Shown here piece after piece: positions 1 to 64,000 of a stretch of DNA of 64,000 nt; position 1 is the stretch's first letter, and each line of letters starts with the position of its first letter. This DNA comes from Hoeflea ulvae. GTDB lineage: Bacteria > Pseudomonadota > Alphaproteobacteria > Rhizobiales > Rhizobiaceae. The notes beneath the pieces were generated by a model, which saw only the letters and a program-made list of their open reading frames with translations, searched no databases and was not told the origin of the DNA. The stretch spans positions 4,657,501 to 4,721,500 of the forward strand of contig NZ_JAOVZQ010000001.1 of assembly GCF_026619435.1 (NCBI RefSeq). Direction: 5' to 3'. A program made the translations under genes and the position numbers.

Positions 1-2
1 CG

Positions 3-1460
3 CTGCTGCTGTTCGTGCTGATAAGCTTCATTGCCCCGATCGCCGACATGCTGTTCCGTTCGGTGGAAAACGATATCGTCTCGGAAACCCTTCCGCGCAC
101 TGTCATAGCGCTGCAGAACTGGGATTATGACGACGGCAATGCCGAGGCGCCCGACAGCGATGTCTTTGCGGCGCTCTATGTCGACCTCTCCGAGGCTGAA
201 GAATTCAAGACCCACACAAGGCTCGGTTCGCGTCTCAACTACGAGACCACGGGCATGTCCTCGCTGCTGCGCAAGACCGGCCGCGGCATTGGCCGTCTGG
301 ACACCGACATCTACACCGAGCAGTTCGAGGCGATCGACCCGAAATGGGCTGACCCCGCCGTCTGGACGGTGATGATGGAACAGCCCGGCATCGCCGAGGC
401 CTTGCCCGAGACCGCCTCCGCCTGGAAGTCCTGGCAACGCATTGTCACCAACAAGGGTGACGTGCTGGCCGAGGAAAAGCCTGAGGACTTCGTCTACACC
501 ACGCTTTATCGCGACCTGTCCACGCAGCCGGCATCGGCCATCAATGCCTATGGCGGCGCCGAGGCCGATCTCCTCAAGGCAGCGGACAGCGCTGTCGACG
601 GCTTCGAGACCGTTTCGCTCCGCGACGAGTTCATCAAGATGGACAAGGACTGGGCCGATCCGCAGGTCTGGGGCACCATCGAGGCCTTTTCCTCGCCCTA
701 TACCGCCGGTTATTTTCTTGCCTCCGTCGATCTGCAGCTGACGCCGTCCGGCATCGAGGAGCAGCCTGAAAACCAGAAGGTCTACCTGCTGCTGTTCGGG
801 CGCACCATGTTCATGAGCATGGTGATCATGGGCTCGTGCATCCTGCTCGGCTACCCGATCGCCTATCTGCTGTCGAACCTGCCGCTCAGGACCTCGAACC
901 TGCTTTTGATCCTGGTGCTGCTGCCGTTCTGGACGTCACTGCTGGTGCGAACCTCGGCCTGGAAGGTGCTGCTGCAGCAACAGGGCGTGATCAACGACAT
1001 TCTGGTCTGGCTTGGCCTGGTCAGCGACGGCGACAGGCTGGTGATGATCAACAACCAGTTCGGCACCATTGTCGCCATGACCCACATCCTGCTGCCCTTC
1101 ATGATCCTACCGCTCTATTCGGTAATGAAGACCATTCCGCAAACCTATGTGCGCGCCGCCAAATCGCTTGGCGCCACGGACTGGACTGCCTTCTGGCGGG
1201 TCTATTTCCCGCAATCGGTGCCGGGCATCGGCGCCGGATCTATCCTCGTCTTCATCCTGTCCATCGGCTACTACATCACCCCCGAACTGGTGGGCGGCAC
1301 GACGGGCACCTTCATTTCCAACCGGATCGCCTACCACATCTCGTCCTCGCTCAACTGGGGCCTCGCGGCCGCATTGGGGACGATCCTGCTGGCGGTCGTG
1401 CTGTTGCTCTACTGGGTCTATGACCGCATCGTGGGCATCGACAATGTGAGCCTGGGATAG
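3..1460 (+). CDS. ABC transporter permease, PotB type, with duplicated periplasmic insert (5' end outside window)
   Basis: Inner-membrane permease of a spermidine/putrescine-type (PotB/BPD_transp_1) ABC importer. The reading frame is open to the window edge, so the true start lies upstream; 485 codons are visible. A first membrane segment is followed by an unusually large, charged, non-membrane region of about 210 residues, then by the usual permease core of hydrophobic helices. The EAA-type coupling loop is visible as AAKSLGATDWTAFWRVYFP at about 1156-1212. The insert contains two similar units, described separately. It overlaps no neighbour and is followed after 4 bases by a PotC-type partner, so the two form an operon. 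No binding protein or ATPase for this system is in the window; they are probably upstream. The permease assignment is firm; the substrate is unknown. Confidence 0.85.
   Translation: MLLFVLISFIAPIADMLFRSVENDIVSETLPRTVIALQNWDYDDGNAEAPDSDVFAALYVDLSEAEEFKTHTRLGSRLNYETTGMSSLLRKTGRGIGRLDTDIYTEQFEAIDPKWADPAVWTVMMEQPGIAEALPETASAWKSWQRIVTNKGDVLAEEKPEDFVYTTLYRDLSTQPASAINAYGGAEADLLKAADSAVDGFETVSLRDEFIKMDKDWADPQVWGTIEAFSSPYTAGYFLASVDLQLTPSGIEEQPENQKVYLLLFGRTMFMSMVIMGSCILLGYPIAYLLSNLPLRTSNLLLILVLLPFWTSLLVRTSAWKVLLQQQGVINDILVWLGLVSDGDRLVMINNQFGTIVAMTHILLPFMILPLYSVMKTIPQTYVRAAKSLGATDWTAFWRVYFPQSVPGIGAGSILVFILSIGYYITPELVGGTTGTFISNRIAYHISSSLNWGLAAALGTILLAVVLLLYWVYDRIVGIDNVSLG
84..671 (+). repeat. Internal tandem duplication of a ~93-residue module in the permease insert
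   Basis: Two in-frame units can be aligned by eye, at 84-365 and 396-671. Shared landmarks in order are ETLPRT versus EALPET, DVFAALYVDLS versus DFVYTTLYRDLS, and DPKWADPAVW versus DKDWADPQVW. The offset is about 312 bases. The DNA has diverged, so the duplication is old. The units lie between the first and second membrane segments, which places them most likely in the periplasm. No known fold was recognised. Confidence 0.7.
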
Positions 1461-1464
1461 ACCA

Positions 1465-2643
1465 ATGCGCAAATCAACCAAGCCTGAAGTCGACCTCATC
1501 CGCTTCGTTCTGCCGATCATGGCGCTTTCCGGGGCAGCCTTCGGTTTCCTCGTCGGCACCGCCAACGGGTCGCCATTTACAGGAACCGTCATCGGCGCCA
1601 TCTGCAGCGTGGCCCTTGGCTGGGTGCTGGCCACCTTCGTGCCGTCCAAGCGCACCGGCATTGCCGCGACAACCGTGCTGTTCGCACTTGCCGGCCTGCT
1701 GATGGCCGGAACCGGCGGCATTGTCGGCGGCCTGATCGTCGGCTTCGTGCTCGGCTGGCTGAGCTATTGGCTTTCCACCGGCAGCTACCGCTCCGGGACA
1801 CAGATCTATGCAACGCCCGGCCAGGTGCTGTGGCACAACACCTACAAGCTCATCTGCGGCGTGATCTTCTTCTTCCTGATCGCCCCGATCCTGACGGTGA
1901 TGCCGTTGAGCTTCAACGCCGAAAACTTCTTCACCTTCACCCCGGCCATGCTGTCCTTTGATCCCGAAGGCTATTCGCTCAAGCATTACCGCGACTTCTT
2001 CACCAATCCCGACTGGCAGCAGGCGCTGAAGAATTCGGTGCAGATCGCACCCGCGGCGACCATCATTTCGGTCTCGCTCGGCACACTCGCCGCCATCGGC
2101 CTGTCGCAACCGCATGTGCCGTTCCGGCGGGCGATCATGGCGATCCTGATTTCGCCGATGATCGTGCCGCTGATCATTTCCGCAGCCGGGATGTATTTCT
2201 TCTATTCCCGCATCGGCCTGCAGGGCACCTATATCGGCGTTGTTCTTGCCCATGCCGCGCTTGGCATTCCCTTCGTCATCATCACCGTGACAGCGACGCT
2301 GGTCGGCTTCGACAAGTCGCTGACCCGGGCTGCGGCCAATATGGGCGCCAACCCGGTGACCACCTTCTTCAAGGTGCAAATGCCGCTGATCCTGCCGGGC
2401 GTGATTTCGGGCGGCCTGTTCGCCTTCATCACCTCCTTCGACGAAGTCGTGGTGGTGCTGTTCGTCGGCTCGGCCGGGCAGAAGACCCTGCCCTGGCAGA
2501 TGTTCACCGGCCTGCGCGAACAGATCTCGCCGACCATCCTCGCGGTCGCCACGCTTCTTGTCATCGTCTCGATGCTGCTCTTGACCACGCTGGAACTGCT
2601 GCGCCGCCGCTCCGAACGGTTGCGGGGCCTGTCGCCGGGCTGA
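1465..2643 (+). CDS. ABC transporter permease, PotC type, with extra N-terminal membrane domain
   Basis: 392-residue inner-membrane permease pairing with the preceding gene. Residues from about 130 onward look like a normal PotC-type permease, with first helix GVIFFFLIAPILTVMPLSF and the coupling loop around AAANMGANPVTTFFKVQMP. The first 110-120 residues are an addition: three or four glycine/alanine-rich hydrophobic segments (for example FGFLVGTANG and GGIVGGLIVGFVLGWLSYWL), which typical PotC proteins of about 260-280 residues lack. The ATG lies 4 bases after the upstream stop. Both permeases of this importer are therefore enlarged. The role of the extension is unknown; it could contact the enlarged partner or the binding protein. 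Confidence 0.85.
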   Translation: MRKSTKPEVDLIRFVLPIMALSGAAFGFLVGTANGSPFTGTVIGAICSVALGWVLATFVPSKRTGIAATTVLFALAGLLMAGTGGIVGGLIVGFVLGWLSYWLSTGSYRSGTQIYATPGQVLWHNTYKLICGVIFFFLIAPILTVMPLSFNAENFFTFTPAMLSFDPEGYSLKHYRDFFTNPDWQQALKNSVQIAPAATIISVSLGTLAAIGLSQPHVPFRRAIMAILISPMIVPLIISAAGMYFFYSRIGLQGTYIGVVLAHAALGIPFVIITVTATLVGFDKSLTRAAANMGANPVTTFFKVQMPLILPGVISGGLFAFITSFDEVVVVLFVGSAGQKTLPWQMFTGLREQISPTILAVATLLVIVSMLLLTTLELLRRRSERLRGLSPG

Positions 2644-2823
2644 CACTGACCGGACCGCATTGATCTGAGCTGACGTCGCGAACCGGCCAAGCTATGTCAA
2701 TTCGGGGATCGGATTTGGCATCATTCTCGGCTACATTGCCGGAACCGGTTTCACTTCCCGGTCAGGCCAACGCTCGCGGCACTAGGGTCGCGGGCCATCA
2801 GGCCCAATCGAAGCGATTCTCAC

Positions 2824-4056
2824 ATGACACATCTCACCAGCACTGACGACATGCTGCATGTCTTCCAATGGAAGAATGGCGAGAAGGAATTCTCGCCGTT
2901 CTCGGCCACCGAAATGGACCGGCGCCAAAACGCCATGCGCGCCCATCTCGCCGCCAAAGACATCGATGCCGCGGTTTTCACCTCCTATCAGGGCATCTGC
3001 TATTATTCGGGTTTCCTCTACTGCTCTTTCGGCCGCAAATACGGCTTCGTGCTGACCCCGGACTCCGCCACGACAGTCTCTGCCGGGATTGATGGCGGCC
3101 AGCCCTGGCGGCGCAGCCATGGCCACAACATCATCTATTCCGACTGGCGCCGCGACAATTTCTTCACAGCGATCAAATCACTCATTCCGACGGGTGCCCG
3201 CCGCGTCGGCATAGAATTCGACCATGTTTCGCTCGATTTCCGCACACTGCTCGGCGACGCCTTTCCGGGCGTCGAATTCGTTGATGTCGCCGAAGCCTCG
3301 ATGTGGATGCGGACAATGAAATCCACCGAGGAACACGCACTGATCCGCGAGGGCACCCGCATTTGCAATGTCGGCGCCCGCGCGGTGATGGAAGCGATTG
3401 CGGAGGGCGTGCCGGAATATGAAGTATCGCTCGCCTCGACCCAGGCCATGGTTCGCGAAATCGGCAAGAGCTTTCCCTTTGTCGAACTGATGGACACCTG
3501 GACCTGGTTCCAGTCAGGCATCATGACCGACGGCGCCCACAACCCGGTCACCAACAAGAAGATTGCGCGTGGCGATATCCTGTCGCTCAACTGCTTCCCG
3601 ATGATCTTCGGCTATTACACCGCCATCGAACGCACCCTGTTCTGCGAAGAGGCATCCGACGCCCATCTCGATCTGTGGCAGAAGAACTGCGCGGTGATGA
3701 AGGCCGGATCCGACATGATTGCGCCTGGCAGAAAATGCTCTGATATCGCCCTGGCGCTCAACGATATGTATCGCGGCTGGGACCTCTTGAAATACCGATC
3801 CTTTGGCTATGGCCACTCCTTCGGCGTGCTGTCGCATTATTATGGCCGTGAGGCCGGCGTCGAACTGCGCGAGGATGTAGACACGCTGCTCGAGCCGGGC
3901 ATGGTAGTCTCAATGGAGCCGATGATCATGATCCCGGAAGGAACACCCGGTTCCGGCGGGTATCGCGAACATGACATTTTCATCATCACCGAGACCGGCG
4001 CGGAAAACATAACCAACTTCCCCTACGGCCCGGAAGAGATGATCATCCGGCGGTAG
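2824..4056 (+). CDS. Creatinase (creatine amidinohydrolase)
   Basis: 410-residue cytoplasmic hydrolase of the M24 pita-bread family that splits creatine into sarcosine and urea. From memory it matches the Pseudomonas creatinase along its whole length: IDAAVFTSYQGICYYSGFLYCSFGR, written here as its landmarks IDAA, TSY, YYSGFLYCSFGR; then NIDGGQPWRR-like AGIDGGQPWRR, ELMDTWTWFQSG, TDGAHNPVT, YGHSFGVLSHYYGREAG and EPGMVVSMEPMIM. His239 in the GAHNP motif corresponds to the catalytic His232 of the Pseudomonas enzyme. M24 aminopeptidase metal ligands are not all kept, as expected for creatinase. No strong ribosome site precedes 2824; Met10 is an alternative start. Downstream lie a betaine-type importer and a sarcosine/dimethylglycine-type dehydrogenase, which fits creatine use. 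The converging DeoR gene follows. Confidence 0.92.
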   Translation: MTHLTSTDDMLHVFQWKNGEKEFSPFSATEMDRRQNAMRAHLAAKDIDAAVFTSYQGICYYSGFLYCSFGRKYGFVLTPDSATTVSAGIDGGQPWRRSHGHNIIYSDWRRDNFFTAIKSLIPTGARRVGIEFDHVSLDFRTLLGDAFPGVEFVDVAEASMWMRTMKSTEEHALIREGTRICNVGARAVMEAIAEGVPEYEVSLASTQAMVREIGKSFPFVELMDTWTWFQSGIMTDGAHNPVTNKKIARGDILSLNCFPMIFGYYTAIERTLFCEEASDAHLDLWQKNCAVMKAGSDMIAPGRKCSDIALALNDMYRGWDLLKYRSFGYGHSFGVLSHYYGREAGVELREDVDTLLEPGMVVSMEPMIMIPEGTPGSGGYREHDIFIITETGAENITNFPYGPEEMIIRR

Positions 4057-4076
4057 CGGCGCGCCAGCCCCAAACC

Positions 4077-4109
4077 AGTGAAGCCGCTGCCGGCAGTGGC
4101 TTCACTTTT
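4077..4109. terminator. Bidirectional hairpin between creatinase and the DeoR gene
   Basis: The arms AGTGAAGCCGCTGCC and GGCAGTGGCTTCACT pair over about 15 positions with one G-U pair, followed by TTTT. It sits between two convergent stop codons and overlaps the end of the DeoR gene. Confidence 0.65.
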
Positions 4110-4902
4110 CACCGCCGTCTTTGCCTTTGCCGGCTCTTGGACCCGCGATGATCAGCCGTGTGCCTGCAGCATCGAGCGCCGCAGCAATTTCGCCAGACAC
4201 CGGTTCATCGGTAATCAGACAACCGATCGCCTCAAAGCCCGCCACAGACACCAGCCCCTGCCTGCCGAACTTGGTGTGATCGCTGACCACATAGCTTTGC
4301 GCGCCCCGCGACAGCATCATCCGGGCGAACTCGGCTTCCTCCAGATCGAAATCGATCACTCCGGATTCAGCATCGATCGCGCCGGCGGAAATGATTGCAT
4401 GGGCGACCGAGAATTTGGCGATGAACTCGATGGCCGAAACCCCGAAAGCGGCGCCGGAATCGCTTCTGAGCTCGCCGCCGGCCATGTAGACCTTGTTGCC
4501 GTTGACCGTGGCCAGCGTCCGGGCAATGTCGGAGGAATTGGTCACCACGGTCAGTCGCCTGTGGCCGAGCAGTTCCCGCGCCACAAAGCTGGTGGTGGTG
4601 CCGGTGTCGAGCATCACCGAATCGCCGTCATGGATCAACTGCGCCATTTCCCGCGCGATGCGGCGCTTGGCTTCGGCATTGTCGCGCATGCGGCGCTGAA
4701 AGGGAGCTTCTCCGACCTGTCCCGCAAGTCCGACCGCGCCATGGATCTTCAGCACCGAGCCGTTTGCGGTCAGCGGGCGCACGTCGCGACGCACGGTCTC
4801 AAGCGAAACGCCAAGCCTGGCCGCGAGACCGGAAATGGTCACGGTACCCTCGTCAGCCAGTATCCGCATGATCTCGGTATGACGTTTGGACAGCATCGGC
4901 AT
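4102..4902 (-). CDS. DeoR/GlpR family transcriptional regulator
   Basis: 266-residue DNA-binding repressor. The N-terminal DeoR helix-turn-helix covers about residues 5-57, with the typical pattern RHTEIMRILADEGTVTI, LAARLGVSLETVRRD and L...G...K.HGGA-like KIHGAVG. The C-terminal DeoR sensor domain (ISOCOT fold) shows the phosphosugar-binding landmarks DSVMLDTGTTTSFVAREL, VVTNSSDIA and VSDHTKFGRQGLV. AAGG lies a few bases before the ATG. It is divergent from the binding-protein gene at 5138, so it probably controls the importer and perhaps the creatine block. The DeoR sensor domain normally binds a phosphorylated metabolite. This is notable because the operon encodes a choline-kinase-like protein, but the effector is not known. 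Confidence 0.88.
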   Translation of the reverse strand: MPMLSKRHTEIMRILADEGTVTISGLAARLGVSLETVRRDVRPLTANGSVLKIHGAVGLAGQVGEAPFQRRMRDNAEAKRRIAREMAQLIHDGDSVMLDTGTTTSFVARELLGHRRLTVVTNSSDIARTLATVNGNKVYMAGGELRSDSGAAFGVSAIEFIAKFSVAHAIISAGAIDAESGVIDFDLEEAEFARMMLSRGAQSYVVSDHTKFGRQGLVSVAGFEAIGCLITDEPVSGEIAAALDAAGTRLIIAGPRAGKGKDGGEK

Positions 4903-5001
4903 ACACCTTCTGATCTGCCTGATTTCTAAGCGACTATTGCCGCTTTATCAATCGAAACAAACATAACCGGGCATCAAAGCAAAAAATAACCACAGAATTG
5001 A

Positions 5002-5030
5002 TTGACAAGGGCGGGGGTGTGGTGTGGGAT
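5002..5030 (+). promoter_or_regulatory. Possible sigma-70 promoter of the betaine-type importer operon
   Basis: TTGACA at 5002-5007 is followed 17 bases later by TGGGAT at 5025-5030, about 105 bases before the chosen start of the binding-protein gene. The -35 is perfect and the -10 is weak. The 235-base divergent region also holds an AT-rich stretch (4925-4990) that could contain the DeoR operator; I see no clear palindrome there. Confidence 0.3.
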
Positions 5031-5137
5031 CGGGCGGTTAACAAGTAACGCACGGCTGCGCTGAAATCAGGTCTTTGCAGACCAGAGCGATCCGGCGCCG
5101 GAATGCGGGACACAACAGGGTGAACAGGAGGCTCGAC

Positions 5138-6124
5138 ATGCATTCAGCCAATCTATTTTCCGGCCGCACTTTCAGGCAATTGACAGCGGCGCTCGTCATT
5201 TCGAGCGCTTCTTGCATTGGCCTGTCCGCTTCGGCTCTGGCGCAGGATTCCACAGACCCGATCAAACTGACGCTCCATGACTGGACCGGTCAGCTGATCA
5301 CAACCGAAATCATGGGCGAAGTGCTCAAGAAGGCCGGTTATTCCATCGAATATGTCCAGGCCGACTATCTGGCCCAATTTGCCGGACTCGAATCCGGCGA
5401 TCTGCATGTGGCCATGGAGATGTGGGAAACCACGGGCCGTGACGCCATGGATGCGGCCACCGCCACCGGCAAGGTGGAAAATTTCGGTCCGACCGGCATG
5501 AAGGCCAAGGAAGAATGGTGGTATCCCGCCTACATGACCGAGCAGTGCCCGGATCTGCCGAACTGGGAAGCGCTGAAGGACGAAGCCTGCGCAGAAGCCT
5601 TCTCGACTGCGGAAACCGCACCCAAGGGCCGTTACCTTGGTGGACCTGTGACCTGGGGTGGCTTTGACGACGAACGTGTCGAGGCGCTCGATCTGCCGTT
5701 CGAAGTCATCCATGCCGGCACCGATGCAGCGCTCTTCGCCGAACTTGAAAGCGCCTACCAGCGCAAGGCCCCGATCATGCTGTGGATCTACGCCCCGCAC
5801 TGGGCTCCTGCAAAATATGACGGCGCCTGGGTCGAGTTCCCGGAATATTCCGCCGAGTGCTACAATGACCCCGCAACCGGCATCAACCCGGACATGGCCT
5901 ATGACTGCGGCAAACCGTTCGGCGAAATCTGGAAGGTCGGCTGGGCCGGCGTGAAGGAAAAATGGCCCGGCGCCTATGACGCCATCAAGGCATTCACCAT
6001 CGACAATGACGAGATGGGCAAAATGATCACCGAGGTCGATCTCGACGGCAAGACAGTCTCGGCTGTCGTCGGCGAATGGATGGACGCCAATGAAGACCGT
6101 TGGTCGGGCTGGATCAAGAAGTAA
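5138..6124 (+). CDS. Glycine betaine/OpuAC-type substrate-binding protein of ABC importer
   Basis: 328-residue periplasmic binding protein. I chose the ATG at 5138 rather than an in-frame upstream ATG (5075) because AGGAGG lies 7 bases before it and a clean Sec signal follows (about residues 1-36, ending ALA-QD). The mature protein belongs to the OpuAC family of quaternary-amine binders, with conserved aromatic stretches DWTGQLITTEI, MEMWETTGRDA, EEWWYPAYM and MLWIYAPHWAP. Trp and Tyr residues in this family form the cage for quaternary ammonium groups. It is the first gene of the operon with ATPase, permease and kinase-like genes. A ligand such as glycine betaine, choline, carnitine or creatine is plausible; the nearby creatinase makes creatine or a related methylamine attractive, as inference only. 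Confidence 0.85.
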   Translation: MHSANLFSGRTFRQLTAALVISSASCIGLSASALAQDSTDPIKLTLHDWTGQLITTEIMGEVLKKAGYSIEYVQADYLAQFAGLESGDLHVAMEMWETTGRDAMDAATATGKVENFGPTGMKAKEEWWYPAYMTEQCPDLPNWEALKDEACAEAFSTAETAPKGRYLGGPVTWGGFDDERVEALDLPFEVIHAGTDAALFAELESAYQRKAPIMLWIYAPHWAPAKYDGAWVEFPEYSAECYNDPATGINPDMAYDCGKPFGEIWKVGWAGVKEKWPGAYDAIKAFTIDNDEMGKMITEVDLDGKTVSAVVGEWMDANEDRWSGWIKK

Positions 6125-6161
6125 GACTCCAATCGGATGCCCCGGCATCTGCCGCTGACAC

Positions 6162-6189
6162 CGCAACCGGGCGATCGCGCCCGGTTGCG
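6162..6189 (+). other. Strong intercistronic hairpin after the binding-protein gene
   Basis: Perfect 12-bp arms CGCAACCGGGCG and CGCCCGGTTGCG around loop ATCG, with no T-tract. It lies between the binding-protein and ATPase genes of one operon. The likely role is 3' protection or partial termination, giving more binding protein than transporter. Confidence 0.6.
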
Positions 6190-6267
6190 CATCACGGGTG
6201 ACGGACCGGCGCCGCACCGACCGGTTCAAACCGCCATATCTTCAAGCGTTCCCCGTACGAGTTCTCC

Positions 6268-7290
6268 ATGACCACTCCAGAAGCCAAGCTTGTCTGTCGC
6301 AATGTGTGGAAACTGTTCGGCACCGACGCCGCCAGCTTCCTTGCCAGCCACGACGGCCATACTGATGCTGCGGCAATTGCCGAGGCTGGTCTGGTCGGTG
6401 CGGTGCGGCAGGTTGATCTCGACGTGCATGAGGGCGAGATCTTCGTCATCATGGGGCTGTCGGGCTCCGGCAAGTCGACGCTGGTCCGGCTGATGTCACG
6501 GCTGATCGAGCCTACCGGCGGCGACGTGCTGTTCAAGGGCGAGAACCTACTGAAAGTCTCGCAGGCGCGGATGATCGAAATCCGCCGCCACCAGATGGGC
6601 ATGGTGTTCCAGCATTTTGCGCTGTTGCCGCATCTAACCGTACTCGACAATGTCGCCTTTCCGCTCGATATCCAGGGCATGAACCGCGCAGCCCGCGAGG
6701 CCCGGGCCCGCGAGATGATCGACCTTGTGGGCCTGTCCGGCAAGGAAGGCGCGTTTCCGCGGCAGCTCTCCGGCGGCCAGCAGCAGCGCGTCGGCATCGC
6801 CCGTTCCCTCGCCGTCGAACCGGAAATCTGGTTTCTCGACGAGCCCTTCTCGGCGCTCGACCCGCTGATCCGCCGCGAGATGCAGGACGAATTCATGCGG
6901 CTGCAGACCAAGCTGCACAAGACCATTGTCTTCATCACCCATGATTTCGACGAGGCCATCCGCCTGGCTGACAGGATAGCCATCATGAAGGATGGCGAGA
7001 TCGTCCAGGCCGGAACGCCCGAAGAGATCGTGCTGACACCGGCCACATCTTACGTGGCAGAATTCACCAAGAATGTAGCTCGCGCCAAGGTGATCCGCAC
7101 CCGCAGCCTGATGGTTCCTGTGGAGGGTGGCCATGTGGAAGGACCGCGCGTATCGGCACGGTCCACCATTGCCGACGCGGCACCGATGTTTCTCGACGGT
7201 ATTGTCCAACTCGCAATCACCGATGACGCCGGTCAGGTCGTCGGCAGGCTCGACCGCGAAGCGGTTGTTTCGCTGATGTTGCAGGGCTGA
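6268..7290 (+). CDS. Glycine betaine/proline-type ABC importer ATPase (ProV/OpuAA family)
   Basis: 340-residue cytoplasmic ATPase energising the importer. Walker A GLSGSGKST is at residues 63-71, the signature LSGGQQQRVGIARSLA and Walker B EIWFLDEPFSALD follow, and the switch histidine is in FITHDFDEAIRLADRIA. The N-terminal extension before Walker A (VWKLFG...) is typical of ProV. After the ATPase core only about 80 residues remain, with one degenerate CBS-like stretch, so the tandem CBS osmosensor of ProV (about 400 residues) is missing. That argues for a nutrient-uptake role rather than osmotic gating. It is two bases upstream of the permease and follows the intercistronic hairpin. Confidence 0.9.
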   Translation: MTTPEAKLVCRNVWKLFGTDAASFLASHDGHTDAAAIAEAGLVGAVRQVDLDVHEGEIFVIMGLSGSGKSTLVRLMSRLIEPTGGDVLFKGENLLKVSQARMIEIRRHQMGMVFQHFALLPHLTVLDNVAFPLDIQGMNRAAREARAREMIDLVGLSGKEGAFPRQLSGGQQQRVGIARSLAVEPEIWFLDEPFSALDPLIRREMQDEFMRLQTKLHKTIVFITHDFDEAIRLADRIAIMKDGEIVQAGTPEEIVLTPATSYVAEFTKNVARAKVIRTRSLMVPVEGGHVEGPRVSARSTIADAAPMFLDGIVQLAITDDAGQVVGRLDREAVVSLMLQG

Positions 7291-7292
7291 CC

Positions 7293-9317
7293 ATGGCACT
7301 GTCCGGCGCGCCCCTGTTGGAACCCGAGACAGCGCAGCGGTCCGCACCGTCGGTCCGGCTGCCGATGGCCTGGCTGCTTGCCGTCGTCGCATTTGTCGTG
7401 TTCTGGCTCTACGCCAAGCCCTTGCTGCCTGCGGCCTTCGACTACCCCAAGGCCTATATAGTGAAGCTCGCCAAATGGATCAGCACCGCGATGAAATGGC
7501 TGATCGACGAGGCCACGTTCGGGCTTTTCACCTTCACCGAGTTCACCCGTTTCGTGTCAGCGGTGCTGGATGTGCCCTACACGCTTGCGGCGAGCCTGCT
7601 GTCGACCGGCTTTCTCGAAGGCAGCGGCTCGTCGGCGATCCAGCTCGTGCCGCCGCTGCCCTGGGTGGCGGTGATCGGCCTGGTGATGCTGCTCGGCCAC
7701 TGGCTTGGCGGCAAGCCGCTGGCGCTGTTGTCCGGCGGCTGCTTCCTGTTTCTGGCGGTGTTCGGGCAATGGACCAGCGCCATGATCACGCTTGCCTCCA
7801 TCCTGGTGGCGGCACCGCTGGGCGTGCTCTTCGGACTGCTGTTCGGTGTTGCCGCCTGGCGCTGGCGCTGGGTCGAGCGGATGATCATGCCGCTGCTCGA
7901 CCTGATGCAGACCATTCCGGTGTTTGCCTATCTCGTGCCTGTCCTTTTCCTGTTCGGCTTTGGCCCCACCGCAGCCGTGATCGCCACCCTGATCTTCGCC
8001 ACCCCGCCGATGACCCGCATCGCCATTCTGGCATTGCGCGCCGTGCCCTCCGAGATCATCGATCTGGGGCACATGGTCGGTTGCACCGAACGCCAGATGA
8101 CCTGGCGGGTGATGGTGCCGGCGGCGCGCGAAAGCCTGATGGTCGGCATGAACCAAGTGATCATGCTGTCGCTCAACATGGTCATCATCGCCTCGATGAT
8201 CGGCGCCGGGGGCTTGGGCTTCGATGTACTGGCCGCTTTGCGCCGGCTCGATTTCGGCGCAGGTCTGGAGGCCGGCTTCGCCATCGTCGCGCTGGCCATT
8301 GCCATGGACCGGCTGAGCCAGGCCGCCGCCGAAAAGCTCTCCGCGCCCTCGGCCGAAATCCGGACGTCGGGTCTGCTTGCACGCTATCCGCATCTGGTCG
8401 CCGCGGTAGCGCTGGTGCTGGCAACCGTCCTGGTGGGCTATCTCGTGCCGGGAATCCACACCTATCCGGAGGCACTGCAGCTATCGACCGGCACCTTCTG
8501 GTCCGAAGTCGTGGCCTGGATCAACATCAACTATTTCGACACGCTCGAAGCGATCAAGAACGCCATGCTGCTCAATGTGCTGATCCCCTTCAAGCGGTTT
8601 CTGGCTGACCTGCCCTGGCTGGGTGTGACGGCGTTTCTGGGCTTTGCCGGCTACAGGCTTGGCGGCTGGCGGCTGGCCCTGCTCACCATCTGCCTGCCGC
8701 TGTTCATCGCCGCGACCGGTCAATGGGAAAAGGCGATGATCACCGTCTATCTCTGCGGCATCTCCGCCGTGCTCGCCGCAATGATCGGCATCCCCATAGG
8801 CATAGTCTCGGCCACCCGCGACCGGCTCTGGTCCTGGGTGCAGCTTGCCATCGACACGCTGCAGACCTTGCCGAGCTTTGTCTACCTGATGCCGGCGGTG
8901 ATGCTGTTCCGAGTCGGTGATTTCACCGCCATGATTGCCGTCGTCGCCTTCGCCATCGCGCCGGCCATCCGCTACACCGCACTCGGCATCCGCAAGGTCG
9001 ACCCGAAACTGATCGAGGCCGGTCGCGCCATAGGCTGCACCGAATGGCAGATCCTCACCCGCATCCGGCTGAAACTGGCGCTGCCCGAAATCCTGCTTGG
9101 ATTGAACCAGACCATCATGTTCGCCCTGTCGATGCTGGTGATCACCGCGCTGGTCGGCACCCGCGATCTTGGACAGGAAGTCTATATCGCGCTGACCAAG
9201 GCCGACACCGGCAAGGGCCTTGTTGCCGGCCTGTCGATTGCGGCGATTGCCATCATTGCCGACCGCCTGATCTCGGCCGGCGCCCGCCACGCCCGCCGCC
9301 GCCTTGGTCTGGAGTGA
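7293..9317 (+). CDS. Fused double permease of betaine-type ABC importer
   Basis: 674-residue inner-membrane protein holding two complete ProW-type permease domains in one chain. The first coupling loop is near EIIDLGHMVGCTERQMTWRV and the second near LIEAGRAIGCTEWQILTRIR. Each copy has its own QTIPVFAYLVP or QTLPSFVYLMP motif and a GAGGLG or GTRDLG loop. A spacer of about 100 residues with further membrane segments separates the copies, roughly residues 360-470. Typical ProW is a single-domain homodimer of about 300-350 residues, so this chain should supply both halves of the pore. Start and stop are tightly packed: 2 bases after the ATPase gene and 3 before the kinase-like gene. Internal duplication followed by divergence is the simplest origin. 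Confidence 0.9.
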   Translation: MALSGAPLLEPETAQRSAPSVRLPMAWLLAVVAFVVFWLYAKPLLPAAFDYPKAYIVKLAKWISTAMKWLIDEATFGLFTFTEFTRFVSAVLDVPYTLAASLLSTGFLEGSGSSAIQLVPPLPWVAVIGLVMLLGHWLGGKPLALLSGGCFLFLAVFGQWTSAMITLASILVAAPLGVLFGLLFGVAAWRWRWVERMIMPLLDLMQTIPVFAYLVPVLFLFGFGPTAAVIATLIFATPPMTRIAILALRAVPSEIIDLGHMVGCTERQMTWRVMVPAARESLMVGMNQVIMLSLNMVIIASMIGAGGLGFDVLAALRRLDFGAGLEAGFAIVALAIAMDRLSQAAAEKLSAPSAEIRTSGLLARYPHLVAAVALVLATVLVGYLVPGIHTYPEALQLSTGTFWSEVVAWININYFDTLEAIKNAMLLNVLIPFKRFLADLPWLGVTAFLGFAGYRLGGWRLALLTICLPLFIAATGQWEKAMITVYLCGISAVLAAMIGIPIGIVSATRDRLWSWVQLAIDTLQTLPSFVYLMPAVMLFRVGDFTAMIAVVAFAIAPAIRYTALGIRKVDPKLIEAGRAIGCTEWQILTRIRLKLALPEILLGLNQTIMFALSMLVITALVGTRDLGQEVYIALTKADTGKGLVAGLSIAAIAIIADRLISAGARHARRRLGLE

Positions 9318-9320
9318 CCC

Positions 9321-10217
9321 ATGACTGACCCTGCCACCCTTGACCACATCCGCGCCCTGCCCTGCTTTTCGGGCCGTATCGACGTCGAGCCGCTGACCGG
9401 CGGGCTGAGCAATGAAAGCTGGCTCGTCACGGACGCTGCCGGCCGCCATGTCGTCCGGCTCGGCCGCGACTTTCCGTTCCACCATGTCGACCGCAAGCGT
9501 GAAGTGATGACCGCTCGCGCCGCTCACGAGGCAGGCTTTGCCCCGCGGGTGGAATATTCCGAGCCCGGCATCATGGTCTCTGAGTTTCTCGATGCAAAAA
9601 CCTTCGAGCCGGCCGATGTCCGCGCCAATCCCGAACGCATCGGCCGGTTGATCCGCGATTTCCACACCACCATGCCGCGCCACATCGAAGGCGCAGGATT
9701 CATGTTCTGGGTCTTCCACGTCATCCGCGATTATGCCCGGACGCTGAAAGCCGGCCAATCGCGCATGGCTGACCAATTGCCGGCCTGGCTTGAAATCTCC
9801 GATCGCCTGGAAGCCGCCCAGTCACCGCTGCCGATCGTCTTCGGACACAACGACCTGCTGCCGGCCAATTTTCTCGACGATGGCCACAAGCTCTGGCTGA
9901 TCGATTTCGAATATGCAGGGTTTTCAACGGCCATGTTCGACATCGCCGGTGCGGCCTCCAATGCCGAAATGACGGAAGACCAAGCCGCTGCGCTGCTTGA
10001 GGCCGCCCTCGGTTCCGCTCCGGATGCAGCACTGACGAAATCCTTCCACGCCATGCAATGCGCCTCGCTTCTGCGCGAGACATTGTGGAGCCTGGTCTCG
10101 GAACTGCATCTCGATGCGCCGGGTGTCGACTACCAGGCCTACACCGCTGAGAATCTCGCGCGCCTCGACGCCGCGCTCGACCAGTACCATTCGACCCATG
10201 GAAAGACATCATCATGA
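9321..10217 (+). CDS. Choline/ethanolamine-kinase-like phosphotransferase (APH family)
   Basis: 298-residue cytoplasmic protein of the aminoglycoside phosphotransferase/choline kinase fold. The visible motifs are the nucleotide-loop region LTGGLSNESWLV, the catalytic Brenner-type loop GHNDLLPANFL (His, Asp and Asn all present) and the metal-binding LIDFEYAG. It probably phosphorylates a small amino alcohol or related compound. It is the fourth gene of the importer operon and overlaps the next gene by 4 bases (ATGA), implying translational coupling to the flavoprotein. A kinase inside a methylamine uptake operon with a DeoR regulator, whose family usually senses phosphorylated ligands, is suggestive. 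The substrate cannot be read from sequence. Confidence 0.82.
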   Translation: MTDPATLDHIRALPCFSGRIDVEPLTGGLSNESWLVTDAAGRHVVRLGRDFPFHHVDRKREVMTARAAHEAGFAPRVEYSEPGIMVSEFLDAKTFEPADVRANPERIGRLIRDFHTTMPRHIEGAGFMFWVFHVIRDYARTLKAGQSRMADQLPAWLEISDRLEAAQSPLPIVFGHNDLLPANFLDDGHKLWLIDFEYAGFSTAMFDIAGAASNAEMTEDQAAALLEAALGSAPDAALTKSFHAMQCASLLRETLWSLVSELHLDAPGVDYQAYTAENLARLDAALDQYHSTHGKTSS

Positions 10218-12656
10218 CCCTTCCTGACAGAGCGCAGATCGTCGTCATCGGCGGCGGCATCATCGGTTGCTCGACCGCCTACCATCTAGCCCGCGACCAC
10301 AAGGCCGATGTCATTCTGCTCGAACAGGGCCAGCTGACCTCGGGCTCGACCTGGCATGCCGCCGGTCTTGTCGGGCAGCTTCGGTCGTCCGCCTCCATCA
10401 CCAAGGTGCTCAAATATTCCGTCGATCTCTACAAGCACCTCGACCAGGAAACCGGCCTTGAAACCGGCTGGAAAATGTCAGGCTCGCCTGCGGCTTGCCA
10501 CCAACCAGGACCGATGGACCGAATACCGGCGGCTGGCCACCACCGCCCAGAGTTTCGGCATGGATATGGAATTGCTTTCGCCGCAGGAAGCCAAGGCCAA
10601 GTTCCCGCTGATGCAGGTCGACGATCTCGTCGGCGCCAGCTGGCTGCCGACCGACGGACAGGCAAGCCCCTCCGACATCACCCAGTCGCTGGCAAAGGGC
10701 GCGCGCATGCATGGCGCGAAGATCCATGAAAATGTCCGGGTCACCGGCTTCGACATGACCGATGGCCGCATCACTGCGGTCAAGACCAGCAAGGGCGACA
10801 TCGCTTGCGAGAAGGTGGTCAATTGCGCCGGACAATGGGCGCGCCAGATCGGCGTCATGGCCGGCATCAACGTGCCGTTGCAGCCGGTCAAGCATCAATA
10901 TGTCATCACCGAAAAGATCGACGGGCTGTCGAGCGATGCACCGACCATTCGCGACCCCGACCGCCGCACCTATTTCAAGGAAGAGGTTGGCGGGCTGTCC
11001 TTCGGCGGCTACGAGCCCAATCCGTTGGGCTGGACCACCGGCGACGTGCCCAATGACTTCGAGTTCCAGCTGTTTGATGATGATTATGACCATTTCGAAC
11101 AGCACATGATGCAGGCGATGGAGCGGGTTCCCGCGCTTGCCAATGTCGGCGTCAGGCAGATGATAAACGGTCCTGAGAGTTTCACCCCGGACGGCAATTT
11201 TATCCTTGGAGCTGCGCCGGAATGCGCCAACATGTTTGTCGGCGCCGGCTTCAACGCCTTCGGCATTGCCTCGGGCGGCGGCGCCGGCTGGGTGCTGGCG
11301 CAATGGGTCATCGACGGCGAAGCGCCGCTCGATCTCTGGGTGGTCGACATCCGGCGCTTTTCCGAGATGCACAAGGACCGGCAATGGGTCAATGACCGCA
11401 CGCTCGAAGCCTATGGCAAACACTACGCCATCGGCTTCCCGCATGTGGAATATGAATCCGGCCGCCCCCGCATCGTCTCGCCGCTCTATGACCGGCTCAA
11501 GGCGCATCGCGCGGTCTTCGGCTCCAAGCTCGGCTGGGAGCGCCCCAACTGGTTTGCGCCAGAGGGGACGGAACCGCGCGATATCCCGACGATGGGGCAA
11601 CAGAACTGGTTCGAGGCTGTCGGCGAAGAACATCGCCATGTCCGCGAAAAAGTCGGCGTTTTCGATCAGTCCTCCTTCGCCAAATATGAAATCAGCGGTG
11701 CGGATGCGCTTGCCGCGCTCAGCCATATCTGTGCCAACACCGTGACCAAACCGGTCGGCCGGCTGACCTACACCCAGCTTCTCAACAGCCGCGGCGGCAT
11801 CGAGGCCGATCTGACGTTTGCACGGCTTGCAGATGAGAAATTCTATGTCGTCACCGGCACCGGCTTCCGCACCCATGATCTGGCCTGGATCCGGGAACAT
11901 GTCCCCGAGGGCGCCGATGTACGGATCGAGGACATCACCGAGGCCTATGGCACGCTGTCACTGATGGGACCGCATGCCCGCGATGTGCTGGAGAAGGTCA
12001 CCAAAGCCGATGTCTCCAACGAGGCCTTCCCCTTCGGCCATGTCCGCGAGATCGACATTGCCGGCAGCACGGTGCGGGCGCTGCGCGTGACCTATGTCGG
12101 CGAACTGGGCTGGGAACTGCACATCCCGATCGAGGCAACCGGCGACGTCTTTGATGCGCTGATGGCAGCCGGCAAGGCCTGGGACATCCGGCCGATCGGC
12201 TACCGGGCGCTGGAATCGCTCAGGCTTGAAAAGGGTTATCGCGCCTGGGGTTCGGACATTACTCCCAATGACACGCCGTTCGAGGCCGGGCTCGGCTGGG
12301 CGGTAAAACTCAAGTCCAATACCGAGTTCAATGGCGCTCCCGCGCTTCGGGCGGTGGCCGGAAAGCCGCTGACCAAGCGCTTTGCCGGTTTTGTCATCGA
12401 CGATCCCGATGCCGTGCTGGTCGGCCGCGAAACCATCCTGCGCAATGGCAAACCCGTGGGCTATCTGACCTCCGGCGGTTACGGTTACACCATCGGCAAG
12501 AGCATCGGTTACGGCTATGTCCGCAATGAGGGCGGCATCTCGGACGAGTTTCTCACCAATGCCAGTTACGAACTGGTGATAGCCCTTGAGAAATTCCCGG
12601 CCAGCATCCATCTCGGCCCGCTGGTCGATCCGGCCAACGCCAGGGTCAAGGCCTGA
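10214..12656 (+). pseudogene. Frameshifted FAD/GcvT-type dimethylglycine or sarcosine dehydrogenase
   Basis: About 813 residues if one extra base is ignored. The first part reads from 10214 with the FAD Rossmann motif VVIGGGIIGCSTAYHLA and the GSTWHAAGL site, whose His carries covalent FAD in this family. Frame is lost at about 10485-10492 (GGCTCGCCTGCGG); dropping one C restores ...MSGSLRLATNQDRW and the frame then runs cleanly to 12656. The second half has the C-terminal aminomethyltransferase (GcvT, folate-binding) domain, for example LTYTQLLNSRGGIEADL. The family oxidises dimethylglycine or sarcosine, passing a one-carbon unit to folate. That is the step after creatinase. It is either a recent pseudogene or a sequencing error, since no other damage is visible. 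Confidence 0.85.
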
Positions 12657-12685
12657 TCAGGCAGTCCTGCAAACCGCAAAGACAA

Positions 12686-12716
12686 AAAAGGCGCGAGATT
12701 GTCTCTCGCGCCTTTT
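12686..12716. terminator. Bidirectional rho-independent terminator
   Basis: AAAAGGCGCGAGA and TCTCGCGCCTTTT form a perfect stem around TTGTC, with A and T tracts on both sides, between the convergent dehydrogenase and MipA/OmpV genes. It can serve both strands. Confidence 0.9.
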
Positions 12717-12742
12717 GTCGTGAATGAAGGCCGGAGCCCGGA

Positions 12743-13534
12743 TCAGAAGTCGAACTGGAACTTGCGGATCAGGCCGATCTTGGCGGTGTACTGATCCTTC
12801 GAGCCTGCGGCGATCAACGGCGAATCGGCTGCATCGCCGACCAGGCGGTTCCAGCTCGCACCGGCTTCGCCAGCCCAGTTGTCGTTGAAGTCGTAGCGGA
12901 CATTGGCTTCGATGCCCGCCGATTTGATGCCGCCGCCGGCATTGTAGGCGGCGAATCCGGACGTGACCGATTCCGCAGCCGTCACACCGAAATAGGTGTT
13001 GGTGTAGTCCGAAGAGGCAAAGGACAGCCGCGGCCCCAGGGACAGGGTCAGAGCGTCTATCGGCATGATCGCATAATCGGCGCCGATTTCGCCAACCACG
13101 CCATTGTGTCCGGTCACGCCATAGCGCAGTTCGCCAAAGACGCTGACCGGGCCGGCGGTGTATTTCAGACCGGCGCCAAGTTCGATTGAATCATCAACGG
13201 TGTTCATGCCGGCCAATGCCGGCTCATCGCTGGCGTCGCGTTCGCCGATATAGCCGAAGGACGGCTTGAAGGACAGGCCCTGGCCGTCACCGCCACCGAG
13301 CGAAAAACCGTTGCCAAGCCGGAGATAGTTGAAGCTGATGATCGGGTACGGGCTCAGCAGATAGCGGCTCGAGCCTTCATAGCTTGGCGCCACCACGCCA
13401 CCCAGTCCGAGTTCGAAACCGATCCCGGGAACAGTCGCATCCTGTGCAGACGCCGTGCCCGTCACGGGCAGCATCAACATCGCAGCGCCAAGGCCAAGCA
13501 TGGTGGTTCTGATACGCAGGGTGTGCAGGGTCAT
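12743..13534 (-). CDS. MipA/OmpV family outer-membrane protein
   Basis: 263-residue predicted outer-membrane beta-barrel. A signal peptide of about 30 residues (MLMLPVTGTASAQD) is followed by alternating amphipathic strands rich in Gly, Tyr and Ser and a C-terminal phenylalanine (FQFDF), the usual barrel signature. Landmarks of the family are GGVVAPSYEGSSRYLLSPYP near the start of the mature part and repeated NYLRLGNGFSLGGG-type strands. MipA in E. coli scaffolds murein enzymes, while OmpV-like proteins are thought to be barrels of poorly known cargo, so the role is uncertain. It is monocistronic and ends at a shared terminator. Confidence 0.85.
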   Translation of the reverse strand: MTLHTLRIRTTMLGLGAAMLMLPVTGTASAQDATVPGIGFELGLGGVVAPSYEGSSRYLLSPYPIISFNYLRLGNGFSLGGGDGQGLSFKPSFGYIGERDASDEPALAGMNTVDDSIELGAGLKYTAGPVSVFGELRYGVTGHNGVVGEIGADYAIMPIDALTLSLGPRLSFASSDYTNTYFGVTAAESVTSGFAAYNAGGGIKSAGIEANVRYDFNDNWAGEAGASWNRLVGDAADSPLIAAGSKDQYTAKIGLIRKFQFDF

Positions 13535-13655
13535 GGAAACTCGCTCTCGGTTAGGGGGCAGCCGGGTTCGGGCTTGCCGCGGGCAGTAGCATTCATCATT
13601 TTATGATTTGTCTAAATATTGCCTTTCCTTCCGGTATCAAGGGTCGTTTCGACGC

Positions 13656-14288
13656 TTATAGTACCTTCAGTGCAACACATCGGCTCGGTTCGGTGCCCGC
13701 TTCACCCGGCATTGAAATATAGGGACCGGTGTCGTCGATCAGCTTGAGCATGTTTCTGGCCTCGAAACCCGCGACATAAGCGGCAAAGGCGCTGCCCCAC
13801 ATCAGGTCCTTGATGGTCAGCACGATGACGCCGCCGGGCCGGCAGATCCGGATCAGATCGTCGAGTCCCTCTACGCCGACATGGCCTGCGGTGAACACCC
13901 CGGTGGAAATGATCGCGGCGAAGCGGTCGCTCGGAAATGGCAGTTCGCCCCCCAGCGGCGCCTGATGCAGGGCCGAATAGACCCCCTTGCGCGCGGCCAC
14001 CTTCAGCATGCCTTCCGAGATGTCGAGCGCTTCGGCCTCCGGGTAGCCCGTGATTGCCAGCCATTCGCCGATCAGGCCGGTGCCTGCGCCGGCATCGAGC
14101 AGCGGTGCCGCCCCCTTTTCAACGTGACGGGCAAGCATTGCCAGTCCGATGGCCGGGTGCCGGTAACCGATTGCCGACATGTCGGCATCATAGGTTTCCG
14201 CCCAGGCATTGTAGACCCTGGCCAGCTCATCGGGCTTCTGTGCCGAATAGACCTGCCCCAGCCGTGCCGTCTTGTCCTGGTCGCTCAT
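13656..14288 (-). CDS. Class I SAM-dependent methyltransferase
   Basis: 210-residue cytoplasmic methyltransferase. The Rossmann-like core shows motif I LLDAGAGTGLIGEWL, then ALDISEGMLKVA (the acidic ribose ligand region) and VIVLTIKDLMW. The N-terminal part, YNAWAETYDADMSAIGYRHP, resembles Williams-Beuren/UbiE-like small-molecule methyltransferases. I chose the ATG at 14288, preceded by GGGAAG at a good distance, over a TTG one codon upstream. It is divergent from the kinase-like gene at 14402. The acceptor is unknown. It lies near methylamine genes, but that is only proximity. Confidence 0.82.
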   Translation of the reverse strand: MSDQDKTARLGQVYSAQKPDELARVYNAWAETYDADMSAIGYRHPAIGLAMLARHVEKGAAPLLDAGAGTGLIGEWLAITGYPEAEALDISEGMLKVAARKGVYSALHQAPLGGELPFPSDRFAAIISTGVFTAGHVGVEGLDDLIRICRPGGVIVLTIKDLMWGSAFAAYVAGFEARNMLKLIDDTGPYISMPGEAGTEPSRCVALKVL

Positions 14289-14401
14289 CAAATCTTCCCG
14301 TCGCGATTGAAACTTTGTCAGTCAAACCATAGCCTTGCACGACGCAATGTGGAACCTTGCCACGGACGATATTCCGGCAAAAGCGGTCAATGGAGACGAA
14401 T

Positions 14402-15313
14402 ATGGACGACGAAAACGAAGCGCGGCTCTCGCATGCCCTGGCCACGGTCTCGGCGCTGGACGGCCATATCGGGCCGGTCGAGCGGCTTGGCGGGCTGACC
14501 AATCTGGTGTTTCGCGTCGGCGATTACTGTCTGCGGCTGCCAGGCAAGGGCACCGAGGAATATATCAACCGCGAACACGAGGCGGTGGCGGCGCGCGAGG
14601 CAGCAGCGGCCGGCGTCAGCCCCGAGCTGATCCATGCCGATGCGGCCACCGGCATCATGGTCACCCGCTTCATCGAGGGCGCCAAAACCATGACGCCAGC
14701 AGCCTTTGCCGCCGACCCCGGCTCGGTGCGGCGCGCCGGCGAAGCGTTCCGGCAATTGCACCAATCCGGTGCCGAGTTTCCGTTCACTTTCGAACTCTTT
14801 GCCATGATCGATGACTATCTGGGCATCCTGTCGAAAAAAGATGTGGCGCTTCCGGAAGGCTACCACGATGTGGTTGCCCGGGCCGACGCCGTCCGCGCCG
14901 CCCTTGCCCGGCAGTCCCTGCCATCGGTGGCGTGCCATTGCGATCCGCTATGCGAAAATTTCCTCGACACCGGCGAACGGATCTGGATCGTCGACTGGGA
15001 ATATTCCGGCATGAACGATCCGATGTGGGATCTTGGCGATCTTTCGGTCGAAGGCGGTTTCGACGCGGCCCAGGACCGGGCCCTGATGCAAGCCTATTCC
15101 GGAGGCGCGCCGGATCCCTCCGATCACGCCCGCATGGTCATCTACAAGGCAATGTGCGATCTTTTGTGGACCCTGTGGGGGCTAATCCAGCTCGCCAACG
15201 ACAATCCGGCAGAAGATTTCCGCGCCTATGCCGATGGCCGTTTCGACCGCTGCAAAACGCTCATGGCCAGCCCCGAATTCGCCGACAGCCTGAAAACACT
15301 GCAAACCAACTGA
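14402..15313 (+). CDS. Choline-kinase-like phosphotransferase (APH family), second copy
   Basis: 303-residue cytoplasmic kinase-like protein. It shows the nucleotide-binding start LGGLTNLVFRV, an invariant-type Glu in NREHEAVAARE, the catalytic loop CHCDPLCENFL (His, Asp, Asn) and metal site IVDWEYSGMNDPMWDLGD. This last stretch is especially like bacterial choline kinases (LicA family). The start at 14402 has GGAG eight bases before it; in-frame ATGs at 14390 and 14357 are alternatives. It is a distant paralogue of the product of 9321-10217. The amidotransferase gene follows after 63 bases on the same strand and may be co-transcribed. Choline or ethanolamine is the likely type of substrate. 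Confidence 0.82.
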   Translation: MDDENEARLSHALATVSALDGHIGPVERLGGLTNLVFRVGDYCLRLPGKGTEEYINREHEAVAAREAAAAGVSPELIHADAATGIMVTRFIEGAKTMTPAAFAADPGSVRRAGEAFRQLHQSGAEFPFTFELFAMIDDYLGILSKKDVALPEGYHDVVARADAVRAALARQSLPSVACHCDPLCENFLDTGERIWIVDWEYSGMNDPMWDLGDLSVEGGFDAAQDRALMQAYSGGAPDPSDHARMVIYKAMCDLLWTLWGLIQLANDNPAEDFRAYADGRFDRCKTLMASPEFADSLKTLQTN

Positions 15314-15376
15314 CGCCCGGCCGCCCCGTGGCCGGTCATCGTCAGCTCCTGTTCCCATTCTCGCCAGGTCACTGCC

Positions 15377-16081
15377 ATGCGGATCCTTATCATTCAGCAT
15401 TCGGACAAGGAGCATGCCGGTGGCTTTCGGCCGCTTTTTGCCCGCGACGGCCACGAGATCTCTGCCTGCGTCGCCCCCGATGAAATCGGCGATGTCGACC
15501 TTGATGGATTCGACGGTCTCTGGGTCCTTGGTGGCCCGATGCAGGTGTGGCAGGCGGAGGAATTGCCCTGGCTCGCGCGTGAGGTCGAGGTGATCCGTGA
15601 CGCGGTGCTGGTTCGAAAGTTGCCCTTCTTCGGTATCTGCCTCGGCCATCAACTGCTGGCGCAAGTGCTGGGCGGCAGCGTGGCCCCGGCAGAACGATCA
15701 GAGGTTGGCCTGATGCATGTGCAGACATCCGGCGAGCCCGCCATGTTCAGCGGCCTGCCCGGACGATTGCCCTGTTTTCAGTGGCACAGCGCCGAAGTCA
15801 GTCACCTTCCGCACGGCGCTGGCATTCTTGCCAGATCCGCGCATTGCGCTGTCCAGGCCATGAGCTGGGGACCAACCGTCAGTTCGGTTCAGTTCCACGC
15901 CGAAATCGACACGGCCACACTTGCCGACTGGTATGAAATCGAAGGCTGCGAGGACATGCTGCGCCAGGAAATAGGCAATTTGGCCGATCATGTTTTTGAC
16001 ACTCTTGCCGCTGCCGAGGCCGATCTCGGCCGCATCAGGGCCAGCCTCTACCGGCATTTTCTCGCCGGTTTCGCGCCCTAG
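15377..16081 (+). CDS. Class I glutamine amidotransferase-like protein
   Basis: 234-residue cytoplasmic protein of the GATase1 family. The nucleophile elbow FFGICLGHQLLAQ carries the catalytic Cys, and VQFHAEID holds the His, with an acidic residue two positions later as in GMP synthase-type triads. It stands alone with no synthetase partner, as do the GMP-synthase-like amidotransferases that hydrolyse gamma-glutamyl compounds or remain unassigned. The ATG has no strong ribosome site. It follows the kinase-like gene on the same strand. I cannot name its substrate. Confidence 0.8.
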   Translation: MRILIIQHSDKEHAGGFRPLFARDGHEISACVAPDEIGDVDLDGFDGLWVLGGPMQVWQAEELPWLAREVEVIRDAVLVRKLPFFGICLGHQLLAQVLGGSVAPAERSEVGLMHVQTSGEPAMFSGLPGRLPCFQWHSAEVSHLPHGAGILARSAHCAVQAMSWGPTVSSVQFHAEIDTATLADWYEIEGCEDMLRQEIGNLADHVFDTLAAAEADLGRIRASLYRHFLAGFAP

Positions 16082-16111
16082 CGCCGCGTCTGCAAACCTC
16101 AAGTCACATTT

Positions 16112-16136
16112 GGAACTTAATTCGGCAAGCGACGTT
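16112..16136 (+). promoter_or_regulatory. EcfG-type general stress promoter
   Basis: GGAAC at 16112-16116, then 16 bases, then CGTT at 16133-16136. This is an exact match to the alphaproteobacterial EcfG/SigT consensus (GGAAC-N16-17-CGTT). It lies 55 bases before the start codon of the 24-residue peptide. I looked for the same pattern in the other larger intergenic regions and did not see it. Confidence 0.7.
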
Positions 16137-16191
16137 GAAGGGGCAGTGGCCGAGGCGTGGTGCTGGCCTGTTATATCCAAGGAGATTTCCA

Positions 16192-16266
16192 ATGCATGGA
16201 ATTATTTACCTCGTCGGCCTCGTGGTCGTAGTCATGTTCATCCTGTCGCTTCTCGGCCTGCGTTAA
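16192..16266 (+). CDS. 24-residue hydrophobic membrane peptide
   Basis: A short reading frame, ATG to TAA, with an excellent ribosome site (AAGGAG, 16179-16184) seven bases upstream. The peptide begins MHGIIYLVGLVVV and ends LSLLGLR, with one membrane-spanning stretch at about residues 4-21. I recall similar one-helix peptides in rhizobial genomes but cannot cite a family. It sits between an EcfG-type promoter and the membrane protein at 16271, 4 bases away, so the two are very probably one transcript. It may act as a stress-related membrane micro-protein or partner of the next gene. Confidence 0.65.
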   Translation: MHGIIYLVGLVVVVMFILSLLGLR

Positions 16267-16270
16267 GATC

Positions 16271-16882
16271 ATGGAACCGACCGCAGTCGAAACTGCACCG
16301 ATTTACTCGGAAAATTTGCCCAACGGCCAATCCTATCTTGAATGGGGCGCCGTATGGGGTGGTGGCGTCGTCGCCGTTGCCACAACCATCGTCCTCGGAC
16401 AATTTGGCGGATCCGCCGGTCTGGCGCTGGGCGAGCCGATGCTCGCCAATGGTGACCCGTCCTGGCAGGTCGTTGTTGCCAGCCTCTGGCTGTTCGTCAC
16501 TGCCCTGGCAAGCTCTGCCGGCGGCGGCTACATCGCCGGACGCATGCGCAGCCGCTGGAGTGATGCCGCCAAGACCGAAGTCGAGTTTCGCGATGGCGTC
16601 CACGGCCTGTCCGTCTGGGCCATCTCGACCATGGCCGTTGCCGGTTTCGCAGCCGTTGCCGCTGCATTGTCGAGCATCGGCGTGGAAGCAACCACCGCTT
16701 CGGACATTCCGGAAAACGTCGTCGAATACACCCGCACCATCAGCGTCGTCTACGGATTTTCCTCCGGCGCCGCTGCTGCTCTGGGTGCAGGCGCAGCCTG
16801 GTGGTTTGCCAGCCTCGGCGGCAGTCACCGCGATGAATCGACAGATGTGCATCTGTTGACCCCGGGCTTCCTGCGTCGCTGA
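16271..16882 (+). CDS. Uncharacterised membrane protein, stress-linked
   Basis: 203-residue protein with about four membrane segments (around residues 25-50, 65-90, 110-135 and 160-185), rich in Gly and Ala, for example VASLWLFVTALASSAGGGYIAGRM and FSSGAAAALGAGAAWWFASLGG, quoted in part as ASSAGGGYIAG and GAAAALGAGAAWWF. Similar rhizobial proteins are sometimes labelled PhnA-like, a name with no functional support. No enzyme motif is visible. It follows the micro-peptide by 4 bases and ends before a strong terminator, so the transcript is likely peptide plus this protein, driven by the EcfG-type promoter. Confidence 0.7.
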   Translation: MEPTAVETAPIYSENLPNGQSYLEWGAVWGGGVVAVATTIVLGQFGGSAGLALGEPMLANGDPSWQVVVASLWLFVTALASSAGGGYIAGRMRSRWSDAAKTEVEFRDGVHGLSVWAISTMAVAGFAAVAAALSSIGVEATTASDIPENVVEYTRTISVVYGFSSGAAAALGAGAAWWFASLGGSHRDESTDVHLLTPGFLRR

Positions 16883-16905
16883 TCGAAGGCTTTCATCAAA
16901 CGCAT

Positions 16906-16934
16906 AAGGGGCGCCTCATGGCGCCCCTTTTTTT
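16906..16934 (+). terminator. Rho-independent terminator
   Basis: AAGGGGCGCC and GGCGCCCCTT pair perfectly around TCAT and are followed by a run of T. It closes the stress-linked pair and lies just beyond the 3' end of the convergent binding-protein gene. Confidence 0.9.
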
Positions 16935-16964
16935 GCTGCCAGCACCTGGCATGGCAATGGACGC

Positions 16965-18221
16965 CTATTTCATCGAGGCCTTGACCTCGGCCACGTCCGC
17001 GGCAGTCATCTGGCCATTGGTGACGACCTCGCCACCCTTGATCTGCCACAGCCGGAACGGGCCGGAAATGTCGCCATACTGGTCAAACGACACATTGCCG
17101 ATCACGCCCTGATAGTTGATCGCCTTGCCGTCATTGATCAGGGCCAGCGCCTTCTTGAACTCGTCCGGTCCGGCATAGATCACTTCACCTTCCGGATCGA
17201 CCACCGAACGGATGGCGTCGCGGATGGCGTCGGCTTCCGCCTTGCCGGCCTTGGCCACGGCCAGTCCGACGATCGCGCCCGCATCATAGGACCGGTCGGC
17301 TGCCGGCGCCGATGGCGCAATACCGTCGGAGAAGGCTTCGTAATTGGCATAGAAATATTTGGTTGAATCGGTCTCGGTGGTGCCCGACGAGGTGCCATAG
17401 GCGCCCTCGAGATAATCCGCGCCGACGGCCTCGATGAAATCTGTCGAATTCATGCCGTCATTGAGCAGAAATTTCTGCGGTCCGCCCTGGCTGATCCAGG
17501 CCCGCGCCACGGTGGCGCCGTCGACGGGATAGCTGATCAGATACAGCGCGTCGGGGCTGCCTTCCATGGCAGCGGTCACTTCGGCGCTGTAGTTGGGCTG
17601 GTTCTCGTTATAAGGCGTCGCCGAGGTGATCTCGCCGCCGAGCGCCTCATAGGAAGCGGTGAACTCGCGCATCAAATTGAGGCCGAAATCATTGTTCACA
17701 TGGATGATGGCGAGCTTGGTCAGGCCCGAATCCATCGCGTATTTTGCGGCGGCGATGCCCTGCAACGCATCCGAGGTGATGGTGCGGAAGAAATAGCCGC
17801 CGGTCTTGCCGTCACGGCTGAGCTGCGTCAGCGTCGGGCTCGAGGACGCCGGCGAAACCTGCACGACGCCGGCCGCGGCCGTCACCGAGGTCAGGATCGG
17901 GATCGACACCGAGGAGATGATGCCCCCGATCACGACCGGAACCTGCTTGATGTTGACCAGCTGCGTCGCCTGGTCGACCGCCACATTGCCCTGGCTCTGG
18001 CTGTCACGGGTGTCGGTCACCAGATCGCAGCCGAGCACGCCGCCGGCTTCATTGATGTCGCGAAATGCCATTTCCACGGATTTTGCCCCGGCCTGACCAT
18101 AGGCGCCGGCCGGTCCGGTCAGTTCCATCACCATGCCGATGGTGATGTCGCAGGCTTGTGAACTCAATGCCGATGCGCAGAGCATGGCCATAGCAAGGCC
18201 CGATTTCTTGATCATGTTCAT
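16965..18221 (-). CDS. Branched-chain amino acid-type ABC substrate-binding protein
   Basis: 418-residue periplasmic protein of the Peripla_BP_6 (LivJ/LivK-like) family. The start at 18221 is set by AAGGAG seven bases upstream and by the signal peptide that follows (MNMIKKSGLAMAML, cleaved near SSQA-C); an upstream in-frame start at 18329 would put 36 residues before the signal. Family landmarks are ELTGPAGAYGQAGAKSVEMA, the SSSPTLTQLS ligand loop, and AIIHVNNDFGLNLMREF. It is the last gene of the minus-strand arm, facing livGFHM-type genes transcribed the other way, which otherwise lack a binding protein. Ligands in this family include amino acids, amides, urea and aromatic acids; this one is unknown. 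Confidence 0.88.
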   Translation of the reverse strand: MNMIKKSGLAMAMLCASALSSQACDITIGMVMELTGPAGAYGQAGAKSVEMAFRDINEAGGVLGCDLVTDTRDSQSQGNVAVDQATQLVNIKQVPVVIGGIISSVSIPILTSVTAAAGVVQVSPASSSPTLTQLSRDGKTGGYFFRTITSDALQGIAAAKYAMDSGLTKLAIIHVNNDFGLNLMREFTASYEALGGEITSATPYNENQPNYSAEVTAAMEGSPDALYLISYPVDGATVARAWISQGGPQKFLLNDGMNSTDFIEAVGADYLEGAYGTSSGTTETDSTKYFYANYEAFSDGIAPSAPAADRSYDAGAIVGLAVAKAGKAEADAIRDAIRSVVDPEGEVIYAGPDEFKKALALINDGKAINYQGVIGNVSFDQYGDISGPFRLWQIKGGEVVTNGQMTAADVAEVKASMK

Positions 18222-18261
18222 TCTCGTTCTCCTTGTTATCGGGCCTCTCTCGCCCGCTTTG

Positions 18262-18666
18262 TTATGGGGTAATCCAGGTTTCCTGAAGCTGCCGCCAGAC
18301 CACCCCCTCAGGCGCCTCCGGGTCAGCACTGAACACGGCAGATGTGCGGCGAGCGGTCTTCTGGCCGTCGATCACCTGATGCTCGTCATAGGTCACCAGC
18401 GCGATATCATTGCCGATCTGGCGCGCCGAGACCATGTCCACCCTGATTTCGAAATCTGCTGGGCGCTTGCCACGCGCACTCGTGATCATGCCGACGATCT
18501 CGTCTGCGCGGATGATCTTGCCATCCGGCTCGATCATCAGCATGTCAGGCGCAAAGGCCCGCGCCGAGATCTCCATCTCTGCTTCGCCGGCACGTCCGGT
18601 GAACCATTCCACGAAGAAATGATGCCTGTTGACGACTTCAGCCTGTGCACGCGCGATCAGGTCCAT
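18262..18666 (-). CDS. NTF2-like (SnoaL/DUF4440-type) protein
   Basis: 134-residue protein with the cone-shaped NTF2-like fold signature: a helical start (ARAQAEVVNRHHFFVEWFTG), the FAPDMLMIEPDGKIIRADEIVGMI strand-helix unit in short form FAPDMLMIEPDG, and the terminal WRQLQETWITP. Members of this fold include ketosteroid isomerases, cyclases and non-enzymatic small-ligand binders. It is encoded 4 bases after the aldo/keto reductase and 40 bases before the binding-protein gene, in one minus-strand operon. Possible isomerase or dehydratase acting on the imported compound; catalytic residues cannot be assigned. Confidence 0.7.
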   Translation of the reverse strand: MDLIARAQAEVVNRHHFFVEWFTGRAGEAEMEISARAFAPDMLMIEPDGKIIRADEIVGMITSARGKRPADFEIRVDMVSARQIGNDIALVTYDEHQVIDGQKTARRTSAVFSADPEAPEGVVWRQLQETWITP

Positions 18667-18670
18667 CGGC

Positions 18671-19723
18671 TCAATGCCCCTCTTTGTTGAGATTGTATTT
18701 CATCACCGAGCCATGCTTGCCGCTGCGGTCGCGCTCCAGCGTATAAACGTCGCCCGGCACCGAATTGGCGCGCGCCAGCACTTCATTGATCTCGGCAAAA
18801 TCCTCCGCGGTCAGGGCAATGTCGGGAATGGCCAGATTGCGGGCAAGGTGATTGCGGTTGCGCGCCCCGACGATCACCGCCGCCACGCCCGGACGCTCGA
18901 GGACCATCCGGCTGGCAATCGAGGCAATATCGCTGCCATGGCGCTGAGCGACGGCCGAAAGCGCCTTGAGCAGGTCCTGAAACAACGCCCAGCCGCCGAA
19001 TTCGTCGACGATCAGCTTGTACTTGGTCACGGAGCGGTTTTCGAAAGGCGCCTGCGGCTCGGGCGCACCGAGGGACCGCTCGGAAAACAGCCCGCCGCCT
19101 ACGGACCCGTAGCACAGAAGATTGATGCCATGCGCCTTGGCCGCCTGCACCATCTTGCGCGACGGCCGGTCATCAATCAGCGAGTACTGCACCTGCATGG
19201 ACACCAGCGGCACCCCGGCCTCGACGATGCGCAGCATCTGCTCGGTGTCGAAATTGGTGCCGCCGATATTGGCGATCTTGCCTTCGTCGCGCAGCTCGGC
19301 AAGCCAGGTGGCAACCTCGACCTGGCGGTCGATCTCGTAATCCCACCAGTGGAACTGGACCAGGTTGAGCTGTTCCATGCCCAGCCGTGAAAGCGAGGTC
19401 TCGATGCCCTCGGCCACATCCGCCCTGCTGATGCTGGAAAGCTTGCCGAGATCCGGCACGAATTTCGTGTGCACCTTGATCCGGCTCAGCGCTTCGGCGC
19501 CGCGCAGATTCCCATATTCCTTCCGGAATGCGCCGATCAGCGCCTCGACACCGGTGTAGATGTCGGCGCAGTCAAATGTGGTGATGCCGGCATCGGCAAA
19601 GGCAATCATGTCCTCGATCACCGATTGCCGGTCGATCTCGCCATGGCCGCCGGCCAGTTGCCAGCCACCCTTGATCACCCGGGAGATCCGGTGATCCGGC
19701 GCCAGTTCAAACATTTGCATCAT
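18671..19723 (-). CDS. Aldo/keto reductase
   Basis: 350-residue cytoplasmic NADPH-type oxidoreductase with a TIM barrel. The tetrad is visible: Asp and Tyr in TFDCADIYTG, Lys in IKVHTKFV, and His in NLVQFHWWDYE. The late VAAVIVGARNRNHLARNL forms the usual cofactor-binding end. The HWW motif and the LIDDRPSRK segment match the aldo/keto reductase part of the fused protein at 24270-25736 (FHWW, LIDRRAAGH), so the two are paralogues on the two arms of one divergent cluster. The start overlaps the preceding gene by 17 bases. The substrate is unknown. Confidence 0.87.
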   Translation of the reverse strand: MMQMFELAPDHRISRVIKGGWQLAGGHGEIDRQSVIEDMIAFADAGITTFDCADIYTGVEALIGAFRKEYGNLRGAEALSRIKVHTKFVPDLGKLSSISRADVAEGIETSLSRLGMEQLNLVQFHWWDYEIDRQVEVATWLAELRDEGKIANIGGTNFDTEQMLRIVEAGVPLVSMQVQYSLIDDRPSRKMVQAAKAHGINLLCYGSVGGGLFSERSLGAPEPQAPFENRSVTKYKLIVDEFGGWALFQDLLKALSAVAQRHGSDIASIASRMVLERPGVAAVIVGARNRNHLARNLAIPDIALTAEDFAEINEVLARANSVPGDVYTLERDRSGKHGSVMKYNLNKEGH

Positions 19724-20063
19724 TGTCTCCCAAGGGCACGGCAGTTGTGTCGGCGTGATTGAAACGCCGCAATTTGGTCCGGGTGATCTTCAGCCGCGAA
19801 GGACAGTGCGGATCGGGACAGGCGATTTCCGCATCGGTGGACATCCAGTCATTCGAATCCGTCTGCCGTTGCTTGGCAGCCAGCAGCGGCAGCACCGAAG
19901 CCAGCGAATAGATCGATATGCCCTGCCCGGGAGGCAGAAACAGCATTTCGCCCTGCAGTTCGAAATAATCGCCGACATGAGCGCCGCACCAGATCTTTGC
20001 CCCTTCGGGAGCCACCACCTCGACCTTGAGGTCCCACAGCTCGAACCCGTCATCCTTGCTCAT
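19707..20063 (-). CDS. TIGR04076-type small conserved protein
   Basis: 118-residue soluble protein. The landmarks WCGAHVGDYFELQGE, GISIYSLASVLPLL, KQRQTDSNDWM and IACPDPHC fit what I remember of the TIGR04076 family, whose function is not established. Two cysteines, in WCGA and PDPHC, are family-conserved by memory. It overlaps the GntR gene by 4 bases upstream (ATGA) and the aldo/keto reductase downstream, so it is translated within the same operon. A binding or chaperone-like role in the pathway is possible; no catalytic motif is seen. Confidence 0.65.
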   Translation of the reverse strand: MSKDDGFELWDLKVEVVAPEGAKIWCGAHVGDYFELQGEMLFLPPGQGISIYSLASVLPLLAAKQRQTDSNDWMSTDAEIACPDPHCPSRLKITRTKLRRFNHADTTAVPLGDNDANV

Positions 20064-20830
20064 AGCCCGGCTCCGCTTTGCGTTTTCCAGAATTCCGGGT
20101 CCGCTTTTTCAAGAATGGCGAAGACCTGGCTGATATCGGCCGTTAGTTCGTTCGAAACCCGAGTCTTGTCGCCAGCCCGGATCGCCTCGAGAATGCCGCG
20201 ATGATGCAGCGTCGCCGCCTTGTCGGTGAGCGGGCTGTGCAGTTTCGCGGCCGCACGCACATAGGGGCCGGCCTGCATCCACAAGCTTTCGACGATCGGC
20301 ATGAACACGGACGAACCGGCCGCCTCGTAGAGATGAAAATGAAAGGCATGATTGAGCAGGGTGATGTCTTCGGCTTCCCGCGCCTGATCATAATCCTCGG
20401 TCAGTACTTCCAGCCGGTCGATCTCGGCGCCCGACAGATTGTCGATCGCACGCGCGGCCAGCTCACCCTCGATCAGCGTTCTGGCCTGGGCGATATCGCG
20501 AGCGCGCTCCAGCGACAGCAGGGGCACCCGCACCCGCCGGTTTGCCATGGCTTCCAGCGCGCGCTCCGACACCAGTCGGGCCAGAGCCTCGCGCACCGGC
20601 ATCGAACTGACCGACATGCGCTGCGCGACATCGCCGGCCAGGAATATTTCGCCGGCGTCAAAGCGACCCTGGATCAGAGCGTCGCGAAGCTGCCGGTAGA
20701 TCCGGTCCTGAACCGTTTCGCGCCCGACAGGCGACAGCCGGTTCAATCCCGATTCGTCCATTCCTGTGTTGGCCTGAATGTTCATTCCACCGATATCCAC
20801 GCTCTGCGTTTGATACTTTACTTTAGGCAT
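20060..20830 (-). CDS. GntR family regulator (FadR/FCD type)
   Basis: 256-residue DNA-binding protein. The winged helix covers about residues 20-85, with RETVQDRIYRQLRDALIQG and MSVSSMPVREALARLVSE. The C-terminal all-helical FCD domain has the metal/ligand positions in the stretch from EGELAARAI through LLNHAFHFHLYEAAG to ATLHHRGILEAI. I chose the ATG at 20830; an upstream start at 20893 would run into the divergent ABC gene, and in-frame ATGs at 20785 and 20761 are also possible. It is divergent from the livG-type gene with a palindrome between, so it likely controls both arms. The effector is probably the imported substrate or an intermediate. Confidence 0.85.
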   Translation of the reverse strand: MPKVKYQTQSVDIGGMNIQANTGMDESGLNRLSPVGRETVQDRIYRQLRDALIQGRFDAGEIFLAGDVAQRMSVSSMPVREALARLVSERALEAMANRRVRVPLLSLERARDIAQARTLIEGELAARAIDNLSGAEIDRLEVLTEDYDQAREAEDITLLNHAFHFHLYEAAGSSVFMPIVESLWMQAGPYVRAAAKLHSPLTDKAATLHHRGILEAIRAGDKTRVSNELTADISQVFAILEKADPEFWKTQSGAGL

Positions 20831-20859
20831 CAAACATGGTCCTGTAAATGATAAATGAT

Positions 20860-20871
20860 AGTTGATCAACT
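20860..20871. promoter_or_regulatory. Palindromic putative GntR operator
   Basis: AGTTGATCAACT is a perfect 12-base palindrome in the 53-base gap between the divergent GntR and ATPase genes. FCD-type GntR regulators commonly bind short palindromes of this form (TTGATCAA-like). Its placement would let one site control both arms. Confidence 0.45.
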
Positions 20872-20883
20872 TTGGCTGAGTGA

Positions 20884-21666
20884 ATGACCCCACCCGTTCA
20901 GGCTTCCATCCTCAAGGCACGCGGCCTTACCAAATCCTTTGGCGGCCTGCGCGTTGTCGATGACATGTCGCTCGATCTGGGCAGCACCGAAATCCTTGGT
21001 ATCATCGGTCCGAACGGCGCCGGAAAGACCACGCTTTTCAATCTGCTGGCCGGTGCCGTTCCGATCGACGCCGGAACCATCGTGCTGGACGGCAAGGATA
21101 TAGGCAGGGCCCGCCCGGAAGCCCGGATCCAGTCCGGTCTGGGACGCACATTCCAGATCCCGCGGCCCTTTCCACGCATGACAATCCTCGAAAATGTGAT
21201 GACGGCGGCACAGAACCAGCGCGGCGAAAGCCTGGTCTCGGCCGTGCTCGCACCGCGCCGGGTCGCGGCTCAGGAGCGCGCAAATGCTGCCCGCGCCCGC
21301 GACATTCTCGACTTCGTTTCGCTCTCGCATCTTGAAGACCAGCCGGCGGCGGTGCTGTCCGGCGGACAGCGCAAACTGCTCGAACTCGCCCGCGTGATGA
21401 TGGCCGAACCACGCGCAATCCTGCTTGACGAACCGGCCGCGGGAGTGAACCCCGCGCTACTCGACCTGATCATCGACCGGATCATCGCCATCAACAGGCT
21501 GGGCATCGCAGTCCTGCTGATCGAGCACAATATGGAAATGATCGCCCGGCTCTGCCCGCGCGTCATTGTCATGGCGGCCGGCAAGTCCCTGGCCGAGGGT
21601 GCGCCGTCCGAGATCACCAAACGCGCTGATGTGATTGATGTCTATCTTGAAGGAATGCCGGCATGA
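20884..21666 (+). CDS. Branched-chain-type ABC importer ATPase, LivG family
   Basis: 260-residue cytoplasmic ATPase. Walker A GPNGAGKTT, signature LSGGQRKLLELARVMM and Walker B AILLDEPAAGVNP are intact, and the last quarter carries the LivG-type LLIEHNMEMIARLCPRVIVM. The insertion VMTAAQNQRGESLVS after the Q-loop is typical of LivG. It is the first gene of the plus-strand arm and overlaps the LivF-type gene by 4 bases (ATGA). Hydrolysis drives import with the partner ATPase and the LivH/LivM-type permeases. The substrate is not known to be an amino acid. Confidence 0.92.
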   Translation: MTPPVQASILKARGLTKSFGGLRVVDDMSLDLGSTEILGIIGPNGAGKTTLFNLLAGAVPIDAGTIVLDGKDIGRARPEARIQSGLGRTFQIPRPFPRMTILENVMTAAQNQRGESLVSAVLAPRRVAAQERANAARARDILDFVSLSHLEDQPAAVLSGGQRKLLELARVMMAEPRAILLDEPAAGVNPALLDLIIDRIIAINRLGIAVLLIEHNMEMIARLCPRVIVMAAGKSLAEGAPSEITKRADVIDVYLEGMPA

Positions 21667-22394
21667 CCGCGCTTTCGGTGCAGGGTCTGCACGCCGGTTA
21701 CGACCGTGATCTCCCCATTGTCAAAGGTGTCAGTTTCAGCGTTCCCAAGGGCGAGGCCGTGTGCATTCTCGGCCCCAACGGCGCCGGAAAATCAACCATG
21801 ATCAAGGCCATTGCCGGGCAGGTCGCCTGTTTCGGCGGGCATGTCCGGCTCGGCGAAACCGACATCACCGGCCTGCCCTCCCATGAACTGGTTCGCAACG
21901 GCATGGGCTTCGTGCCGCAGACCGAAAACATCTTCACCAGCCTGACCATATTCGAGAACCTGCAGATTGCGGCGCAATTGTTGCCGCGTGCCGATCGGGC
22001 GGCGAGGATCGACGCCATGCTCGACATGTTCCCCGATCTTGGCGCCCGCCCGCGCGAGCTCGCCGGCGCGCTTTCCGGCGGGCAGCGCCAAATGCTGGCG
22101 GCAGCCCGCGCATTGCTGACCGAACCGCAGGTGCTGATGCTGGACGAGCCCTCGGCCGGCCTGTCACCCAAGCTGGTCGGGCAGGTTTTCGACACCCTGC
22201 GGCGCATTTCCGACTCCGGCGTGACGCTGGTGCTGGTGGAACAGAATGTCCGCGCGGCCCTGTCGCTGACCTCCCGTGCCCTTGTGCTTGTCGACGGCGA
22301 ACTGGCCCATGACGGGTCGACCGAAGCGCTTCACGACGGCAGCCTGCTGGGTGAATTGTTTCTCGGCCACCGCGCTGCGGAGGCAAACGCATGA
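21663..22394 (+). CDS. Branched-chain-type ABC importer ATPase, LivF family
   Basis: 243-residue cytoplasmic ATPase, the second nucleotide-binding subunit. It shows Walker A GPNGAGKST, the LivF-type ELVRNGMGFVPQTENIF Q-loop region, signature LSGGQRQMLAAARAL and Walker B VLMLDEPSAGLSP. Start and stop both overlap neighbours by 4 bases (ATGA), so translation of the arm is coupled. It works as a heterodimer with the LivG-type subunit. Confidence 0.92.
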   Translation: MTALSVQGLHAGYDRDLPIVKGVSFSVPKGEAVCILGPNGAGKSTMIKAIAGQVACFGGHVRLGETDITGLPSHELVRNGMGFVPQTENIFTSLTIFENLQIAAQLLPRADRAARIDAMLDMFPDLGARPRELAGALSGGQRQMLAAARALLTEPQVLMLDEPSAGLSPKLVGQVFDTLRRISDSGVTLVLVEQNVRAALSLTSRALVLVDGELAHDGSTEALHDGSLLGELFLGHRAAEANA

Positions 22395-23305
22395 ACCCGC
22401 AAGCCATCATCGACGGGCTGATATCCGGATCGACCATCGGACTGGGCGCCATCGGCCTGACGCTCACCTATTCCATCCTTCGCTTTGCCAATTTCACCCA
22501 TGGCGATTTTCTCGCTTGGGGCGCCTATCTCACGCTGACCGTTGCCGGTGTGCTGGGCGGACTGGCAGCCGGTCTCGGTGCACCGCTCACGCCCTTCAGC
22601 TTTGGCTGGGGCCTGCCGCTTGCCGTGCTCGGCGGCGTCGTGCTCACCGTGGCGCTGGCGCTCGGGCTTGACCGCGTCCTGTTCGGCCGGTTGCGCGCCC
22701 GCGGCGCCGACGCCATCATCATCGTCATGGCAAGCTTCGGCGCCTCCATGGCGCTCAGATCGCTGCTCGAATTCATCTTCACGGCAAAGCCCGCCTATTT
22801 CACCAAGGCCCTGCAGATCGCCAAGCCATTGGGGCTGGGCATGCGCGCCACCCCGGACCAGCTTCTGGTTATCGGTCTGACCGCTGTTCTGGTGCTGATG
22901 CTGCATCTGCTGGTCACGCATTCCGCCATCGGACGGGCAATGCGCGCGGTCTCGGAGAACCCGGCGCTTGCCGGCGTGTTCGGGGTGGATGTCGACAAGG
23001 TGGTGCGCGTCACCTGGATCATCGGCGCCAGCATGGCCTGTCTGGCCGGCGTCATGGCGGGATTGCTGGTGCAGATCCGGCCCTATATGGGCTTTGACCT
23101 GTTGCTGCCGCTGTTTGCCGCAGCCATTCTCGGCGGCATCGGCTCCATTCCCGGCGCCATGCTCGGAGGCCTGATCATCGGCCTGACCGAAGCCTTCGCG
23201 GTGCAGATCATCGGCGCCGAATGGCGCGCCGCCATCTCCTTCATCATTCTCGTTCTGGTGCTGATGTTGCGCCCGCAGGGCCTCTTCGGCCGAAAGGGGG
23301 CTTGA
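22391..23305 (+). CDS. Branched-chain-type ABC importer permease, LivH family
   Basis: 304-residue inner-membrane permease with about eight hydrophobic helices. It has the LivH opening IDGLISGSTIGLGAIGLTL, the FANFTHGDFLAWGAY helix motif, the coupling stretch AIGRAMRAVSENPALAGVFGV and the GGIGSIPGAMLGGLIIG near the end. It overlaps the LivF-type gene by 4 bases and abuts the LivM-type gene. It forms one half of the pore. Confidence 0.9.
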   Translation: MNPQAIIDGLISGSTIGLGAIGLTLTYSILRFANFTHGDFLAWGAYLTLTVAGVLGGLAAGLGAPLTPFSFGWGLPLAVLGGVVLTVALALGLDRVLFGRLRARGADAIIIVMASFGASMALRSLLEFIFTAKPAYFTKALQIAKPLGLGMRATPDQLLVIGLTAVLVLMLHLLVTHSAIGRAMRAVSENPALAGVFGVDVDKVVRVTWIIGASMACLAGVMAGLLVQIRPYMGFDLLLPLFAAAILGGIGSIPGAMLGGLIIGLTEAFAVQIIGAEWRAAISFIILVLVLMLRPQGLFGRKGA

Positions 23306-24265
23306 ATGGAAATTCTCGCCTATGCCGCCTTCTTTCTTACCGTGGCACTGACCTATGCGATTATGTGCCTGGGCCTGAATGTGCAGTGGGGACAAACCGG
23401 CCTGTTCAATGTCGGCATCGCCGGCTTCGTCGGGATCGGCGCCTATGTGTCGGCGGCCCTGACCACGCCGGATGTGGCCGAGCGCATCGGCGGTTTCGGC
23501 CTGCCGATCGCCGTCGGCTGGCTTGCGGCAATGGCTGCGGGCGGCTTGCTGGCGCTGGCCGTCGGGCTGCTGACGCTGAGAATGCGGTCTGACTATCTGG
23601 CCATCACCACCTTCGGCATTGCGGTTGCGCTGCAACTGGTTTTCCAGAACGCCGAAAGCCTCACCGGCGGCGCATTCGGAATGGCCTTTATCCCGCGGCC
23701 CTTTGCCGGGCTGCAGGGACAGGCCTTCGCCTTCAATGTCATCAATCTGGCGCTGACCGCAGCCGTGGTGCTGGTGTGTTATCTGCTGCTCGAACACCTC
23801 CTGCGCAGCCCCTGGGGCCGGGCCCTGCGGGCGGTGCGCGAAGATGAAACCGCCGCACAGGCCCTGGGCAAGAACCCGGTGCTGTTGCGGATCCAGGCTT
23901 TTGCGCTGGGCGGCGTCATCATGGCCCTTGCCGGCGCGGTTCAAGCCCATTTCATCGGCTTCATTGCACCGGGCAATTACCTGCCGATGATGACCTTCCA
24001 GGTCTGGGCCATGCTGATCGTCGGCGGCTCGGGCAACAATCGCGGAGCCATTCTCGGTGCCGTGCTTGTCTGGGCGATCTGGGCGCTGTCGGGTGCATTG
24101 ATTTCGGAAGTCTTCCCGGCCGATCAGCAGGCCCGCGCCGCATCGCTGCAGATCGTGGCCATCGGGGTCATGCTGTGCGTCATTCTTCTCTGGCGGCCGC
24201 AGGGCATTTTGCCCGAGGTGCGCTCTGTCTCGCGCCATCTCGGCCGTCGCAACAAGGACCGGTGA
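23306..24265 (+). CDS. Branched-chain-type ABC importer permease, LivM family
   Basis: 319-residue inner-membrane permease, the second half of the pore. Family landmarks are NVQWGQTGLFNVGIAGFVGIGAY in abbreviated form NVQWGQTGLFNVG, RSDYLAITTFGIA, WGRALRAVREDETAAQALG (coupling loop) and LIVGGSGNNRGAILGAV. It starts directly at the base after the LivH-type stop and is followed after 4 bases by the aldo/keto reductase-RidA fusion, so the enzyme is co-transcribed with the importer. Confidence 0.9.
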   Translation: MEILAYAAFFLTVALTYAIMCLGLNVQWGQTGLFNVGIAGFVGIGAYVSAALTTPDVAERIGGFGLPIAVGWLAAMAAGGLLALAVGLLTLRMRSDYLAITTFGIAVALQLVFQNAESLTGGAFGMAFIPRPFAGLQGQAFAFNVINLALTAAVVLVCYLLLEHLLRSPWGRALRAVREDETAAQALGKNPVLLRIQAFALGGVIMALAGAVQAHFIGFIAPGNYLPMMTFQVWAMLIVGGSGNNRGAILGAVLVWAIWALSGALISEVFPADQQARAASLQIVAIGVMLCVILLWRPQGILPEVRSVSRHLGRRNKDR

Positions 24266-24269
24266 ATTC

Positions 24270-25736
24270 ATGAAACCTGACCGCAAAGATCTCGCACCCG
24301 GCCTCTCCATCAGCCGCATTCTGACCGGCCTCTGGCAGGTGGCCGACCAGGAGAAGGACGGCACCACGCTCGATCCCGTGGCAGGCGCCCGCGCACTCAC
24401 CGGTTATGCCGAAGCCGGCTTCGACACTTTCGACATGGCCGATCATTACGGCAGCGCCGAACTGATCACCGGCGAAATGCTGCGCGGCTGGAAGGGCGAG
24501 ACCCGCCCCAAAGCGTTTACCAAATGGTGCCCGGAACCAGGACCGATGACAGCCGAGATTGTCCGCGCCGGTGTCCAGCAAAGGCTCGACCGCCTCAGTG
24601 TCGACCGCGTTGACCTGCTGCAGTTTCACTGGTGGACATTCGAACACCCGGCCTGGCTCGACGCCCTGCATGAATTGACCCGGTTGCGGCAAGATGGGCT
24701 GATTGGCGAGATCGGCGTCACCAATTTCGATGCCGCGCACCTCAACCTGGCCCTGGCCGATGGCATTCCGCTGGTCTCCAACCAGGTCTCCTTCTCGCTG
24801 ATCGATCGCCGCGCGGCCGGGCATCTGGCGGAAACCTGCAGCAAACACAATGTGCAACTGCTCGCCTATGGCACCCTGTGCGGCGGCTTTCTGTCCGAAC
24901 GCTGGCTCGACAAGCCCGAACCCGAGTCGGTCGCCGACTGGAGCGGCTCGAAATATCTGCGCTTCATCCACGCCGCCGGTGGCTGGGATGCCTATCAGGG
25001 CATCCTCAGGGCAGCCAGCCAGATCGCCACCAAACACAAGGTCTCGATTTCCAACGTCGCCACCCGCTGGGTCCTCGAACATGCCCATGTCGCCGGCGCC
25101 ATTGTCGGGGCGCGATTGGGCGAGAACCAGCACCGCGCCGATAATCTGCGGCTGTTCCAGTTCGAACTCGACCGGGACGACCACGCATTGTTGGACCAGG
25201 CATTTGCGGCGACAACTCCAATTCCCGGTGATTGCGGCGATGAATACCGCCAGCCGCCGTTTCTCACTGCGTCAGGCGATCTCAGCCACCATCTGGCCGA
25301 AATGCCCAGCGCCATGGAGGCCGTCACCGATCCGGACAATCCGGACCGGGCGCGGGTCTTCTCCGGCTCGCTGTGGGAGCCGATCGCCGGCTATTGCCGG
25401 GCCTTGCGCGATAGCGACCGTATCGTTGTCTCGGGCACGACAGCCACCCACGGCGTCGACCATACCGTGGCGCTTGACGACGCCGGCGCGCAGACCACCT
25501 ACATTCTCGACAAGATCGCGGCTTCCGTGCGGGCGCTTGGCGGAGACCCGAAGGATATCCTGCGCACGCGGATGTATCTGCGCGGCGATGAAGATGTCGA
25601 GCCCGCGGCACGCGCTCACGGGCTGCGCTTCACCACCAATCCACCGGCCAACACCACATTCCTGGTGGGCAATCTGATCGGCGACTTCCGGGTCGAGATC
25701 GAAGCCGAGGCGGTCGTCAGCAAGAAACGCGGATAG
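24270..25736 (+). CDS. Aldo/keto reductase fused to a RidA-like domain
   Basis: 488-residue cytoplasmic two-domain protein. Residues 1 to about 335 are an aldo/keto reductase with the tetrad in FDMADHYGSAE (Asp, Tyr), KAFTKWCPE (Lys) and LLQFHWW (His). Residues about 363-488 are a RidA (YjgF/YER057c) domain, seen from VFSGSLWEPIAGYCRA through VVSGTTATHG and ILRTRMYLRG to RVEIEAEAVV. RidA removes reactive enamines, and its key Arg lies in a PARS-type motif; here the motif reads PANTT with Asn461. The domain is thus probably not a standard imine deaminase. The two fused domains suggest a coupled chemistry on the imported substrate. The first domain is paralogous to 18671-19723. Confidence 0.85.
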   Translation: MKPDRKDLAPGLSISRILTGLWQVADQEKDGTTLDPVAGARALTGYAEAGFDTFDMADHYGSAELITGEMLRGWKGETRPKAFTKWCPEPGPMTAEIVRAGVQQRLDRLSVDRVDLLQFHWWTFEHPAWLDALHELTRLRQDGLIGEIGVTNFDAAHLNLALADGIPLVSNQVSFSLIDRRAAGHLAETCSKHNVQLLAYGTLCGGFLSERWLDKPEPESVADWSGSKYLRFIHAAGGWDAYQGILRAASQIATKHKVSISNVATRWVLEHAHVAGAIVGARLGENQHRADNLRLFQFELDRDDHALLDQAFAATTPIPGDCGDEYRQPPFLTASGDLSHHLAEMPSAMEAVTDPDNPDRARVFSGSLWEPIAGYCRALRDSDRIVVSGTTATHGVDHTVALDDAGAQTTYILDKIAASVRALGGDPKDILRTRMYLRGDEDVEPAARAHGLRFTTNPPANTTFLVGNLIGDFRVEIEAEAVVSKKRG

Positions 25737-25780
25737 TCGCTCCAGACCTCAGATCCCGAGCCTGTCGCGCAGAAGCGCCC

Positions 25781-27025
25781 TCAAAACCGGTCAACACGAT
25801 AGGGTTCCAGATCCACATTGGTTTGACGCCGCGAGGCAAGGTCAGCAACCATCCGTGCGATTTTGGGGCCGATCGTCAACCCGACATGCTGCCCGCCATA
25901 AGCATGCACGACATTGGGTGCGTTCACTGACTCTCCCACAACAGGAAGGCTGTCGGGTGTTGTCGGCCTGCGCCCCATCCATACCTTCTGGTATTCGAAT
26001 TGGAGACCCGGATAGACTCTTCTCATATGTCTCGTGAGCAAATCCGTTGGTGCCTTCGCTGCGGGAGCATCCGACCCGCCGAATTCGACAACCCCAGCCG
26101 CCCGCAAGGCTCCTGCCATCGGAGTGACAACGAATTTGGCATCGGTAATCACATAGGGTTGTGGTGCGCTAAAATTCGGGTTGTGCATCGAGACATGATA
26201 GCCGCGTTCCGCCTCCAGTTTGACCGATACGCCCAGTTTGCGGGACAATTTCGCCGACCAGGCACCGGCACACAAAATGATCTTCTCACCCTGCAGTACC
26301 TCGCCTTCCGGCAGGGTCAGGCTGGGTTTCATGCCAGCTCTGATATCCACAACCTCGGCACGCTTGAATCGCCCCCCTTGCGCCAGGAAGTGATCGAACA
26401 AAGCAGCGACATAGGATCCGGGCGAGCTGATCCAGGCAAAGTCCTTGAAGACAGCACCGAAGGTGTAGGAAGGACCAAGATGCGGATCGCGTTCAACCAG
26501 TTGCTCCCGGTCCAGATGTCCAGGAACCAAACCGTATTTCTCGCGAATCGAGTTTCCGAGACGATTGGCATCAAAATCCGCTCTGGATCGGTAAAGCTCC
26601 ACCAGTTCACCGGTTTCGATGAAATCTGCTGCAGGCGTTCCCTTGGCCAAATTCTGATGCTGCTCAACGGCGTCGTGGGTCAGTGACGAAAGGCTCGCCG
26701 CGATCTCCATGACCTTGTCGACGTTTCCGTTGCGCAAATATGGGACAAGCCAGGGCAGCAATCGCGGCAGATAGCGCCAGCGCAAGAACAGCGGTGAATC
26801 TGGGTCCAGCAACATGCCCGGCGCCTTTGCCAGAAGTCCGGGCATGGATACCGGAAGGACCGATGTATTGGCTAACAACCCGGCATTTCCATATGACGTC
26901 TGATCCGGATCTCCGGGGGAGACGCGATCAACCAGCGTCACGCTCCAGCCATCGCGGCGCAGCCATTCCGCCGCGCACACTCCGGTGATTCCGCCTCCAA
27001 CGACAAGAATTGGTCTGGCTTGCAT
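25781..27025 (-). CDS. FAD-dependent amino acid oxidoreductase (DadA-like)
   Basis: 414-residue flavoprotein of the DAO/DadA family, which oxidises D-amino acids or secondary amines. The N-terminal dinucleotide fold is ILVVGGGITGVCAAEWL, and the C-terminal FAD contact is NVVHAYGGQHVGLTIGP. AGGAG lies 10 bases before the start. It is the last gene of the importer-oxidoreductase operon, 32 bases after the previous gene. Base composition seems a little less GC-rich than its neighbours by eye, which could mean a separate acquisition; this was not computed. The substrate may be a secondary amine or D-amino acid released by the upstream enzymes. Confidence 0.82.
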   Translation of the reverse strand: MQARPILVVGGGITGVCAAEWLRRDGWSVTLVDRVSPGDPDQTSYGNAGLLANTSVLPVSMPGLLAKAPGMLLDPDSPLFLRWRYLPRLLPWLVPYLRNGNVDKVMEIAASLSSLTHDAVEQHQNLAKGTPAADFIETGELVELYRSRADFDANRLGNSIREKYGLVPGHLDREQLVERDPHLGPSYTFGAVFKDFAWISSPGSYVAALFDHFLAQGGRFKRAEVVDIRAGMKPSLTLPEGEVLQGEKIILCAGAWSAKLSRKLGVSVKLEAERGYHVSMHNPNFSAPQPYVITDAKFVVTPMAGALRAAGVVEFGGSDAPAAKAPTDLLTRHMRRVYPGLQFEYQKVWMGRRPTTPDSLPVVGESVNAPNVVHAYGGQHVGLTIGPKIARMVADLASRRQTNVDLEPYRVDRF

Positions 27026-27057
27026 TATCCGTTGATCTCCTATTCAGAACCCCCAAC

Positions 27058-28362
27058 TCAGATTCCAAGTCGGTCCCGCAACCGGTAGACCGCCACGGAG
27101 GGTGCCAGGAACCACGGATTTCCGGTATAGAAAGGCTGCGTCCTGAACGGGATCTGGCTGAAGGCGCCGAGGTCTTCGTCGATGCCGGCTGCGGCCTTGC
27201 CGACTTTCGCGCCGAGATAGCCGGCCATGCCGACACCCGAGCCGCAATAGCCCATGGCATAGAAGAGATTGTTGTCCTCGCCGCAATGCATCAGCGTGTC
27301 GAAGGTAAAGGCCACGATGCCGGCCCAGGAATGGCTGATGCGCGTTGCCCCGAGCTCGGGAAACAGCCGCACCAGTTCCGCCAGCAGTTTCGGCCCGCTC
27401 TTGCGCGGATCGGTTTCCTGCAGCGACACGCGGCCGCCGAACAGGATCCGCTTCCGGTCCGGCGATGGCCGGTAGTAATAGACCAGCTTGCGGGTGTCGG
27501 AGAGCACGCGATTGGTCGGAAACAACCGGTCCATCACGTCCTTTGCAATTTCCTCTGTGGCAATCACATAGGACCCGATCGGGATCACCCGACGCTGTTG
27601 CCAGGGCGTCAGCGGGCCGGTGTAGCCATTGGTGGCGATGATCACCTTCCCGGCGCGGATCCGCCCCTTGTCGGTCGAGACCTCGAAGGCCTCCCCGCTG
27701 CGCTCGAGCTCATTGACCCGGCAGTGGCTGACAATGCGCGCACCGGCGGCAATTGCCACCTTCAACAACCCGGCATGATATTTTCCGGGATCTATGCTGG
27801 AGTGCCGCGGAAAGACGATCCCGCCATAATAGGCTTCGGTGCCAAGTTCGGTGCGCAACTGGCTGCGCGGAACCATGAAGGCTTCGGTGTCGAAACCGGG
27901 ATGGCTGATTTCGCAGTCGCGCGCCAGCTTGTCATATTGCCGTCCGGTATGGGCGCCATGGAAACGGCCGACCATGCCGAAATCGCAATCGATATCCTCG
28001 TCGCTGACGAAATTGGTCACGTGATCGAGCGAGGCCTGACCTTCCTTGAGAATCTCGATCGCCCGCGCAACACCGTAGCGCTGCGACAGCGCTGAAAACG
28101 AGGGTTTGACGCTGGTCGAAATCTGTCCGCCATTGCGGGTGCTGCAGCCGAAGCCGGCCGCTTCCGCGTCGACGACGACGGTTTCAAGCCCGGCCCGCGC
28201 CGTCTGCACAGCCGCATGCAGGCCGGTGTATCCGGCTCCGATGATCACCACATCCGCAGTGGCAGGCAGACCTGCCTGGCCGTCAGCCGGTCTCGGGCTG
28301 GCGTCCCACCAATAGGGCGCTGCCTTGAAATCGGGACTGAAGCAGTCGTCTGGTTGCGTCAT
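27058..28362 (-). CDS. FAD-dependent oxidoreductase (PuuB/gamma-glutamylputrescine oxidase-like)
   Basis: 434-residue flavoprotein of the DAO superfamily. The typical PuuB-type opening APYWWDASPRP precedes the FAD fold DVVIIGAGYTGLHAAVQTA, and GFGCSTRNGGQIS is the next conserved stretch. ATNGYTGPLTPW and AMGYCGSGVGMAGYLG follow later. Relatives oxidise gamma-glutamylputrescine or other amines. It starts 2 bases after the GMC-oxidoreductase stop, and with the PotDABC-type importer upstream the context suggests polyamine or amino-alcohol oxidation. No gamma-glutamylputrescine synthetase or dehydrogenase is adjacent, so the classical Puu pathway is not complete here. Confidence 0.83.
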   Translation of the reverse strand: MTQPDDCFSPDFKAAPYWWDASPRPADGQAGLPATADVVIIGAGYTGLHAAVQTARAGLETVVVDAEAAGFGCSTRNGGQISTSVKPSFSALSQRYGVARAIEILKEGQASLDHVTNFVSDEDIDCDFGMVGRFHGAHTGRQYDKLARDCEISHPGFDTEAFMVPRSQLRTELGTEAYYGGIVFPRHSSIDPGKYHAGLLKVAIAAGARIVSHCRVNELERSGEAFEVSTDKGRIRAGKVIIATNGYTGPLTPWQQRRVIPIGSYVIATEEIAKDVMDRLFPTNRVLSDTRKLVYYYRPSPDRKRILFGGRVSLQETDPRKSGPKLLAELVRLFPELGATRISHSWAGIVAFTFDTLMHCGEDNNLFYAMGYCGSGVGMAGYLGAKVGKAAAGIDEDLGAFSQIPFRTQPFYTGNPWFLAPSVAVYRLRDRLGI

Positions 28363-28363
28363 C

Positions 28364-29986
28364 TTAGGCTCCCGCCTGGTCGGAAAGGATCATGTCCGCC
28401 CCTTTTTCCGCCACCATGATTGTCGGCGCATTGGTGTTGCCCGATGTCACGGTCGGAAACACCGAAGCATCGATCACCCGCAGATGTGACAGCCCGTGAA
28501 CCTGAAGCCGCGCATTGACCACATTGTGGGTCTCGTCCTCTCCCATCCGGCAGGTGCTGACCGGGTGGAACACGGTGCCGGCCCGCGCACGGATATCGGC
28601 GATCATTTCCTCGTCCGTCTCCACCTGCCGCCCGGGACGGATTTCCTCTTCGAGGATCTCGGCGAAGGCCGGGGCCTGGGCCAGTTTGCGCAAGAACCGC
28701 ACGCCTTCCAGTTGCTCGGCGACATCGTGATTGGTCGACAGGTAATTGGGATGAATCGCCGGCGTGTCGAACGGATCGGCGGATCTGAGTTCCAGATGGC
28801 CGCGACTCGTCGGCCGGGTCGGCTGGGTTCCCATGATCACGCCGGAGAACGGGTCCGGACTCATCAAGGGCCGCTTGCCCGGAGGCGCCTTGGTGTAGCT
28901 GACCGGCGAAAAATAGAGCTGCATGTTGGGCCGGTCCAGCTCCGGCCGCGTGCGAATGAACCCGCCACCCTGGTTGACCCCGAGCGACAGCGGTCCGCGG
29001 CGGCGCAGCACATAATCGATGCCGTGCCGCAATTTCCCGAGCAACGGTCTCAATTCATCATTGAGCGTGCGCACCCTCGCCCTGTAGGTGTGGTCGATAC
29101 ACAGATGATCCTGCAGATGCCGGCCCACATTCGGCTGCGCGTGCACCACATCGATCCCTTGCCGCCTGAGCACGTCTGCGGGACCGACGCCTGACAGCAT
29201 CAGCAGTTGCGGCGAATTCACCGATCCGCCCGACACGATGACCTCGCGTCCGGCCAGGACCTGCTCGACCGTGCCGTTGCGGACATATTCGACGCCGGTC
29301 GCCCGCGTCCCGTCAAACAGGATCCGTGTCGCATGGGCGCGCGAGATGACCGTCAGGTTTCGCCGTTTGCGGGCCGGGTGCAGATAGGCGCGTGCCGCCG
29401 ACATCCGGAACCCGCCCTTGGCGGTGTTCTGGTACAGCCCGATGCCCTCATTGCTGGCCGCGTTGAAATCCGGATTGTAGACCAGACCGCATTGCTCGCC
29501 GGCCCGGACAAAATTCTGGCAGGTCGGATGCAGGTCCTGATCCATGGTCGAGACATATAACGGCCCGTCGCCACCGCGCCACTCCGTTGCACCCTGATCG
29601 CTGGTCTCGCTCTTTTTGAAATAGGGCAGCACGTCGTTCCAGCCCCAGCCCGGATTGCCCATGGCTTGCCAGTCGTCGAAGTCACCGTGATGGCCACGGA
29701 TATAGACCATGGCATTGATCGACGAAGAGCCGCCGATCACCTTGCCGCGCGGCCAGTAGCTGACGCGGTTGTCGGTTCCGGGGTCGGGTTCGGAGCGGTA
29801 CATCCAGTTGATGCGCTTGTCGTAAAACGCCATGCCGTAGCCGATCGGCATCCAGATCTTGAAATTGCTGTCATGGCCACCGGCCTCGAGCAGCAGCACT
29901 GAATATCTGCCGTTTTCGGTCAGCCGGTTTGCCAGCACGCAACCAGCCGAACCTGCGCCAACAATCACAAAGTCATAAGTCTGCAC
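28364..29986 (-). CDS. GMC-family FAD oxidoreductase (choline dehydrogenase-like)
   Basis: 540-residue flavoprotein oxidising alcohols. FAD-binding starts at [21 protein letters not shown] signature 1 is around [18 protein letters not shown] and signature 2 around [16 protein letters not shown]. The C-terminal catalytic pair is His in [11 protein letters not shown] and Asn in [10 protein letters not shown]. Relatives include choline and polyethylene-glycol dehydrogenases. A membrane signal is not seen. It lies between the importer and the amine oxidases in one operon, so the imported compound may be an amino alcohol; choline itself is not proven. Confidence 0.87.
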
Positions 29987-30014
29987 GGGAAGCGCCAGTC
30001 TTTGGTTTCAGGGC

Positions 30015-30872
30015 TCAGGTTTGGGGTTTGTCGCGTTGCACCAGAATGGAAACCAGGGCGAGAAGCGCCGAGCCGACCATCAGGAAGAATGACACTGCAT
30101 TAAGAACGGGCGTCGAGCCGACCTTGGCCATCCGGTCATACATGGTGATTGTCAATGGCGCTTCCGAGCCGACCAGAAACAGCGTCGTGTTGAAGTTCTC
30201 GAACGACACCAGGAACGCCACGATTCCCGCAGCCGCCATGGCCGGAAACAGATATGGCAGGGTGATCGTCCTGAGCACCCGCACTCGGCTGGCGCCAAGA
30301 TTGAAGGCGGCTTCTTCCATCGATTCATCAAATTTCTTCAGCCGGGCGATGATCACCAGCGAGGTAATCGTGGTGATGAAGGAGAACTGTCCCAGAACCA
30401 CCAGGATGATGCCGGGGCGCAGGAAATCCAGATCCAGAGACAGTGCCTCTTCCGCCCCATTGGCTATGTTGCTGGCCAGCAGCAGGATCGAGATGCCGAG
30501 AATGACGCCGGGAATGACCAGCGGCAGCACCATCATGATGTAGAAGAAATCCTTCGCAGGAAATTTGCAGCGCACGAACAGGAAGGCATTGCAGGTGCCG
30601 ACAAAAACCGACAGCAGCGACACGAAGCTGGCGATCACGAAGGAATAATAGAGCCCCCGCAGCAGCCGGCGGTCATGAAACATCCCGAGCTTCGGCTCGG
30701 TGTCATTGAAGAACCAGTCAAGCGTGAAGCCCTGCCAGGGCAGCGACGGAAAAAGGGAATCGTTGAAGGCAAACATGCCTGCCGCAACCAGGGGCGCCGC
30801 CAGAAACAGGAAGAACGCGAAGACATAAAGCCGGTAGCTGGTCAGAAATGCGGTATTGGGTTTGATCGCCAT
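30015..30872 (-). CDS. Spermidine/putrescine-type ABC permease (PotC type)
   Basis: 285-residue inner-membrane permease with six predicted helices. The coupling loop is seen in EEAAFNLGASRVRVLRTITLP. The stop codon of the upstream permease overlaps the start by one base (TGATG), so the two are translated together. It pairs with the PotB-type subunit at 30872-31741 and with the ATPase and binding protein upstream in the operon. Unlike the permease at 1465-2643, it has normal length and no extra N-terminal domain. Confidence 0.9.
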   Translation of the reverse strand: MAIKPNTAFLTSYRLYVFAFFLFLAAPLVAAGMFAFNDSLFPSLPWQGFTLDWFFNDTEPKLGMFHDRRLLRGLYYSFVIASFVSLLSVFVGTCNAFLFVRCKFPAKDFFYIMMVLPLVIPGVILGISILLLASNIANGAEEALSLDLDFLRPGIILVVLGQFSFITTITSLVIIARLKKFDESMEEAAFNLGASRVRVLRTITLPYLFPAMAAAGIVAFLVSFENFNTTLFLVGSEAPLTITMYDRMAKVGSTPVLNAVSFFLMVGSALLALVSILVQRDKPQT

Positions 30873-31741
30873 CAGCTTCTCGCCACTGTGCTGTTAAGTG
30901 TCTGTCCGGACAGTTTCAGCCCACCCCAGATAACCAGCGATGTAAATGCCAGCAGCAGGAAGCCGAACGCCGCACCGGCTTCCCAATTGTAGCGGGTGAT
31001 GAACTGGTCATAGATCTGCTCGGTGAACCAGCTGGAGTTCTTGCCGCCCAGAAGGATCGGCGTCAGGTAGCTGCCAGCCGTGAGCATGAAGACCACGATG
31101 CAGCCGGAGACGATGCCGGGCATGGCATAGGGGATGATGATCCGGCGCAGCACGGTCGGACCGTTGCCGCCAAGATTGTAACCGGCCTCGATCATGGAAT
31201 CGTCCATGCCATCCAGCGTCGAGACCAGCGGCACGATCATGAACAAGATCACGGTGTAAACCAGACCGACAATGACAGTCGCATCATTGTACAGGAATTC
31301 GATCGGCGTGTTGATCAATCCGGCCCATTGCAGGCTGCTGGAAATAATGCCGGTTTCCCGGAGCAGAAGGATCCACCCGAAGGCGCGGATCAGGTCGCTG
31401 ACCCACAGCGGAATCAGGCACATCAGGAACAGCGCGCCGCGGGTCCTGTTGCCGGCGATCTTGGCGATGTAATAGGCAATCGGAAACCCCAGCAGCAATG
31501 CCAGCGCGGTCACCAGCAGCGACATCGAACCGGTTCGGATCAGCGTGTTCCAGTATATCGGCTCGGCGAAGAAATTGATGTAGTTGCCAAGCCCGAATTC
31601 ATACATCCTTGGCCCGACCTTCTCCTGCACGGAGATGTAGAACATCCCCAGATGCGGCAGGATGATCAGCAGCACGATCCACAGCGCAAAGGGTGCAAAC
31701 AGCAGGATGAGCGACAGCCGCTTGATGTCGTTTTGCATCAT
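30872..31741 (-). CDS. Spermidine/putrescine-type ABC permease (PotB type)
   Basis: 289-residue inner-membrane permease. It shows PotB-type features: a first helix in LILLFAPFALWIVLLIILP, WVSDLIRAFGWILLLRETG and the coupling loop EAGYNLGGNGPTVLRRIIIP. It is 10 bases after the ATPase gene and overlaps the PotC-type gene by one base. It is of normal length and lacks the duplicated insert found in the PotB-type protein at 3-1460. Confidence 0.9.
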   Translation of the reverse strand: MMQNDIKRLSLILLFAPFALWIVLLIILPHLGMFYISVQEKVGPRMYEFGLGNYINFFAEPIYWNTLIRTGSMSLLVTALALLLGFPIAYYIAKIAGNRTRGALFLMCLIPLWVSDLIRAFGWILLLRETGIISSSLQWAGLINTPIEFLYNDATVIVGLVYTVILFMIVPLVSTLDGMDDSMIEAGYNLGGNGPTVLRRIIIPYAMPGIVSGCIVVFMLTAGSYLTPILLGGKNSSWFTEQIYDQFITRYNWEAGAAFGFLLLAFTSLVIWGGLKLSGQTLNSTVARS

Positions 31742-31751
31742 CGGATCGCCC

Positions 31752-32885
31752 TCAAACCGTAAAGCTCATGGTCTGTTCGGCCGACCATGAAAGCGTGACG
31801 TGATCTTTTGGCTTGAGGTCCTGGGTTCCGCCGGTCAGCACCACGTCGGCCTCGATCAGCTCACCCGCCTGGTCGCGGACCAGAACCCGGCTGTTGGCGC
31901 CGTTGAACAGGATGCTGTCGATCCTGCCTTCGATTACATTCTGGCCGCCGGCGGATCGTGCGGCTGTCCCGTCGGATCGCTCCGCGGTGATGAATTCCGG
32001 GCGGACAAAGGCGCTGACCGCATCACCGACACTCGGCGCCTTGCCGCCACGCACGGAGCCGCGCATCGTCAGTCCGGCTTCTGTTTCAACCTCGACCGTG
32101 CCGCCTTCAACCCGCGCGACGCGTCCGGCCCAGCGGTTGGTGTCGCCGACAAAGCCGGCGACAAACGCCGCCGACGGCTTGTGATAGAGTTCCTGCGGCG
32201 TGCCGATCTGGACAAATTTGCCCTCGTTCATGATCGCCACATTGTCCGACATGACCAAAGCTTCCGACTGGTCGTGGGTGATGTAGACGAATGTCGTGTC
32301 GAACTGGTGCTGCAGCAGCTTCAGTTCGATCTTCATGGCTTCGCGCAGCTTCAGGTCGAGCGCGCCGAGCGGCTCGTCGAGCAGCAGCACATCGGGGTCG
32401 AGCACCATGCAGCGGGCAATGGCGATGCGCTGCTTCTGGCCGCCCGAAAGCTGGGTGATTTCACGGTTTGCAACATCGGGCAGGGAAATGCGTTCCAGAA
32501 CATCATGCACCTTGGTGCGGATTTCCTCTTTCGACGCTCCGGCACAGCGCAGGCCATAGGCGATGTTTTCATAGACATTCATCATCGGAAACAGCGCCAG
32601 ATGCTGGAACACCATCTTCACATTGCGCCGGTTCGGCGGCGTGCCGATCACCGACTTGCCCTTGATCTGGATATCGCCGGAGGTCGGGGATTCAAATCCC
32701 GCGATCATCCGCATCAGTGTGGTCTTGCCACATCCCGACGGCCCGAGGATGGAAAAGAACGATCCCTTGGGGATCTCGAATGAGACATCATCGACAGCTC
32801 GCACGGAACCGAAATGTTTCTTGACCTGGACACATTCCAGATCGTTCTCGGTGGTTGCCAGGTCATGTCCGGTGTTTGAATGCAT
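31752..32885 (-). CDS. Spermidine/putrescine-type ABC ATPase (PotA type)
   Basis: 377-residue cytoplasmic ATPase. Walker A GPSGCGKTT is at residues 48-56, followed by signature LSGGQKQRIAIARCM, Walker B VLLLDEPLGALD and switch His in VYITHDQSEALVMS. A C-terminal TOBE domain of about 110 residues, with the RPEFITAE stretch, completes the PotA architecture. It sits 110 bases downstream of the binding-protein gene, separated by a hairpin. Confidence 0.92.
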   Translation of the reverse strand: MHSNTGHDLATTENDLECVQVKKHFGSVRAVDDVSFEIPKGSFFSILGPSGCGKTTLMRMIAGFESPTSGDIQIKGKSVIGTPPNRRNVKMVFQHLALFPMMNVYENIAYGLRCAGASKEEIRTKVHDVLERISLPDVANREITQLSGGQKQRIAIARCMVLDPDVLLLDEPLGALDLKLREAMKIELKLLQHQFDTTFVYITHDQSEALVMSDNVAIMNEGKFVQIGTPQELYHKPSAAFVAGFVGDTNRWAGRVARVEGGTVEVETEAGLTMRGSVRGGKAPSVGDAVSAFVRPEFITAERSDGTAARSAGGQNVIEGRIDSILFNGANSRVLVRDQAGELIEADVVLTGGTQDLKPKDHVTLSWSAEQTMSFTV

Positions 32886-32927
32886 CGAGTGCCCAGTGCA
32901 GTGACGTCAGAGATCTTTTGAAGGTTT

Positions 32928-32965
32928 TGATGCGGCTGTACAAATTGGATTGCGCAGCCGCATCA
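32928..32965 (-). other. Intercistronic hairpin between binding-protein and ATPase genes
   Basis: Arms TGATGCGGCTG and CAGCCGCATCA (11 bp, perfect) enclose a 16-base loop. No T-tract follows on the transcribed strand, so it is more likely a stabiliser of the binding-protein message or a partial terminator than a full stop. Confidence 0.5.
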
Positions 32966-32995
32966 TGTCACGAAGATATGTTCGGGGTGCCGGGC

Positions 32996-34072
32996 TTATT
33001 CGGAGCCGGTGGCAGCCTTGATCTTCTCAAGCGTCTTGCCTTCCATATCCTCGACACCGGCCGGGATATTGGCGAAGAATTTGAGATTGGCGATATCCTC
33101 GTCTGTGAAAGCGGCACTGACCGCAGCCTTCTTGTCATCAGGCAACATGTCCTTGGCGCCCTTGACCGATGCACTGGAGCCGGTGCTGGCAGACATGATC
33201 TTCACGTTTTCAGGCTCAAGCACGAAGTTGATCCACTTGTAGGCGGCATCATCGGCTTCACCCTTGCGCGGAAGCGCGAAAGTATCGATCCAGGCAAGCG
33301 CACCGGTCTTTGGCGGCACGAAGACAATGTCCGGATTCTCGCCGTAAAGCGTGTACGCGGTCGAATCCCAGGTTTCCGAAGCGACGATTTCACCCGACAA
33401 CATCATTGCAGAGAGGTCATCGCGACCTTTCCAGTAGGCCTTGATGTTGGATTTGCAGTCGATCAGCTTGTCTGCGACCTTGTCCAGGATGGTCTGGTAC
33501 TTGTCGAGATCGGCGTAAGCTGCGAACGGATCTTCACCCATGTCGAAGGCCATCCCGAGAAGGATGGTGCGCTTCAGGCGCATGGAGGTCTTGCCCGCAT
33601 ATTTCGGGTCGCACAGATCACCCCAGGCCTTGACGTCGGGCGCCAGTGACTTGTTGGCCATCAAGCCTGACGTTCCCCACTGATGCGGCACGGCATAGAC
33701 TTCGCCGTCGATCGTTGTGTTGGCCTTGACGCCCTCGAGCAGCTTGGGCTCCATGACCGACGTATCGATCTTGGAGAGATCCAGCGGCTTGTAGAGATTG
33801 TATTCCTGCTGAACAGCAAAAATGCGGTCATGGCTTGGCTGAGCCAGATCGAAACCGGCGCCACCGGTTGCGCGCAGCTTGGCGATCATTTCCTCGTTGT
33901 TCGAGAATGTCACCTCGACAGTGATGTCGGGATTGGCCGCTTCAAACTTCTTCACCAACTCTTCAGGAGCATAGGAGCCCCATGTCAAAAGACGCAGGGT
34001 CTCTGCCTGCGCCGGCACGGCGGCCATCACTGTGGTGGCCAAAAGCCCGGCCATTGCTAGTTTCATGATCAT
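32996..34072 (-). CDS. Spermidine/putrescine-type ABC substrate-binding protein (PotD/PotF family)
   Basis: 358-residue periplasmic binding protein. A signal peptide (MIMKLAMAGLLATT...PAQA) precedes the mature family-type start ETLRLLTWGSYAPEELVKKFE. GGGAG lies 6 bases before the ATG. Polyamine-binding features include the QPSHDRIFAVQQ region, the VPHQWGTSGLMANK loop and WKGRDDLSAMMLSGEI. The ligand contacts of PotD (an aspartate and tryptophans) cannot be mapped with certainty, so polyamine specificity is not assured. It heads the operon leading to the transporter and three oxidoreductases. The 237-base region upstream holds the promoter; an isolated TATAAT at 34115-34120 (minus strand) is the only hint. 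Confidence 0.87.
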   Translation of the reverse strand: MIMKLAMAGLLATTVMAAVPAQAETLRLLTWGSYAPEELVKKFEAANPDITVEVTFSNNEEMIAKLRATGGAGFDLAQPSHDRIFAVQQEYNLYKPLDLSKIDTSVMEPKLLEGVKANTTIDGEVYAVPHQWGTSGLMANKSLAPDVKAWGDLCDPKYAGKTSMRLKRTILLGMAFDMGEDPFAAYADLDKYQTILDKVADKLIDCKSNIKAYWKGRDDLSAMMLSGEIVASETWDSTAYTLYGENPDIVFVPPKTGALAWIDTFALPRKGEADDAAYKWINFVLEPENVKIMSASTGSSASVKGAKDMLPDDKKAAVSAAFTDEDIANLKFFANIPAGVEDMEGKTLEKIKAATGSE

Positions 34073-34309
34073 GTTGAACTCCCTTTGAACCCTCTGAATA
34101 TCAGCGCTTTATTGATTATAACCCGCGCAGATGACTGGAAGCGTAGCCCCTCATTGGACTGCACCGCATATCCATTCTAGATATTTTTCCATACCAATTT
34201 GTGACACTTGCCGACCCTTTGTCCGGCCGTTTCCAATCAGCCAACCGGCCCTGGGCCGGCCGGTCAATTCTGCACTGCCCCGGCAGCAGCACAAGGCAAT
34301 TCGGGCCGC

Positions 34310-35782
34310 TCAGACGAAAAGTTGCGCCATGACGTCCATGCCCTGCCTGATTTCGCTTTCGCTGGCTGCTCCGTAGCCGATCACCACGCCCTTGCGGTCG
34401 ATCGGGGCCAGGCAATAGCGGCTGATGCCGGAAAGGGTGAGTCCCGCCGCATGGGCCGCTTCGACGAACTCGGCCTCGCTCCGTGCCGGATCCCTGAAGA
34501 AGCCGACTGTGTGGAAGCCGGCCGAGGCGCGCTGGATATGCATGTGCTGGTCAAGTTGCCTTGCATGCTCGTGCAGGATCTCGTGCCGGCGCTTGTAGTG
34601 CTGCCGCATGGTGCGGATATGGGTGGCGAAGTGGCCCTCATCGATGAAATCGGCAACGATGGCCTGCGGCCAGGTCGGCACCCCGCTCAGCGCAGAGGTG
34701 AAAATGCTCGACATCGCATCCACCATGCTGGCGGGCGCCACCAGGAAGCCAAGCCGCAGCGAGGGGAACAGCGTTTTGGAAAATGTCCCGACATAGATGA
34801 CCCGGCCATGGGTATCGATGCTCTTGAGCGTGGGAAGCGGCTGGTCACCGAAATAGAAATCGCCGTCATAATCATCCTCGACGATGAAGGCGTCCGCCCG
34901 GTCGGCCGCATCCAGCAGTGCCAGCCGCCGTGACAGGCTCAGCACCTTGCTCAGCGGCTGCTGGTGCGAGGGCGTGACAAAGGCAAGCCGGAAATCCGGT
35001 GCTTTCGCCAGCCCGTCCGCGACAACAATGCCTTCATCATCGACCGCCACCGGAACCAGTTCGGCGCCTTGCGAGATGAAGGCGTTGCGCGCGCCGATGG
35101 CACCGGGATTTTCGAACCAGACCTTTTCGCCGCGATCAAGCAGCATGCCGCCGATCAACGAAAACGCCTGTTGCGCCCCGCCGACGACAAAGATCTGGTC
35201 CGGATCACACTGGATCCCACGGCTGGCATTGAGATGGGTGGCAATGGCCCCGCGCAGTCGCGGCAATCCGAATGGGTTGCCATAGCCCATCACCGCATCC
35301 CGGTCGGACCTGAGATGCCGCGCCGATAGCCGCGCCCATTGCGCCATCGGAAACGAACTCAGCGCCGGAAGCGCCGTGACAAAGGCCTGCGACTTGTGCG
35401 GCAACCGCCTTCGTTCGGCAAACAATTGCTGGGCCTGGAGGGTTGCCGGCGACAAACGCGGCTGCCTCTCCGACTCGGCTCCGGCGGCCTGCGGCTTGAC
35501 CGGCGTCCGCCCGGTCATGGTGTGGCTGACATAGGTGCCGGCGCCGATCCGCGATTCCAGAAGCCCTTCCGAGATCAGCCGGCTGACCGCATCCAGCGCC
35601 GTTGTCCGCGACACGCCGACCTCGCTTGCCAGGGTCCGCGTCGCCGGCAGCCGCTCGCCGCCGTTCAAGCCGCCGGACAGGATGATGTCGCGCAGCCCCA
35701 TATAGAGTTGCACGCTGATTTTGCGGTCCAGCGTCCGGTCGATCCGGATAGAGGAGAGGATGGCTCCAGCCTTGGTTTTCAT
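34310..35782 (-). CDS. MocR/GabR-type PLP-dependent regulator
   Basis: 490-residue transcription factor. Residues about 10-80 are a GntR-type winged helix (VQLYMGLRDIILSGG, LASEVGVSRTTALDAVSRL). Residues about 120-490 are a fold-type I aminotransferase domain with MGYGNPFGLPRLRGAIA, EDDYDGDF (the PLP-ring Asp region) and the Schiff-base lysine in TFSKTLFPSLRLGF. This family senses PLP or amino-acid adducts and usually controls the adjacent divergent gene. A strong imperfect palindrome lies between it and the dehydratase gene at 35898. Likely targets are that gene and the aldo/keto reductase after it. Confidence 0.88.
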   Translation of the reverse strand: MKTKAGAILSSIRIDRTLDRKISVQLYMGLRDIILSGGLNGGERLPATRTLASEVGVSRTTALDAVSRLISEGLLESRIGAGTYVSHTMTGRTPVKPQAAGAESERQPRLSPATLQAQQLFAERRRLPHKSQAFVTALPALSSFPMAQWARLSARHLRSDRDAVMGYGNPFGLPRLRGAIATHLNASRGIQCDPDQIFVVGGAQQAFSLIGGMLLDRGEKVWFENPGAIGARNAFISQGAELVPVAVDDEGIVVADGLAKAPDFRLAFVTPSHQQPLSKVLSLSRRLALLDAADRADAFIVEDDYDGDFYFGDQPLPTLKSIDTHGRVIYVGTFSKTLFPSLRLGFLVAPASMVDAMSSIFTSALSGVPTWPQAIVADFIDEGHFATHIRTMRQHYKRRHEILHEHARQLDQHMHIQRASAGFHTVGFFRDPARSEAEFVEAAHAAGLTLSGISRYCLAPIDRKGVVIGYGAASESEIRQGMDVMAQLFV

Positions 35783-35827
35783 GAACGGCGTCTCGTTGCT
35801 GGTAAAATTGGTCTGGAAGCTTTGCGA

Positions 35828-35853
35828 GATTGGACCTTATCGTAAGTCCAATC
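35828..35853. promoter_or_regulatory. Palindromic operator candidate in the MocR/dehydratase intergenic region
   Basis: GATTGGACCTTA, then TCG, then TAAGTCCAATC. The arms match over 11 positions with one bulged C. A partly similar ATTGGTC lies upstream at about 35807-35813, giving ATTGG repeats. MocR-type regulators often bind repeated half-sites in the divergent promoter they control. Confidence 0.55.
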
Positions 35854-35897
35854 GACCCGCTACGGTTTCTCAAAACGTCGGCACAGGTTTGCACATC

Positions 35898-37013
35898 ATG
35901 AAAATCGCTCACATCGAAACGTTCACCAACGAGTTCGTCTGCTTCGTCAAGGTCACCACCGATACCGGCGACATCGGCTGGGGCCAGGTCGCGCCCTATT
36001 ATGCTGACATCACAGCGCAAATCGTTCACCGGCAGGTCGCCCCCTATGCGCTGGGCCAGTCTGCGCTCGACATTGACCATCTCGTTGATCTGATCCCCGA
36101 GAAAGAGCACAAGTTCCCCGGTTCCTATCTGAAGCGGGCGATTGGCGGTCTCGATACCGCCCTGTGGGATCTGCGCGGCCGCATTGAAGGCAAGCCGGTC
36201 TGCGAACTGATCGGCGGCACGCCCGGCACCGTCCGCGCCTATGGCTCGTCGATGAAGCGCGACATCACACCGAAGGACGAGGCCGCCCGATTGAGCGGCC
36301 TGCGCGACACTTTCGGTTTCGACGCCTTCAAGTTCCGCATCGGCGCCGAATGCGGCCGCGGCAAGGATGAATGGCCCGGCCGCACCGAGGAAATCGTGCC
36401 CACCATGCGCAAGGCGCTGGGCGACGACGTGGCGCTGCTGGTCGACGCCAATTCCTGCTATGCGCCGCAACAGGCCATCGAGATCTCCAAACTCCTGGTC
36501 GACAACGGCATCAGCCATTTCGAGGAACCCTGCCCCTATTGGGAATATGAGCAGACCAGGCAGGTGACCGAAGCCCTGTCGGCACTGCCCATTGACGTCA
36601 CCGGCGGCGAGCAGGACTGCGAATTGCCCAACTGGCGCTGGATGATCGACATGAAGGCGGTGGATATCGTCCAGCCCGACATCTGCTATCTCGGCGGGCT
36701 CACCCGCACATTGCGGGTGGCCGACATGGCCGACAAGGCCGGCCTGCCCTGCACGCCGCATTGCGCAAATTGGTCGATGGTAACGCTGTTCACCATGCAC
36801 ATGTTGCGCGCAATCCCGAATGCGGGAAAATATCTCGAATTTTCCATTGAAGGCGAGGACTATTATCCCTGGCAGGACGCGCTGTTCGTGGAATCGCCCT
36901 ATGCGATCGTCGACGGCAAGGCGACCGTGACCGATGCGCCCGGCTGGGGTGTCGAGGTGAGCCCGGCCTGGCTCGAACAGTCCAGACACCAGATCAGCAG
37001 CGCCGCCGGCTGA
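35898..37013 (+). CDS. Enolase-superfamily acid-sugar dehydratase or racemase (mandelate racemase family)
   Basis: 371-residue enzyme. The start at 35898 gives the normal N-terminal capping domain (MKIAHIETFTNEF); an in-frame extension to 35721 crosses the palindrome and MocR gene and is unlikely. The TIM-barrel residues are visible: Lys in FKFRIGAE (a K-x-R pattern), metal ligands in LLVDANSCY, HFEEPCP and TGGEQDCE, and a His in CTPHCANWS. This matches the mandelate racemase subgroup, which abstracts an alpha-proton from carboxylates, commonly sugar acids. It is followed by an aldo/keto reductase on the same strand. The exact acid is unknown. Confidence 0.85.
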   Translation: MKIAHIETFTNEFVCFVKVTTDTGDIGWGQVAPYYADITAQIVHRQVAPYALGQSALDIDHLVDLIPEKEHKFPGSYLKRAIGGLDTALWDLRGRIEGKPVCELIGGTPGTVRAYGSSMKRDITPKDEAARLSGLRDTFGFDAFKFRIGAECGRGKDEWPGRTEEIVPTMRKALGDDVALLVDANSCYAPQQAIEISKLLVDNGISHFEEPCPYWEYEQTRQVTEALSALPIDVTGGEQDCELPNWRWMIDMKAVDIVQPDICYLGGLTRTLRVADMADKAGLPCTPHCANWSMVTLFTMHMLRAIPNAGKYLEFSIEGEDYYPWQDALFVESPYAIVDGKATVTDAPGWGVEVSPAWLEQSRHQISSAAG

Positions 37014-37091
37014 GCCCTTGTGGGGCGGCATGGTGTGGACATTTTGAAGCGCTCGGTGTCGAATGGCTGACCCTGTAGCCAGAGAGACATC

Positions 37092-38084
37092 ATGCAACAG
37101 CGTCAATTGGGAAAAGCCGGTCCACACGTGTCGGCCATCGGGCTGGGCTGCTGGAATTTTGCCGGCGCCTACGGCCCGACATCGGAGAAGGAAAGCCACG
37201 AGACCCTGGCGGCCGCGCGGGATCTCGGCATCACCCTGCTCGACACCGCCAATGTCTATGGCATGGGCGTATCCGAAACTGTCATCGGCAGTTATTTGCG
37301 TGACAACCCCGGACATTTCAAGCTTGCCACCAAGGCCGGCATCCGCCGCAATCCCGATTCCGGTGAGCGCTGGTTCGACAATTCGGATGAGCATCTGCAC
37401 TCCGAACTCGAGGCTTCCCTGATCCGCCTCGGGGTCGATCATGTCGATCTGTTCTATATTCACCGGCGCGAGGCCACCCGGCCGATCGAAGAGGTTGTCG
37501 AAACACTTCAGCGTTTTCAGCGCGAAGGCAAGATCGGCGGCTTCGGCTTTTCGGAGATCTCGCCGGCCTCGCTCCGGCTCGCCCACGCGGTCGCTCCGGT
37601 GGCCGCGGTTCAGAGCGAATATTCGCTGTGGACCAGACAGCCCGATCTGGGGCTGGTTCAGGCCTGCAAGGAGCTTGAGGTCGCCTTCGTCGCCTTTTGC
37701 CCGCTTGGGCGCGGCATTTTCGCAGATCAGGCACCGGATCCCGCAACATTCGGGAAGCAGGACTTTCGCCGGTCAAATCCGCGCTTCGTCGAGCCCAACC
37801 TGTCGCGCAACCTCGCCGCCATTGCTCCGTTCAAGGACTATGCACGCGACCTTGGCGCCACGCCTGCCTCGCTTGCCATTGCCTGGCTGCTGGCGCGGGG
37901 CCCGCATGTGATTCCGATTCCCGGAACACGTTCCGCCAGCCACCTGACGGACTGCGTCCAAGGTGCGGCAATCGAGCTCACGCCCGCACAGATCGCCGAG
38001 ATCGAGCAGATCCTCCCGGCCGGCTTTGCCCATGGCGACCGCTATTCCGCCGCGCAAGTGATCGGCGTCGAAACCTATTGCTGA
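37092..38084 (+). CDS. Aldo/keto reductase (YajO/IolS-like)
   Basis: 330-residue cytoplasmic oxidoreductase. Tetrad positions are visible in TLLDTANVYGMGVSE (Asp, Tyr), FKLATKAGI (Lys) and DLFYIHRRE (His). VIPIPGTRSASHL is the usual C-terminal cofactor loop. It is encoded 78 bases after the dehydratase and belongs to a different branch from the two HWW-type aldo/keto reductases of the 18671-25736 cluster. It may oxidise the sugar feeding the dehydratase, or reduce its keto-acid product. Confidence 0.85.
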   Translation: MQQRQLGKAGPHVSAIGLGCWNFAGAYGPTSEKESHETLAAARDLGITLLDTANVYGMGVSETVIGSYLRDNPGHFKLATKAGIRRNPDSGERWFDNSDEHLHSELEASLIRLGVDHVDLFYIHRREATRPIEEVVETLQRFQREGKIGGFGFSEISPASLRLAHAVAPVAAVQSEYSLWTRQPDLGLVQACKELEVAFVAFCPLGRGIFADQAPDPATFGKQDFRRSNPRFVEPNLSRNLAAIAPFKDYARDLGATPASLAIAWLLARGPHVIPIPGTRSASHLTDCVQGAAIELTPAQIAEIEQILPAGFAHGDRYSAAQVIGVETYC

Positions 38085-38240
38085 GCCCGCGGGTCTAGAC
38101 CCTGTCCGCACCTGCCCGCAGCTTCGCTGCGCTGCTGGACGTGCGCTGTGCCGGCCTGACGGGAACCGCCTGCCTGCCCCGGATCAGAAATATCCGTCGG
38201 CCATCTTGCCTTGAAAGCAAATGGTGCTAAAAATTTGATC

Positions 38241-40025
38241 ATGGCGAATTTTTATGCAATTCCACAAGTGACCATGGCTGCGGATCCAAAACGCTTTCCC
38301 AGGAGATTGCGCGAGGGGCTGCAGATGCTGCTCTCCTCGATCTATCCCGGGCATGATCAGCAAGCCTTGCTGGACCAGACCCTGAACGCGTTCTGGCCCG
38401 AGGGCGAGCAGCCCAAGCGCCGTGGCCGTGTCCCCGGCAATTCACTGTGGAACGAAAAAGACAGTTATGTGATCACCTATGGCAACAGCTTCGTCAATGG
38501 CGAGCACAAGCCACTGGACCTGCTGTTTGATTTTCTGGACAACCGGCTCAAGGGCGTCACCACCGGTGTGCACATCCTGCCGTTCTTCCCCTACACCTCC
38601 GATGACGGCTTTGCGATCACCGATTACTACGCGGTCGACAGCGGGCTTGGCGCCTGGGAGGACATCGGCCGTATCGCCGGCGAGTTCCGGCTGATGTCCG
38701 ATCTGGTGATCAATCACTGCTCCAGCCTGAGCAGCTATTTCAGCGAATATCTTCTCGGCCACGCCCCTTACGACAAGTTCTTCTTTGAAGCCTCGCCGGA
38801 TGATGATCTCTCCATGGTGGTCCGGCCGCGCGCCCATTCGCTGCTCCGCCAGGTCGAGACCGCCAGCGGCACCAGGCATGTCTGGTGCACGTTCAGCCAT
38901 GACCAGGTTGATTTCGACTTTTCCAATCCGGAGGTGCTGTTCGAATTCCTGCGCATCCTCCGCTTTCACATTTCGAAGGGCGTCCGTACCCTGCGGCTGG
39001 ATGCGGTCGCGTTCCTTTGGAAGGAAGTCGGCAGCCCGTCCATCCATTTGCGGCAGACACATGAGATCGTCCGGCTGATCCGGCTGCTGGCTGACTATAC
39101 CGGCGAACCCCTGGTTCTGCTGACCGAGACCAATGTCCCCAACACGGAAAATCTGAGCTATTTCGGCAATCGGAACGAAGCTCACATGATCTACAATTTC
39201 TCGCTGCCGCCGCTGTTGCTGCACGCCTTGCTGCACGGAACCTCGAAACACCTCAACGCCTGGCAGATGACCATGCCGCCGGCTCAGCTCGGCTGCACCT
39301 ATTTCAATTTCACCGCCTCGCATGACGGCATCGGCATGCGTCCCGCCGAGGGGCTTCTGGACGAGGAAGACATCGCCCGCGTGATCGAAACTGTGCAGCA
39401 ATTCGGCGGTCTGCTGTCGATGCGCAAAATGCCCGATGGCGGCACCCGGCCCTACGAAATCAACATCGCGCTGTTCGACGCCTTGAAGGGCACAATCGAA
39501 GGCGAGGATGAATGGAACGTCGAGCGATTCCTGTGCAGCCAGATCATCGCCATGGGCCTGGAGGGCATTCCCGGATTCTATATCCATTCCCTGCTTGCAA
39601 CGCAGAACGACCATGAGGGCGTGGAAAAATCGGGGCACAACCGGGCAATCAACCGGCACCGCTGGCATTATCCGGACCTGCTCGAACAACTGGACGACCC
39701 CGCAAGCCATCACGCGCGGGTTTTCACGGCGCTGACCGGCGTGTTGAAGAAACGCTCGAAACAGCCGGCGTTTCATCCCAATGCCACCCAGTTCACCCTG
39801 CAGCTGGGCGACCAGTTTTTCGGTTTCTGGCGCCAAAGCATGGACCGGGCGCAAAGCATCTTCGCCGTCCACAATCTTACCAGCGACACGGTTGCGATCC
39901 CGGTCATGGCGCTCAACCTGATCGGCGGCGAGACATGGACCGATCTGATATCGGGCGAAGACATCGCTGGAATGACCGGTGAAATCGAATTTGCCCCCTA
40001 TCAATGCCGCTGGATCACCAATTGA
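38241..40025 (+). CDS. GH13 sucrose-phosphorylase-like enzyme, probable glucosylglycerate phosphorylase
   Basis: 594-residue cytoplasmic glycoside phosphorylase of the GH13_18 type. Key regions are VHILPFFPYTSDDGFAITDY in short form ILPFFPYTSDDGF, the nucleophile Asp in RLDAVAFLWKEVG, the acid/base Glu in VLLTETNVP and the stabilising Asp in FTASHDGIG. GH13_18 includes sucrose phosphorylase and glucosylglycerate phosphorylase; the neighbouring phosphatase and GT81-type synthase strongly favour glucosylglycerate. It would split glucosylglycerate with phosphate into glucose-1-phosphate and glycerate. The start is uncertain: ATG 38241 has no strong ribosome site, with ATG 38274 and TTG 38211 as alternatives. 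Confidence 0.82.
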   Translation: MANFYAIPQVTMAADPKRFPRRLREGLQMLLSSIYPGHDQQALLDQTLNAFWPEGEQPKRRGRVPGNSLWNEKDSYVITYGNSFVNGEHKPLDLLFDFLDNRLKGVTTGVHILPFFPYTSDDGFAITDYYAVDSGLGAWEDIGRIAGEFRLMSDLVINHCSSLSSYFSEYLLGHAPYDKFFFEASPDDDLSMVVRPRAHSLLRQVETASGTRHVWCTFSHDQVDFDFSNPEVLFEFLRILRFHISKGVRTLRLDAVAFLWKEVGSPSIHLRQTHEIVRLIRLLADYTGEPLVLLTETNVPNTENLSYFGNRNEAHMIYNFSLPPLLLHALLHGTSKHLNAWQMTMPPAQLGCTYFNFTASHDGIGMRPAEGLLDEEDIARVIETVQQFGGLLSMRKMPDGGTRPYEINIALFDALKGTIEGEDEWNVERFLCSQIIAMGLEGIPGFYIHSLLATQNDHEGVEKSGHNRAINRHRWHYPDLLEQLDDPASHHARVFTALTGVLKKRSKQPAFHPNATQFTLQLGDQFFGFWRQSMDRAQSIFAVHNLTSDTVAIPVMALNLIGGETWTDLISGEDIAGMTGEIEFAPYQCRWITN

Positions 40026-40036
40026 CCGGTGGCACC

Positions 40037-40840
40037 GTGACCATCCCCGACATCTCCGGTCTGATCATCTTCACCGATCTCGACGGCACGCTGCTCGACC
40101 ATCAAACCTATGCCTACACCGAGGCGCTTCCGGCTCTGGCCCGGCTGCGCGAGCTGCAGATTCCGCTGGTGCTGGCTTCCAGCAAGACCGCGGCGGAAAT
40201 CATCCCCTTGCGCCGGGAGCTGGGCTTTGCCCATTGCCCGGCGATTGTCGAAAACGGCTCCGGCATCCTGGAAGGCGATGAAAACGCCACGCAGTCCGGC
40301 GACATGTATCAGTCCATCCGCGAGACGCTTGACGCGCTGCCGCCGGCATTGCGCAGCCAGTATCAGGGTTTTTCCGACTGGAGCGTGGAAGAGGTCTCAC
40401 GACGGACCGGCCTGAGCCTCGAGCAGGCCGCCCTGGCCAAGCAACGCCGGTTTTCCGAACCCGGTCTCTGGCTTGGCACCGACAACTCCCGCGAAGAATT
40501 TGTTGCCATGCTCACCAAGAAGGGCCTCTCCGTCCTGCAGGGCGGGCGCTTCATGACCCTGTCATTCGGCGCCAACAAGGCACAGCGCATGATCGAGATT
40601 GCCCGACGGCATGCCCTAGAGACAGGCCATCGGGCCTTCACCGTGGCGCTTGGCGATGCCGGAAATGATGTGGCAATGATCGAACAGGCCGATCTGGGCG
40701 TGATCATCCCCAATCCGGGGCATGCCGGCATCCCGAGGCTTGCCCGCGAAGACAGCGGTCACATCATCCGGGCAGCGCAGCCAGGCCCCCGGGGCTGGAA
40801 CGAAACCATCATGTCGCTCGTGCACACGGCGGCGAAATAG
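40037..40840 (+). CDS. HAD-family mannosyl/glucosyl-3-phosphoglycerate phosphatase
   Basis: 267-residue phosphatase of the HAD superfamily, MPGP type. Motif I is FTDLDGTLLD, motif II is in LVLASSKTAAEI, and motif IV is ALGDAGNDVAMIEQAD, with Lys in GANKAQRMIEI. The family dephosphorylates mannosyl- or glucosyl-3-phosphoglycerate. I chose GTG 40037, preceded by GGTGG, because an upstream ATG at 40004 overlaps the previous gene and has no ribosome site. It is followed 11 bases later by the synthase, so the two synthesis enzymes are one unit. Confidence 0.85.
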   Translation: MTIPDISGLIIFTDLDGTLLDHQTYAYTEALPALARLRELQIPLVLASSKTAAEIIPLRRELGFAHCPAIVENGSGILEGDENATQSGDMYQSIRETLDALPPALRSQYQGFSDWSVEEVSRRTGLSLEQAALAKQRRFSEPGLWLGTDNSREEFVAMLTKKGLSVLQGGRFMTLSFGANKAQRMIEIARRHALETGHRAFTVALGDAGNDVAMIEQADLGVIIPNPGHAGIPRLAREDSGHIIRAAQPGPRGWNETIMSLVHTAAK

Positions 40841-40851
40841 CAGGAGATTCC

Positions 40852-42069
40852 ATGGCCGATTTTCACCAGAATGGCAGCGTGGCCACCCTCCACAATCTCA
40901 CCCATATGCCGCTCGAGATGATGGAAAGCCAGCTTCGGCAGTTCTCCGCCACCCGCAAGATCACCCTGATCCTGCCATCCCTGTTTGCCGAACTGGGCCG
41001 CGATGCGCTGTCCCGGATCCTCGATGAGCTCAGCGGCGCGACCTATATCAACCATGTCATCATCGGCCTTGATCAGGCGACCGAGGAACAATACCGCTTT
41101 GCCCGCGAGTATTTCTCCCGCCTGCCGCAGAAACACGACATCCTGTGGAATGACGGACCGCGGCTCAAGGCCATCCACAACCAGCTCGAAGCCGCCGGCC
41201 TGGCGCCCAGCGAGCCCGGCAAGGGCCGCAATGTCTGGTACTGCATCGGCTACGCGCTGGCTTCGCAGAACTCCGATGTGGTGGCGCTGCATGATTGCGA
41301 CATCACCACCTATTCCCGCGAAATGCTGGCCCGGCTGGTCTACCCGGTGACCAATCCGGCCTTCCCCTACCAGTTCTGCAAGGGCTACTATCCCCGCATC
41401 GCCGACGGAAAGCTCAATGGCCGCGTCTCGCGGTTGCTTGTCTCGCCGCTGCTGCTGTCGATCCAGAAGGTCTGCGGTCATCTCGACTATATCGAGTATC
41501 TCAAGGGCTTCCGCTATCCGCTCGCCGGCGAATTCGCCATGCGGGTCAGCATCCTGCCCGACATGCGGATTCCGTCGGACTGGGGCCTGGAGATCGGCGT
41601 GCTGTCGGAGGTCTGGCGCAATCTGTCCAACCGCTCGGTGTGCCAGGTGGACATCTCCGACGCCTATGACCACAAGCATCAGGAACTGTCCAAGGCCGAT
41701 GCCTCCCAGGGCCTGTCGCGCATGTCCATCGACATTTCGAAAGCCCTGTTTCGCAAGCTTGCCACCGACGGGGTGGTGTTTTCGCAAGAGACCTTCCGGA
41801 CTATCAAGGCCACCTACTACCGGACCGCGCTGGATCTGATCGAGATGTATCACAATGATGCGGTGATGAACGGCCTGCACACCGACCGGAACCAGGAAGA
41901 GGAAGCGGTGGAGCTGTTCGCGGCCAATATCGTCACCGCCGGACAGATCTTCCTGGAAAACCCGATGGAAACGCCGTTCATTCCGAACTGGAGCCGGATC
42001 CAGTCCGCCGATCCCGACCTGTTGCGCAATCTGCACGAGGCCGTCGCCGCCGACAGTGCCGGCGGATAG
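40852..42069 (+). CDS. gpgS: Glucosyl-3-phosphoglycerate synthase-like glycosyltransferase (GT81 type)
   Basis: 405-residue cytoplasmic GT-A glycosyltransferase joining a nucleotide-sugar to 3-phosphoglycerate. The nucleotide-sugar region starts with ITLILPSLFAELGRDAL, the DxD-like metal motif is ALHDCDITTY, and the acceptor side shows LAGEFAMRVSILPDM and DWGLEIGVLSEVW, a familiar pattern in GpgS/MPGS-type enzymes. AGGAG precedes the ATG. The length suits the bacterial GpgS group. With the phosphatase this would make glucosylglycerate, a compatible solute used under salt or nitrogen stress. A GDP-mannose donor (mannosylglycerate) is the alternative. Confidence 0.82.
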   Translation: MADFHQNGSVATLHNLTHMPLEMMESQLRQFSATRKITLILPSLFAELGRDALSRILDELSGATYINHVIIGLDQATEEQYRFAREYFSRLPQKHDILWNDGPRLKAIHNQLEAAGLAPSEPGKGRNVWYCIGYALASQNSDVVALHDCDITTYSREMLARLVYPVTNPAFPYQFCKGYYPRIADGKLNGRVSRLLVSPLLLSIQKVCGHLDYIEYLKGFRYPLAGEFAMRVSILPDMRIPSDWGLEIGVLSEVWRNLSNRSVCQVDISDAYDHKHQELSKADASQGLSRMSIDISKALFRKLATDGVVFSQETFRTIKATYYRTALDLIEMYHNDAVMNGLHTDRNQEEEAVELFAANIVTAGQIFLENPMETPFIPNWSRIQSADPDLLRNLHEAVAADSAGG

Positions 42070-42123
42070 GACACCGGCCATACGAAGCGCAGATCAACGG
42101 TTGCCAGGTCGTCAGAAACAGCT

Positions 42124-42160
42124 CGGGCGCGGACGGCAAACCCGTCCGCGCCCGGAATTT
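42124..42160. terminator. Strong hairpin terminator between convergent gpgS and katG
   Basis: CGGGCGCGGACGG and CCGTCCGCGCCCG form a perfect 13-bp stem around CAAAC, followed by GAATTTTG on the plus strand. Its place between two converging genes suits a bidirectional terminator. Confidence 0.75.
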
Positions 42161-42174
42161 TGTCAGCGCCTTGA

Positions 42175-44394
<2,220 letters not shown>

Positions 44395-44574
44395 TCATAT
44401 CTGGTTTGATCAGGCTCACCTCTCGATGAACCCGGAAATTCCTGAAGCTGGCAATTGTCGGCTCAACAGGCCGGGCCGGTTGCAGTCACTGCAACGTGAC
44501 ACCACGAGGCATGTACACGAGGGCCGTCGAAATCAATTGCGGATGAAATCCATCACCTCTGCAGCGGGTCGAAC

Positions 44575-44625
44575 TGATGTATAGCAAAATCCATTCATTA
44601 ACTTAAGTTGAATTATGTGATCGTA
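44575..44625. promoter_or_regulatory. AT-rich katG/oxyR divergent control region
   Basis: This AT-rich block contains ATAG at 44581, a partial repeat of the spaced OxyR pattern (ATAG-N7-CATT-N7-TTAA), and a perfect AACTTAAGTT palindrome at 44600-44609. Placement next to oxyR makes an OxyR-binding role likely, but the motif matches are weak. Confidence 0.35.
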
Positions 44626-44641
44626 ATGATAATTTAAAACT

Positions 44642-45547
44642 ATGAGAAACCTGACCCTGAAGCAACTCCGCTATTTCGAGGCGCTTGCCCAGCACAGCCA
44701 TTTCGGACGTGCCGCCAATGCCTGCGCGATCTCCCAGCCGGCCTTGTCCGTGCAGATCAGGGAGCTCGAGGATTCTCTCGGCACCAAGCTGTTTGAACGC
44801 GGCGCGCGCAAGGCCCGGCTGACCAGTTTCGGAGAGGAATTCGCTTTGCGGGTCCGCCTCATCCTGCGCTCGGTCGACGAGCTGGGCGAACTGGCGCTGG
44901 CATCGCGGGACCGCCTGGTCGGGCGGCTTCGCATCGGCATCATCCCGACAATTGCCCCCTATCTGCTTCCTGCCATAATCGGCGACATGTCCCGGCTCAA
45001 CGCCGGGATCGACCTGCAGATCCGCGAAACGCTCACCCCGCAACTGCTTGATGAACTGATCGAGGGCCGACTTGATGCCGCGATCGTCGCGTTGCCGATC
45101 TCTGAGCCGTCGATGACCGAAGTCACATTGTTTGAAGAAAATTTCGTTCTCGTCCGCCCGGACAGGGATGACGGCAAACCGGTGCCCAATCGCGAAGCCC
45201 TGCGCGAAATGAAACTGCTTCTGCTCGAAGAAGGCCATTGTTTCCGCAATCAGGCCTTGTCGTTCTGCAATATCCAGTCTTCCCGGCCCCGGGAAATCCT
45301 CGATGCCAGCTCGCTCGCCACACTGGTGCAGATGGTGGGTTCGGGAATGGGCGTTACCCTGATCCCGGAAATGGCGATTGCCGTCGAAACCCGCTCGGCG
45401 CCGGTCTCGATCGCCCGCTTCAGCGCACCGCAACCGTCCCGGACCATAGGCATGATATGGCGCAAGACCAGTCCGCTGGCCAAACAGCTGACGGAAATAT
45501 CGGAGGTCGTGAAGCAGTCCGCCGCCGCGCTCAACCAGAAAAATTGA
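44642..45547 (+). CDS. oxyR: LysR-type peroxide sensor OxyR
   Basis: 301-residue regulator. The N-terminal LysR helix-turn-helix is LTLKQLRYFEALAQHSHFGRAA in abbreviated form LRYFEALAQHSHFG, with SQPALSVQIRELEDSLGTKLFER. The peroxide-sensing cysteines are Cys200 and Cys209 in LEEGHCFRNQALSFC, matching the Cys199/Cys208 spacing of E. coli OxyR. This distinguishes it from ordinary LysR proteins. Divergent katG is the expected target. The start has no strong ribosome site, so lower translation is possible. Confidence 0.93.
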   Translation: MRNLTLKQLRYFEALAQHSHFGRAANACAISQPALSVQIRELEDSLGTKLFERGARKARLTSFGEEFALRVRLILRSVDELGELALASRDRLVGRLRIGIIPTIAPYLLPAIIGDMSRLNAGIDLQIRETLTPQLLDELIEGRLDAAIVALPISEPSMTEVTLFEENFVLVRPDRDDGKPVPNREALREMKLLLLEEGHCFRNQALSFCNIQSSRPREILDASSLATLVQMVGSGMGVTLIPEMAIAVETRSAPVSIARFSAPQPSRTIGMIWRKTSPLAKQLTEISEVVKQSAAALNQKN

Positions 45548-45675
45548 GTGAACGTCTCACGCTGGAACCGGCCCGAACCTCATATATACTCCATTATTTT
45601 TAAGCCCCGGACCCTTTACCAAGTTTTCAGGTGTAAAGCCCCATACATTTCGCTCTGCCGGACCCAGGAGCCATT

Positions 45676-46506
45676 ATGACCAGTTCTTATTTCAAATTTT
45701 CAAGTTATGGCCTGATGGCCGCATTGACTGTGCTTGCATCATCTGTCCCCGCTTCGGCAGATCAGACGCTGCGCATCGGCGGCACCGGCGCAGCCACGGT
45801 CCTGATGGAACGGCTCGGCACGGCGTTCACCGCCCGGGAGCCCGAAACAACGGTCGAGGTCATTCAGGGGCTCGGCAGCTCGGGCGGAATTGCGGCAACC
45901 CGGGACGGTGCTCTCGACATTGCCGTGTCCGCGCGCCCCCTGAAGCCGGAAGAGACCGGAATGACCGAAACTGTTGCCGTGATCACCCCTTACGGTCTTG
46001 TCAGCTCCAATCCGAATCCGGGTGATATCGCCAAAAATGATGTTGCCGCCTTTTACGCTTCGACGAGTGCAACCTGGCCCGACGGAACGCCGGTCAAGGT
46101 CATTCTCCGGCCCAAGAGCGAGAGCGACACCGCCTTGCTGGGCCAGACATTTCCAGGAATGGCCGCTGCCATCGACGAGGTCCGGACACGCATCGATGTC
46201 CCCGTGGCCGCAACCGACCAGGACAATCTGGAACTGGCGAAAACCATCGACGGCTCGCTTGTGGGCACAGGCCTGGCGCAAATGGTGACCGAGGGGCACC
46301 AGCCGGATCTGCGGTTCCTGACAATCGACGGCGTTGAACCGACGCTCGTAAATCTGGAAAGCGGTACATACCCCTATTTCAAGCCCTTCCGCTTTGTCTA
46401 TCCCGAAGAGCCGTCACCGCTGGTGCAACGCTTTCTGGCCTTTATCGGGTCAAGCGAAGGTCAGAGCCTGCTGCATGAGGCAGGCAGTCTCCCGGCAACC
46501 CGGTGA
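45676..46506 (+). CDS. PstS-like periplasmic phosphate-type binding protein
   Basis: 276-residue secreted protein. A signal peptide of about 28 residues (VLASSVPASA-DQ) is followed by the PBP-like core: IGGTGAATVLMERLGTAF, then QGLGSSGGIAATRDGALDIAVSARPL, with the Ser/Gly loops that grip an oxyanion. CAGGAGCC lies close before the ATG. No pst transporter genes follow. Instead, the stop overlaps the GTG start of a membrane GGDEF/EAL gene by 4 bases, so the protein is probably a receptor for that enzyme rather than a transporter subunit. Phosphate or another oxyanion is the likely ligand; it could equally be an apo-like signalling protein. Confidence 0.8.
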   Translation: MTSSYFKFSSYGLMAALTVLASSVPASADQTLRIGGTGAATVLMERLGTAFTAREPETTVEVIQGLGSSGGIAATRDGALDIAVSARPLKPEETGMTETVAVITPYGLVSSNPNPGDIAKNDVAAFYASTSATWPDGTPVKVILRPKSESDTALLGQTFPGMAAAIDEVRTRIDVPVAATDQDNLELAKTIDGSLVGTGLAQMVTEGHQPDLRFLTIDGVEPTLVNLESGTYPYFKPFRFVYPEEPSPLVQRFLAFIGSSEGQSLLHEAGSLPATR

Positions 46507-48764
46507 CCACGACATTGAACACAGCAATGCGGCTACGCATCGCGCTTGCCATCGGCATCGTGATCGCGCTGCTTCCGCCATTGTCCTACGGGCTGGTTTC
46601 CTACCGCTACCTTGCCAACGAGATCACCTTCGTCGCTGACCTGCAGTCTGCCAGGGTCTCGAAATATATCTATGCGCATGAAGATCTGTGGCAGTACCAG
46701 CTTGTCCGGATTACCGAAATCGTCGAACTGCATGTAGATCAGTCCTCCAAGACCGAGCAGCGCATCTTCAACAATGACGGAAAGCTGTTGCTCACGGTCG
46801 GGGAATCTCCCGGTTTGCTGCAACTGACCCGTGATGCACCGCTTGTCGTTGCCGACCGGCAAATCGGCCGTCTGGAGGTGTCGATCCCGCTTTCCGCACT
46901 GGCACTTGAGCTGTTTTTCTTCAGCCTGCTGTCCTCCCTGATCGGAATCGCGGCCTATTATGCCCGGGCGCTGCCACTGCGCAGACTTGACCAGGCTGTC
47001 GGCGAACTCGAAGCTGCCAAGAACATTCTCGAGCAGCGTTCGGGGCAGTTGAACGAGGCCCAGCATCTGGGGCTCATCGGCGACTGGTCCTATAATTTTG
47101 GCGAGGATACGCTTTGGTGGGCAGACGAGATCTTCAATCTGCTCGGCTATGATCCCGACACATTCGATCTGACCCGTGACCGGGTGATGGAGCTCTATGG
47201 CGACGATGATGCGAGCCGGTTGCTGGAGCTGCAGTCCGAAGTCGTGAAGCATGGGGTCGTCAGAAGCATCGACGTCAGGGTCCGGCGCGGCGACGGGGAA
47301 TACGGGCATTTCGCTGTCACCACCAAGCTCAGAAGCGACAAGCATGGCGACAAGATAGGCGTGTACGGCACCATCCAGGACATCACCGACCGCAAGCTGG
47401 CCTCCGAGCAGCTGGAAAAGCTGGCGTTCCACGACCCGCTGACCGGGCTGGCCAACAGGACCCTGTTCCACAGGCGGGTGGATGATGCTCTCGGGCGCTG
47501 CGCCCGGACCGGTGAAATCGGCGCATTGCTGCTGCTCGATCTCGACCGGTTCAAGGACGTCAATGACACGCTCGGCCACGCGGTTGGCGATGCGCTTCTG
47601 GTCAAGGTGGCGCATTTGCTCGCCCGCACCCTGGGCAATGCCCATTTCGTGTCCCGGCTTGGCGGAGACGAATTTGCAGTGCTGCTCGAGGGCGTCTCCG
47701 ACCGGGATGAGAGCGAACGCATTGCCACCGAAATCGTCGCGGTCATTTCCGGGATGACCGTGCTCGACCGCATCGAAGTCACCGTCGGCACCAGCATCGG
47801 CATTGCCATGCTTCTCGATCATGGCAGAACCTCGGACGAACTGCTGCGCAGCGCGGATCTCGCCCTCTACCGCGCCAAGGAAGAGGGACGTGGCCGCTAC
47901 CGGATCTTCGAGTCCAGCATGGACGAGGCCGTGCAGGAAAAGGTCGCCCTGTCCCCGGATCTCCGCAATGCCTTGGCCGATGACCAGGGCCTTTCCGTTC
48001 ACTACCAGCCGCAGATCGAGATCTTGACGGGACGGGTGATCGGATACGAGGCGCTGATCCGCTGGAACCACCCTGTCCGCGGAAACATCCCGCCCGCCTT
48101 GTTCATTCCGATTGCGGAAAGCTCCCATCTGATCTGTGACGTGGGCTACTGGGTGCTCAGACAGGCCGCCTTCCAGGCCAAGGAATGGCTCGATGCCGGT
48201 GTTCCCACGCCCACGATCGCCGTTAATGTCTCGGCAGCGCAGATATGGAATTCCGATCTGGTCAGCGATGTCGGCAAGGTGCTCGCCGAATCCGACCTGC
48301 CCCCTCACCTGCTGTGCCTGGAACTGACCGAGAGCCTGCTGATGGACCAGAACGAGTCCCGCGTGCGCAATGTGCTCAAGAGCCTGAAGGAATTTGGCGT
48401 GACCCTGGCGCTCGACGATTTCGGCACCGGCTATTCTTCGCTGGGTTATCTCACCCAGCTTCCATTCGACAAGCTGAAGATCGACCGAATTTTCATCGAC
48501 GGCGTCAACACCTCGCAACGCTCGACCGAATTGCTGCGCGGCATCATCGCGCTTGGCCGCGGTCTGGGCATGACCACCATTGCCGAGGGCGCGGAAACCC
48601 AGGAAGAGGTTGCGGTGCTGCGCGAACTCGGCTGTGATCAGATCCAGGGTTTCTTCTTTGCAAGACCGGCACCGGCCGACGAGGCGCTGGCCTACGCATT
48701 GCGCATGGCCGCAGATGCACTGGTCGCTGCAACGCCGGACCGCTACCAGGCGGCCACCGCCTAG
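46503..48764 (+). CDS. Membrane diguanylate cyclase/phosphodiesterase with PAS domain
   Basis: 753-residue inner-membrane c-di-GMP enzyme. One helix near residues 12-33 and another near 130-152 flank a periplasmic sensor of about 95 residues with no recognised fold. A short helical linker, a PAS fold (about 190-300), a GGDEF domain (about 303-465, intact GGDEF at 387-391) and an EAL domain (about 480-740) follow. The EAL residues are complete: EAL at 516-518, VNVSAAQ, LELTES, LDDFGTGYSS, FDKLKID and AEGAET. The RxxD inhibitory site before GGDEF is absent. It starts inside the binding-protein gene, so the two are made together; the binding protein may tune c-di-GMP turnover. Confidence 0.9.
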   Translation: MTTTLNTAMRLRIALAIGIVIALLPPLSYGLVSYRYLANEITFVADLQSARVSKYIYAHEDLWQYQLVRITEIVELHVDQSSKTEQRIFNNDGKLLLTVGESPGLLQLTRDAPLVVADRQIGRLEVSIPLSALALELFFFSLLSSLIGIAAYYARALPLRRLDQAVGELEAAKNILEQRSGQLNEAQHLGLIGDWSYNFGEDTLWWADEIFNLLGYDPDTFDLTRDRVMELYGDDDASRLLELQSEVVKHGVVRSIDVRVRRGDGEYGHFAVTTKLRSDKHGDKIGVYGTIQDITDRKLASEQLEKLAFHDPLTGLANRTLFHRRVDDALGRCARTGEIGALLLLDLDRFKDVNDTLGHAVGDALLVKVAHLLARTLGNAHFVSRLGGDEFAVLLEGVSDRDESERIATEIVAVISGMTVLDRIEVTVGTSIGIAMLLDHGRTSDELLRSADLALYRAKEEGRGRYRIFESSMDEAVQEKVALSPDLRNALADDQGLSVHYQPQIEILTGRVIGYEALIRWNHPVRGNIPPALFIPIAESSHLICDVGYWVLRQAAFQAKEWLDAGVPTPTIAVNVSAAQIWNSDLVSDVGKVLAESDLPPHLLCLELTESLLMDQNESRVRNVLKSLKEFGVTLALDDFGTGYSSLGYLTQLPFDKLKIDRIFIDGVNTSQRSTELLRGIIALGRGLGMTTIAEGAETQEEVAVLRELGCDQIQGFFFARPAPADEALAYALRMAADALVAATPDRYQAATA

Positions 48765-48839
48765 AGCCTCAGGCCGGATGGGACGGCCCTGGCGACGCCA
48801 CCGGTCCAGACTGCGGCACTTCCATCTGCCGGTCCGTCT

Positions 48840-48845
48840 GGTATA
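48840..48845 (+). promoter_or_regulatory. GGTATA box upstream of the NanR-like gene
   Basis: CTGGTATAC lies about 110 bases before the NanR-like start. E. coli NanR binds repeats of GGTATA. The same 8-mer CTGGTATA occurs on the opposite strand at about 55313-55320 in the apionate divergent promoter. Only single boxes are present, so this is a weak call. Confidence 0.35.
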
Positions 48846-48957
48846 CTCATCATCAATTGTTGCATTTATCAGAGATTGCTATTTGTCCACGGCTCGCCGG
48901 ATGTCAGGGTCGGAGGGCTCAGGTCATGATTCGCTGATGACAGCGACCGAGGAGAAC

Positions 48958-49681
48958 ATGGAAGCAATGAATCATACCGGGCCGATCGTCCGGCGCAAGC
49001 TGTCTGACGAAGTGCTCGAGAGATTGAAGCGCCTGATCACCGAAGGCGAGCTCAAGCCGGGTGACGAGATGCCGTCCGAACGCGAGCTGATGGCGCGTTT
49101 CCAGGTCGGGCGTCCGGCCATCCGGGAAGCGATGCAGGCGCTTGCCAGCATGGGGCTTCTGGCAATCTCGCATGGCGAACGCGCCAAGGTGCTCGAGCTT
49201 TCGGCCAAATCGATCATCAAGCAGGTCGATGAGACAGCCAAGTTCATGCTGGCATCATCGAAAGATTCACTCGAGCATCTCAAGAACGCGCGTATCTTCT
49301 TCGAGCGCGGCATGGTTCGGGAGGCCGCGGAAAAGGCATCCGAAGACGACATCACCCGGCTGCGCGAAACCCTTGCCGCCCAGCGCGCGGCGCTCGGTGA
49401 TTCCGAGACCTTCATCAGCATCGACATGCGCCTGCACACCCAGATTGCCGTCATCTCCGGCAACCCGATCTACATCGCCTTCAGCGAGGCGATGCTCGGC
49501 TGGCTCAAGGAATACCACACCGAGATGCTGATCTGGACCGGCAAGGAAAACAACACCCTGACCGAGCACCACGAGATCATCGAATGCATCGCCAGTGCAT
49601 GATGTGGACGGCGCCGAAAAGGCCATGATCAAGCACCTGGAACGCTCCCGCACGCTTTACGTGAAGGCAGCCGGAGCCTGA
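48958..49681 (+). pseudogene. Frameshifted NanR-like GntR/FCD regulator
   Basis: The frame from 48958 gives a FadR-type winged helix (RRKLSDEVLERLKRLITEG, PSERELMARFQVGRPAIREAM) and an FCD sensor domain through TLTEHHEIIECIA. It then hits TGA at 49600. Reading one base later gives VHDVDGAEKAMIKHLERSRTLY to the stop at 49681, exactly the expected NanR-type ending, so one extra base near 49594 breaks the gene. The start has GAGGAG close before it; an ATG at 48937 is an alternative. It lies at the edge of the apionate locus and may be its regulator. Whether the truncated protein works is unknown. Confidence 0.8.
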
Positions 49682-49690
49682 CCGCCGATA

Positions 49691-49724
49691 GCGGCGCGCT
49701 CATGGTTTCACCCGAGCGCGCCGC
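49691..49724. terminator. Hairpin between convergent regulator and apnO genes
   Basis: Arms GCGGCGCGCTC and GAGCGCGCCGC (11 bp, perfect) with a 12-base loop. There is no clear T-tract, so termination strength is uncertain. Confidence 0.45.
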
Positions 49725-49750
49725 ATCCGGCCGGTTTTATCAAGACCCGG

Positions 49751-50578
49751 TTATGTGATCCGCTTAATGCTCGCGGCGATTTCGTCAGGCTCGAACACCC
49801 GCTTCCAGTCATCGCGCATCAGCACCGGGATGCCATTTTCAATTGCCTTGTTGCAGGCATCGGAGAAAACCCCCGGGGTTTGCCCGAAGATCACCGCCCC
49901 CAGAACATTCATGTGACCGAGCAGGAAGTCCATCGCAGTCTGCTCGTCAACGCCGCGCGCAACCACTTCATCGACGGCCTGTTTCATCACCACGAGCAGG
50001 GACGCGCAGACCGTTTCGGACAGGCCCGGCTCGAGCAGCGCCATATGTTCGACAGTCACCCGGTGCGACCGCATGACCGGCGCCCAGATCACTTTGGCGA
50101 TCTCCTCGCCCTTTGCATAGTCTTCCTCCGGCCCCTGCATCAAGGCACTGACGATGTGCTGCTTTGCTTTGACGCCGCCGAAATGGTCGCGCTTGGCTTC
50201 CATGTCCGTTTCATCGTTGAAAATCGGCGGATGGCAAGGATGGGTGACGAAATAGGTCAGATCCGGCCGGTCCGGCAGATGTCCGGCAAAGGGTGCCGCC
50301 GCATCCAGCGCAATCACCATGGTTCCCGCCCGGATCTTGCTTTCGATGCCGGCCATGACCTTGCCGATATGGGTATCTGGGACAGCCAGAATGACGGCCT
50401 CGGCACCGTCCAGCGCGTCATCGGCGGAGACCGTGTCAATGCCCAGCCCGGACTTGAGGCGCTCGCAGCCTGGCTGGCTGACTTCCACGTGAGCGATTGT
50501 GTATCGTGACCCGCGAAAGTTCGTCGCGAGCCGGAACCCCATCTTGCCACCGGCCCCAAAGAGCGCAATTTTCGTCAT
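49751..50578 (-). CDS. apnO: D-apionate oxidoisomerase-like dehydrogenase
   Basis: 275-residue NAD-dependent protein. The Rossmann start is MTKIALFGAGGKMGFRLA, followed by AVILAVPDTHIGKVM and the conserved THPCHPPIFNDETD. The C-terminal helical domain, with VEHMALLEPGLSET, is of the phosphogluconate-dehydrogenase C-terminal kind. This matches the ApnO family, which turns D-apionate into 3-oxo-isoapionate. I chose ATG 50578, preceded by GGAG, over an upstream start at 50614 that would add a non-homologous leader. It is the last gene of the ABC-importer operon. The RuBisCO-like and DUF1537 genes of the same pathway lie on the opposite strand beyond the importer. Confidence 0.83.
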   Translation of the reverse strand: MTKIALFGAGGKMGFRLATNFRGSRYTIAHVEVSQPGCERLKSGLGIDTVSADDALDGAEAVILAVPDTHIGKVMAGIESKIRAGTMVIALDAAAPFAGHLPDRPDLTYFVTHPCHPPIFNDETDMEAKRDHFGGVKAKQHIVSALMQGPEEDYAKGEEIAKVIWAPVMRSHRVTVEHMALLEPGLSETVCASLLVVMKQAVDEVVARGVDEQTAMDFLLGHMNVLGAVIFGQTPGVFSDACNKAIENGIPVLMRDDWKRVFEPDEIAASIKRIT

Positions 50579-50659
50579 CTCCACTACTCCATCTTCGATG
50601 TTTTGCCTTTGCACTCCTGCTTGCGAAGCGCGGCGTCAAATTGGGCGGCCCGCGGCGTG

Positions 50660-51673
50660 TCAGGTCAAGGGTCTGCTCACCGGTTCTGCCATGTCTTCAT
50701 TCTTTTCATCATCCGCCTCGCGCGGCGGCATGCGCCGGCCCAGGATCGGCGCGCCGCTGGCAAGAAACAGAACCGCCAGCACAAGAAAGCCCTTCAGCAC
50801 ATTCTGTCCCGCATAGCTCCATCCGATCAGGTTCAGCAAGCCGTCCAGCAGGATGAAGAACAGCGCCCCGCCCCACACGCCTGCCGGAACCGCGCGGCCG
50901 CCGGTCATCAGGGTGCCGCCGATCACCACCACGGCAATCGAATCGAGCAGATAATCGTTGCCCAGTTCCACATTCGGAGCCGAAAACGAGGCCCGCAATG
51001 CGCCTGCCAGCGCCGCCAGAACCCCCGACGTCAGATAGACAACGACCATGATCTTTCTGGCATTCACGCCCGCATATTCCGCCGCGCGCCGGGCCTGACC
51101 GACAGCGAGCATTTGCGACCCCCATGTCGTCCATCTCAGGAACAGCGACACGACCACCGTCAGCAGCAGCACCACGATGGCGAAGGCCGGAATGCCCAAA
51201 GGCGCCCAGCTCAGGAACGCCTTCAACAGCGGATCGGCAGAGCCCTGAAACCCCTTGGCCAGGGTCAGCGAGATGGCCGAGGCGATGAGACTTGTGGCCA
51301 GTGTGGCGACGATCGGCGGAATCCGCACATAGAGAATCGCCACGATGCTGATCGACGCCATGGCGAGTCCCGCCCCGACGGCGGCCCCCAGGCCCAGGAT
51401 CCAGGACCCCGTGACCTCCCCCACGGCAATGGAAAGCAGCCCGCCTAGCGAGAACACCTTGGCGACCGAAACATCGATATTGCCCGGCCCGGCACTCATC
51501 ACCAGCATTTGCCCCAGGCCGACAAGAACGAGATAGGGCGCAACGGTAAAGGCCAGCGTCAGCGTCTGCGTGCCGCCGCGGCCCGACACGATATAGGTCA
51601 GCACCAGCACGATGACGGCGGCCAGGAAAGACCATGTCCAGGGCGGGATCGACTGGAGGCGCAGCTTGCTCAT
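50660..51673 (-). CDS. Sugar ABC importer permease (RbsC family), subunit 1
   Basis: 337-residue inner-membrane permease with about eight to nine helices. The RbsC-type landmarks are VGLGQMLVMSAGPGNIDVS, PPIVATLATSLIASAI and VVVIGGTLMTGGRAVPAGVWGGAL, the first and last quoted in part. It overlaps the second permease gene by 4 bases. It is about 80 bases upstream of apnO in the same direction, so the importer and the enzyme share a transcript. It probably carries D-apiose, D-apionate or a related sugar acid. Confidence 0.88.
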   Translation of the reverse strand: MSKLRLQSIPPWTWSFLAAVIVLVLTYIVSGRGGTQTLTLAFTVAPYLVLVGLGQMLVMSAGPGNIDVSVAKVFSLGGLLSIAVGEVTGSWILGLGAAVGAGLAMASISIVAILYVRIPPIVATLATSLIASAISLTLAKGFQGSADPLLKAFLSWAPLGIPAFAIVVLLLTVVVSLFLRWTTWGSQMLAVGQARRAAEYAGVNARKIMVVVYLTSGVLAALAGALRASFSAPNVELGNDYLLDSIAVVVIGGTLMTGGRAVPAGVWGGALFFILLDGLLNLIGWSYAGQNVLKGFLVLAVLFLASGAPILGRRMPPREADDEKNEDMAEPVSRPLT

Positions 51674-52641
51674 CGGGTCATCCGCTCCACCACAAGACGT
51701 CCGGCCAGAACGGCGATGACGATGAAGCCCTGGACCGCCGGCTGGATGTTCGACGACAGGCTGAGCAAAGTGAGCAGCACGGTCAGAAGGCCAAGCGTGA
51801 CGGCGCCGGCGAGTGTGCCCCAGGCCACAGCGCGGCCGCCGGTGAACATGCCGCCGCCCAGGATCACGGCCGCCACCGTGGTCAGCGTATAGCCGGGCAC
51901 GGCATTGACATCGCCGCCGCCGATTTCAGCCGTCAGCGTGATCCCTGCCAGCACGCCGAGAAGGCCGACGGTGGCATAGGCCAGCATGCGCGTGACGACG
52001 AGAGAGCCGCCGGACCGGGTCAGCGCAACAGGGTTGCTGCCCAGACTGCGGAAACGCACCCCGAGCCCGGTCCGTCGTGTCACGAACCAGGTCAGCGCCG
52101 TGGCGGCGAGCATGGTGATGACCGGAGCCGGGATCGACAGCGGCGGCTTCCAGAACGCATATTTGAACAGCCAGTCCGGCGCCATGCCCCCCGGCACCGG
52201 CAGGACAAACAGCCCCATCCCCAACCAGATGAAGGACGCCCCCAGGGTGGCGATCAGCGACGGCACCGAGCGAAGCTGAACCAGCGCGCCCAGAAGCGCA
52301 TAGGCCAGCACGGAGCCGGCCAGCGCCAGCACACCCAGCAGCGGGGTTTCGCGCAGCAGCGTGGCGACGATGGTGGTGACCATTCCGACGAAGAAGCCGA
52401 TGCCGAGATCGATATCGCCGATGCTCATCATCACCATCTGCGCCATCGAGGCGATGGCCAGCGCCACAATCGGCGACATGATCAGCGTGAGACCGTTCTG
52501 CGACCAGATCCGCGGCTGGATCATGCCGCAGATCACGAGGATCAGCACCATTGCAATCAAAGTGAGAAAACCGGGCAGGACCCGGCGGGCAAGGCCCTTT
52601 GGCGGGTTGAACCGGGCTTGTACGGGGACAGCGACACTCAC
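51670..52641 (-). CDS. Sugar ABC importer permease (RbsC family), subunit 2
   Basis: 323-residue inner-membrane permease. Features are the QMVMMSIGDIDLGIGFFVGM helix in short form MMSIGDIDLGIGFF, VPSLIATLGASFIWLGMGL and AAVILGGGMFTGGRAVAWGTL. It overlaps the ATPase gene by 4 bases and the other permease gene by 4 bases. Two different permeases form a heterodimeric pore, as in some sugar importers. Confidence 0.88.
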   Translation of the reverse strand: MSVAVPVQARFNPPKGLARRVLPGFLTLIAMVLILVICGMIQPRIWSQNGLTLIMSPIVALAIASMAQMVMMSIGDIDLGIGFFVGMVTTIVATLLRETPLLGVLALAGSVLAYALLGALVQLRSVPSLIATLGASFIWLGMGLFVLPVPGGMAPDWLFKYAFWKPPLSIPAPVITMLAATALTWFVTRRTGLGVRFRSLGSNPVALTRSGGSLVVTRMLAYATVGLLGVLAGITLTAEIGGGDVNAVPGYTLTTVAAVILGGGMFTGGRAVAWGTLAGAVTLGLLTVLLTLLSLSSNIQPAVQGFIVIAVLAGRLVVERMTR

Positions 52642-54122
52642 GGGCGGGGCTCCCCGGCTTCGGCAAAGGACAGAGAAATGATGCGTTCATCGGTAATCTC
52701 GCTGCCATGCAGCTCGCCCGCGATACGCCCGGCGCGCAACACATAGGCCCGGTCGCAATGCTGCATCTCCGAGTTCTCGCTCGAATACCAGATGATCGTC
52801 CGCCCCTTGCGGGCTTCGGACTTGATCAATTGGTAGAGCTCGACCTTGGTATGGACATCAACGCCGCGAAACGGATCATCCAGCAGGATCGTGTCAGCGT
52901 CAGACGCAAAGGCGCGCGCCACGATAACTTTTTGCTGATTGCCGCCGGAGAGTCCGGCGATGGCGGCATTCGCACCGCCGCGGATCTTCAGCCGGTCGAC
53001 CCATTCGGCAACGAGCGAATCCTCCTTGTCCGCCTGCCGCAGCCCGGTCCGGCTCAGGCCGGGCAGCGCCGTGATCGTCAAATTTCTGGCAACGTTCCAG
53101 ATCGGAAGGATTCCGGAGCGCTGCCGGTCACCGGGAACATAGGCCAGAGCCGGGCTGACCTCGACATCTCCGCTGCGGCGCCACAACCGGTCAAGAACCT
53201 GTTCCTGCCCCTGGCCGGCAATGCCTGCCAGTCCGATGACCTCGCCCTTGTGGGCCACGATCTGCGTTGCCGCGCCATCCACCGTCAGCATCGGCACATT
53301 CACCGCAACCGGGCGCGAACTGTCTGCGGCAATTTTCGTTGCCCCCCTGCCGGCCGTCTGGATTGCCACCTCGCCGCCCATGGCCAGAAACAGATCCTGT
53401 TCTGTCACGCTGGCGGCGTGGTGGGTGGAGACAACGGCGCCATCCTTCATCACCGCGACCCGGTCGCACACGGACAGGATTTCCTTGAGCCGGTGGGAAA
53501 CCAGAATGATGGCATGCCCGCTGTCGCGCAACTTGCGGACATATGCATACAGATGATCGACGGCGCTGCCGCTCAGTGACTCTGTCGGCTCGTCAAGGAT
53601 CAGCAGACGCAGATCATCGGCAATCGTCGCGCGCGCGATCTCGACCATCTGCCGGTCGGCAAGCGGGAGATCATCGACATAATCGGACGGGCTGATCGTG
53701 TGATCCGGAAAGATCTCGTCAAGCCGCGCCGCGGCGCGCGCGGAAGCGGGCTTGTGCCATCTTTTGTCCGGGATCCAGTTGCGGCTGGAGAGATAGATGT
53801 TCTCGTAGACGGTGAGTTCATGGGCCAGAGACCCTTCCTGATAGGCCATGCGGACGCCGGGAAACCCTCTTTCCGACGGCCTGCCGGCACCACCTATCTG
53901 CACCGATCCGGAATCGACCGCATCAAGCCCGCTCAGCACCCGCATGAGAGTGCTCTTGCCGGCGCCGTTATGGCCGACAACACCGAAGACTTCGCCGGCG
54001 CGCACATCAAGCGTGACACCGGCAAGAGCCTTTGTGGGTCCATAGGTCTTGACTGCAGCTCTGACCTGAACCAGAGGATCATGATCGGCAGTATCGGAAA
54101 CTGGAAATGTCTTTGTCAGCAC
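52638..54122 (-). CDS. Sugar ABC importer ATPase with two ABC domains (RbsA/XylG family)
   Basis: 494-residue cytoplasmic protein with two tandem nucleotide-binding domains. The first has Walker A GHNGAGKST and Walker B RLLILDEPTESLS, but its signature is replaced by DLPLADRQMVEIARA, as in many RbsA proteins. The second has a degenerate Walker A (GLAGIAGQGQEQV) yet a good signature, LSGGNQQKVIVARAF, and Walker B TILLDDPFRGVD. Such asymmetry is normal for the family. The start is a GTG at 54122. It follows the binding-protein gene after a hairpin. Confidence 0.9.
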   Translation of the reverse strand: MLTKTFPVSDTADHDPLVQVRAAVKTYGPTKALAGVTLDVRAGEVFGVVGHNGAGKSTLMRVLSGLDAVDSGSVQIGGAGRPSERGFPGVRMAYQEGSLAHELTVYENIYLSSRNWIPDKRWHKPASARAAARLDEIFPDHTISPSDYVDDLPLADRQMVEIARATIADDLRLLILDEPTESLSGSAVDHLYAYVRKLRDSGHAIILVSHRLKEILSVCDRVAVMKDGAVVSTHHAASVTEQDLFLAMGGEVAIQTAGRGATKIAADSSRPVAVNVPMLTVDGAATQIVAHKGEVIGLAGIAGQGQEQVLDRLWRRSGDVEVSPALAYVPGDRQRSGILPIWNVARNLTITALPGLSRTGLRQADKEDSLVAEWVDRLKIRGGANAAIAGLSGGNQQKVIVARAFASDADTILLDDPFRGVDVHTKVELYQLIKSEARKGRTIIWYSSENSEMQHCDRAYVLRAGRIAGELHGSEITDERIISLSFAEAGEPRP

Positions 54123-54150
54123 GGCAGGTATGACACCTTTTTCGAGAGAG

Positions 54151-54176
54151 GTCTGCGCCGTCGGACCGGCGCAGAC
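54151..54176 (-). other. Intercistronic hairpin between binding-protein and ATPase genes
   Basis: Perfect 10-bp arms GTCTGCGCCG and CGGCGCAGAC around TCGGAC, between the binding-protein and ATPase genes. It probably sets a higher level of binding protein relative to the transporter. Confidence 0.55.
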
Positions 54177-54185
54177 CGAAGCTGA

Positions 54186-55244
54186 TTACCTGACCGGAAC
54201 AGGAGGCAGTGCTGCATCAGCCACCGTTCCGTCGATATTGGCTTTCAGTTGCGCGTCGACCAGTTCCTGGGTCCACTGCCAGGACGCGATCTCGTCGTCA
54301 CCAACCGCGGCAATCCACTGATCGCGCTCCTCGTCGCTCACCACCACCGGCGGGAAGATCGTTGTCCGCGGGACTTCCTGCCCGTTGTGGATATTGATGG
54401 CGGTAAACAGCGCCGCAACACCCTGGCCCGGATCGGACATGACCGCGACCGAGCCCGGCGCACCATTGCCTTCGCCCCAGAATTTCAGCGCTCGTCCGCT
54501 GGGTGCGAATGCCACCACCGGGATGTCGCGTCCCGCCGTCTGGAATGCCTGGACGGCGCCCAGCCCCTCGCCGCAGCCGATCACGCCGTCGACCTCGGGC
54601 AGGCTGGCGATGGTGCCGAGCAGGGCTTCTTGCGCCTTGGCACTGTCGCAGAAAGTGAACAGCTCGCCGACGACTTTGACATCGGGATTTGCCTTGAGCA
54701 GCTCGGTCTGGACGGCATACATTTCGATTTCGGGAGGCGATCCCCGGACGCCGCGGGCGATGATGACATTGCCCGCGCCACCAATGCCGTCAATGACGGC
54801 CTGTGTCGACAACCGCGCCCAGTCGCCGAAGCTGTTGGTGACGATATGGGCGCATTCGAGATCGGTGGAACTGTCGAAGACGGCGACCACGATCCCCATG
54901 TCGCAGGCCTGCTGCAATGTCGGATTGAGCGCGGTGGGCGAGGCCGGATTGACCAGCAGGATGTCGGGCTGATCGAGCAGCAGCGCCTTGAGCTGCGCGA
55001 TCTGTTCCGTCGCCGAGTTCTCGCCCGGGGCGTTGGATACCTGGAATGACGCGATCAGGCCATCGGCCTGGGCTTTGGTCGCGGCTTCTTCAAATGCGGT
55101 GATCATCGAACGTCGCCAGGCATTGCCCAAAAACGCATTGCTCAGAGCGACGGTCGGCTTGTCGGCAGCAATGGCGGGAACGGCCACGAGGGCTGACGTT
55201 GCGGCAGCAGCGGCAATCAGCGTTGCAGTGATTAGGTTCTTCAA
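54186..55244 (-). CDS. Sugar ABC substrate-binding protein (Peripla_BP_4 type)
   Basis: 352-residue periplasmic binding protein. A signal peptide of about 26 residues (LVAVPAIA-AD) precedes KPTVALSNAFLGNAWRRSM, the typical first strand and helix of ribose-type binding proteins. Other landmarks are QPDILLVNPASPTALNP and VDGVIGCGEGLGAVQAFQTAG. It is the first gene of the importer operon, divergent from the SMP-30/apnL/RuBisCO-like/kinase operon. D-apiose or D-apionate is the ligand suggested by the neighbouring enzymes. Two cysteine pairs in the mature part may form disulfides. Confidence 0.87.
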   Translation of the reverse strand: MKNLITATLIAAAAATSALVAVPAIAADKPTVALSNAFLGNAWRRSMITAFEEAATKAQADGLIASFQVSNAPGENSATEQIAQLKALLLDQPDILLVNPASPTALNPTLQQACDMGIVVAVFDSSTDLECAHIVTNSFGDWARLSTQAVIDGIGGAGNVIIARGVRGSPPEIEMYAVQTELLKANPDVKVVGELFTFCDSAKAQEALLGTIASLPEVDGVIGCGEGLGAVQAFQTAGRDIPVVAFAPSGRALKFWGEGNGAPGSVAVMSDPGQGVAALFTAINIHNGQEVPRTTIFPPVVVSDEERDQWIAAVGDDEIASWQWTQELVDAQLKANIDGTVADAALPPVPVR

Positions 55245-55312
55245 GTTTAATCCTCCCAGATTGTTGAATGACGGGCATCCCTCCCCGGATGGACGTCATG
55301 TCAGCAACATGT

Positions 55313-55318
55313 TATACC
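55313..55318 (-). promoter_or_regulatory. GGTATA box in the apionate divergent promoter
   Basis: On the minus strand this reads CTGGTATAACATG, sharing CTGGTATA with the site near 48840. It sits in the 152-base gap between the divergent importer and enzyme operons. It is a candidate site for a NanR-like regulator, based on the E. coli NanR GGTATA repeats. Confidence 0.35.
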
Positions 55319-55396
55319 AGTTTCACATCAACGCAACAGATGTTTGGCAGATGCATTCAAAATCCCCCTATCTGTTTGAAATTTTGGAGAACGACT

Positions 55397-56323
55397 TTGT
55401 CTGATCTACTGGACGGTGCCGGTTTCGAGGCCTTCGACCCGCGCTTTTCCGCGTTGTTTGCCCCGCATATTCATGTCGAAAAACTCTGGACCGGGGCCCG
55501 GTGGTGCGAAGGTCCGGCCTGGTTCGCCGCCGGGCGCTACCTGGTCTGGTCGGACATTCCCAACAACCGGATGATGCGCTGGGACGAGACCGACGGCTCG
55601 ACCTCGGTGTTCCGGGCGCCGTCCAACAATTCCAATGGCAACACCGTCGACCGCCAGGGCCGGCTTGTCAGCTGCGAGCACCTGACGCGGCGCGTCACCC
55701 GCACCGAGCATGACGGTTCAATCACCGTTCTTGCAGACAGCTTTGCCGGCAAAAGGCTCAATTCGCCCAATGATGTCGTGGTGCATTCGGATGGATCGAT
55801 CTGGTTCACCGATCCGAGCTACGGCATCCTCACCGACTATGAAGGCGATGTCTGCGAACCGGAACTGGGCGGCAATCATGTCTACCGGATAGACCCGTCC
55901 GATGGGTCGATGCGCCAGGTCACCGATGATTTCGTCCAGCCCAATGGTCTTGCCTTCTCGCCGGATGAAAGCCTTCTCTACATCGCCGACACCGGCGCGA
56001 CCCATCAGCCCGGCGGTCCTGCCCATATCAGACGTTTCGAGGTGCAGCAGGACGGATCTCTGTGCGGGGGCGAGGTCTTCGCAACCTGCACCTCCGGCTT
56101 CTTCGACGGTTTCCGCGTCGACCGCCAGGGCCGGATCTGGACCAGCGCCTTTGACGGCGTGCATTGCTACGATCCCGACGGAACCCGCATCGGCATCATC
56201 CGGATTCCGGAGATCGTCGCCAATCTGACCTTCGGCGGCGCCAAGCGCAACCGGCTGTTCATCTGTGGCACCACATCGCTTTATGCTGTCTATGTTTTTG
56301 CCAATGGCGTCACCATGGGGTGA
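55397..56323 (+). CDS. SMP-30/gluconolactonase-family lactonase
   Basis: 308-residue six-bladed propeller enzyme hydrolysing sugar lactones. Metal ligands are expected at Glu in RWCEGPAWF, Asn in LNSPNDVVV, Asn in PNGLAFS and Asp in FDGFRVDRQGRIW. The SNGNTVDRQGRLVSCEH segment is typical. I chose TTG 55397 because GGAG lies seven bases upstream and the normal N-terminus follows; an ATG at 55268 would add 43 unmatched residues across the divergent promoter. It is first in the operon with apnL, the RuBisCO-like gene and the kinase, so it probably opens a lactone feeding D-apionate. Confidence 0.82.
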   Translation: MSDLLDGAGFEAFDPRFSALFAPHIHVEKLWTGARWCEGPAWFAAGRYLVWSDIPNNRMMRWDETDGSTSVFRAPSNNSNGNTVDRQGRLVSCEHLTRRVTRTEHDGSITVLADSFAGKRLNSPNDVVVHSDGSIWFTDPSYGILTDYEGDVCEPELGGNHVYRIDPSDGSMRQVTDDFVQPNGLAFSPDESLLYIADTGATHQPGGPAHIRRFEVQQDGSLCGGEVFATCTSGFFDGFRVDRQGRIWTSAFDGVHCYDPDGTRIGIIRIPEIVANLTFGGAKRNRLFICGTTSLYAVYVFANGVTMG

Positions 56324-56371
56324 GGAAGCCCGCGCCTCACCCGACCGGATCGATCACAAAGGACCGACAGC

Positions 56372-58312
56372 TTGCATTCGACCAACCGCCAGATCTTCGA
56401 GACCGGGACCACCCAGCCGCGCCCTGCCCGGCAGTCCGTCACCGCCGGCCACATCACCGCTGTCATCGACGCCGGCGCCTTGCGGCAGATCAGCTTCGGT
56501 CCGGTCGAGCTGGTCCGCCAGATCGATTTCCCTGTCCGCGACGAGAACTGGGCGACGCTTCAGCCGGATGTCACATCGGAAACGCTCGAAGATACGCCCG
56601 GCGGATTCCGCTTTGAGCGCCATTTTGAAGTTGCCGATGGCGCGCTGTCCTGCCGCGTGATCTTCGAAGCGCATGAGGATGGCACGGTAACCGCCACCGG
56701 CGAGGCCACGGCCCGGCGCAGCTTCATCACCAACCGCACGGGTTTCACCGTGCTGCACCCGCTCTCGGGCGTAACCGCCAATCCGGTGACCGTGACAACG
56801 CCGGCAGGCGAGCAGCAGCGCAGGACGATGCCCGATGCGATTTCACCGGGACAGCCGATCTTTGACATCGCCGGCCTCGGTTTCGACATTCATGGTGTCA
56901 GTCTGAAGATCGAATTCGAAGACGACGTGTTCGAGATGGAGGATCAGCGCAACTGGTCGGACGCCTCCTTCAAGACCTATTCCCGCCCGCTTGCCTTGCC
57001 CTTTCCCTATGAGATCGAAGCCGGCGCCACGGTTCGCCAGACAATTCGGCTGCGCATATCCGGTGACGCCGCTGCGGCTGCGACGGATTCCGGGACCCCG
57101 GCGATCAGGCTCGGTCCGCCGATGGACGAACCCGTCCCGGAGCTGTTGCTTGTGGCCCAGGCCGACTGGCTTCCTTCCGCAGACGAAACCAGGCTTCTGG
57201 CGCAAGGCAGGTTCAAGAGCCTGGTGCTGCGCACCGGCCCTGAAACCGCGGACGCCGATATCGCTGCCGCAGCCCGAGCACTTGATGCCACCGGTGGATG
57301 GCTGGATCTCGAAATCATCCTGGACGGCGACCGTCCCGCCGGTCCGCAATTGGACCGCGTGGTCTCGGCCTGCCTCAAGGCCGGCATCGCACCCCGCCAC
57401 GTCACCGCCCTGCCCTCGGCCTATCTTATGAGCCACCAGCCCACCGCCCCCTGGCCAGACGGCCTCACACCTTCAGAAGCTTGCGAGGCCGCGCAACATG
57501 CCTTTCCCGATGCCCGGACCGGCTGCGGCATGCTGACCAATTTCACCGAGTTCAACCGCTGCCCGCCCGATCCCGGGCTGGCGGAATTCATCACCCACGG
57601 CAATGCCGCCACCGTCCACGCCGCCGATGACTGGAGCGTTGTCCAGACGCTGGAAACCCTGCCCGACATCTTTCGCAGCGCGCGCGCCATTGGCGGCGAG
57701 CATGGATACCGGCTTGGCCTGACCGCAATCGGGATGCGCTCCAACCCCTATGGCAAGGCAGTGTCGCCGAACCCCGAGCAACTGCGCCTGACAATGGCCA
57801 CCTGGGATCCGCGCGCCCGCGCCCTGTTCGGTGCTGCCTGGGCGGTCGCGGCGCTGGCGCGGACGGAAGGCTTCGAGGTCGGGGCGATGGCGCTCGCAGC
57901 CCCTGTTGGCCCTTTTGGCGTCCTGTCGCGAGCCGGCCCTGTCGCCCGGCCCTGGTATGACGATCATCCCCAGGCAAGTGTCTATCCGATCTTTCACGCC
58001 CTGAGTTTCATCGCCGAGGGCGGTCTGCGCTACCGGGTGTTCGGCGTGCCGGAAGGAGTGCATGTCATTGCCTTTGCCACAAGAACCGCAACACGGCTGC
58101 TGATTGCCAACCCATCCGACACCCCGCGTCAGGTCCGCCTTGCCGAAACCGGCCGTGGCGCGACACTCGATGCGGAGAGTTTCGAGGCGGCCGCGTGCGA
58201 TCCCGCATGGTTCGACAACAGCTCTGCGCCGCTGCCATCGCGGTCGCTCATTCTTCAGCCCTCGGCGATCCTGTTTCTTGAAACCGATGCCATCGAGACA
58301 CCAGCAAAGTGA
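56372..58312 (+). CDS. apnL: D-apionate lactonase-like protein
   Basis: 646-residue protein. The first third is beta-rich, with SFGPVELVRQIDFPVRDENW, the middle is a likely TIM barrel (TGCGMLTNFTEFNRCPPD), and the end is a beta domain (SSAPLPSRSLILQPSAILFLE, quoted in part as LPSRSLILQPSA). This three-part form and length match the ApnL family of the D-apionate pathway, as I remember it. TTG 56372 has AAAGGA eight bases before it. The stop overlaps a GTG start of the RuBisCO-like gene. Having both an SMP-30 lactonase and ApnL implies two lactones or redundancy. Confidence 0.72.
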   Translation: MHSTNRQIFETGTTQPRPARQSVTAGHITAVIDAGALRQISFGPVELVRQIDFPVRDENWATLQPDVTSETLEDTPGGFRFERHFEVADGALSCRVIFEAHEDGTVTATGEATARRSFITNRTGFTVLHPLSGVTANPVTVTTPAGEQQRRTMPDAISPGQPIFDIAGLGFDIHGVSLKIEFEDDVFEMEDQRNWSDASFKTYSRPLALPFPYEIEAGATVRQTIRLRISGDAAAAATDSGTPAIRLGPPMDEPVPELLLVAQADWLPSADETRLLAQGRFKSLVLRTGPETADADIAAAARALDATGGWLDLEIILDGDRPAGPQLDRVVSACLKAGIAPRHVTALPSAYLMSHQPTAPWPDGLTPSEACEAAQHAFPDARTGCGMLTNFTEFNRCPPDPGLAEFITHGNAATVHAADDWSVVQTLETLPDIFRSARAIGGEHGYRLGLTAIGMRSNPYGKAVSPNPEQLRLTMATWDPRARALFGAAWAVAALARTEGFEVGAMALAAPVGPFGVLSRAGPVARPWYDDHPQASVYPIFHALSFIAEGGLRYRVFGVPEGVHVIAFATRTATRLLIANPSDTPRQVRLAETGRGATLDAESFEAAACDPAWFDNSSAPLPSRSLILQPSAILFLETDAIETPAK

Positions 58313-58317
58313 GTGCC

Positions 58318-59592
58318 ATGCCTGATCCAGTTCGCATTGAGGCCGACTACCTCATCGAGACCGCTTTCGATCCGCGTCAGGCCGCCGAAATCATGGCGGG
58401 AGAGCAGTCCTCGGGAACCTTTGTCGCGGTACCCGGAGAAACCCCGGAGTTGAAGGCCCGCGCAGCCGCCCGGGTGGAGAGGCTGGACCTGGTGGACGAA
58501 GTCGCTGCACCCTCGCTTCCCGGCGCGGGCAAGCCGGCGGGATCGAAGCCGGTTTATCGCCGTGCCGTCGTCACCTTGTCCTGGCCCATGGACAATATCG
58601 GCCCGTCGCTGCCCAATCTGGTGGCGACGATTGCCGGCAACCTGTTCGAGCTCAAGCAGTTTTCGGGCCTGCGGCTCCTGGATCTGCGCTTACCCTCGTC
58701 ATTTGCGCAGAAATATCCCGGCCCGAAATTCGGCATCGACGGCACCCGCCGGCTTTCGGGCGTGCATGGCCGCCCCTTGATCGGAACCATCATCAAGCCC
58801 AGCGTCGGATTGTCGGCCGAAGCCACCGGCGAGCTCGTCGGAACGCTTGCGGATGCCGGGATCGATTTCATCAAGGATGACGAGCTTCAGGCCGATGGTC
58901 CGGCCTGCCCGTTCGAGGACCGGGTGAGGGCCGTCATGGCTGCGGTGAACCGTGCCGCCGACCGGACCGGCAAGAAGACCATGGTCGCCTTCAACCTTAC
59001 CGGCGAGATTGACGAAATGCGCCGCCGCCATGATTTCGTGCTGGCCCAAGGCGGGACCTGCGTCATGGCAAGCGTTCTGGCGGTCGGCCATGCCGGCATG
59101 ATAGAACTTGCCCGCCACACCGAATTGCCCATCCACGGCCATCGCGCCGGCTGGGGCGCCCTGAGCCGCAATCCCGGCCTTGGCTGGTCGTTCCCTGCCT
59201 GGTCGAAACTTTGGCGGCTTACCGGGTGCGACCACCTGCACGTCAACGGGCTCGCCAACAAGTTCAGCGAATCCGATGAAAGCGTCATCACCTCTGCCCG
59301 CTCTCTGGCCGAGCCGCTGTTTGAACACGCGCCGATGACCACCGTGCCGGTGTTTTCGTCCGGTCAGACCATCCGCCAGGCGGCAGGCACATGGGCGGCG
59401 GTCAAGTCGCCCGACCTGATCTACACTGCCGGCGGCGGGGTGGTCGCCCATCCGCTGGGGATCGCCGCCGGTGTCGAGGCGCTGGTCGAAGCCTGGAATG
59501 CGGCCATGGCCGGCGTGGCGATCGAGACCCATGCCCAGGGCAATGCAGCCCTTGCCGCCTCACTTGATGCCTATCCGGCGCAAGGAGCCTGA
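58318..59592 (+). CDS. RuBisCO-like protein of the D-apionate pathway
   Basis: 424-residue RuBisCO superfamily enzyme (form IV-like). Many active-site residues are kept: Lys160 in TIIKPSVGLS, the metal/carbamate site Lys186-Asp188-Glu189 in FIKDDELQ, His275 in IHGHRAGWG, His308 in DHLHVNG and Lys315 in GLANKFSES. Residue numbers count from ATG 58318; a GTG at 58309 overlaps the apnL stop and is an alternative start. With the kinase next to it, the likely substrate is 3-oxo-isoapionate 4-phosphate. It is either decarboxylated (OiaX type) or split to 3-phosphoglycerate and glycolate (OiaT type). No erythrulose-phosphate isomerase is nearby, which mildly favours the second. Confidence 0.8.
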   Translation: MPDPVRIEADYLIETAFDPRQAAEIMAGEQSSGTFVAVPGETPELKARAAARVERLDLVDEVAAPSLPGAGKPAGSKPVYRRAVVTLSWPMDNIGPSLPNLVATIAGNLFELKQFSGLRLLDLRLPSSFAQKYPGPKFGIDGTRRLSGVHGRPLIGTIIKPSVGLSAEATGELVGTLADAGIDFIKDDELQADGPACPFEDRVRAVMAAVNRAADRTGKKTMVAFNLTGEIDEMRRRHDFVLAQGGTCVMASVLAVGHAGMIELARHTELPIHGHRAGWGALSRNPGLGWSFPAWSKLWRLTGCDHLHVNGLANKFSESDESVITSARSLAEPLFEHAPMTTVPVFSSGQTIRQAAGTWAAVKSPDLIYTAGGGVVAHPLGIAAGVEALVEAWNAAMAGVAIETHAQGNAALAASLDAYPAQGA

Positions 59593-59593
59593 A

Positions 59594-60940
59594 GTGAGCG
59601 ATCCGCTTCTGGCATTTTACGGCGACGATTTCACCGGATCTTCGGCTGTCATGGAAGTGCTGTCATTTGCCGGCATTCCGACGGTGATGTTCCTTGAGCC
59701 ACCGGACGCACAAGAGCTTGCCCGCTTTCCCGATCTTGCCGCCATGGGCATCGCCGGCGTCGCGCGGTCCTGCGATCCGGCCTGGATGGATGAAAACCTT
59801 CCGGCGGCGTTTTTGGCGCTGGCGGATTTCGGCGCCCCCATCGTGCATTACAAGGTCTGCTCCACCTTCGATTCGTCGCCCGGTTGCGGATCGATCGGCA
59901 AGGCCATCGACATCGGCACGCCGATTGTTGGCGGCAGCTGGCATCCGCTGATCATTGGCGCACCGGCGATCCGGCGCTATCAGGTTTTCGGCAACCTGTT
60001 TGCCGGAATGGATGACGGCGTCTACCGGCTCGACCGGCATCCGGTGATGAGCCGCCATCCGGCCACCCCGATGGACGAGGCCGATCTCCGGCTGCATCTG
60101 TCGCGCCAGACCGATCGCAGCATCGGCCTTGTCGACCTGGCACGGATCAAGTCCGGACAGGCCGACCGCGCGCTTGCAGAGCAGATCGACCGCGGCGCCG
60201 AAATCATCGCCATTGACGTTCTCGACGACGAGACGCTGAGCGAAGCCGGAAGGCTGTTGTGGAACGAGGGACGAGGCCCGGTATTTGCCATCGGGTCTCA
60301 GGGGGTGGAATATGCACTGGTGGCCCATTTGCGCGCCATCGGGCGGCTTCCGGCGGGTTTTGAGCCGCCCGGACTGGAACCGGTAGAGCAGATATTCTGC
60401 GTGTCTGGCTCGTGCTCCTCCATCAACAGCGCGCAAATCGAGGCCGCCGAAGCCCGAGGCTTTCACATCATCGACCTCGATGCCGCAAAGGCCGTCGATC
60501 CCCACGCGTGGGGCAATGCCCTAGAGCAGACGCTGCAATCATCGCTCGCATCGCTATCTCAGGGCCGCAATGTTCTCGTCGCCACGGCGCGAGGGCCGGA
60601 TGCGGCGTCAAACAACCGCCTCACCCGGGCAATTCTCGGTGCAGGGCTTTCCGCCGCAGCGGTCAACACCAGGATCGGTGCCGGGCTCGGGCAACTCGTT
60701 GCCGATGTCCGCCGCAAGACACGGTTGCCCCGCGTCGCCGTCGCCGGTGGCGACACCTCCGGTCATGCGATGACCGCGCTCGGCGTGACAGCCCTGTCAG
60801 CAGTTGCGCCACTGGCGCCGGGCGCGCCGCTGTGCCGGGTCCATTCCCGAGATCCCGAGATCGACGGCCTGGAAGTGACCCTGAAGGGCGGTCAGATGGG
60901 ATCCCGGGACTTCTTCAGCCACGCGAAAGACGGGCTGTAG
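59594..60940 (+). CDS. oiaK: DUF1537 acid-sugar kinase, probable 3-oxo-isoapionate kinase
   Basis: 448-residue cytoplasmic kinase. The N-terminal substrate domain has LLAFYGDDFTGSSAVMEVL, and SSPGCGSIGKAIDIG follows. The C-terminal ATP domain has VAGGDTSGHAM and a typical DUF1537 ending with LKGGQMGSRDFF. GTG 59594, with AAGGAG six bases upstream, is the start; earlier in-frame codons lie inside the RuBisCO-like gene. The pathway neighbours point to phosphorylation of 3-oxo-isoapionate. DUF1537 proteins with other partners act on threonate or erythronate-type acids, which remains the alternative. Confidence 0.83.
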   Translation: MSDPLLAFYGDDFTGSSAVMEVLSFAGIPTVMFLEPPDAQELARFPDLAAMGIAGVARSCDPAWMDENLPAAFLALADFGAPIVHYKVCSTFDSSPGCGSIGKAIDIGTPIVGGSWHPLIIGAPAIRRYQVFGNLFAGMDDGVYRLDRHPVMSRHPATPMDEADLRLHLSRQTDRSIGLVDLARIKSGQADRALAEQIDRGAEIIAIDVLDDETLSEAGRLLWNEGRGPVFAIGSQGVEYALVAHLRAIGRLPAGFEPPGLEPVEQIFCVSGSCSSINSAQIEAAEARGFHIIDLDAAKAVDPHAWGNALEQTLQSSLASLSQGRNVLVATARGPDAASNNRLTRAILGAGLSAAAVNTRIGAGLGQLVADVRRKTRLPRVAVAGGDTSGHAMTALGVTALSAVAPLAPGAPLCRVHSRDPEIDGLEVTLKGGQMGSRDFFSHAKDGL

Positions 60941-60941
60941 A

Positions 60942-61091
60942 GCCGCGGCTGCATGCCGACCCAGAAGATGCGATCGGGCATGGACACATCGACGCCCTGC
61001 TCGGCCGGCTGCGCAAAAACTGCTGGGAGTGCTGCAGGCGGATTCCACCCTCGACAGCGATGTCCTGAAGCAAGCGCGCGCAATGATTTAG
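60942..61091 (+). pseudogene. Possible decayed gene remnant after oiaK
   Basis: One frame reads RLHADPEDAIGHGHIDALLG up to about 61015; a shift at an A-run then gives LLGVLQADSTLDSDVLKQAR to a TAG at 61089-61091. Both pieces look protein-like but I recognise no family. No start codon or ribosome site is convincing. It may equally be chance in a GC-rich gap. Confidence 0.25.
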
Positions 61092-61993
61092 GTCCCGGGG
61101 ACCGGGATCAGGGTGATCTCGGTTCCGGTCGGATCACGCCCGGTCAGTCCGGATGCCGCCGGTAGCAGGGTCCGGATATCGGCTATCACCGCAGGATCAT
61201 GGACATGCAAGGCATAGCGGACCAGCCGCGCCATATTCGCGGGCGCCGGCGCGAGGTTGGGCCCGGCCCAGACATTCATCGCCAGCCGGTGGGTATAGGC
61301 GGCGCCTGCTCCCATGTCGGCAAAGCCCCAGTTTTCCAGCATCAGATTGCGGGCAAAGCCGATCCCCTCAAACCAGGCCGCAGCCGAATTGAGGTCTGCG
61401 ACCTTGAAATGCATATGCGCGATGAAAGCGCGACCGGACAATTCCGCCTCGAGATCGGCACCCTCGGCATGGGCCAACTCCGCCCGGACATCCAGAGGCG
61501 CCCGTCCATTGTGCGGTTTCCCATCGGCATCGTAAAGAACAAGCCCGCGGGACATGTCGCCAAAACGGCCAAACCGTTCCGGTGTTTCCAGCGCGATCTC
61601 GATTTCCAGGCCATCGGGGTCACTGAGATACAGGGCCTTGGACATCAGATGATCGGTCGGCGAGACCGGTATGCGCAGTAAAGCCAGGCGTGCCAGCAGA
61701 CGGGAGAATTCAGCCTGGTCCGGCATGCCGATGGCCACGTGATACAGTCCCAGATGGCGCGGCCTGACCGGCACCTCCGCGCCGGCATGAAACACGAAAA
61801 GCGGTGTTGTCCCGGTTCCCAGGATCGCCCTCTGGCTGTCGTGCTCGATCACGCGCAGTCCGAGCGCGGAGGTCCAGAACGCTACCGTGCGGCCAAGATC
61901 GGTGACCTGAAATTCGATCACGCCCCAGGAGAGACGTTCGGAGAGGCCCGCCCTTGCGGTGTGCCTGGCGAGGTCCAGTGCGTCGGTCTGCAT
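61088..61993 (-). CDS. VOC-family (glyoxalase/extradiol dioxygenase-like) protein
   Basis: 301-residue protein of two VOC modules. The first has GVIEFQVTDLGRTVAFWTSALGL, quoted in part as FQVTDLGRTVAFW, and the second has FIAHMHFKVADLNSAAAWFE. Metal ligands are likely from the His in LYHVAIGM and HMHFKV and the Glu in PDGLEIEIAL. The form resembles CatE/MhqO-type ring-cleaving or quinone-detoxifying dioxygenases. It is 59 bases downstream of the DoxX gene in the same direction, and the LysR gene is divergent. A role with hydroquinones or catechols is inferred from this group. Confidence 0.78.
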   Translation of the reverse strand: MQTDALDLARHTARAGLSERLSWGVIEFQVTDLGRTVAFWTSALGLRVIEHDSQRAILGTGTTPLFVFHAGAEVPVRPRHLGLYHVAIGMPDQAEFSRLLARLALLRIPVSPTDHLMSKALYLSDPDGLEIEIALETPERFGRFGDMSRGLVLYDADGKPHNGRAPLDVRAELAHAEGADLEAELSGRAFIAHMHFKVADLNSAAAWFEGIGFARNLMLENWGFADMGAGAAYTHRLAMNVWAGPNLAPAPANMARLVRYALHVHDPAVIADIRTLLPAASGLTGRDPTGTEITLIPVPGT

Positions 61994-62052
61994 TGTCGTG
62001 TCCTTTCAACCCCGCGCCCCGGGTCGAAGCCCGGAGCGCCTTGCTGGTTCGC

Positions 62053-62481
62053 TTAGCCCCGGGGAGCGATCACGGCCTTGCTGCTGCGGCCCCAGATGAT
62101 CAGCACGGCGAGGCCTAGATAGATCAGGTTGAACGGCAGCGCCGCGAATTCACCGCGATAGGCATGGAACGGGATCGCCAGCACCTGAATGGCCAGCAGG
62201 CCCGCGGCTGCATAAATGGTCAGCCTTGGCAGGATGCGAGTCGCGGCGGGCAGAATGAGGCCGATCACGCCAGCAAGTTCGGCAAAGCCAATAAACCGGA
62301 CCAGGGCCAGAGGCGCGGTTTGAGCCCAGACCAGCCCCATCTGCCCCATCTCGGCCGGCGACAACAGAAGCTTCATATAGACCGACATGCTGTAGAGCAG
62401 GGCCAGGGCGATCTGGGCTGCCCAAAGGCCGATGTGCCATTTGGAGTTCGATGGTGCGAGTGTGTCGTGTGTCAGTGTCAT
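62053..62481 (-). CDS. DoxX family membrane protein
   Basis: 142-residue inner-membrane protein with four predicted helices (about residues 18-38, 58-80, 83-105 and 110-132). The DoxX-type motifs VGIPGLA-like FIGFAELAGVIGLILPAATRI and LLAIQVLAIPFHAYRGEF, in abbreviated form AELAGVIGLILP and FHAYRGE, are present. DoxX proteins accompany quinone or thiol stress genes, for example MhqP. It is divergent from the LysR gene, so it is the first gene of that unit. Confidence 0.82.
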   Translation of the reverse strand: MTLTHDTLAPSNSKWHIGLWAAQIALALLYSMSVYMKLLLSPAEMGQMGLVWAQTAPLALVRFIGFAELAGVIGLILPAATRILPRLTIYAAAGLLAIQVLAIPFHAYRGEFAALPFNLIYLGLAVLIIWGRSSKAVIAPRG

Positions 62482-62575
62482 GGTCGTCTCCGCTTGATGC
62501 GCCCATGCCCCGCGGCAAGGCGTCGTTGATCTGTGAGACGAGATTTATTGGTTTCCGTAGAGAAGATCATCTGTT

Positions 62576-62597
62576 AGAAATTTGATGTTGAATTTCT
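62576..62597. promoter_or_regulatory. LysR-type operator candidate
   Basis: AGAAATT-N8-AATTTCT, a perfect 7-bp inverted repeat, AT-rich and lying 15 bases before the LysR start, in the divergent gap with the DoxX gene. The form and site fit a LysR binding box. Confidence 0.5.
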
Positions 62598-62612
62598 TCT
62601 GAGTGAACGATC

Positions 62613-63518
62613 ATGGACACACTTCTCAGCCTGCGGGTCCTTGCGGCCGTTGCCGAACAGAAGAGCTTTGCCGCTGTGGCTGAGCGTCTGGGTCTCTCGC
62701 CGGCCATGACCAGCAAGCATGTCCAGCATGTAGAGGCCCGGATCGGTGCCCGGCTTCTCAACCGCAACAGCCGCAATGTCAGCCTGACCGAAGCCGGCGC
62801 GCGCTATCTCGCAACCGTGCGCCCGCTGATTGAAGGGCTGGATGAGGCCGAGGCGCAATTGTCGGAGACATCGGTTGCGCCAAGGGGCGTGCTGAAGGTC
62901 AGCGCGCCGGTCTGGGTCACCAATCCCGCCTTCGCCCGCATCATTGCGGCCTATCGCCTGGAATATCCCGAGGTGACGTTGGATTTCGATCTCAGCGGCC
63001 GCATGGTCAATCTGGTGGAAGAGGGACTCGATCTGGCCCTGAGGGTGACCGATACGCTTGGCGAGGGCCTGATCGCGCGTAAACTTGCAGAAGTGCATTT
63101 CCCCCTGATCGCCTCGCCCGATTTTCTCGAAAGCTATGGCCGTCCGGCCTCGGTAGTGGACCTCACCGGCGCGCCCTTCCTGACCTATACGCCGATGGCG
63201 GCAGGAGGCCGGCTCCGCTACGGCGAAGGTGCGGATGCGATCGACATCCGCTTCAAGCCGGTGCTGCTCAGCGGCAATGAGACGCTGATCCTGATGGGCG
63301 CGCGCGAGGGCATGGGCTTTGCCTTCATGCCGCACTGGCTGGTCACCGACGACATTGCCGAAGGCCGGCTGGAGCTTGTCCTTCCCGACACGGCCTGGCC
63401 CAGGGTGCCGCTGCGCGCCATCTATCCCGATCGCAGCTATCTGCCGGCCAAAGTCCGCAGCTTCCTCGATTTCCTGGCAGGGCCGAAGGGACTTGGCACC
63501 ATCCGTCCGCTTTCGTGA
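62613..63518 (+). CDS. LysR family transcriptional regulator
   Basis: 301-residue regulator. The helix-turn-helix is LRVLAAVAEQKSFAAVAERL, then SPAMTSKHVQHVEARIGARL. The substrate domain has ARIIAAYRLEYPEVTLDFDLS in short form EYPEVTLDFDLSGR. The form is of the YafC/DmlR type. Divergent from DoxX and VOC genes with a strong inverted repeat between, so it is probably their activator or repressor. The effector could be a quinone or catechol. It shows no peroxide cysteines like those of OxyR. Confidence 0.88.
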   Translation: MDTLLSLRVLAAVAEQKSFAAVAERLGLSPAMTSKHVQHVEARIGARLLNRNSRNVSLTEAGARYLATVRPLIEGLDEAEAQLSETSVAPRGVLKVSAPVWVTNPAFARIIAAYRLEYPEVTLDFDLSGRMVNLVEEGLDLALRVTDTLGEGLIARKLAEVHFPLIASPDFLESYGRPASVVDLTGAPFLTYTPMAAGGRLRYGEGADAIDIRFKPVLLSGNETLILMGAREGMGFAFMPHWLVTDDIAEGRLELVLPDTAWPRVPLRAIYPDRSYLPAKVRSFLDFLAGPKGLGTIRPLS

Positions 63519-63570
63519 ACCCTTTGAAACCAAGGCTTGGTGTCAGACCGCGCATCCGCACAGAAAAGGT

Positions 63571-64000
63571 TCAATCCTGCCGGCCGGACTGATGGGCTGA
63601 TTTCAGACCGATCAGTGTGGCAAGCGCCGTGTTCAGCGGAACCCCGATCTTGACCGAAGCCGCCTGCCGGACAACTTCGCCGCACAGCGCCTCGATTTCG
63701 GTTTGGCGCCCCGCCTCCAGATCCTGAAGCATCGAGGGCTTGTGCTTCTGGTGCTCAGCGAGCGCGACATCGAGGTGCTGATAGACTGCGTCGCGTTCGA
63801 CTGCAATTGCCTTTGCCCGCGCCACTGCAATGACCTCGTCGGCAATCACCCGGACCAGAGCGCGGCCCTTGGGATCAGCTGCAATCGCGCCAACCGGCCC
63901 GGCAATCAGCCCGCAGGTCGCATTCATGGCGCAGTTGAACGCCGCTTTCTGCCATATCTGCAATTCAGCCTCGGCCGAATATTTGAATCCCACCGGCGCA
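63571..64000 (-). CDS. Ketopantoate reductase-family protein, C-terminal part (5' end outside window)
   Basis: The frame runs open to the window edge, so only the C-terminal domain of about 140 residues is seen. It matches ApbA/PanE: WQKAAFNCAMNATCGL (catalytic Lys region), then KPSMLQDLEAGRQTEIEAL and GVPLNTALATLIGL. The whole enzyme would reduce 2-dehydropantoate or a related 2-keto acid with NADPH. The codon at 63991-63993 is GTG but the frame continues beyond it, so it is not taken as the start. Confidence 0.85.
   Translation of the reverse strand, partial: APVGFKYSAEAELQIWQKAAFNCAMNATCGLIAGPVGAIAADPKGRALVRVIADEVIAVARAKAIAVERDAVYQHLDVALAEHQKHKPSMLQDLEAGRQTEIEALCGEVVRQAASVKIGVPLNTALATLIGLKSAHQSGRQD

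Follow-up and report, generated by a model that had tools for sequence, protein, structure and literature searches.

Hoeflea ulvae, an alphaproteobacterium, has a genome of 5.1 Mb in two contigs. Within the 64-kb stretch of it that we analysed (the window), profile searches place ten genes at positions 16965–25736, running in two divergent arms (Table 1). An earlier note on this DNA had described this gene set, its division into two arms and the GntR gene with its palindrome, and every part is in place. It had also remarked that the binding protein is encoded on the arm opposite its transporter; this separation is real and conserved in the window's layout, but in other layouts the gene stands beside the permease genes. 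There are two main layouts: that of the window, and one in which the binding protein, LivMHFG, AKR1 and TIGR04076 genes lie on one side and the GntR and fusion genes on the other. The NTF2-like protein, which has a relative of known structure in PDB 1tp6 (PA1314), is encoded in 23 of the 115 system loci described below and, in a second sample of 35 loci, in 15.

Table 1. Genes and regulatory site of the two-arm locus. Positions are those of the window; scores are in bits, with the profile cut-off in brackets.
Feature	Position	Strand	Evidence
Periplasmic binding protein, type I HAAT/LIV family, 417 aa	16968..18218	-	PF13458 160.3 (31.7)
NTF2-like/DUF4440 protein, optional cassette member	18265..18666	-	PF08472 37.9 (34.4); DUF4440 26.6 (25.2)
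Aldo/keto reductase AKR1	18674..19723	-	PF00248 222 (24)
TIGR04076 family protein, regular neighbour of AKR1	19710..20063	-	TIGR04076 61.4 (33)
GntR-family regulator with FCD domain	20063..20830	-	GntR 46.3 (27); FCD 71.7 (24.3)
Palindrome AGTTGATCAACT, probable GntR operator	20860..20871	.	Perfect 12 bp
ABC ATPase, LivG type	20884..21663	+	Profile searches
ABC ATPase, LivF type	21663..22391	+	Profile searches
ABC permease, LivH type	22391..23302	+	BPD_transp_2
ABC permease, LivM type	23306..24262	+	BPD_transp_2
Aldo/keto reductase (AKR) fused to arginine-less Rid domain, 488 aa	24270..25733	+	PF00248 182.2 (24); PF01042 49.1 (27.3)

The ten genes form a real, conserved unit with a conserved palindrome. 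In an order-level sample of 249 genomes, the AKR–Rid fusion occurs in 27, the TIGR04076 gene in 36 and both in 24, so that TIGR04076 accompanies the fusion in 24 of 27 genomes versus 12 of the 222 others (Fisher's exact test, 1.9e-21). The two genes lie at most 6 kb apart in 23 of the 24 genomes that have both, and on different contigs in the other (G441). The three fusion genomes in which no TIGR04076 gene was found (G454, G465 and G619) also have no LIV system in their fusion stretches. Among the best 80 of at least 577 fusion loci, which were read for neighbours, AKR1 is encoded in 70, TIGR04076 in 69 and the binding protein in 66; AKR1 is missing from ten (L002, L008, L025, L028, L038, L042, L051, L053, L059 and L075). 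In L002, L008 and L028, the stretch is cut by contig ends. Both domains of the fusion are present in all 120 best-listed homologues.

Across 115 system loci (a gene-composition count that leaves out L093, L104 and L106), the binding protein, AKR1, TIGR04076, LivM and fusion genes are all together in 78. The association is not absolute: in the stretches fetched around five further fusion loci (L183, L184, L185, L189 and L190), picked since their genomes looked odd, the fusion has no binding protein, LIV permease or AKR1 ortholog near it. Full-text literature searches returned no published match to the cassette, which together with this co-occurrence agrees with the earlier suggestion of an undescribed uptake system. 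In a class-level sample of 385 genomes, the fusion is present in 9 and TIGR04076 in 20, and the cassette is therefore an accessory system; the fusion is also carried on 18 plasmid records.

The second sample consists of 35 of the 36 TIGR04076 genomes of the order-level sample, the window's among them and G446 left out. It overlaps the first in the window itself and in L191 and L196, which repeat L089 and L078, respectively; two of its loci, L177 and L186, are short stretches, and in the genome of L186 (G441) the fusion is on another contig. AKR1 is encoded in 35 of the 35 loci. AKR1–TIGR04076 is thus the constant pair, whereas the fusion is interchangeable with at least one other solution, a flavin enzyme of the amine-oxidase type.

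The palindrome AGTTGATCAACT sits between livG, which starts at 20884, and the GntR gene, for which there are two candidate starts (20830 or 20785). It is the only exact copy within the 64-kb window, in which five matches with up to two mismatches are found versus 1.21 expected. Its core, TTGATCAA, is present in 56 of 59 GntR–livG gaps, the gaps being those of loci with divergent GntR (>38% identity) and LivG (>50%) genes, window included; of the three gaps without it (L010, L037 and L089), the latter two have TGTGATCACA. The 10-mer KTTGATCAAM occurs 61 times over L001–L080 and L089–L126, versus 2.4 times in shuffled sequences. The site recurs in L113, a locus from a distant binding-protein branch that itself encodes tryptophan 2,3-dioxygenase (TDO) and kynureninase. 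It is also present in a betaproteobacterium, Caballeronia (L098), where GntR is on one side of it and a kynureninase-like gene on the other (PF22580, 31.4 bits, cut-off 27). In a Neorhizobium variant (L099), it also precedes a DAO-family gene, a Rid/livG pair and the gene for a peptide-importer binding protein. On this pattern of sites, the cassette is probably co-regulated via the palindrome, through which GntR would act on both arms.

The importer has the same five-protein type and fold as the LIV/HAAT importer LivJKHMGF. Unlike that system, it is tied to AKR and Rid enzymes, and its subunits fall far under the Liv equivalog and subfamily cut-offs: the LivG, LivF, LivH, LivM and binding proteins each score below the NCBIfam cut-off for the E. 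coli-type importer (LivG, 199 versus 362; binding protein, 94 versus 477). The urea importer UrtA–E was considered and rejected, as all listed scores are below the NCBIfam cut-offs (for example, UrtE 200.9 versus 285.8). The best fold matches of the binding protein bind leucine or aromatic acids, and in alignment its residues A124, S126, Y230 and D254, which we take to be ligand contacts, match 4n0q or 3ip5. The next closest binding protein in H. ulvae and in four Hoeflea genomes adjoins TDO; in H. ulvae, this paralogue belongs to an operon with TDO, kynureninase, Rid, a benzoate-CoA-ligase-family protein and a LIV importer of its own. The binding proteins of the present system form their own clade (support 98/94), and their ligand may therefore differ from that of the TDO-linked paralogue.

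Both the fusion and AKR1 belong to the aldo/keto reductase superfamily by profile score and by possession of the Asp-Tyr-Lys-His catalytic tetrad of that superfamily. In the fusion, D55, Y60, K85 and H120, together with N461, are invariant across 21 aligned sequences; among 140 AKR1 relatives, the Asp, Tyr and Lys are kept in all 140 and the His in 108. The best NCBIfam match of AKR1 is the NADH-dependent methylglyoxal reductase YdjG, an identity that we rejected, the YdjG scores being 69.8 and 57.3 bits against an equivalog cut-off of 550. The TIGR04076 protein is a member of its NCBIfam family (Table 1), has invariant cysteines C26, C82 and C87 in 39 aligned rows and gives a structure model with a pLDDT of 89.2.

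The second half of the fusion is a Rid domain by its PF01042 score and, like the RidA/YjgF imine deaminases, keeps the equivalent of Glu120. Unlike them, it is fused to an AKR and has no counterpart of RidA Arg105, the aligned residue being Asn in all 87 fusions and all five free Rids examined. In the available text of two sources, imine deamination by Rid proteins depends on that arginine (PMC4433059, PMC5619798), and the Rid4–7 groups, which also lack it, had no known function as of 2015 (PMC4433059). Because the catalytic arginine is replaced, we do not call the fusion's Rid domain an imine deaminase; a standard identity of that kind is ruled out.

What the fusion does is suggested by what takes its place. 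Four loci without it (L097, L098, L101 and L114) encode a DAO-family FAD enzyme with a DUF3830 protein, and three others (L099, L118 and L121) a DAO-family enzyme with a free Rid; at a 38% identity threshold, no DAO-family enzyme was found alongside the fusion in 115 loci. Another fusion-less locus (L103) encodes an aspartate-dehydrogenase-like protein, which also occurs beside the fusion in six other loci. In L120 and L122 a free Rid is the only such gene, and no fusion, DAO, free Rid or aspartate-dehydrogenase-like gene scored in L113, L124, L179 and L180. In the second sample, DAO and DUF3830 genes occur in the same six of 35 loci, spread over three genera, and all six fall among the 13 loci without the fusion, versus none of the 22 with it (Fisher's exact test, 0.001). 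Four of the six (L171–L174) share 81–87% DNA identity with L097, the locus that first suggested the swap, leaving L175 and L176, about 76% identical to L097, as the new swap lineages.

The standing-in of a DAO-family enzyme suggests that the fusion is probably not a plain reductase but acts at a carbon–nitrogen bond, and that this action is likely oxidative. The reduction that the earlier note had envisaged is accordingly not borne out, given the DAO-family FAD enzymes, and in one locus the aspartate-dehydrogenase-like protein, of fusion-less loci. A partial parallel is the FAD-dependent D-arginine dehydrogenase DauA with Rid2/Rid3, as presented in the available text of PMC5619798: the three variants that pair a DAO-family enzyme with a free Rid resemble it, whereas in 80 loci an AKR replaces the flavoenzyme and the Rid is arginine-less. 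That the fusion is a new amine-processing enzyme, in which the AKR, rather than acting on a carbonyl, oxidises a C–N bond (or reduces the imine formed) and the arginine-less Rid acts on the product, is a specific proposal that we consider rather unlikely as it stands.

A lead to the substrate comes from the neighbours of the cassette. TDO is encoded in four of 115 loci (L011, L030, L063 and L113; the count leaves out L093, L098 and L106), versus about 0.49 expected by chance (P = 0.0016 for four). Kynureninase is found in L011, L030, L113 and L122, with a partial gene only in L120; IorA in five loci (L007, L056, L060, L067 and L120); and an enzyme of the salicylyl/2-aminobenzoyl-CoA hydroxylase type and a benzoate-CoA-ligase-family protein in two loci each. 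The TDO of L113 is over the Pfam but under the NCBIfam cut-off, whereas its kynureninase is over both. With a wide marker set, 12 of 115 loci have any tryptophan marker, versus 0 of 20 random windows (a small control, from six genomes) and 4 of 20 LIV control binding proteins, the latter all adjoining kynureninase and all of one family.

The excess was repeated in the second sample, with markers fixed beforehand: TDO is encoded in four of 35 loci from three genera (L176, L178, L197 and L201), none repeating an earlier TDO locus, versus an expectation of about 0.13 (P = 1e-5 when counted as four loci, 3e-4 as three lineages). These expectations are based on a density of one TDO in 4.6 or 5 Mb, and L176 counts at only 29% identity. 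In L178, the AKR1–TIGR04076 pair directly adjoins TDO and a hydrolase that shares 33% identity with the BD-FAE protein of L113; BD-FAE proteins include kynurenine formamidases. TDO is also encoded in 48 of 53 genomes (20 TIGR04076 genomes plus those of 33 of the 80 fusion loci), a tally that is not unbiased because it includes three loci already known for TDO. As TDO is commoner near the cassette than by chance, the substrate may be tryptophan-like. The earlier note had called the substrate unknown; no substrate is proved, but the neighbours narrow it statistically to the tryptophan/kynurenine/anthranilate family.

Some genes of the tryptophan-to-anthranilate operon thus adjoin the cassette in several lineages, and the H. 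ulvae operon has a paralogous LIV importer; in contrast, the window cassette itself has no TDO, kynureninase, formamidase or 2-aminobenzoyl-CoA enzyme, and no TDO or kynureninase was found in the 19 kb read at this locus. A separate TDO/kynureninase operon stands elsewhere in the H. ulvae genome, which we counted against a tryptophan reading. It is a serious possibility, if short of likely, that the cassette imports and processes an amino compound outside the tryptophan family, its tryptophan neighbours reflecting the gathering of catabolic genes in islands. Most loci fit this: none of the wide set of tryptophan markers was found in 103 of the 115, and no tryptophan-pathway marker in 31 of the 35 of the second sample. 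Other neighbours recur as well (raw counts, assigned by eye), including peptide-importer permeases in 11 loci, enolase-superfamily proteins in 7 (Hoeflea and Defluviimonas), SDR proteins in 5, and class I aminotransferases and hydantoinase-like proteins in 4 each, and the LIV controls show that kynureninase can adjoin other importers, if in a single family. The repetition of the TDO excess with preset markers, at loci distinct from the first four, argues against such an explanation.

Two further alternatives concern the enzymes. A carbonyl-reducing or detoxifying system, with an aldehyde or ketone of external or internal origin reduced by the two AKRs and side products handled by Rid, would suit two enzymes with the usual tetrad and the YdjG match of AKR1, yet we judge it improbable: the YdjG score of 69.8 is far from the cut-off, amine-oxidase-type FAD enzymes replace the fusion in variants, the Rid lacks its catalytic arginine, and the presence of an importer and a regulator of its own points to a nutrient. 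More improbable again is a sugar, amino sugar or polyol ligand whose keto and hydroxy forms the AKRs would interconvert; although the AKRs have IolS-like and 2,5-diketogluconate-reductase-like matches and one locus adjoins polyol genes, the importer and binding protein are of the amino-acid/amide type, the best fold matches bind the acids named above, and the DAO-family swap speaks against it.

Our working model, the most likely of these readings but held tentatively and at less than even confidence, is a GntR-controlled cassette that would take up an amino compound of the tryptophan, kynurenine or 2-aminobenzoyl type and break it down oxidatively. Captured by the binding protein, an amino-acid-like ligand would enter through the LIV-type ABC importer. 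The chemistry of each enzyme we infer as follows: at the amino group or adjacent to it, the AKR half of the fusion would catalyse an NAD(P)-linked redox reaction, in the role that a DAO-family flavoenzyme has in the variants; the arginine-less Rid half would take the following step, for which the variants have DUF3830 or a free Rid; and AKR1 with TIGR04076 would act on the carbonyl side. The products would feed into anthranilate-type pathways, whose genes adjoin the cassette in some lineages and lie at a separate place in the H. ulvae genome. Points against this model include the missing arginine of the Rid half, which imine hydrolysis is held to require, the fusion loci that lack AKR1 or the importer, and the four system loci in which neither the fusion nor a substitute scored.

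The swap offers a testable comparison between AKR–Rid and DAO with DUF3830 against a shared background of the same binding-protein type, importer and AKR1–TIGR04076 pair. First functions would become possible for the fusion and for TIGR04076, DUF3830 and the arginine-less Rid, three families without function in the libraries and literature searched. If the proposals for the fusion and the substrate are true, the arginine-less Rid could be exchanged for DUF3830 as a partner, each family would gain its first role, and aromatic amino acid breakdown would have a new branch.

Downstream of the fusion, the gene for a joined aldo/keto reductase and arginine-less Rid domain (AKR-Rid), genes for IorAB and a PF04199 cyclase repeatedly adjoin the cassette in related loci (L007, L056, L060 and L067), a neighbourhood seen in Pseudorhodobacter and Nitratireductor. 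Isatin hydrolase and kynurenine formamidase both belong to PF04199, and the recurrence of IorAB with this cyclase beside the cassette hints at aryl-glyoxylate chemistry. AKR-Rid fusions also occur with neither the cassette's importer nor the AKR1-TIGR04076 genes in the stretches covered (L183, L184, L185, L189 and L190). Among 140 relatives of AKR1, the separate aldo/keto reductase of the minus arm, 32 carry Phe, Tyr or Cys at the catalytic His position.

DUF3830 is paired with an oxidase of the DAO family, FAD enzymes that stand in for the fusion in several variant loci, at ten loci (L171–L176, L097, L098, L101 and L114), and no Rid was scored in these ten. This pattern suggests that DUF3830 and Rid are functional equivalents.

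H. ulvae also has a distinct tryptophan-to-anthranilate operon, which encodes tryptophan 2,3-dioxygenase, kynureninase, Rid, a CoA ligase, a cupin protein and a LIV importer of its own, whose binding protein is 33–34% identical to that of the window. Separately, a TIGR04076-AKR pair of a haloarchaeon lies on a Natronosalvus plasmid (L102), adjoining a peptide importer and about 9 kb from genes for indoleamine 2,3-dioxygenase and kynureninase.

Of the three flavoprotein genes that follow the cassette, the PuuB-like and GMC genes are conserved at ≥80% identity in seven of the nearest loci (L001–L005, L009 and L013) and look like a unit apart from it.

Locations of the flavoprotein genes and the tryptophan operon
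Feature	Location	Strand	Remark
DadA-like, PuuB-like and GMC flavoprotein genes	window 25781-29986	minus	types assigned by eye; next after cassette
Tryptophan-to-anthranilate operon (L127)	own genome, C1:3409000-3428999		

The palindrome KTTGATCAAM, the probable GntR operator, has 16 sites in the H. ulvae genome and is, genome-wide, eight times commoner than its reversed control; it may be used there by further regulators or targets.
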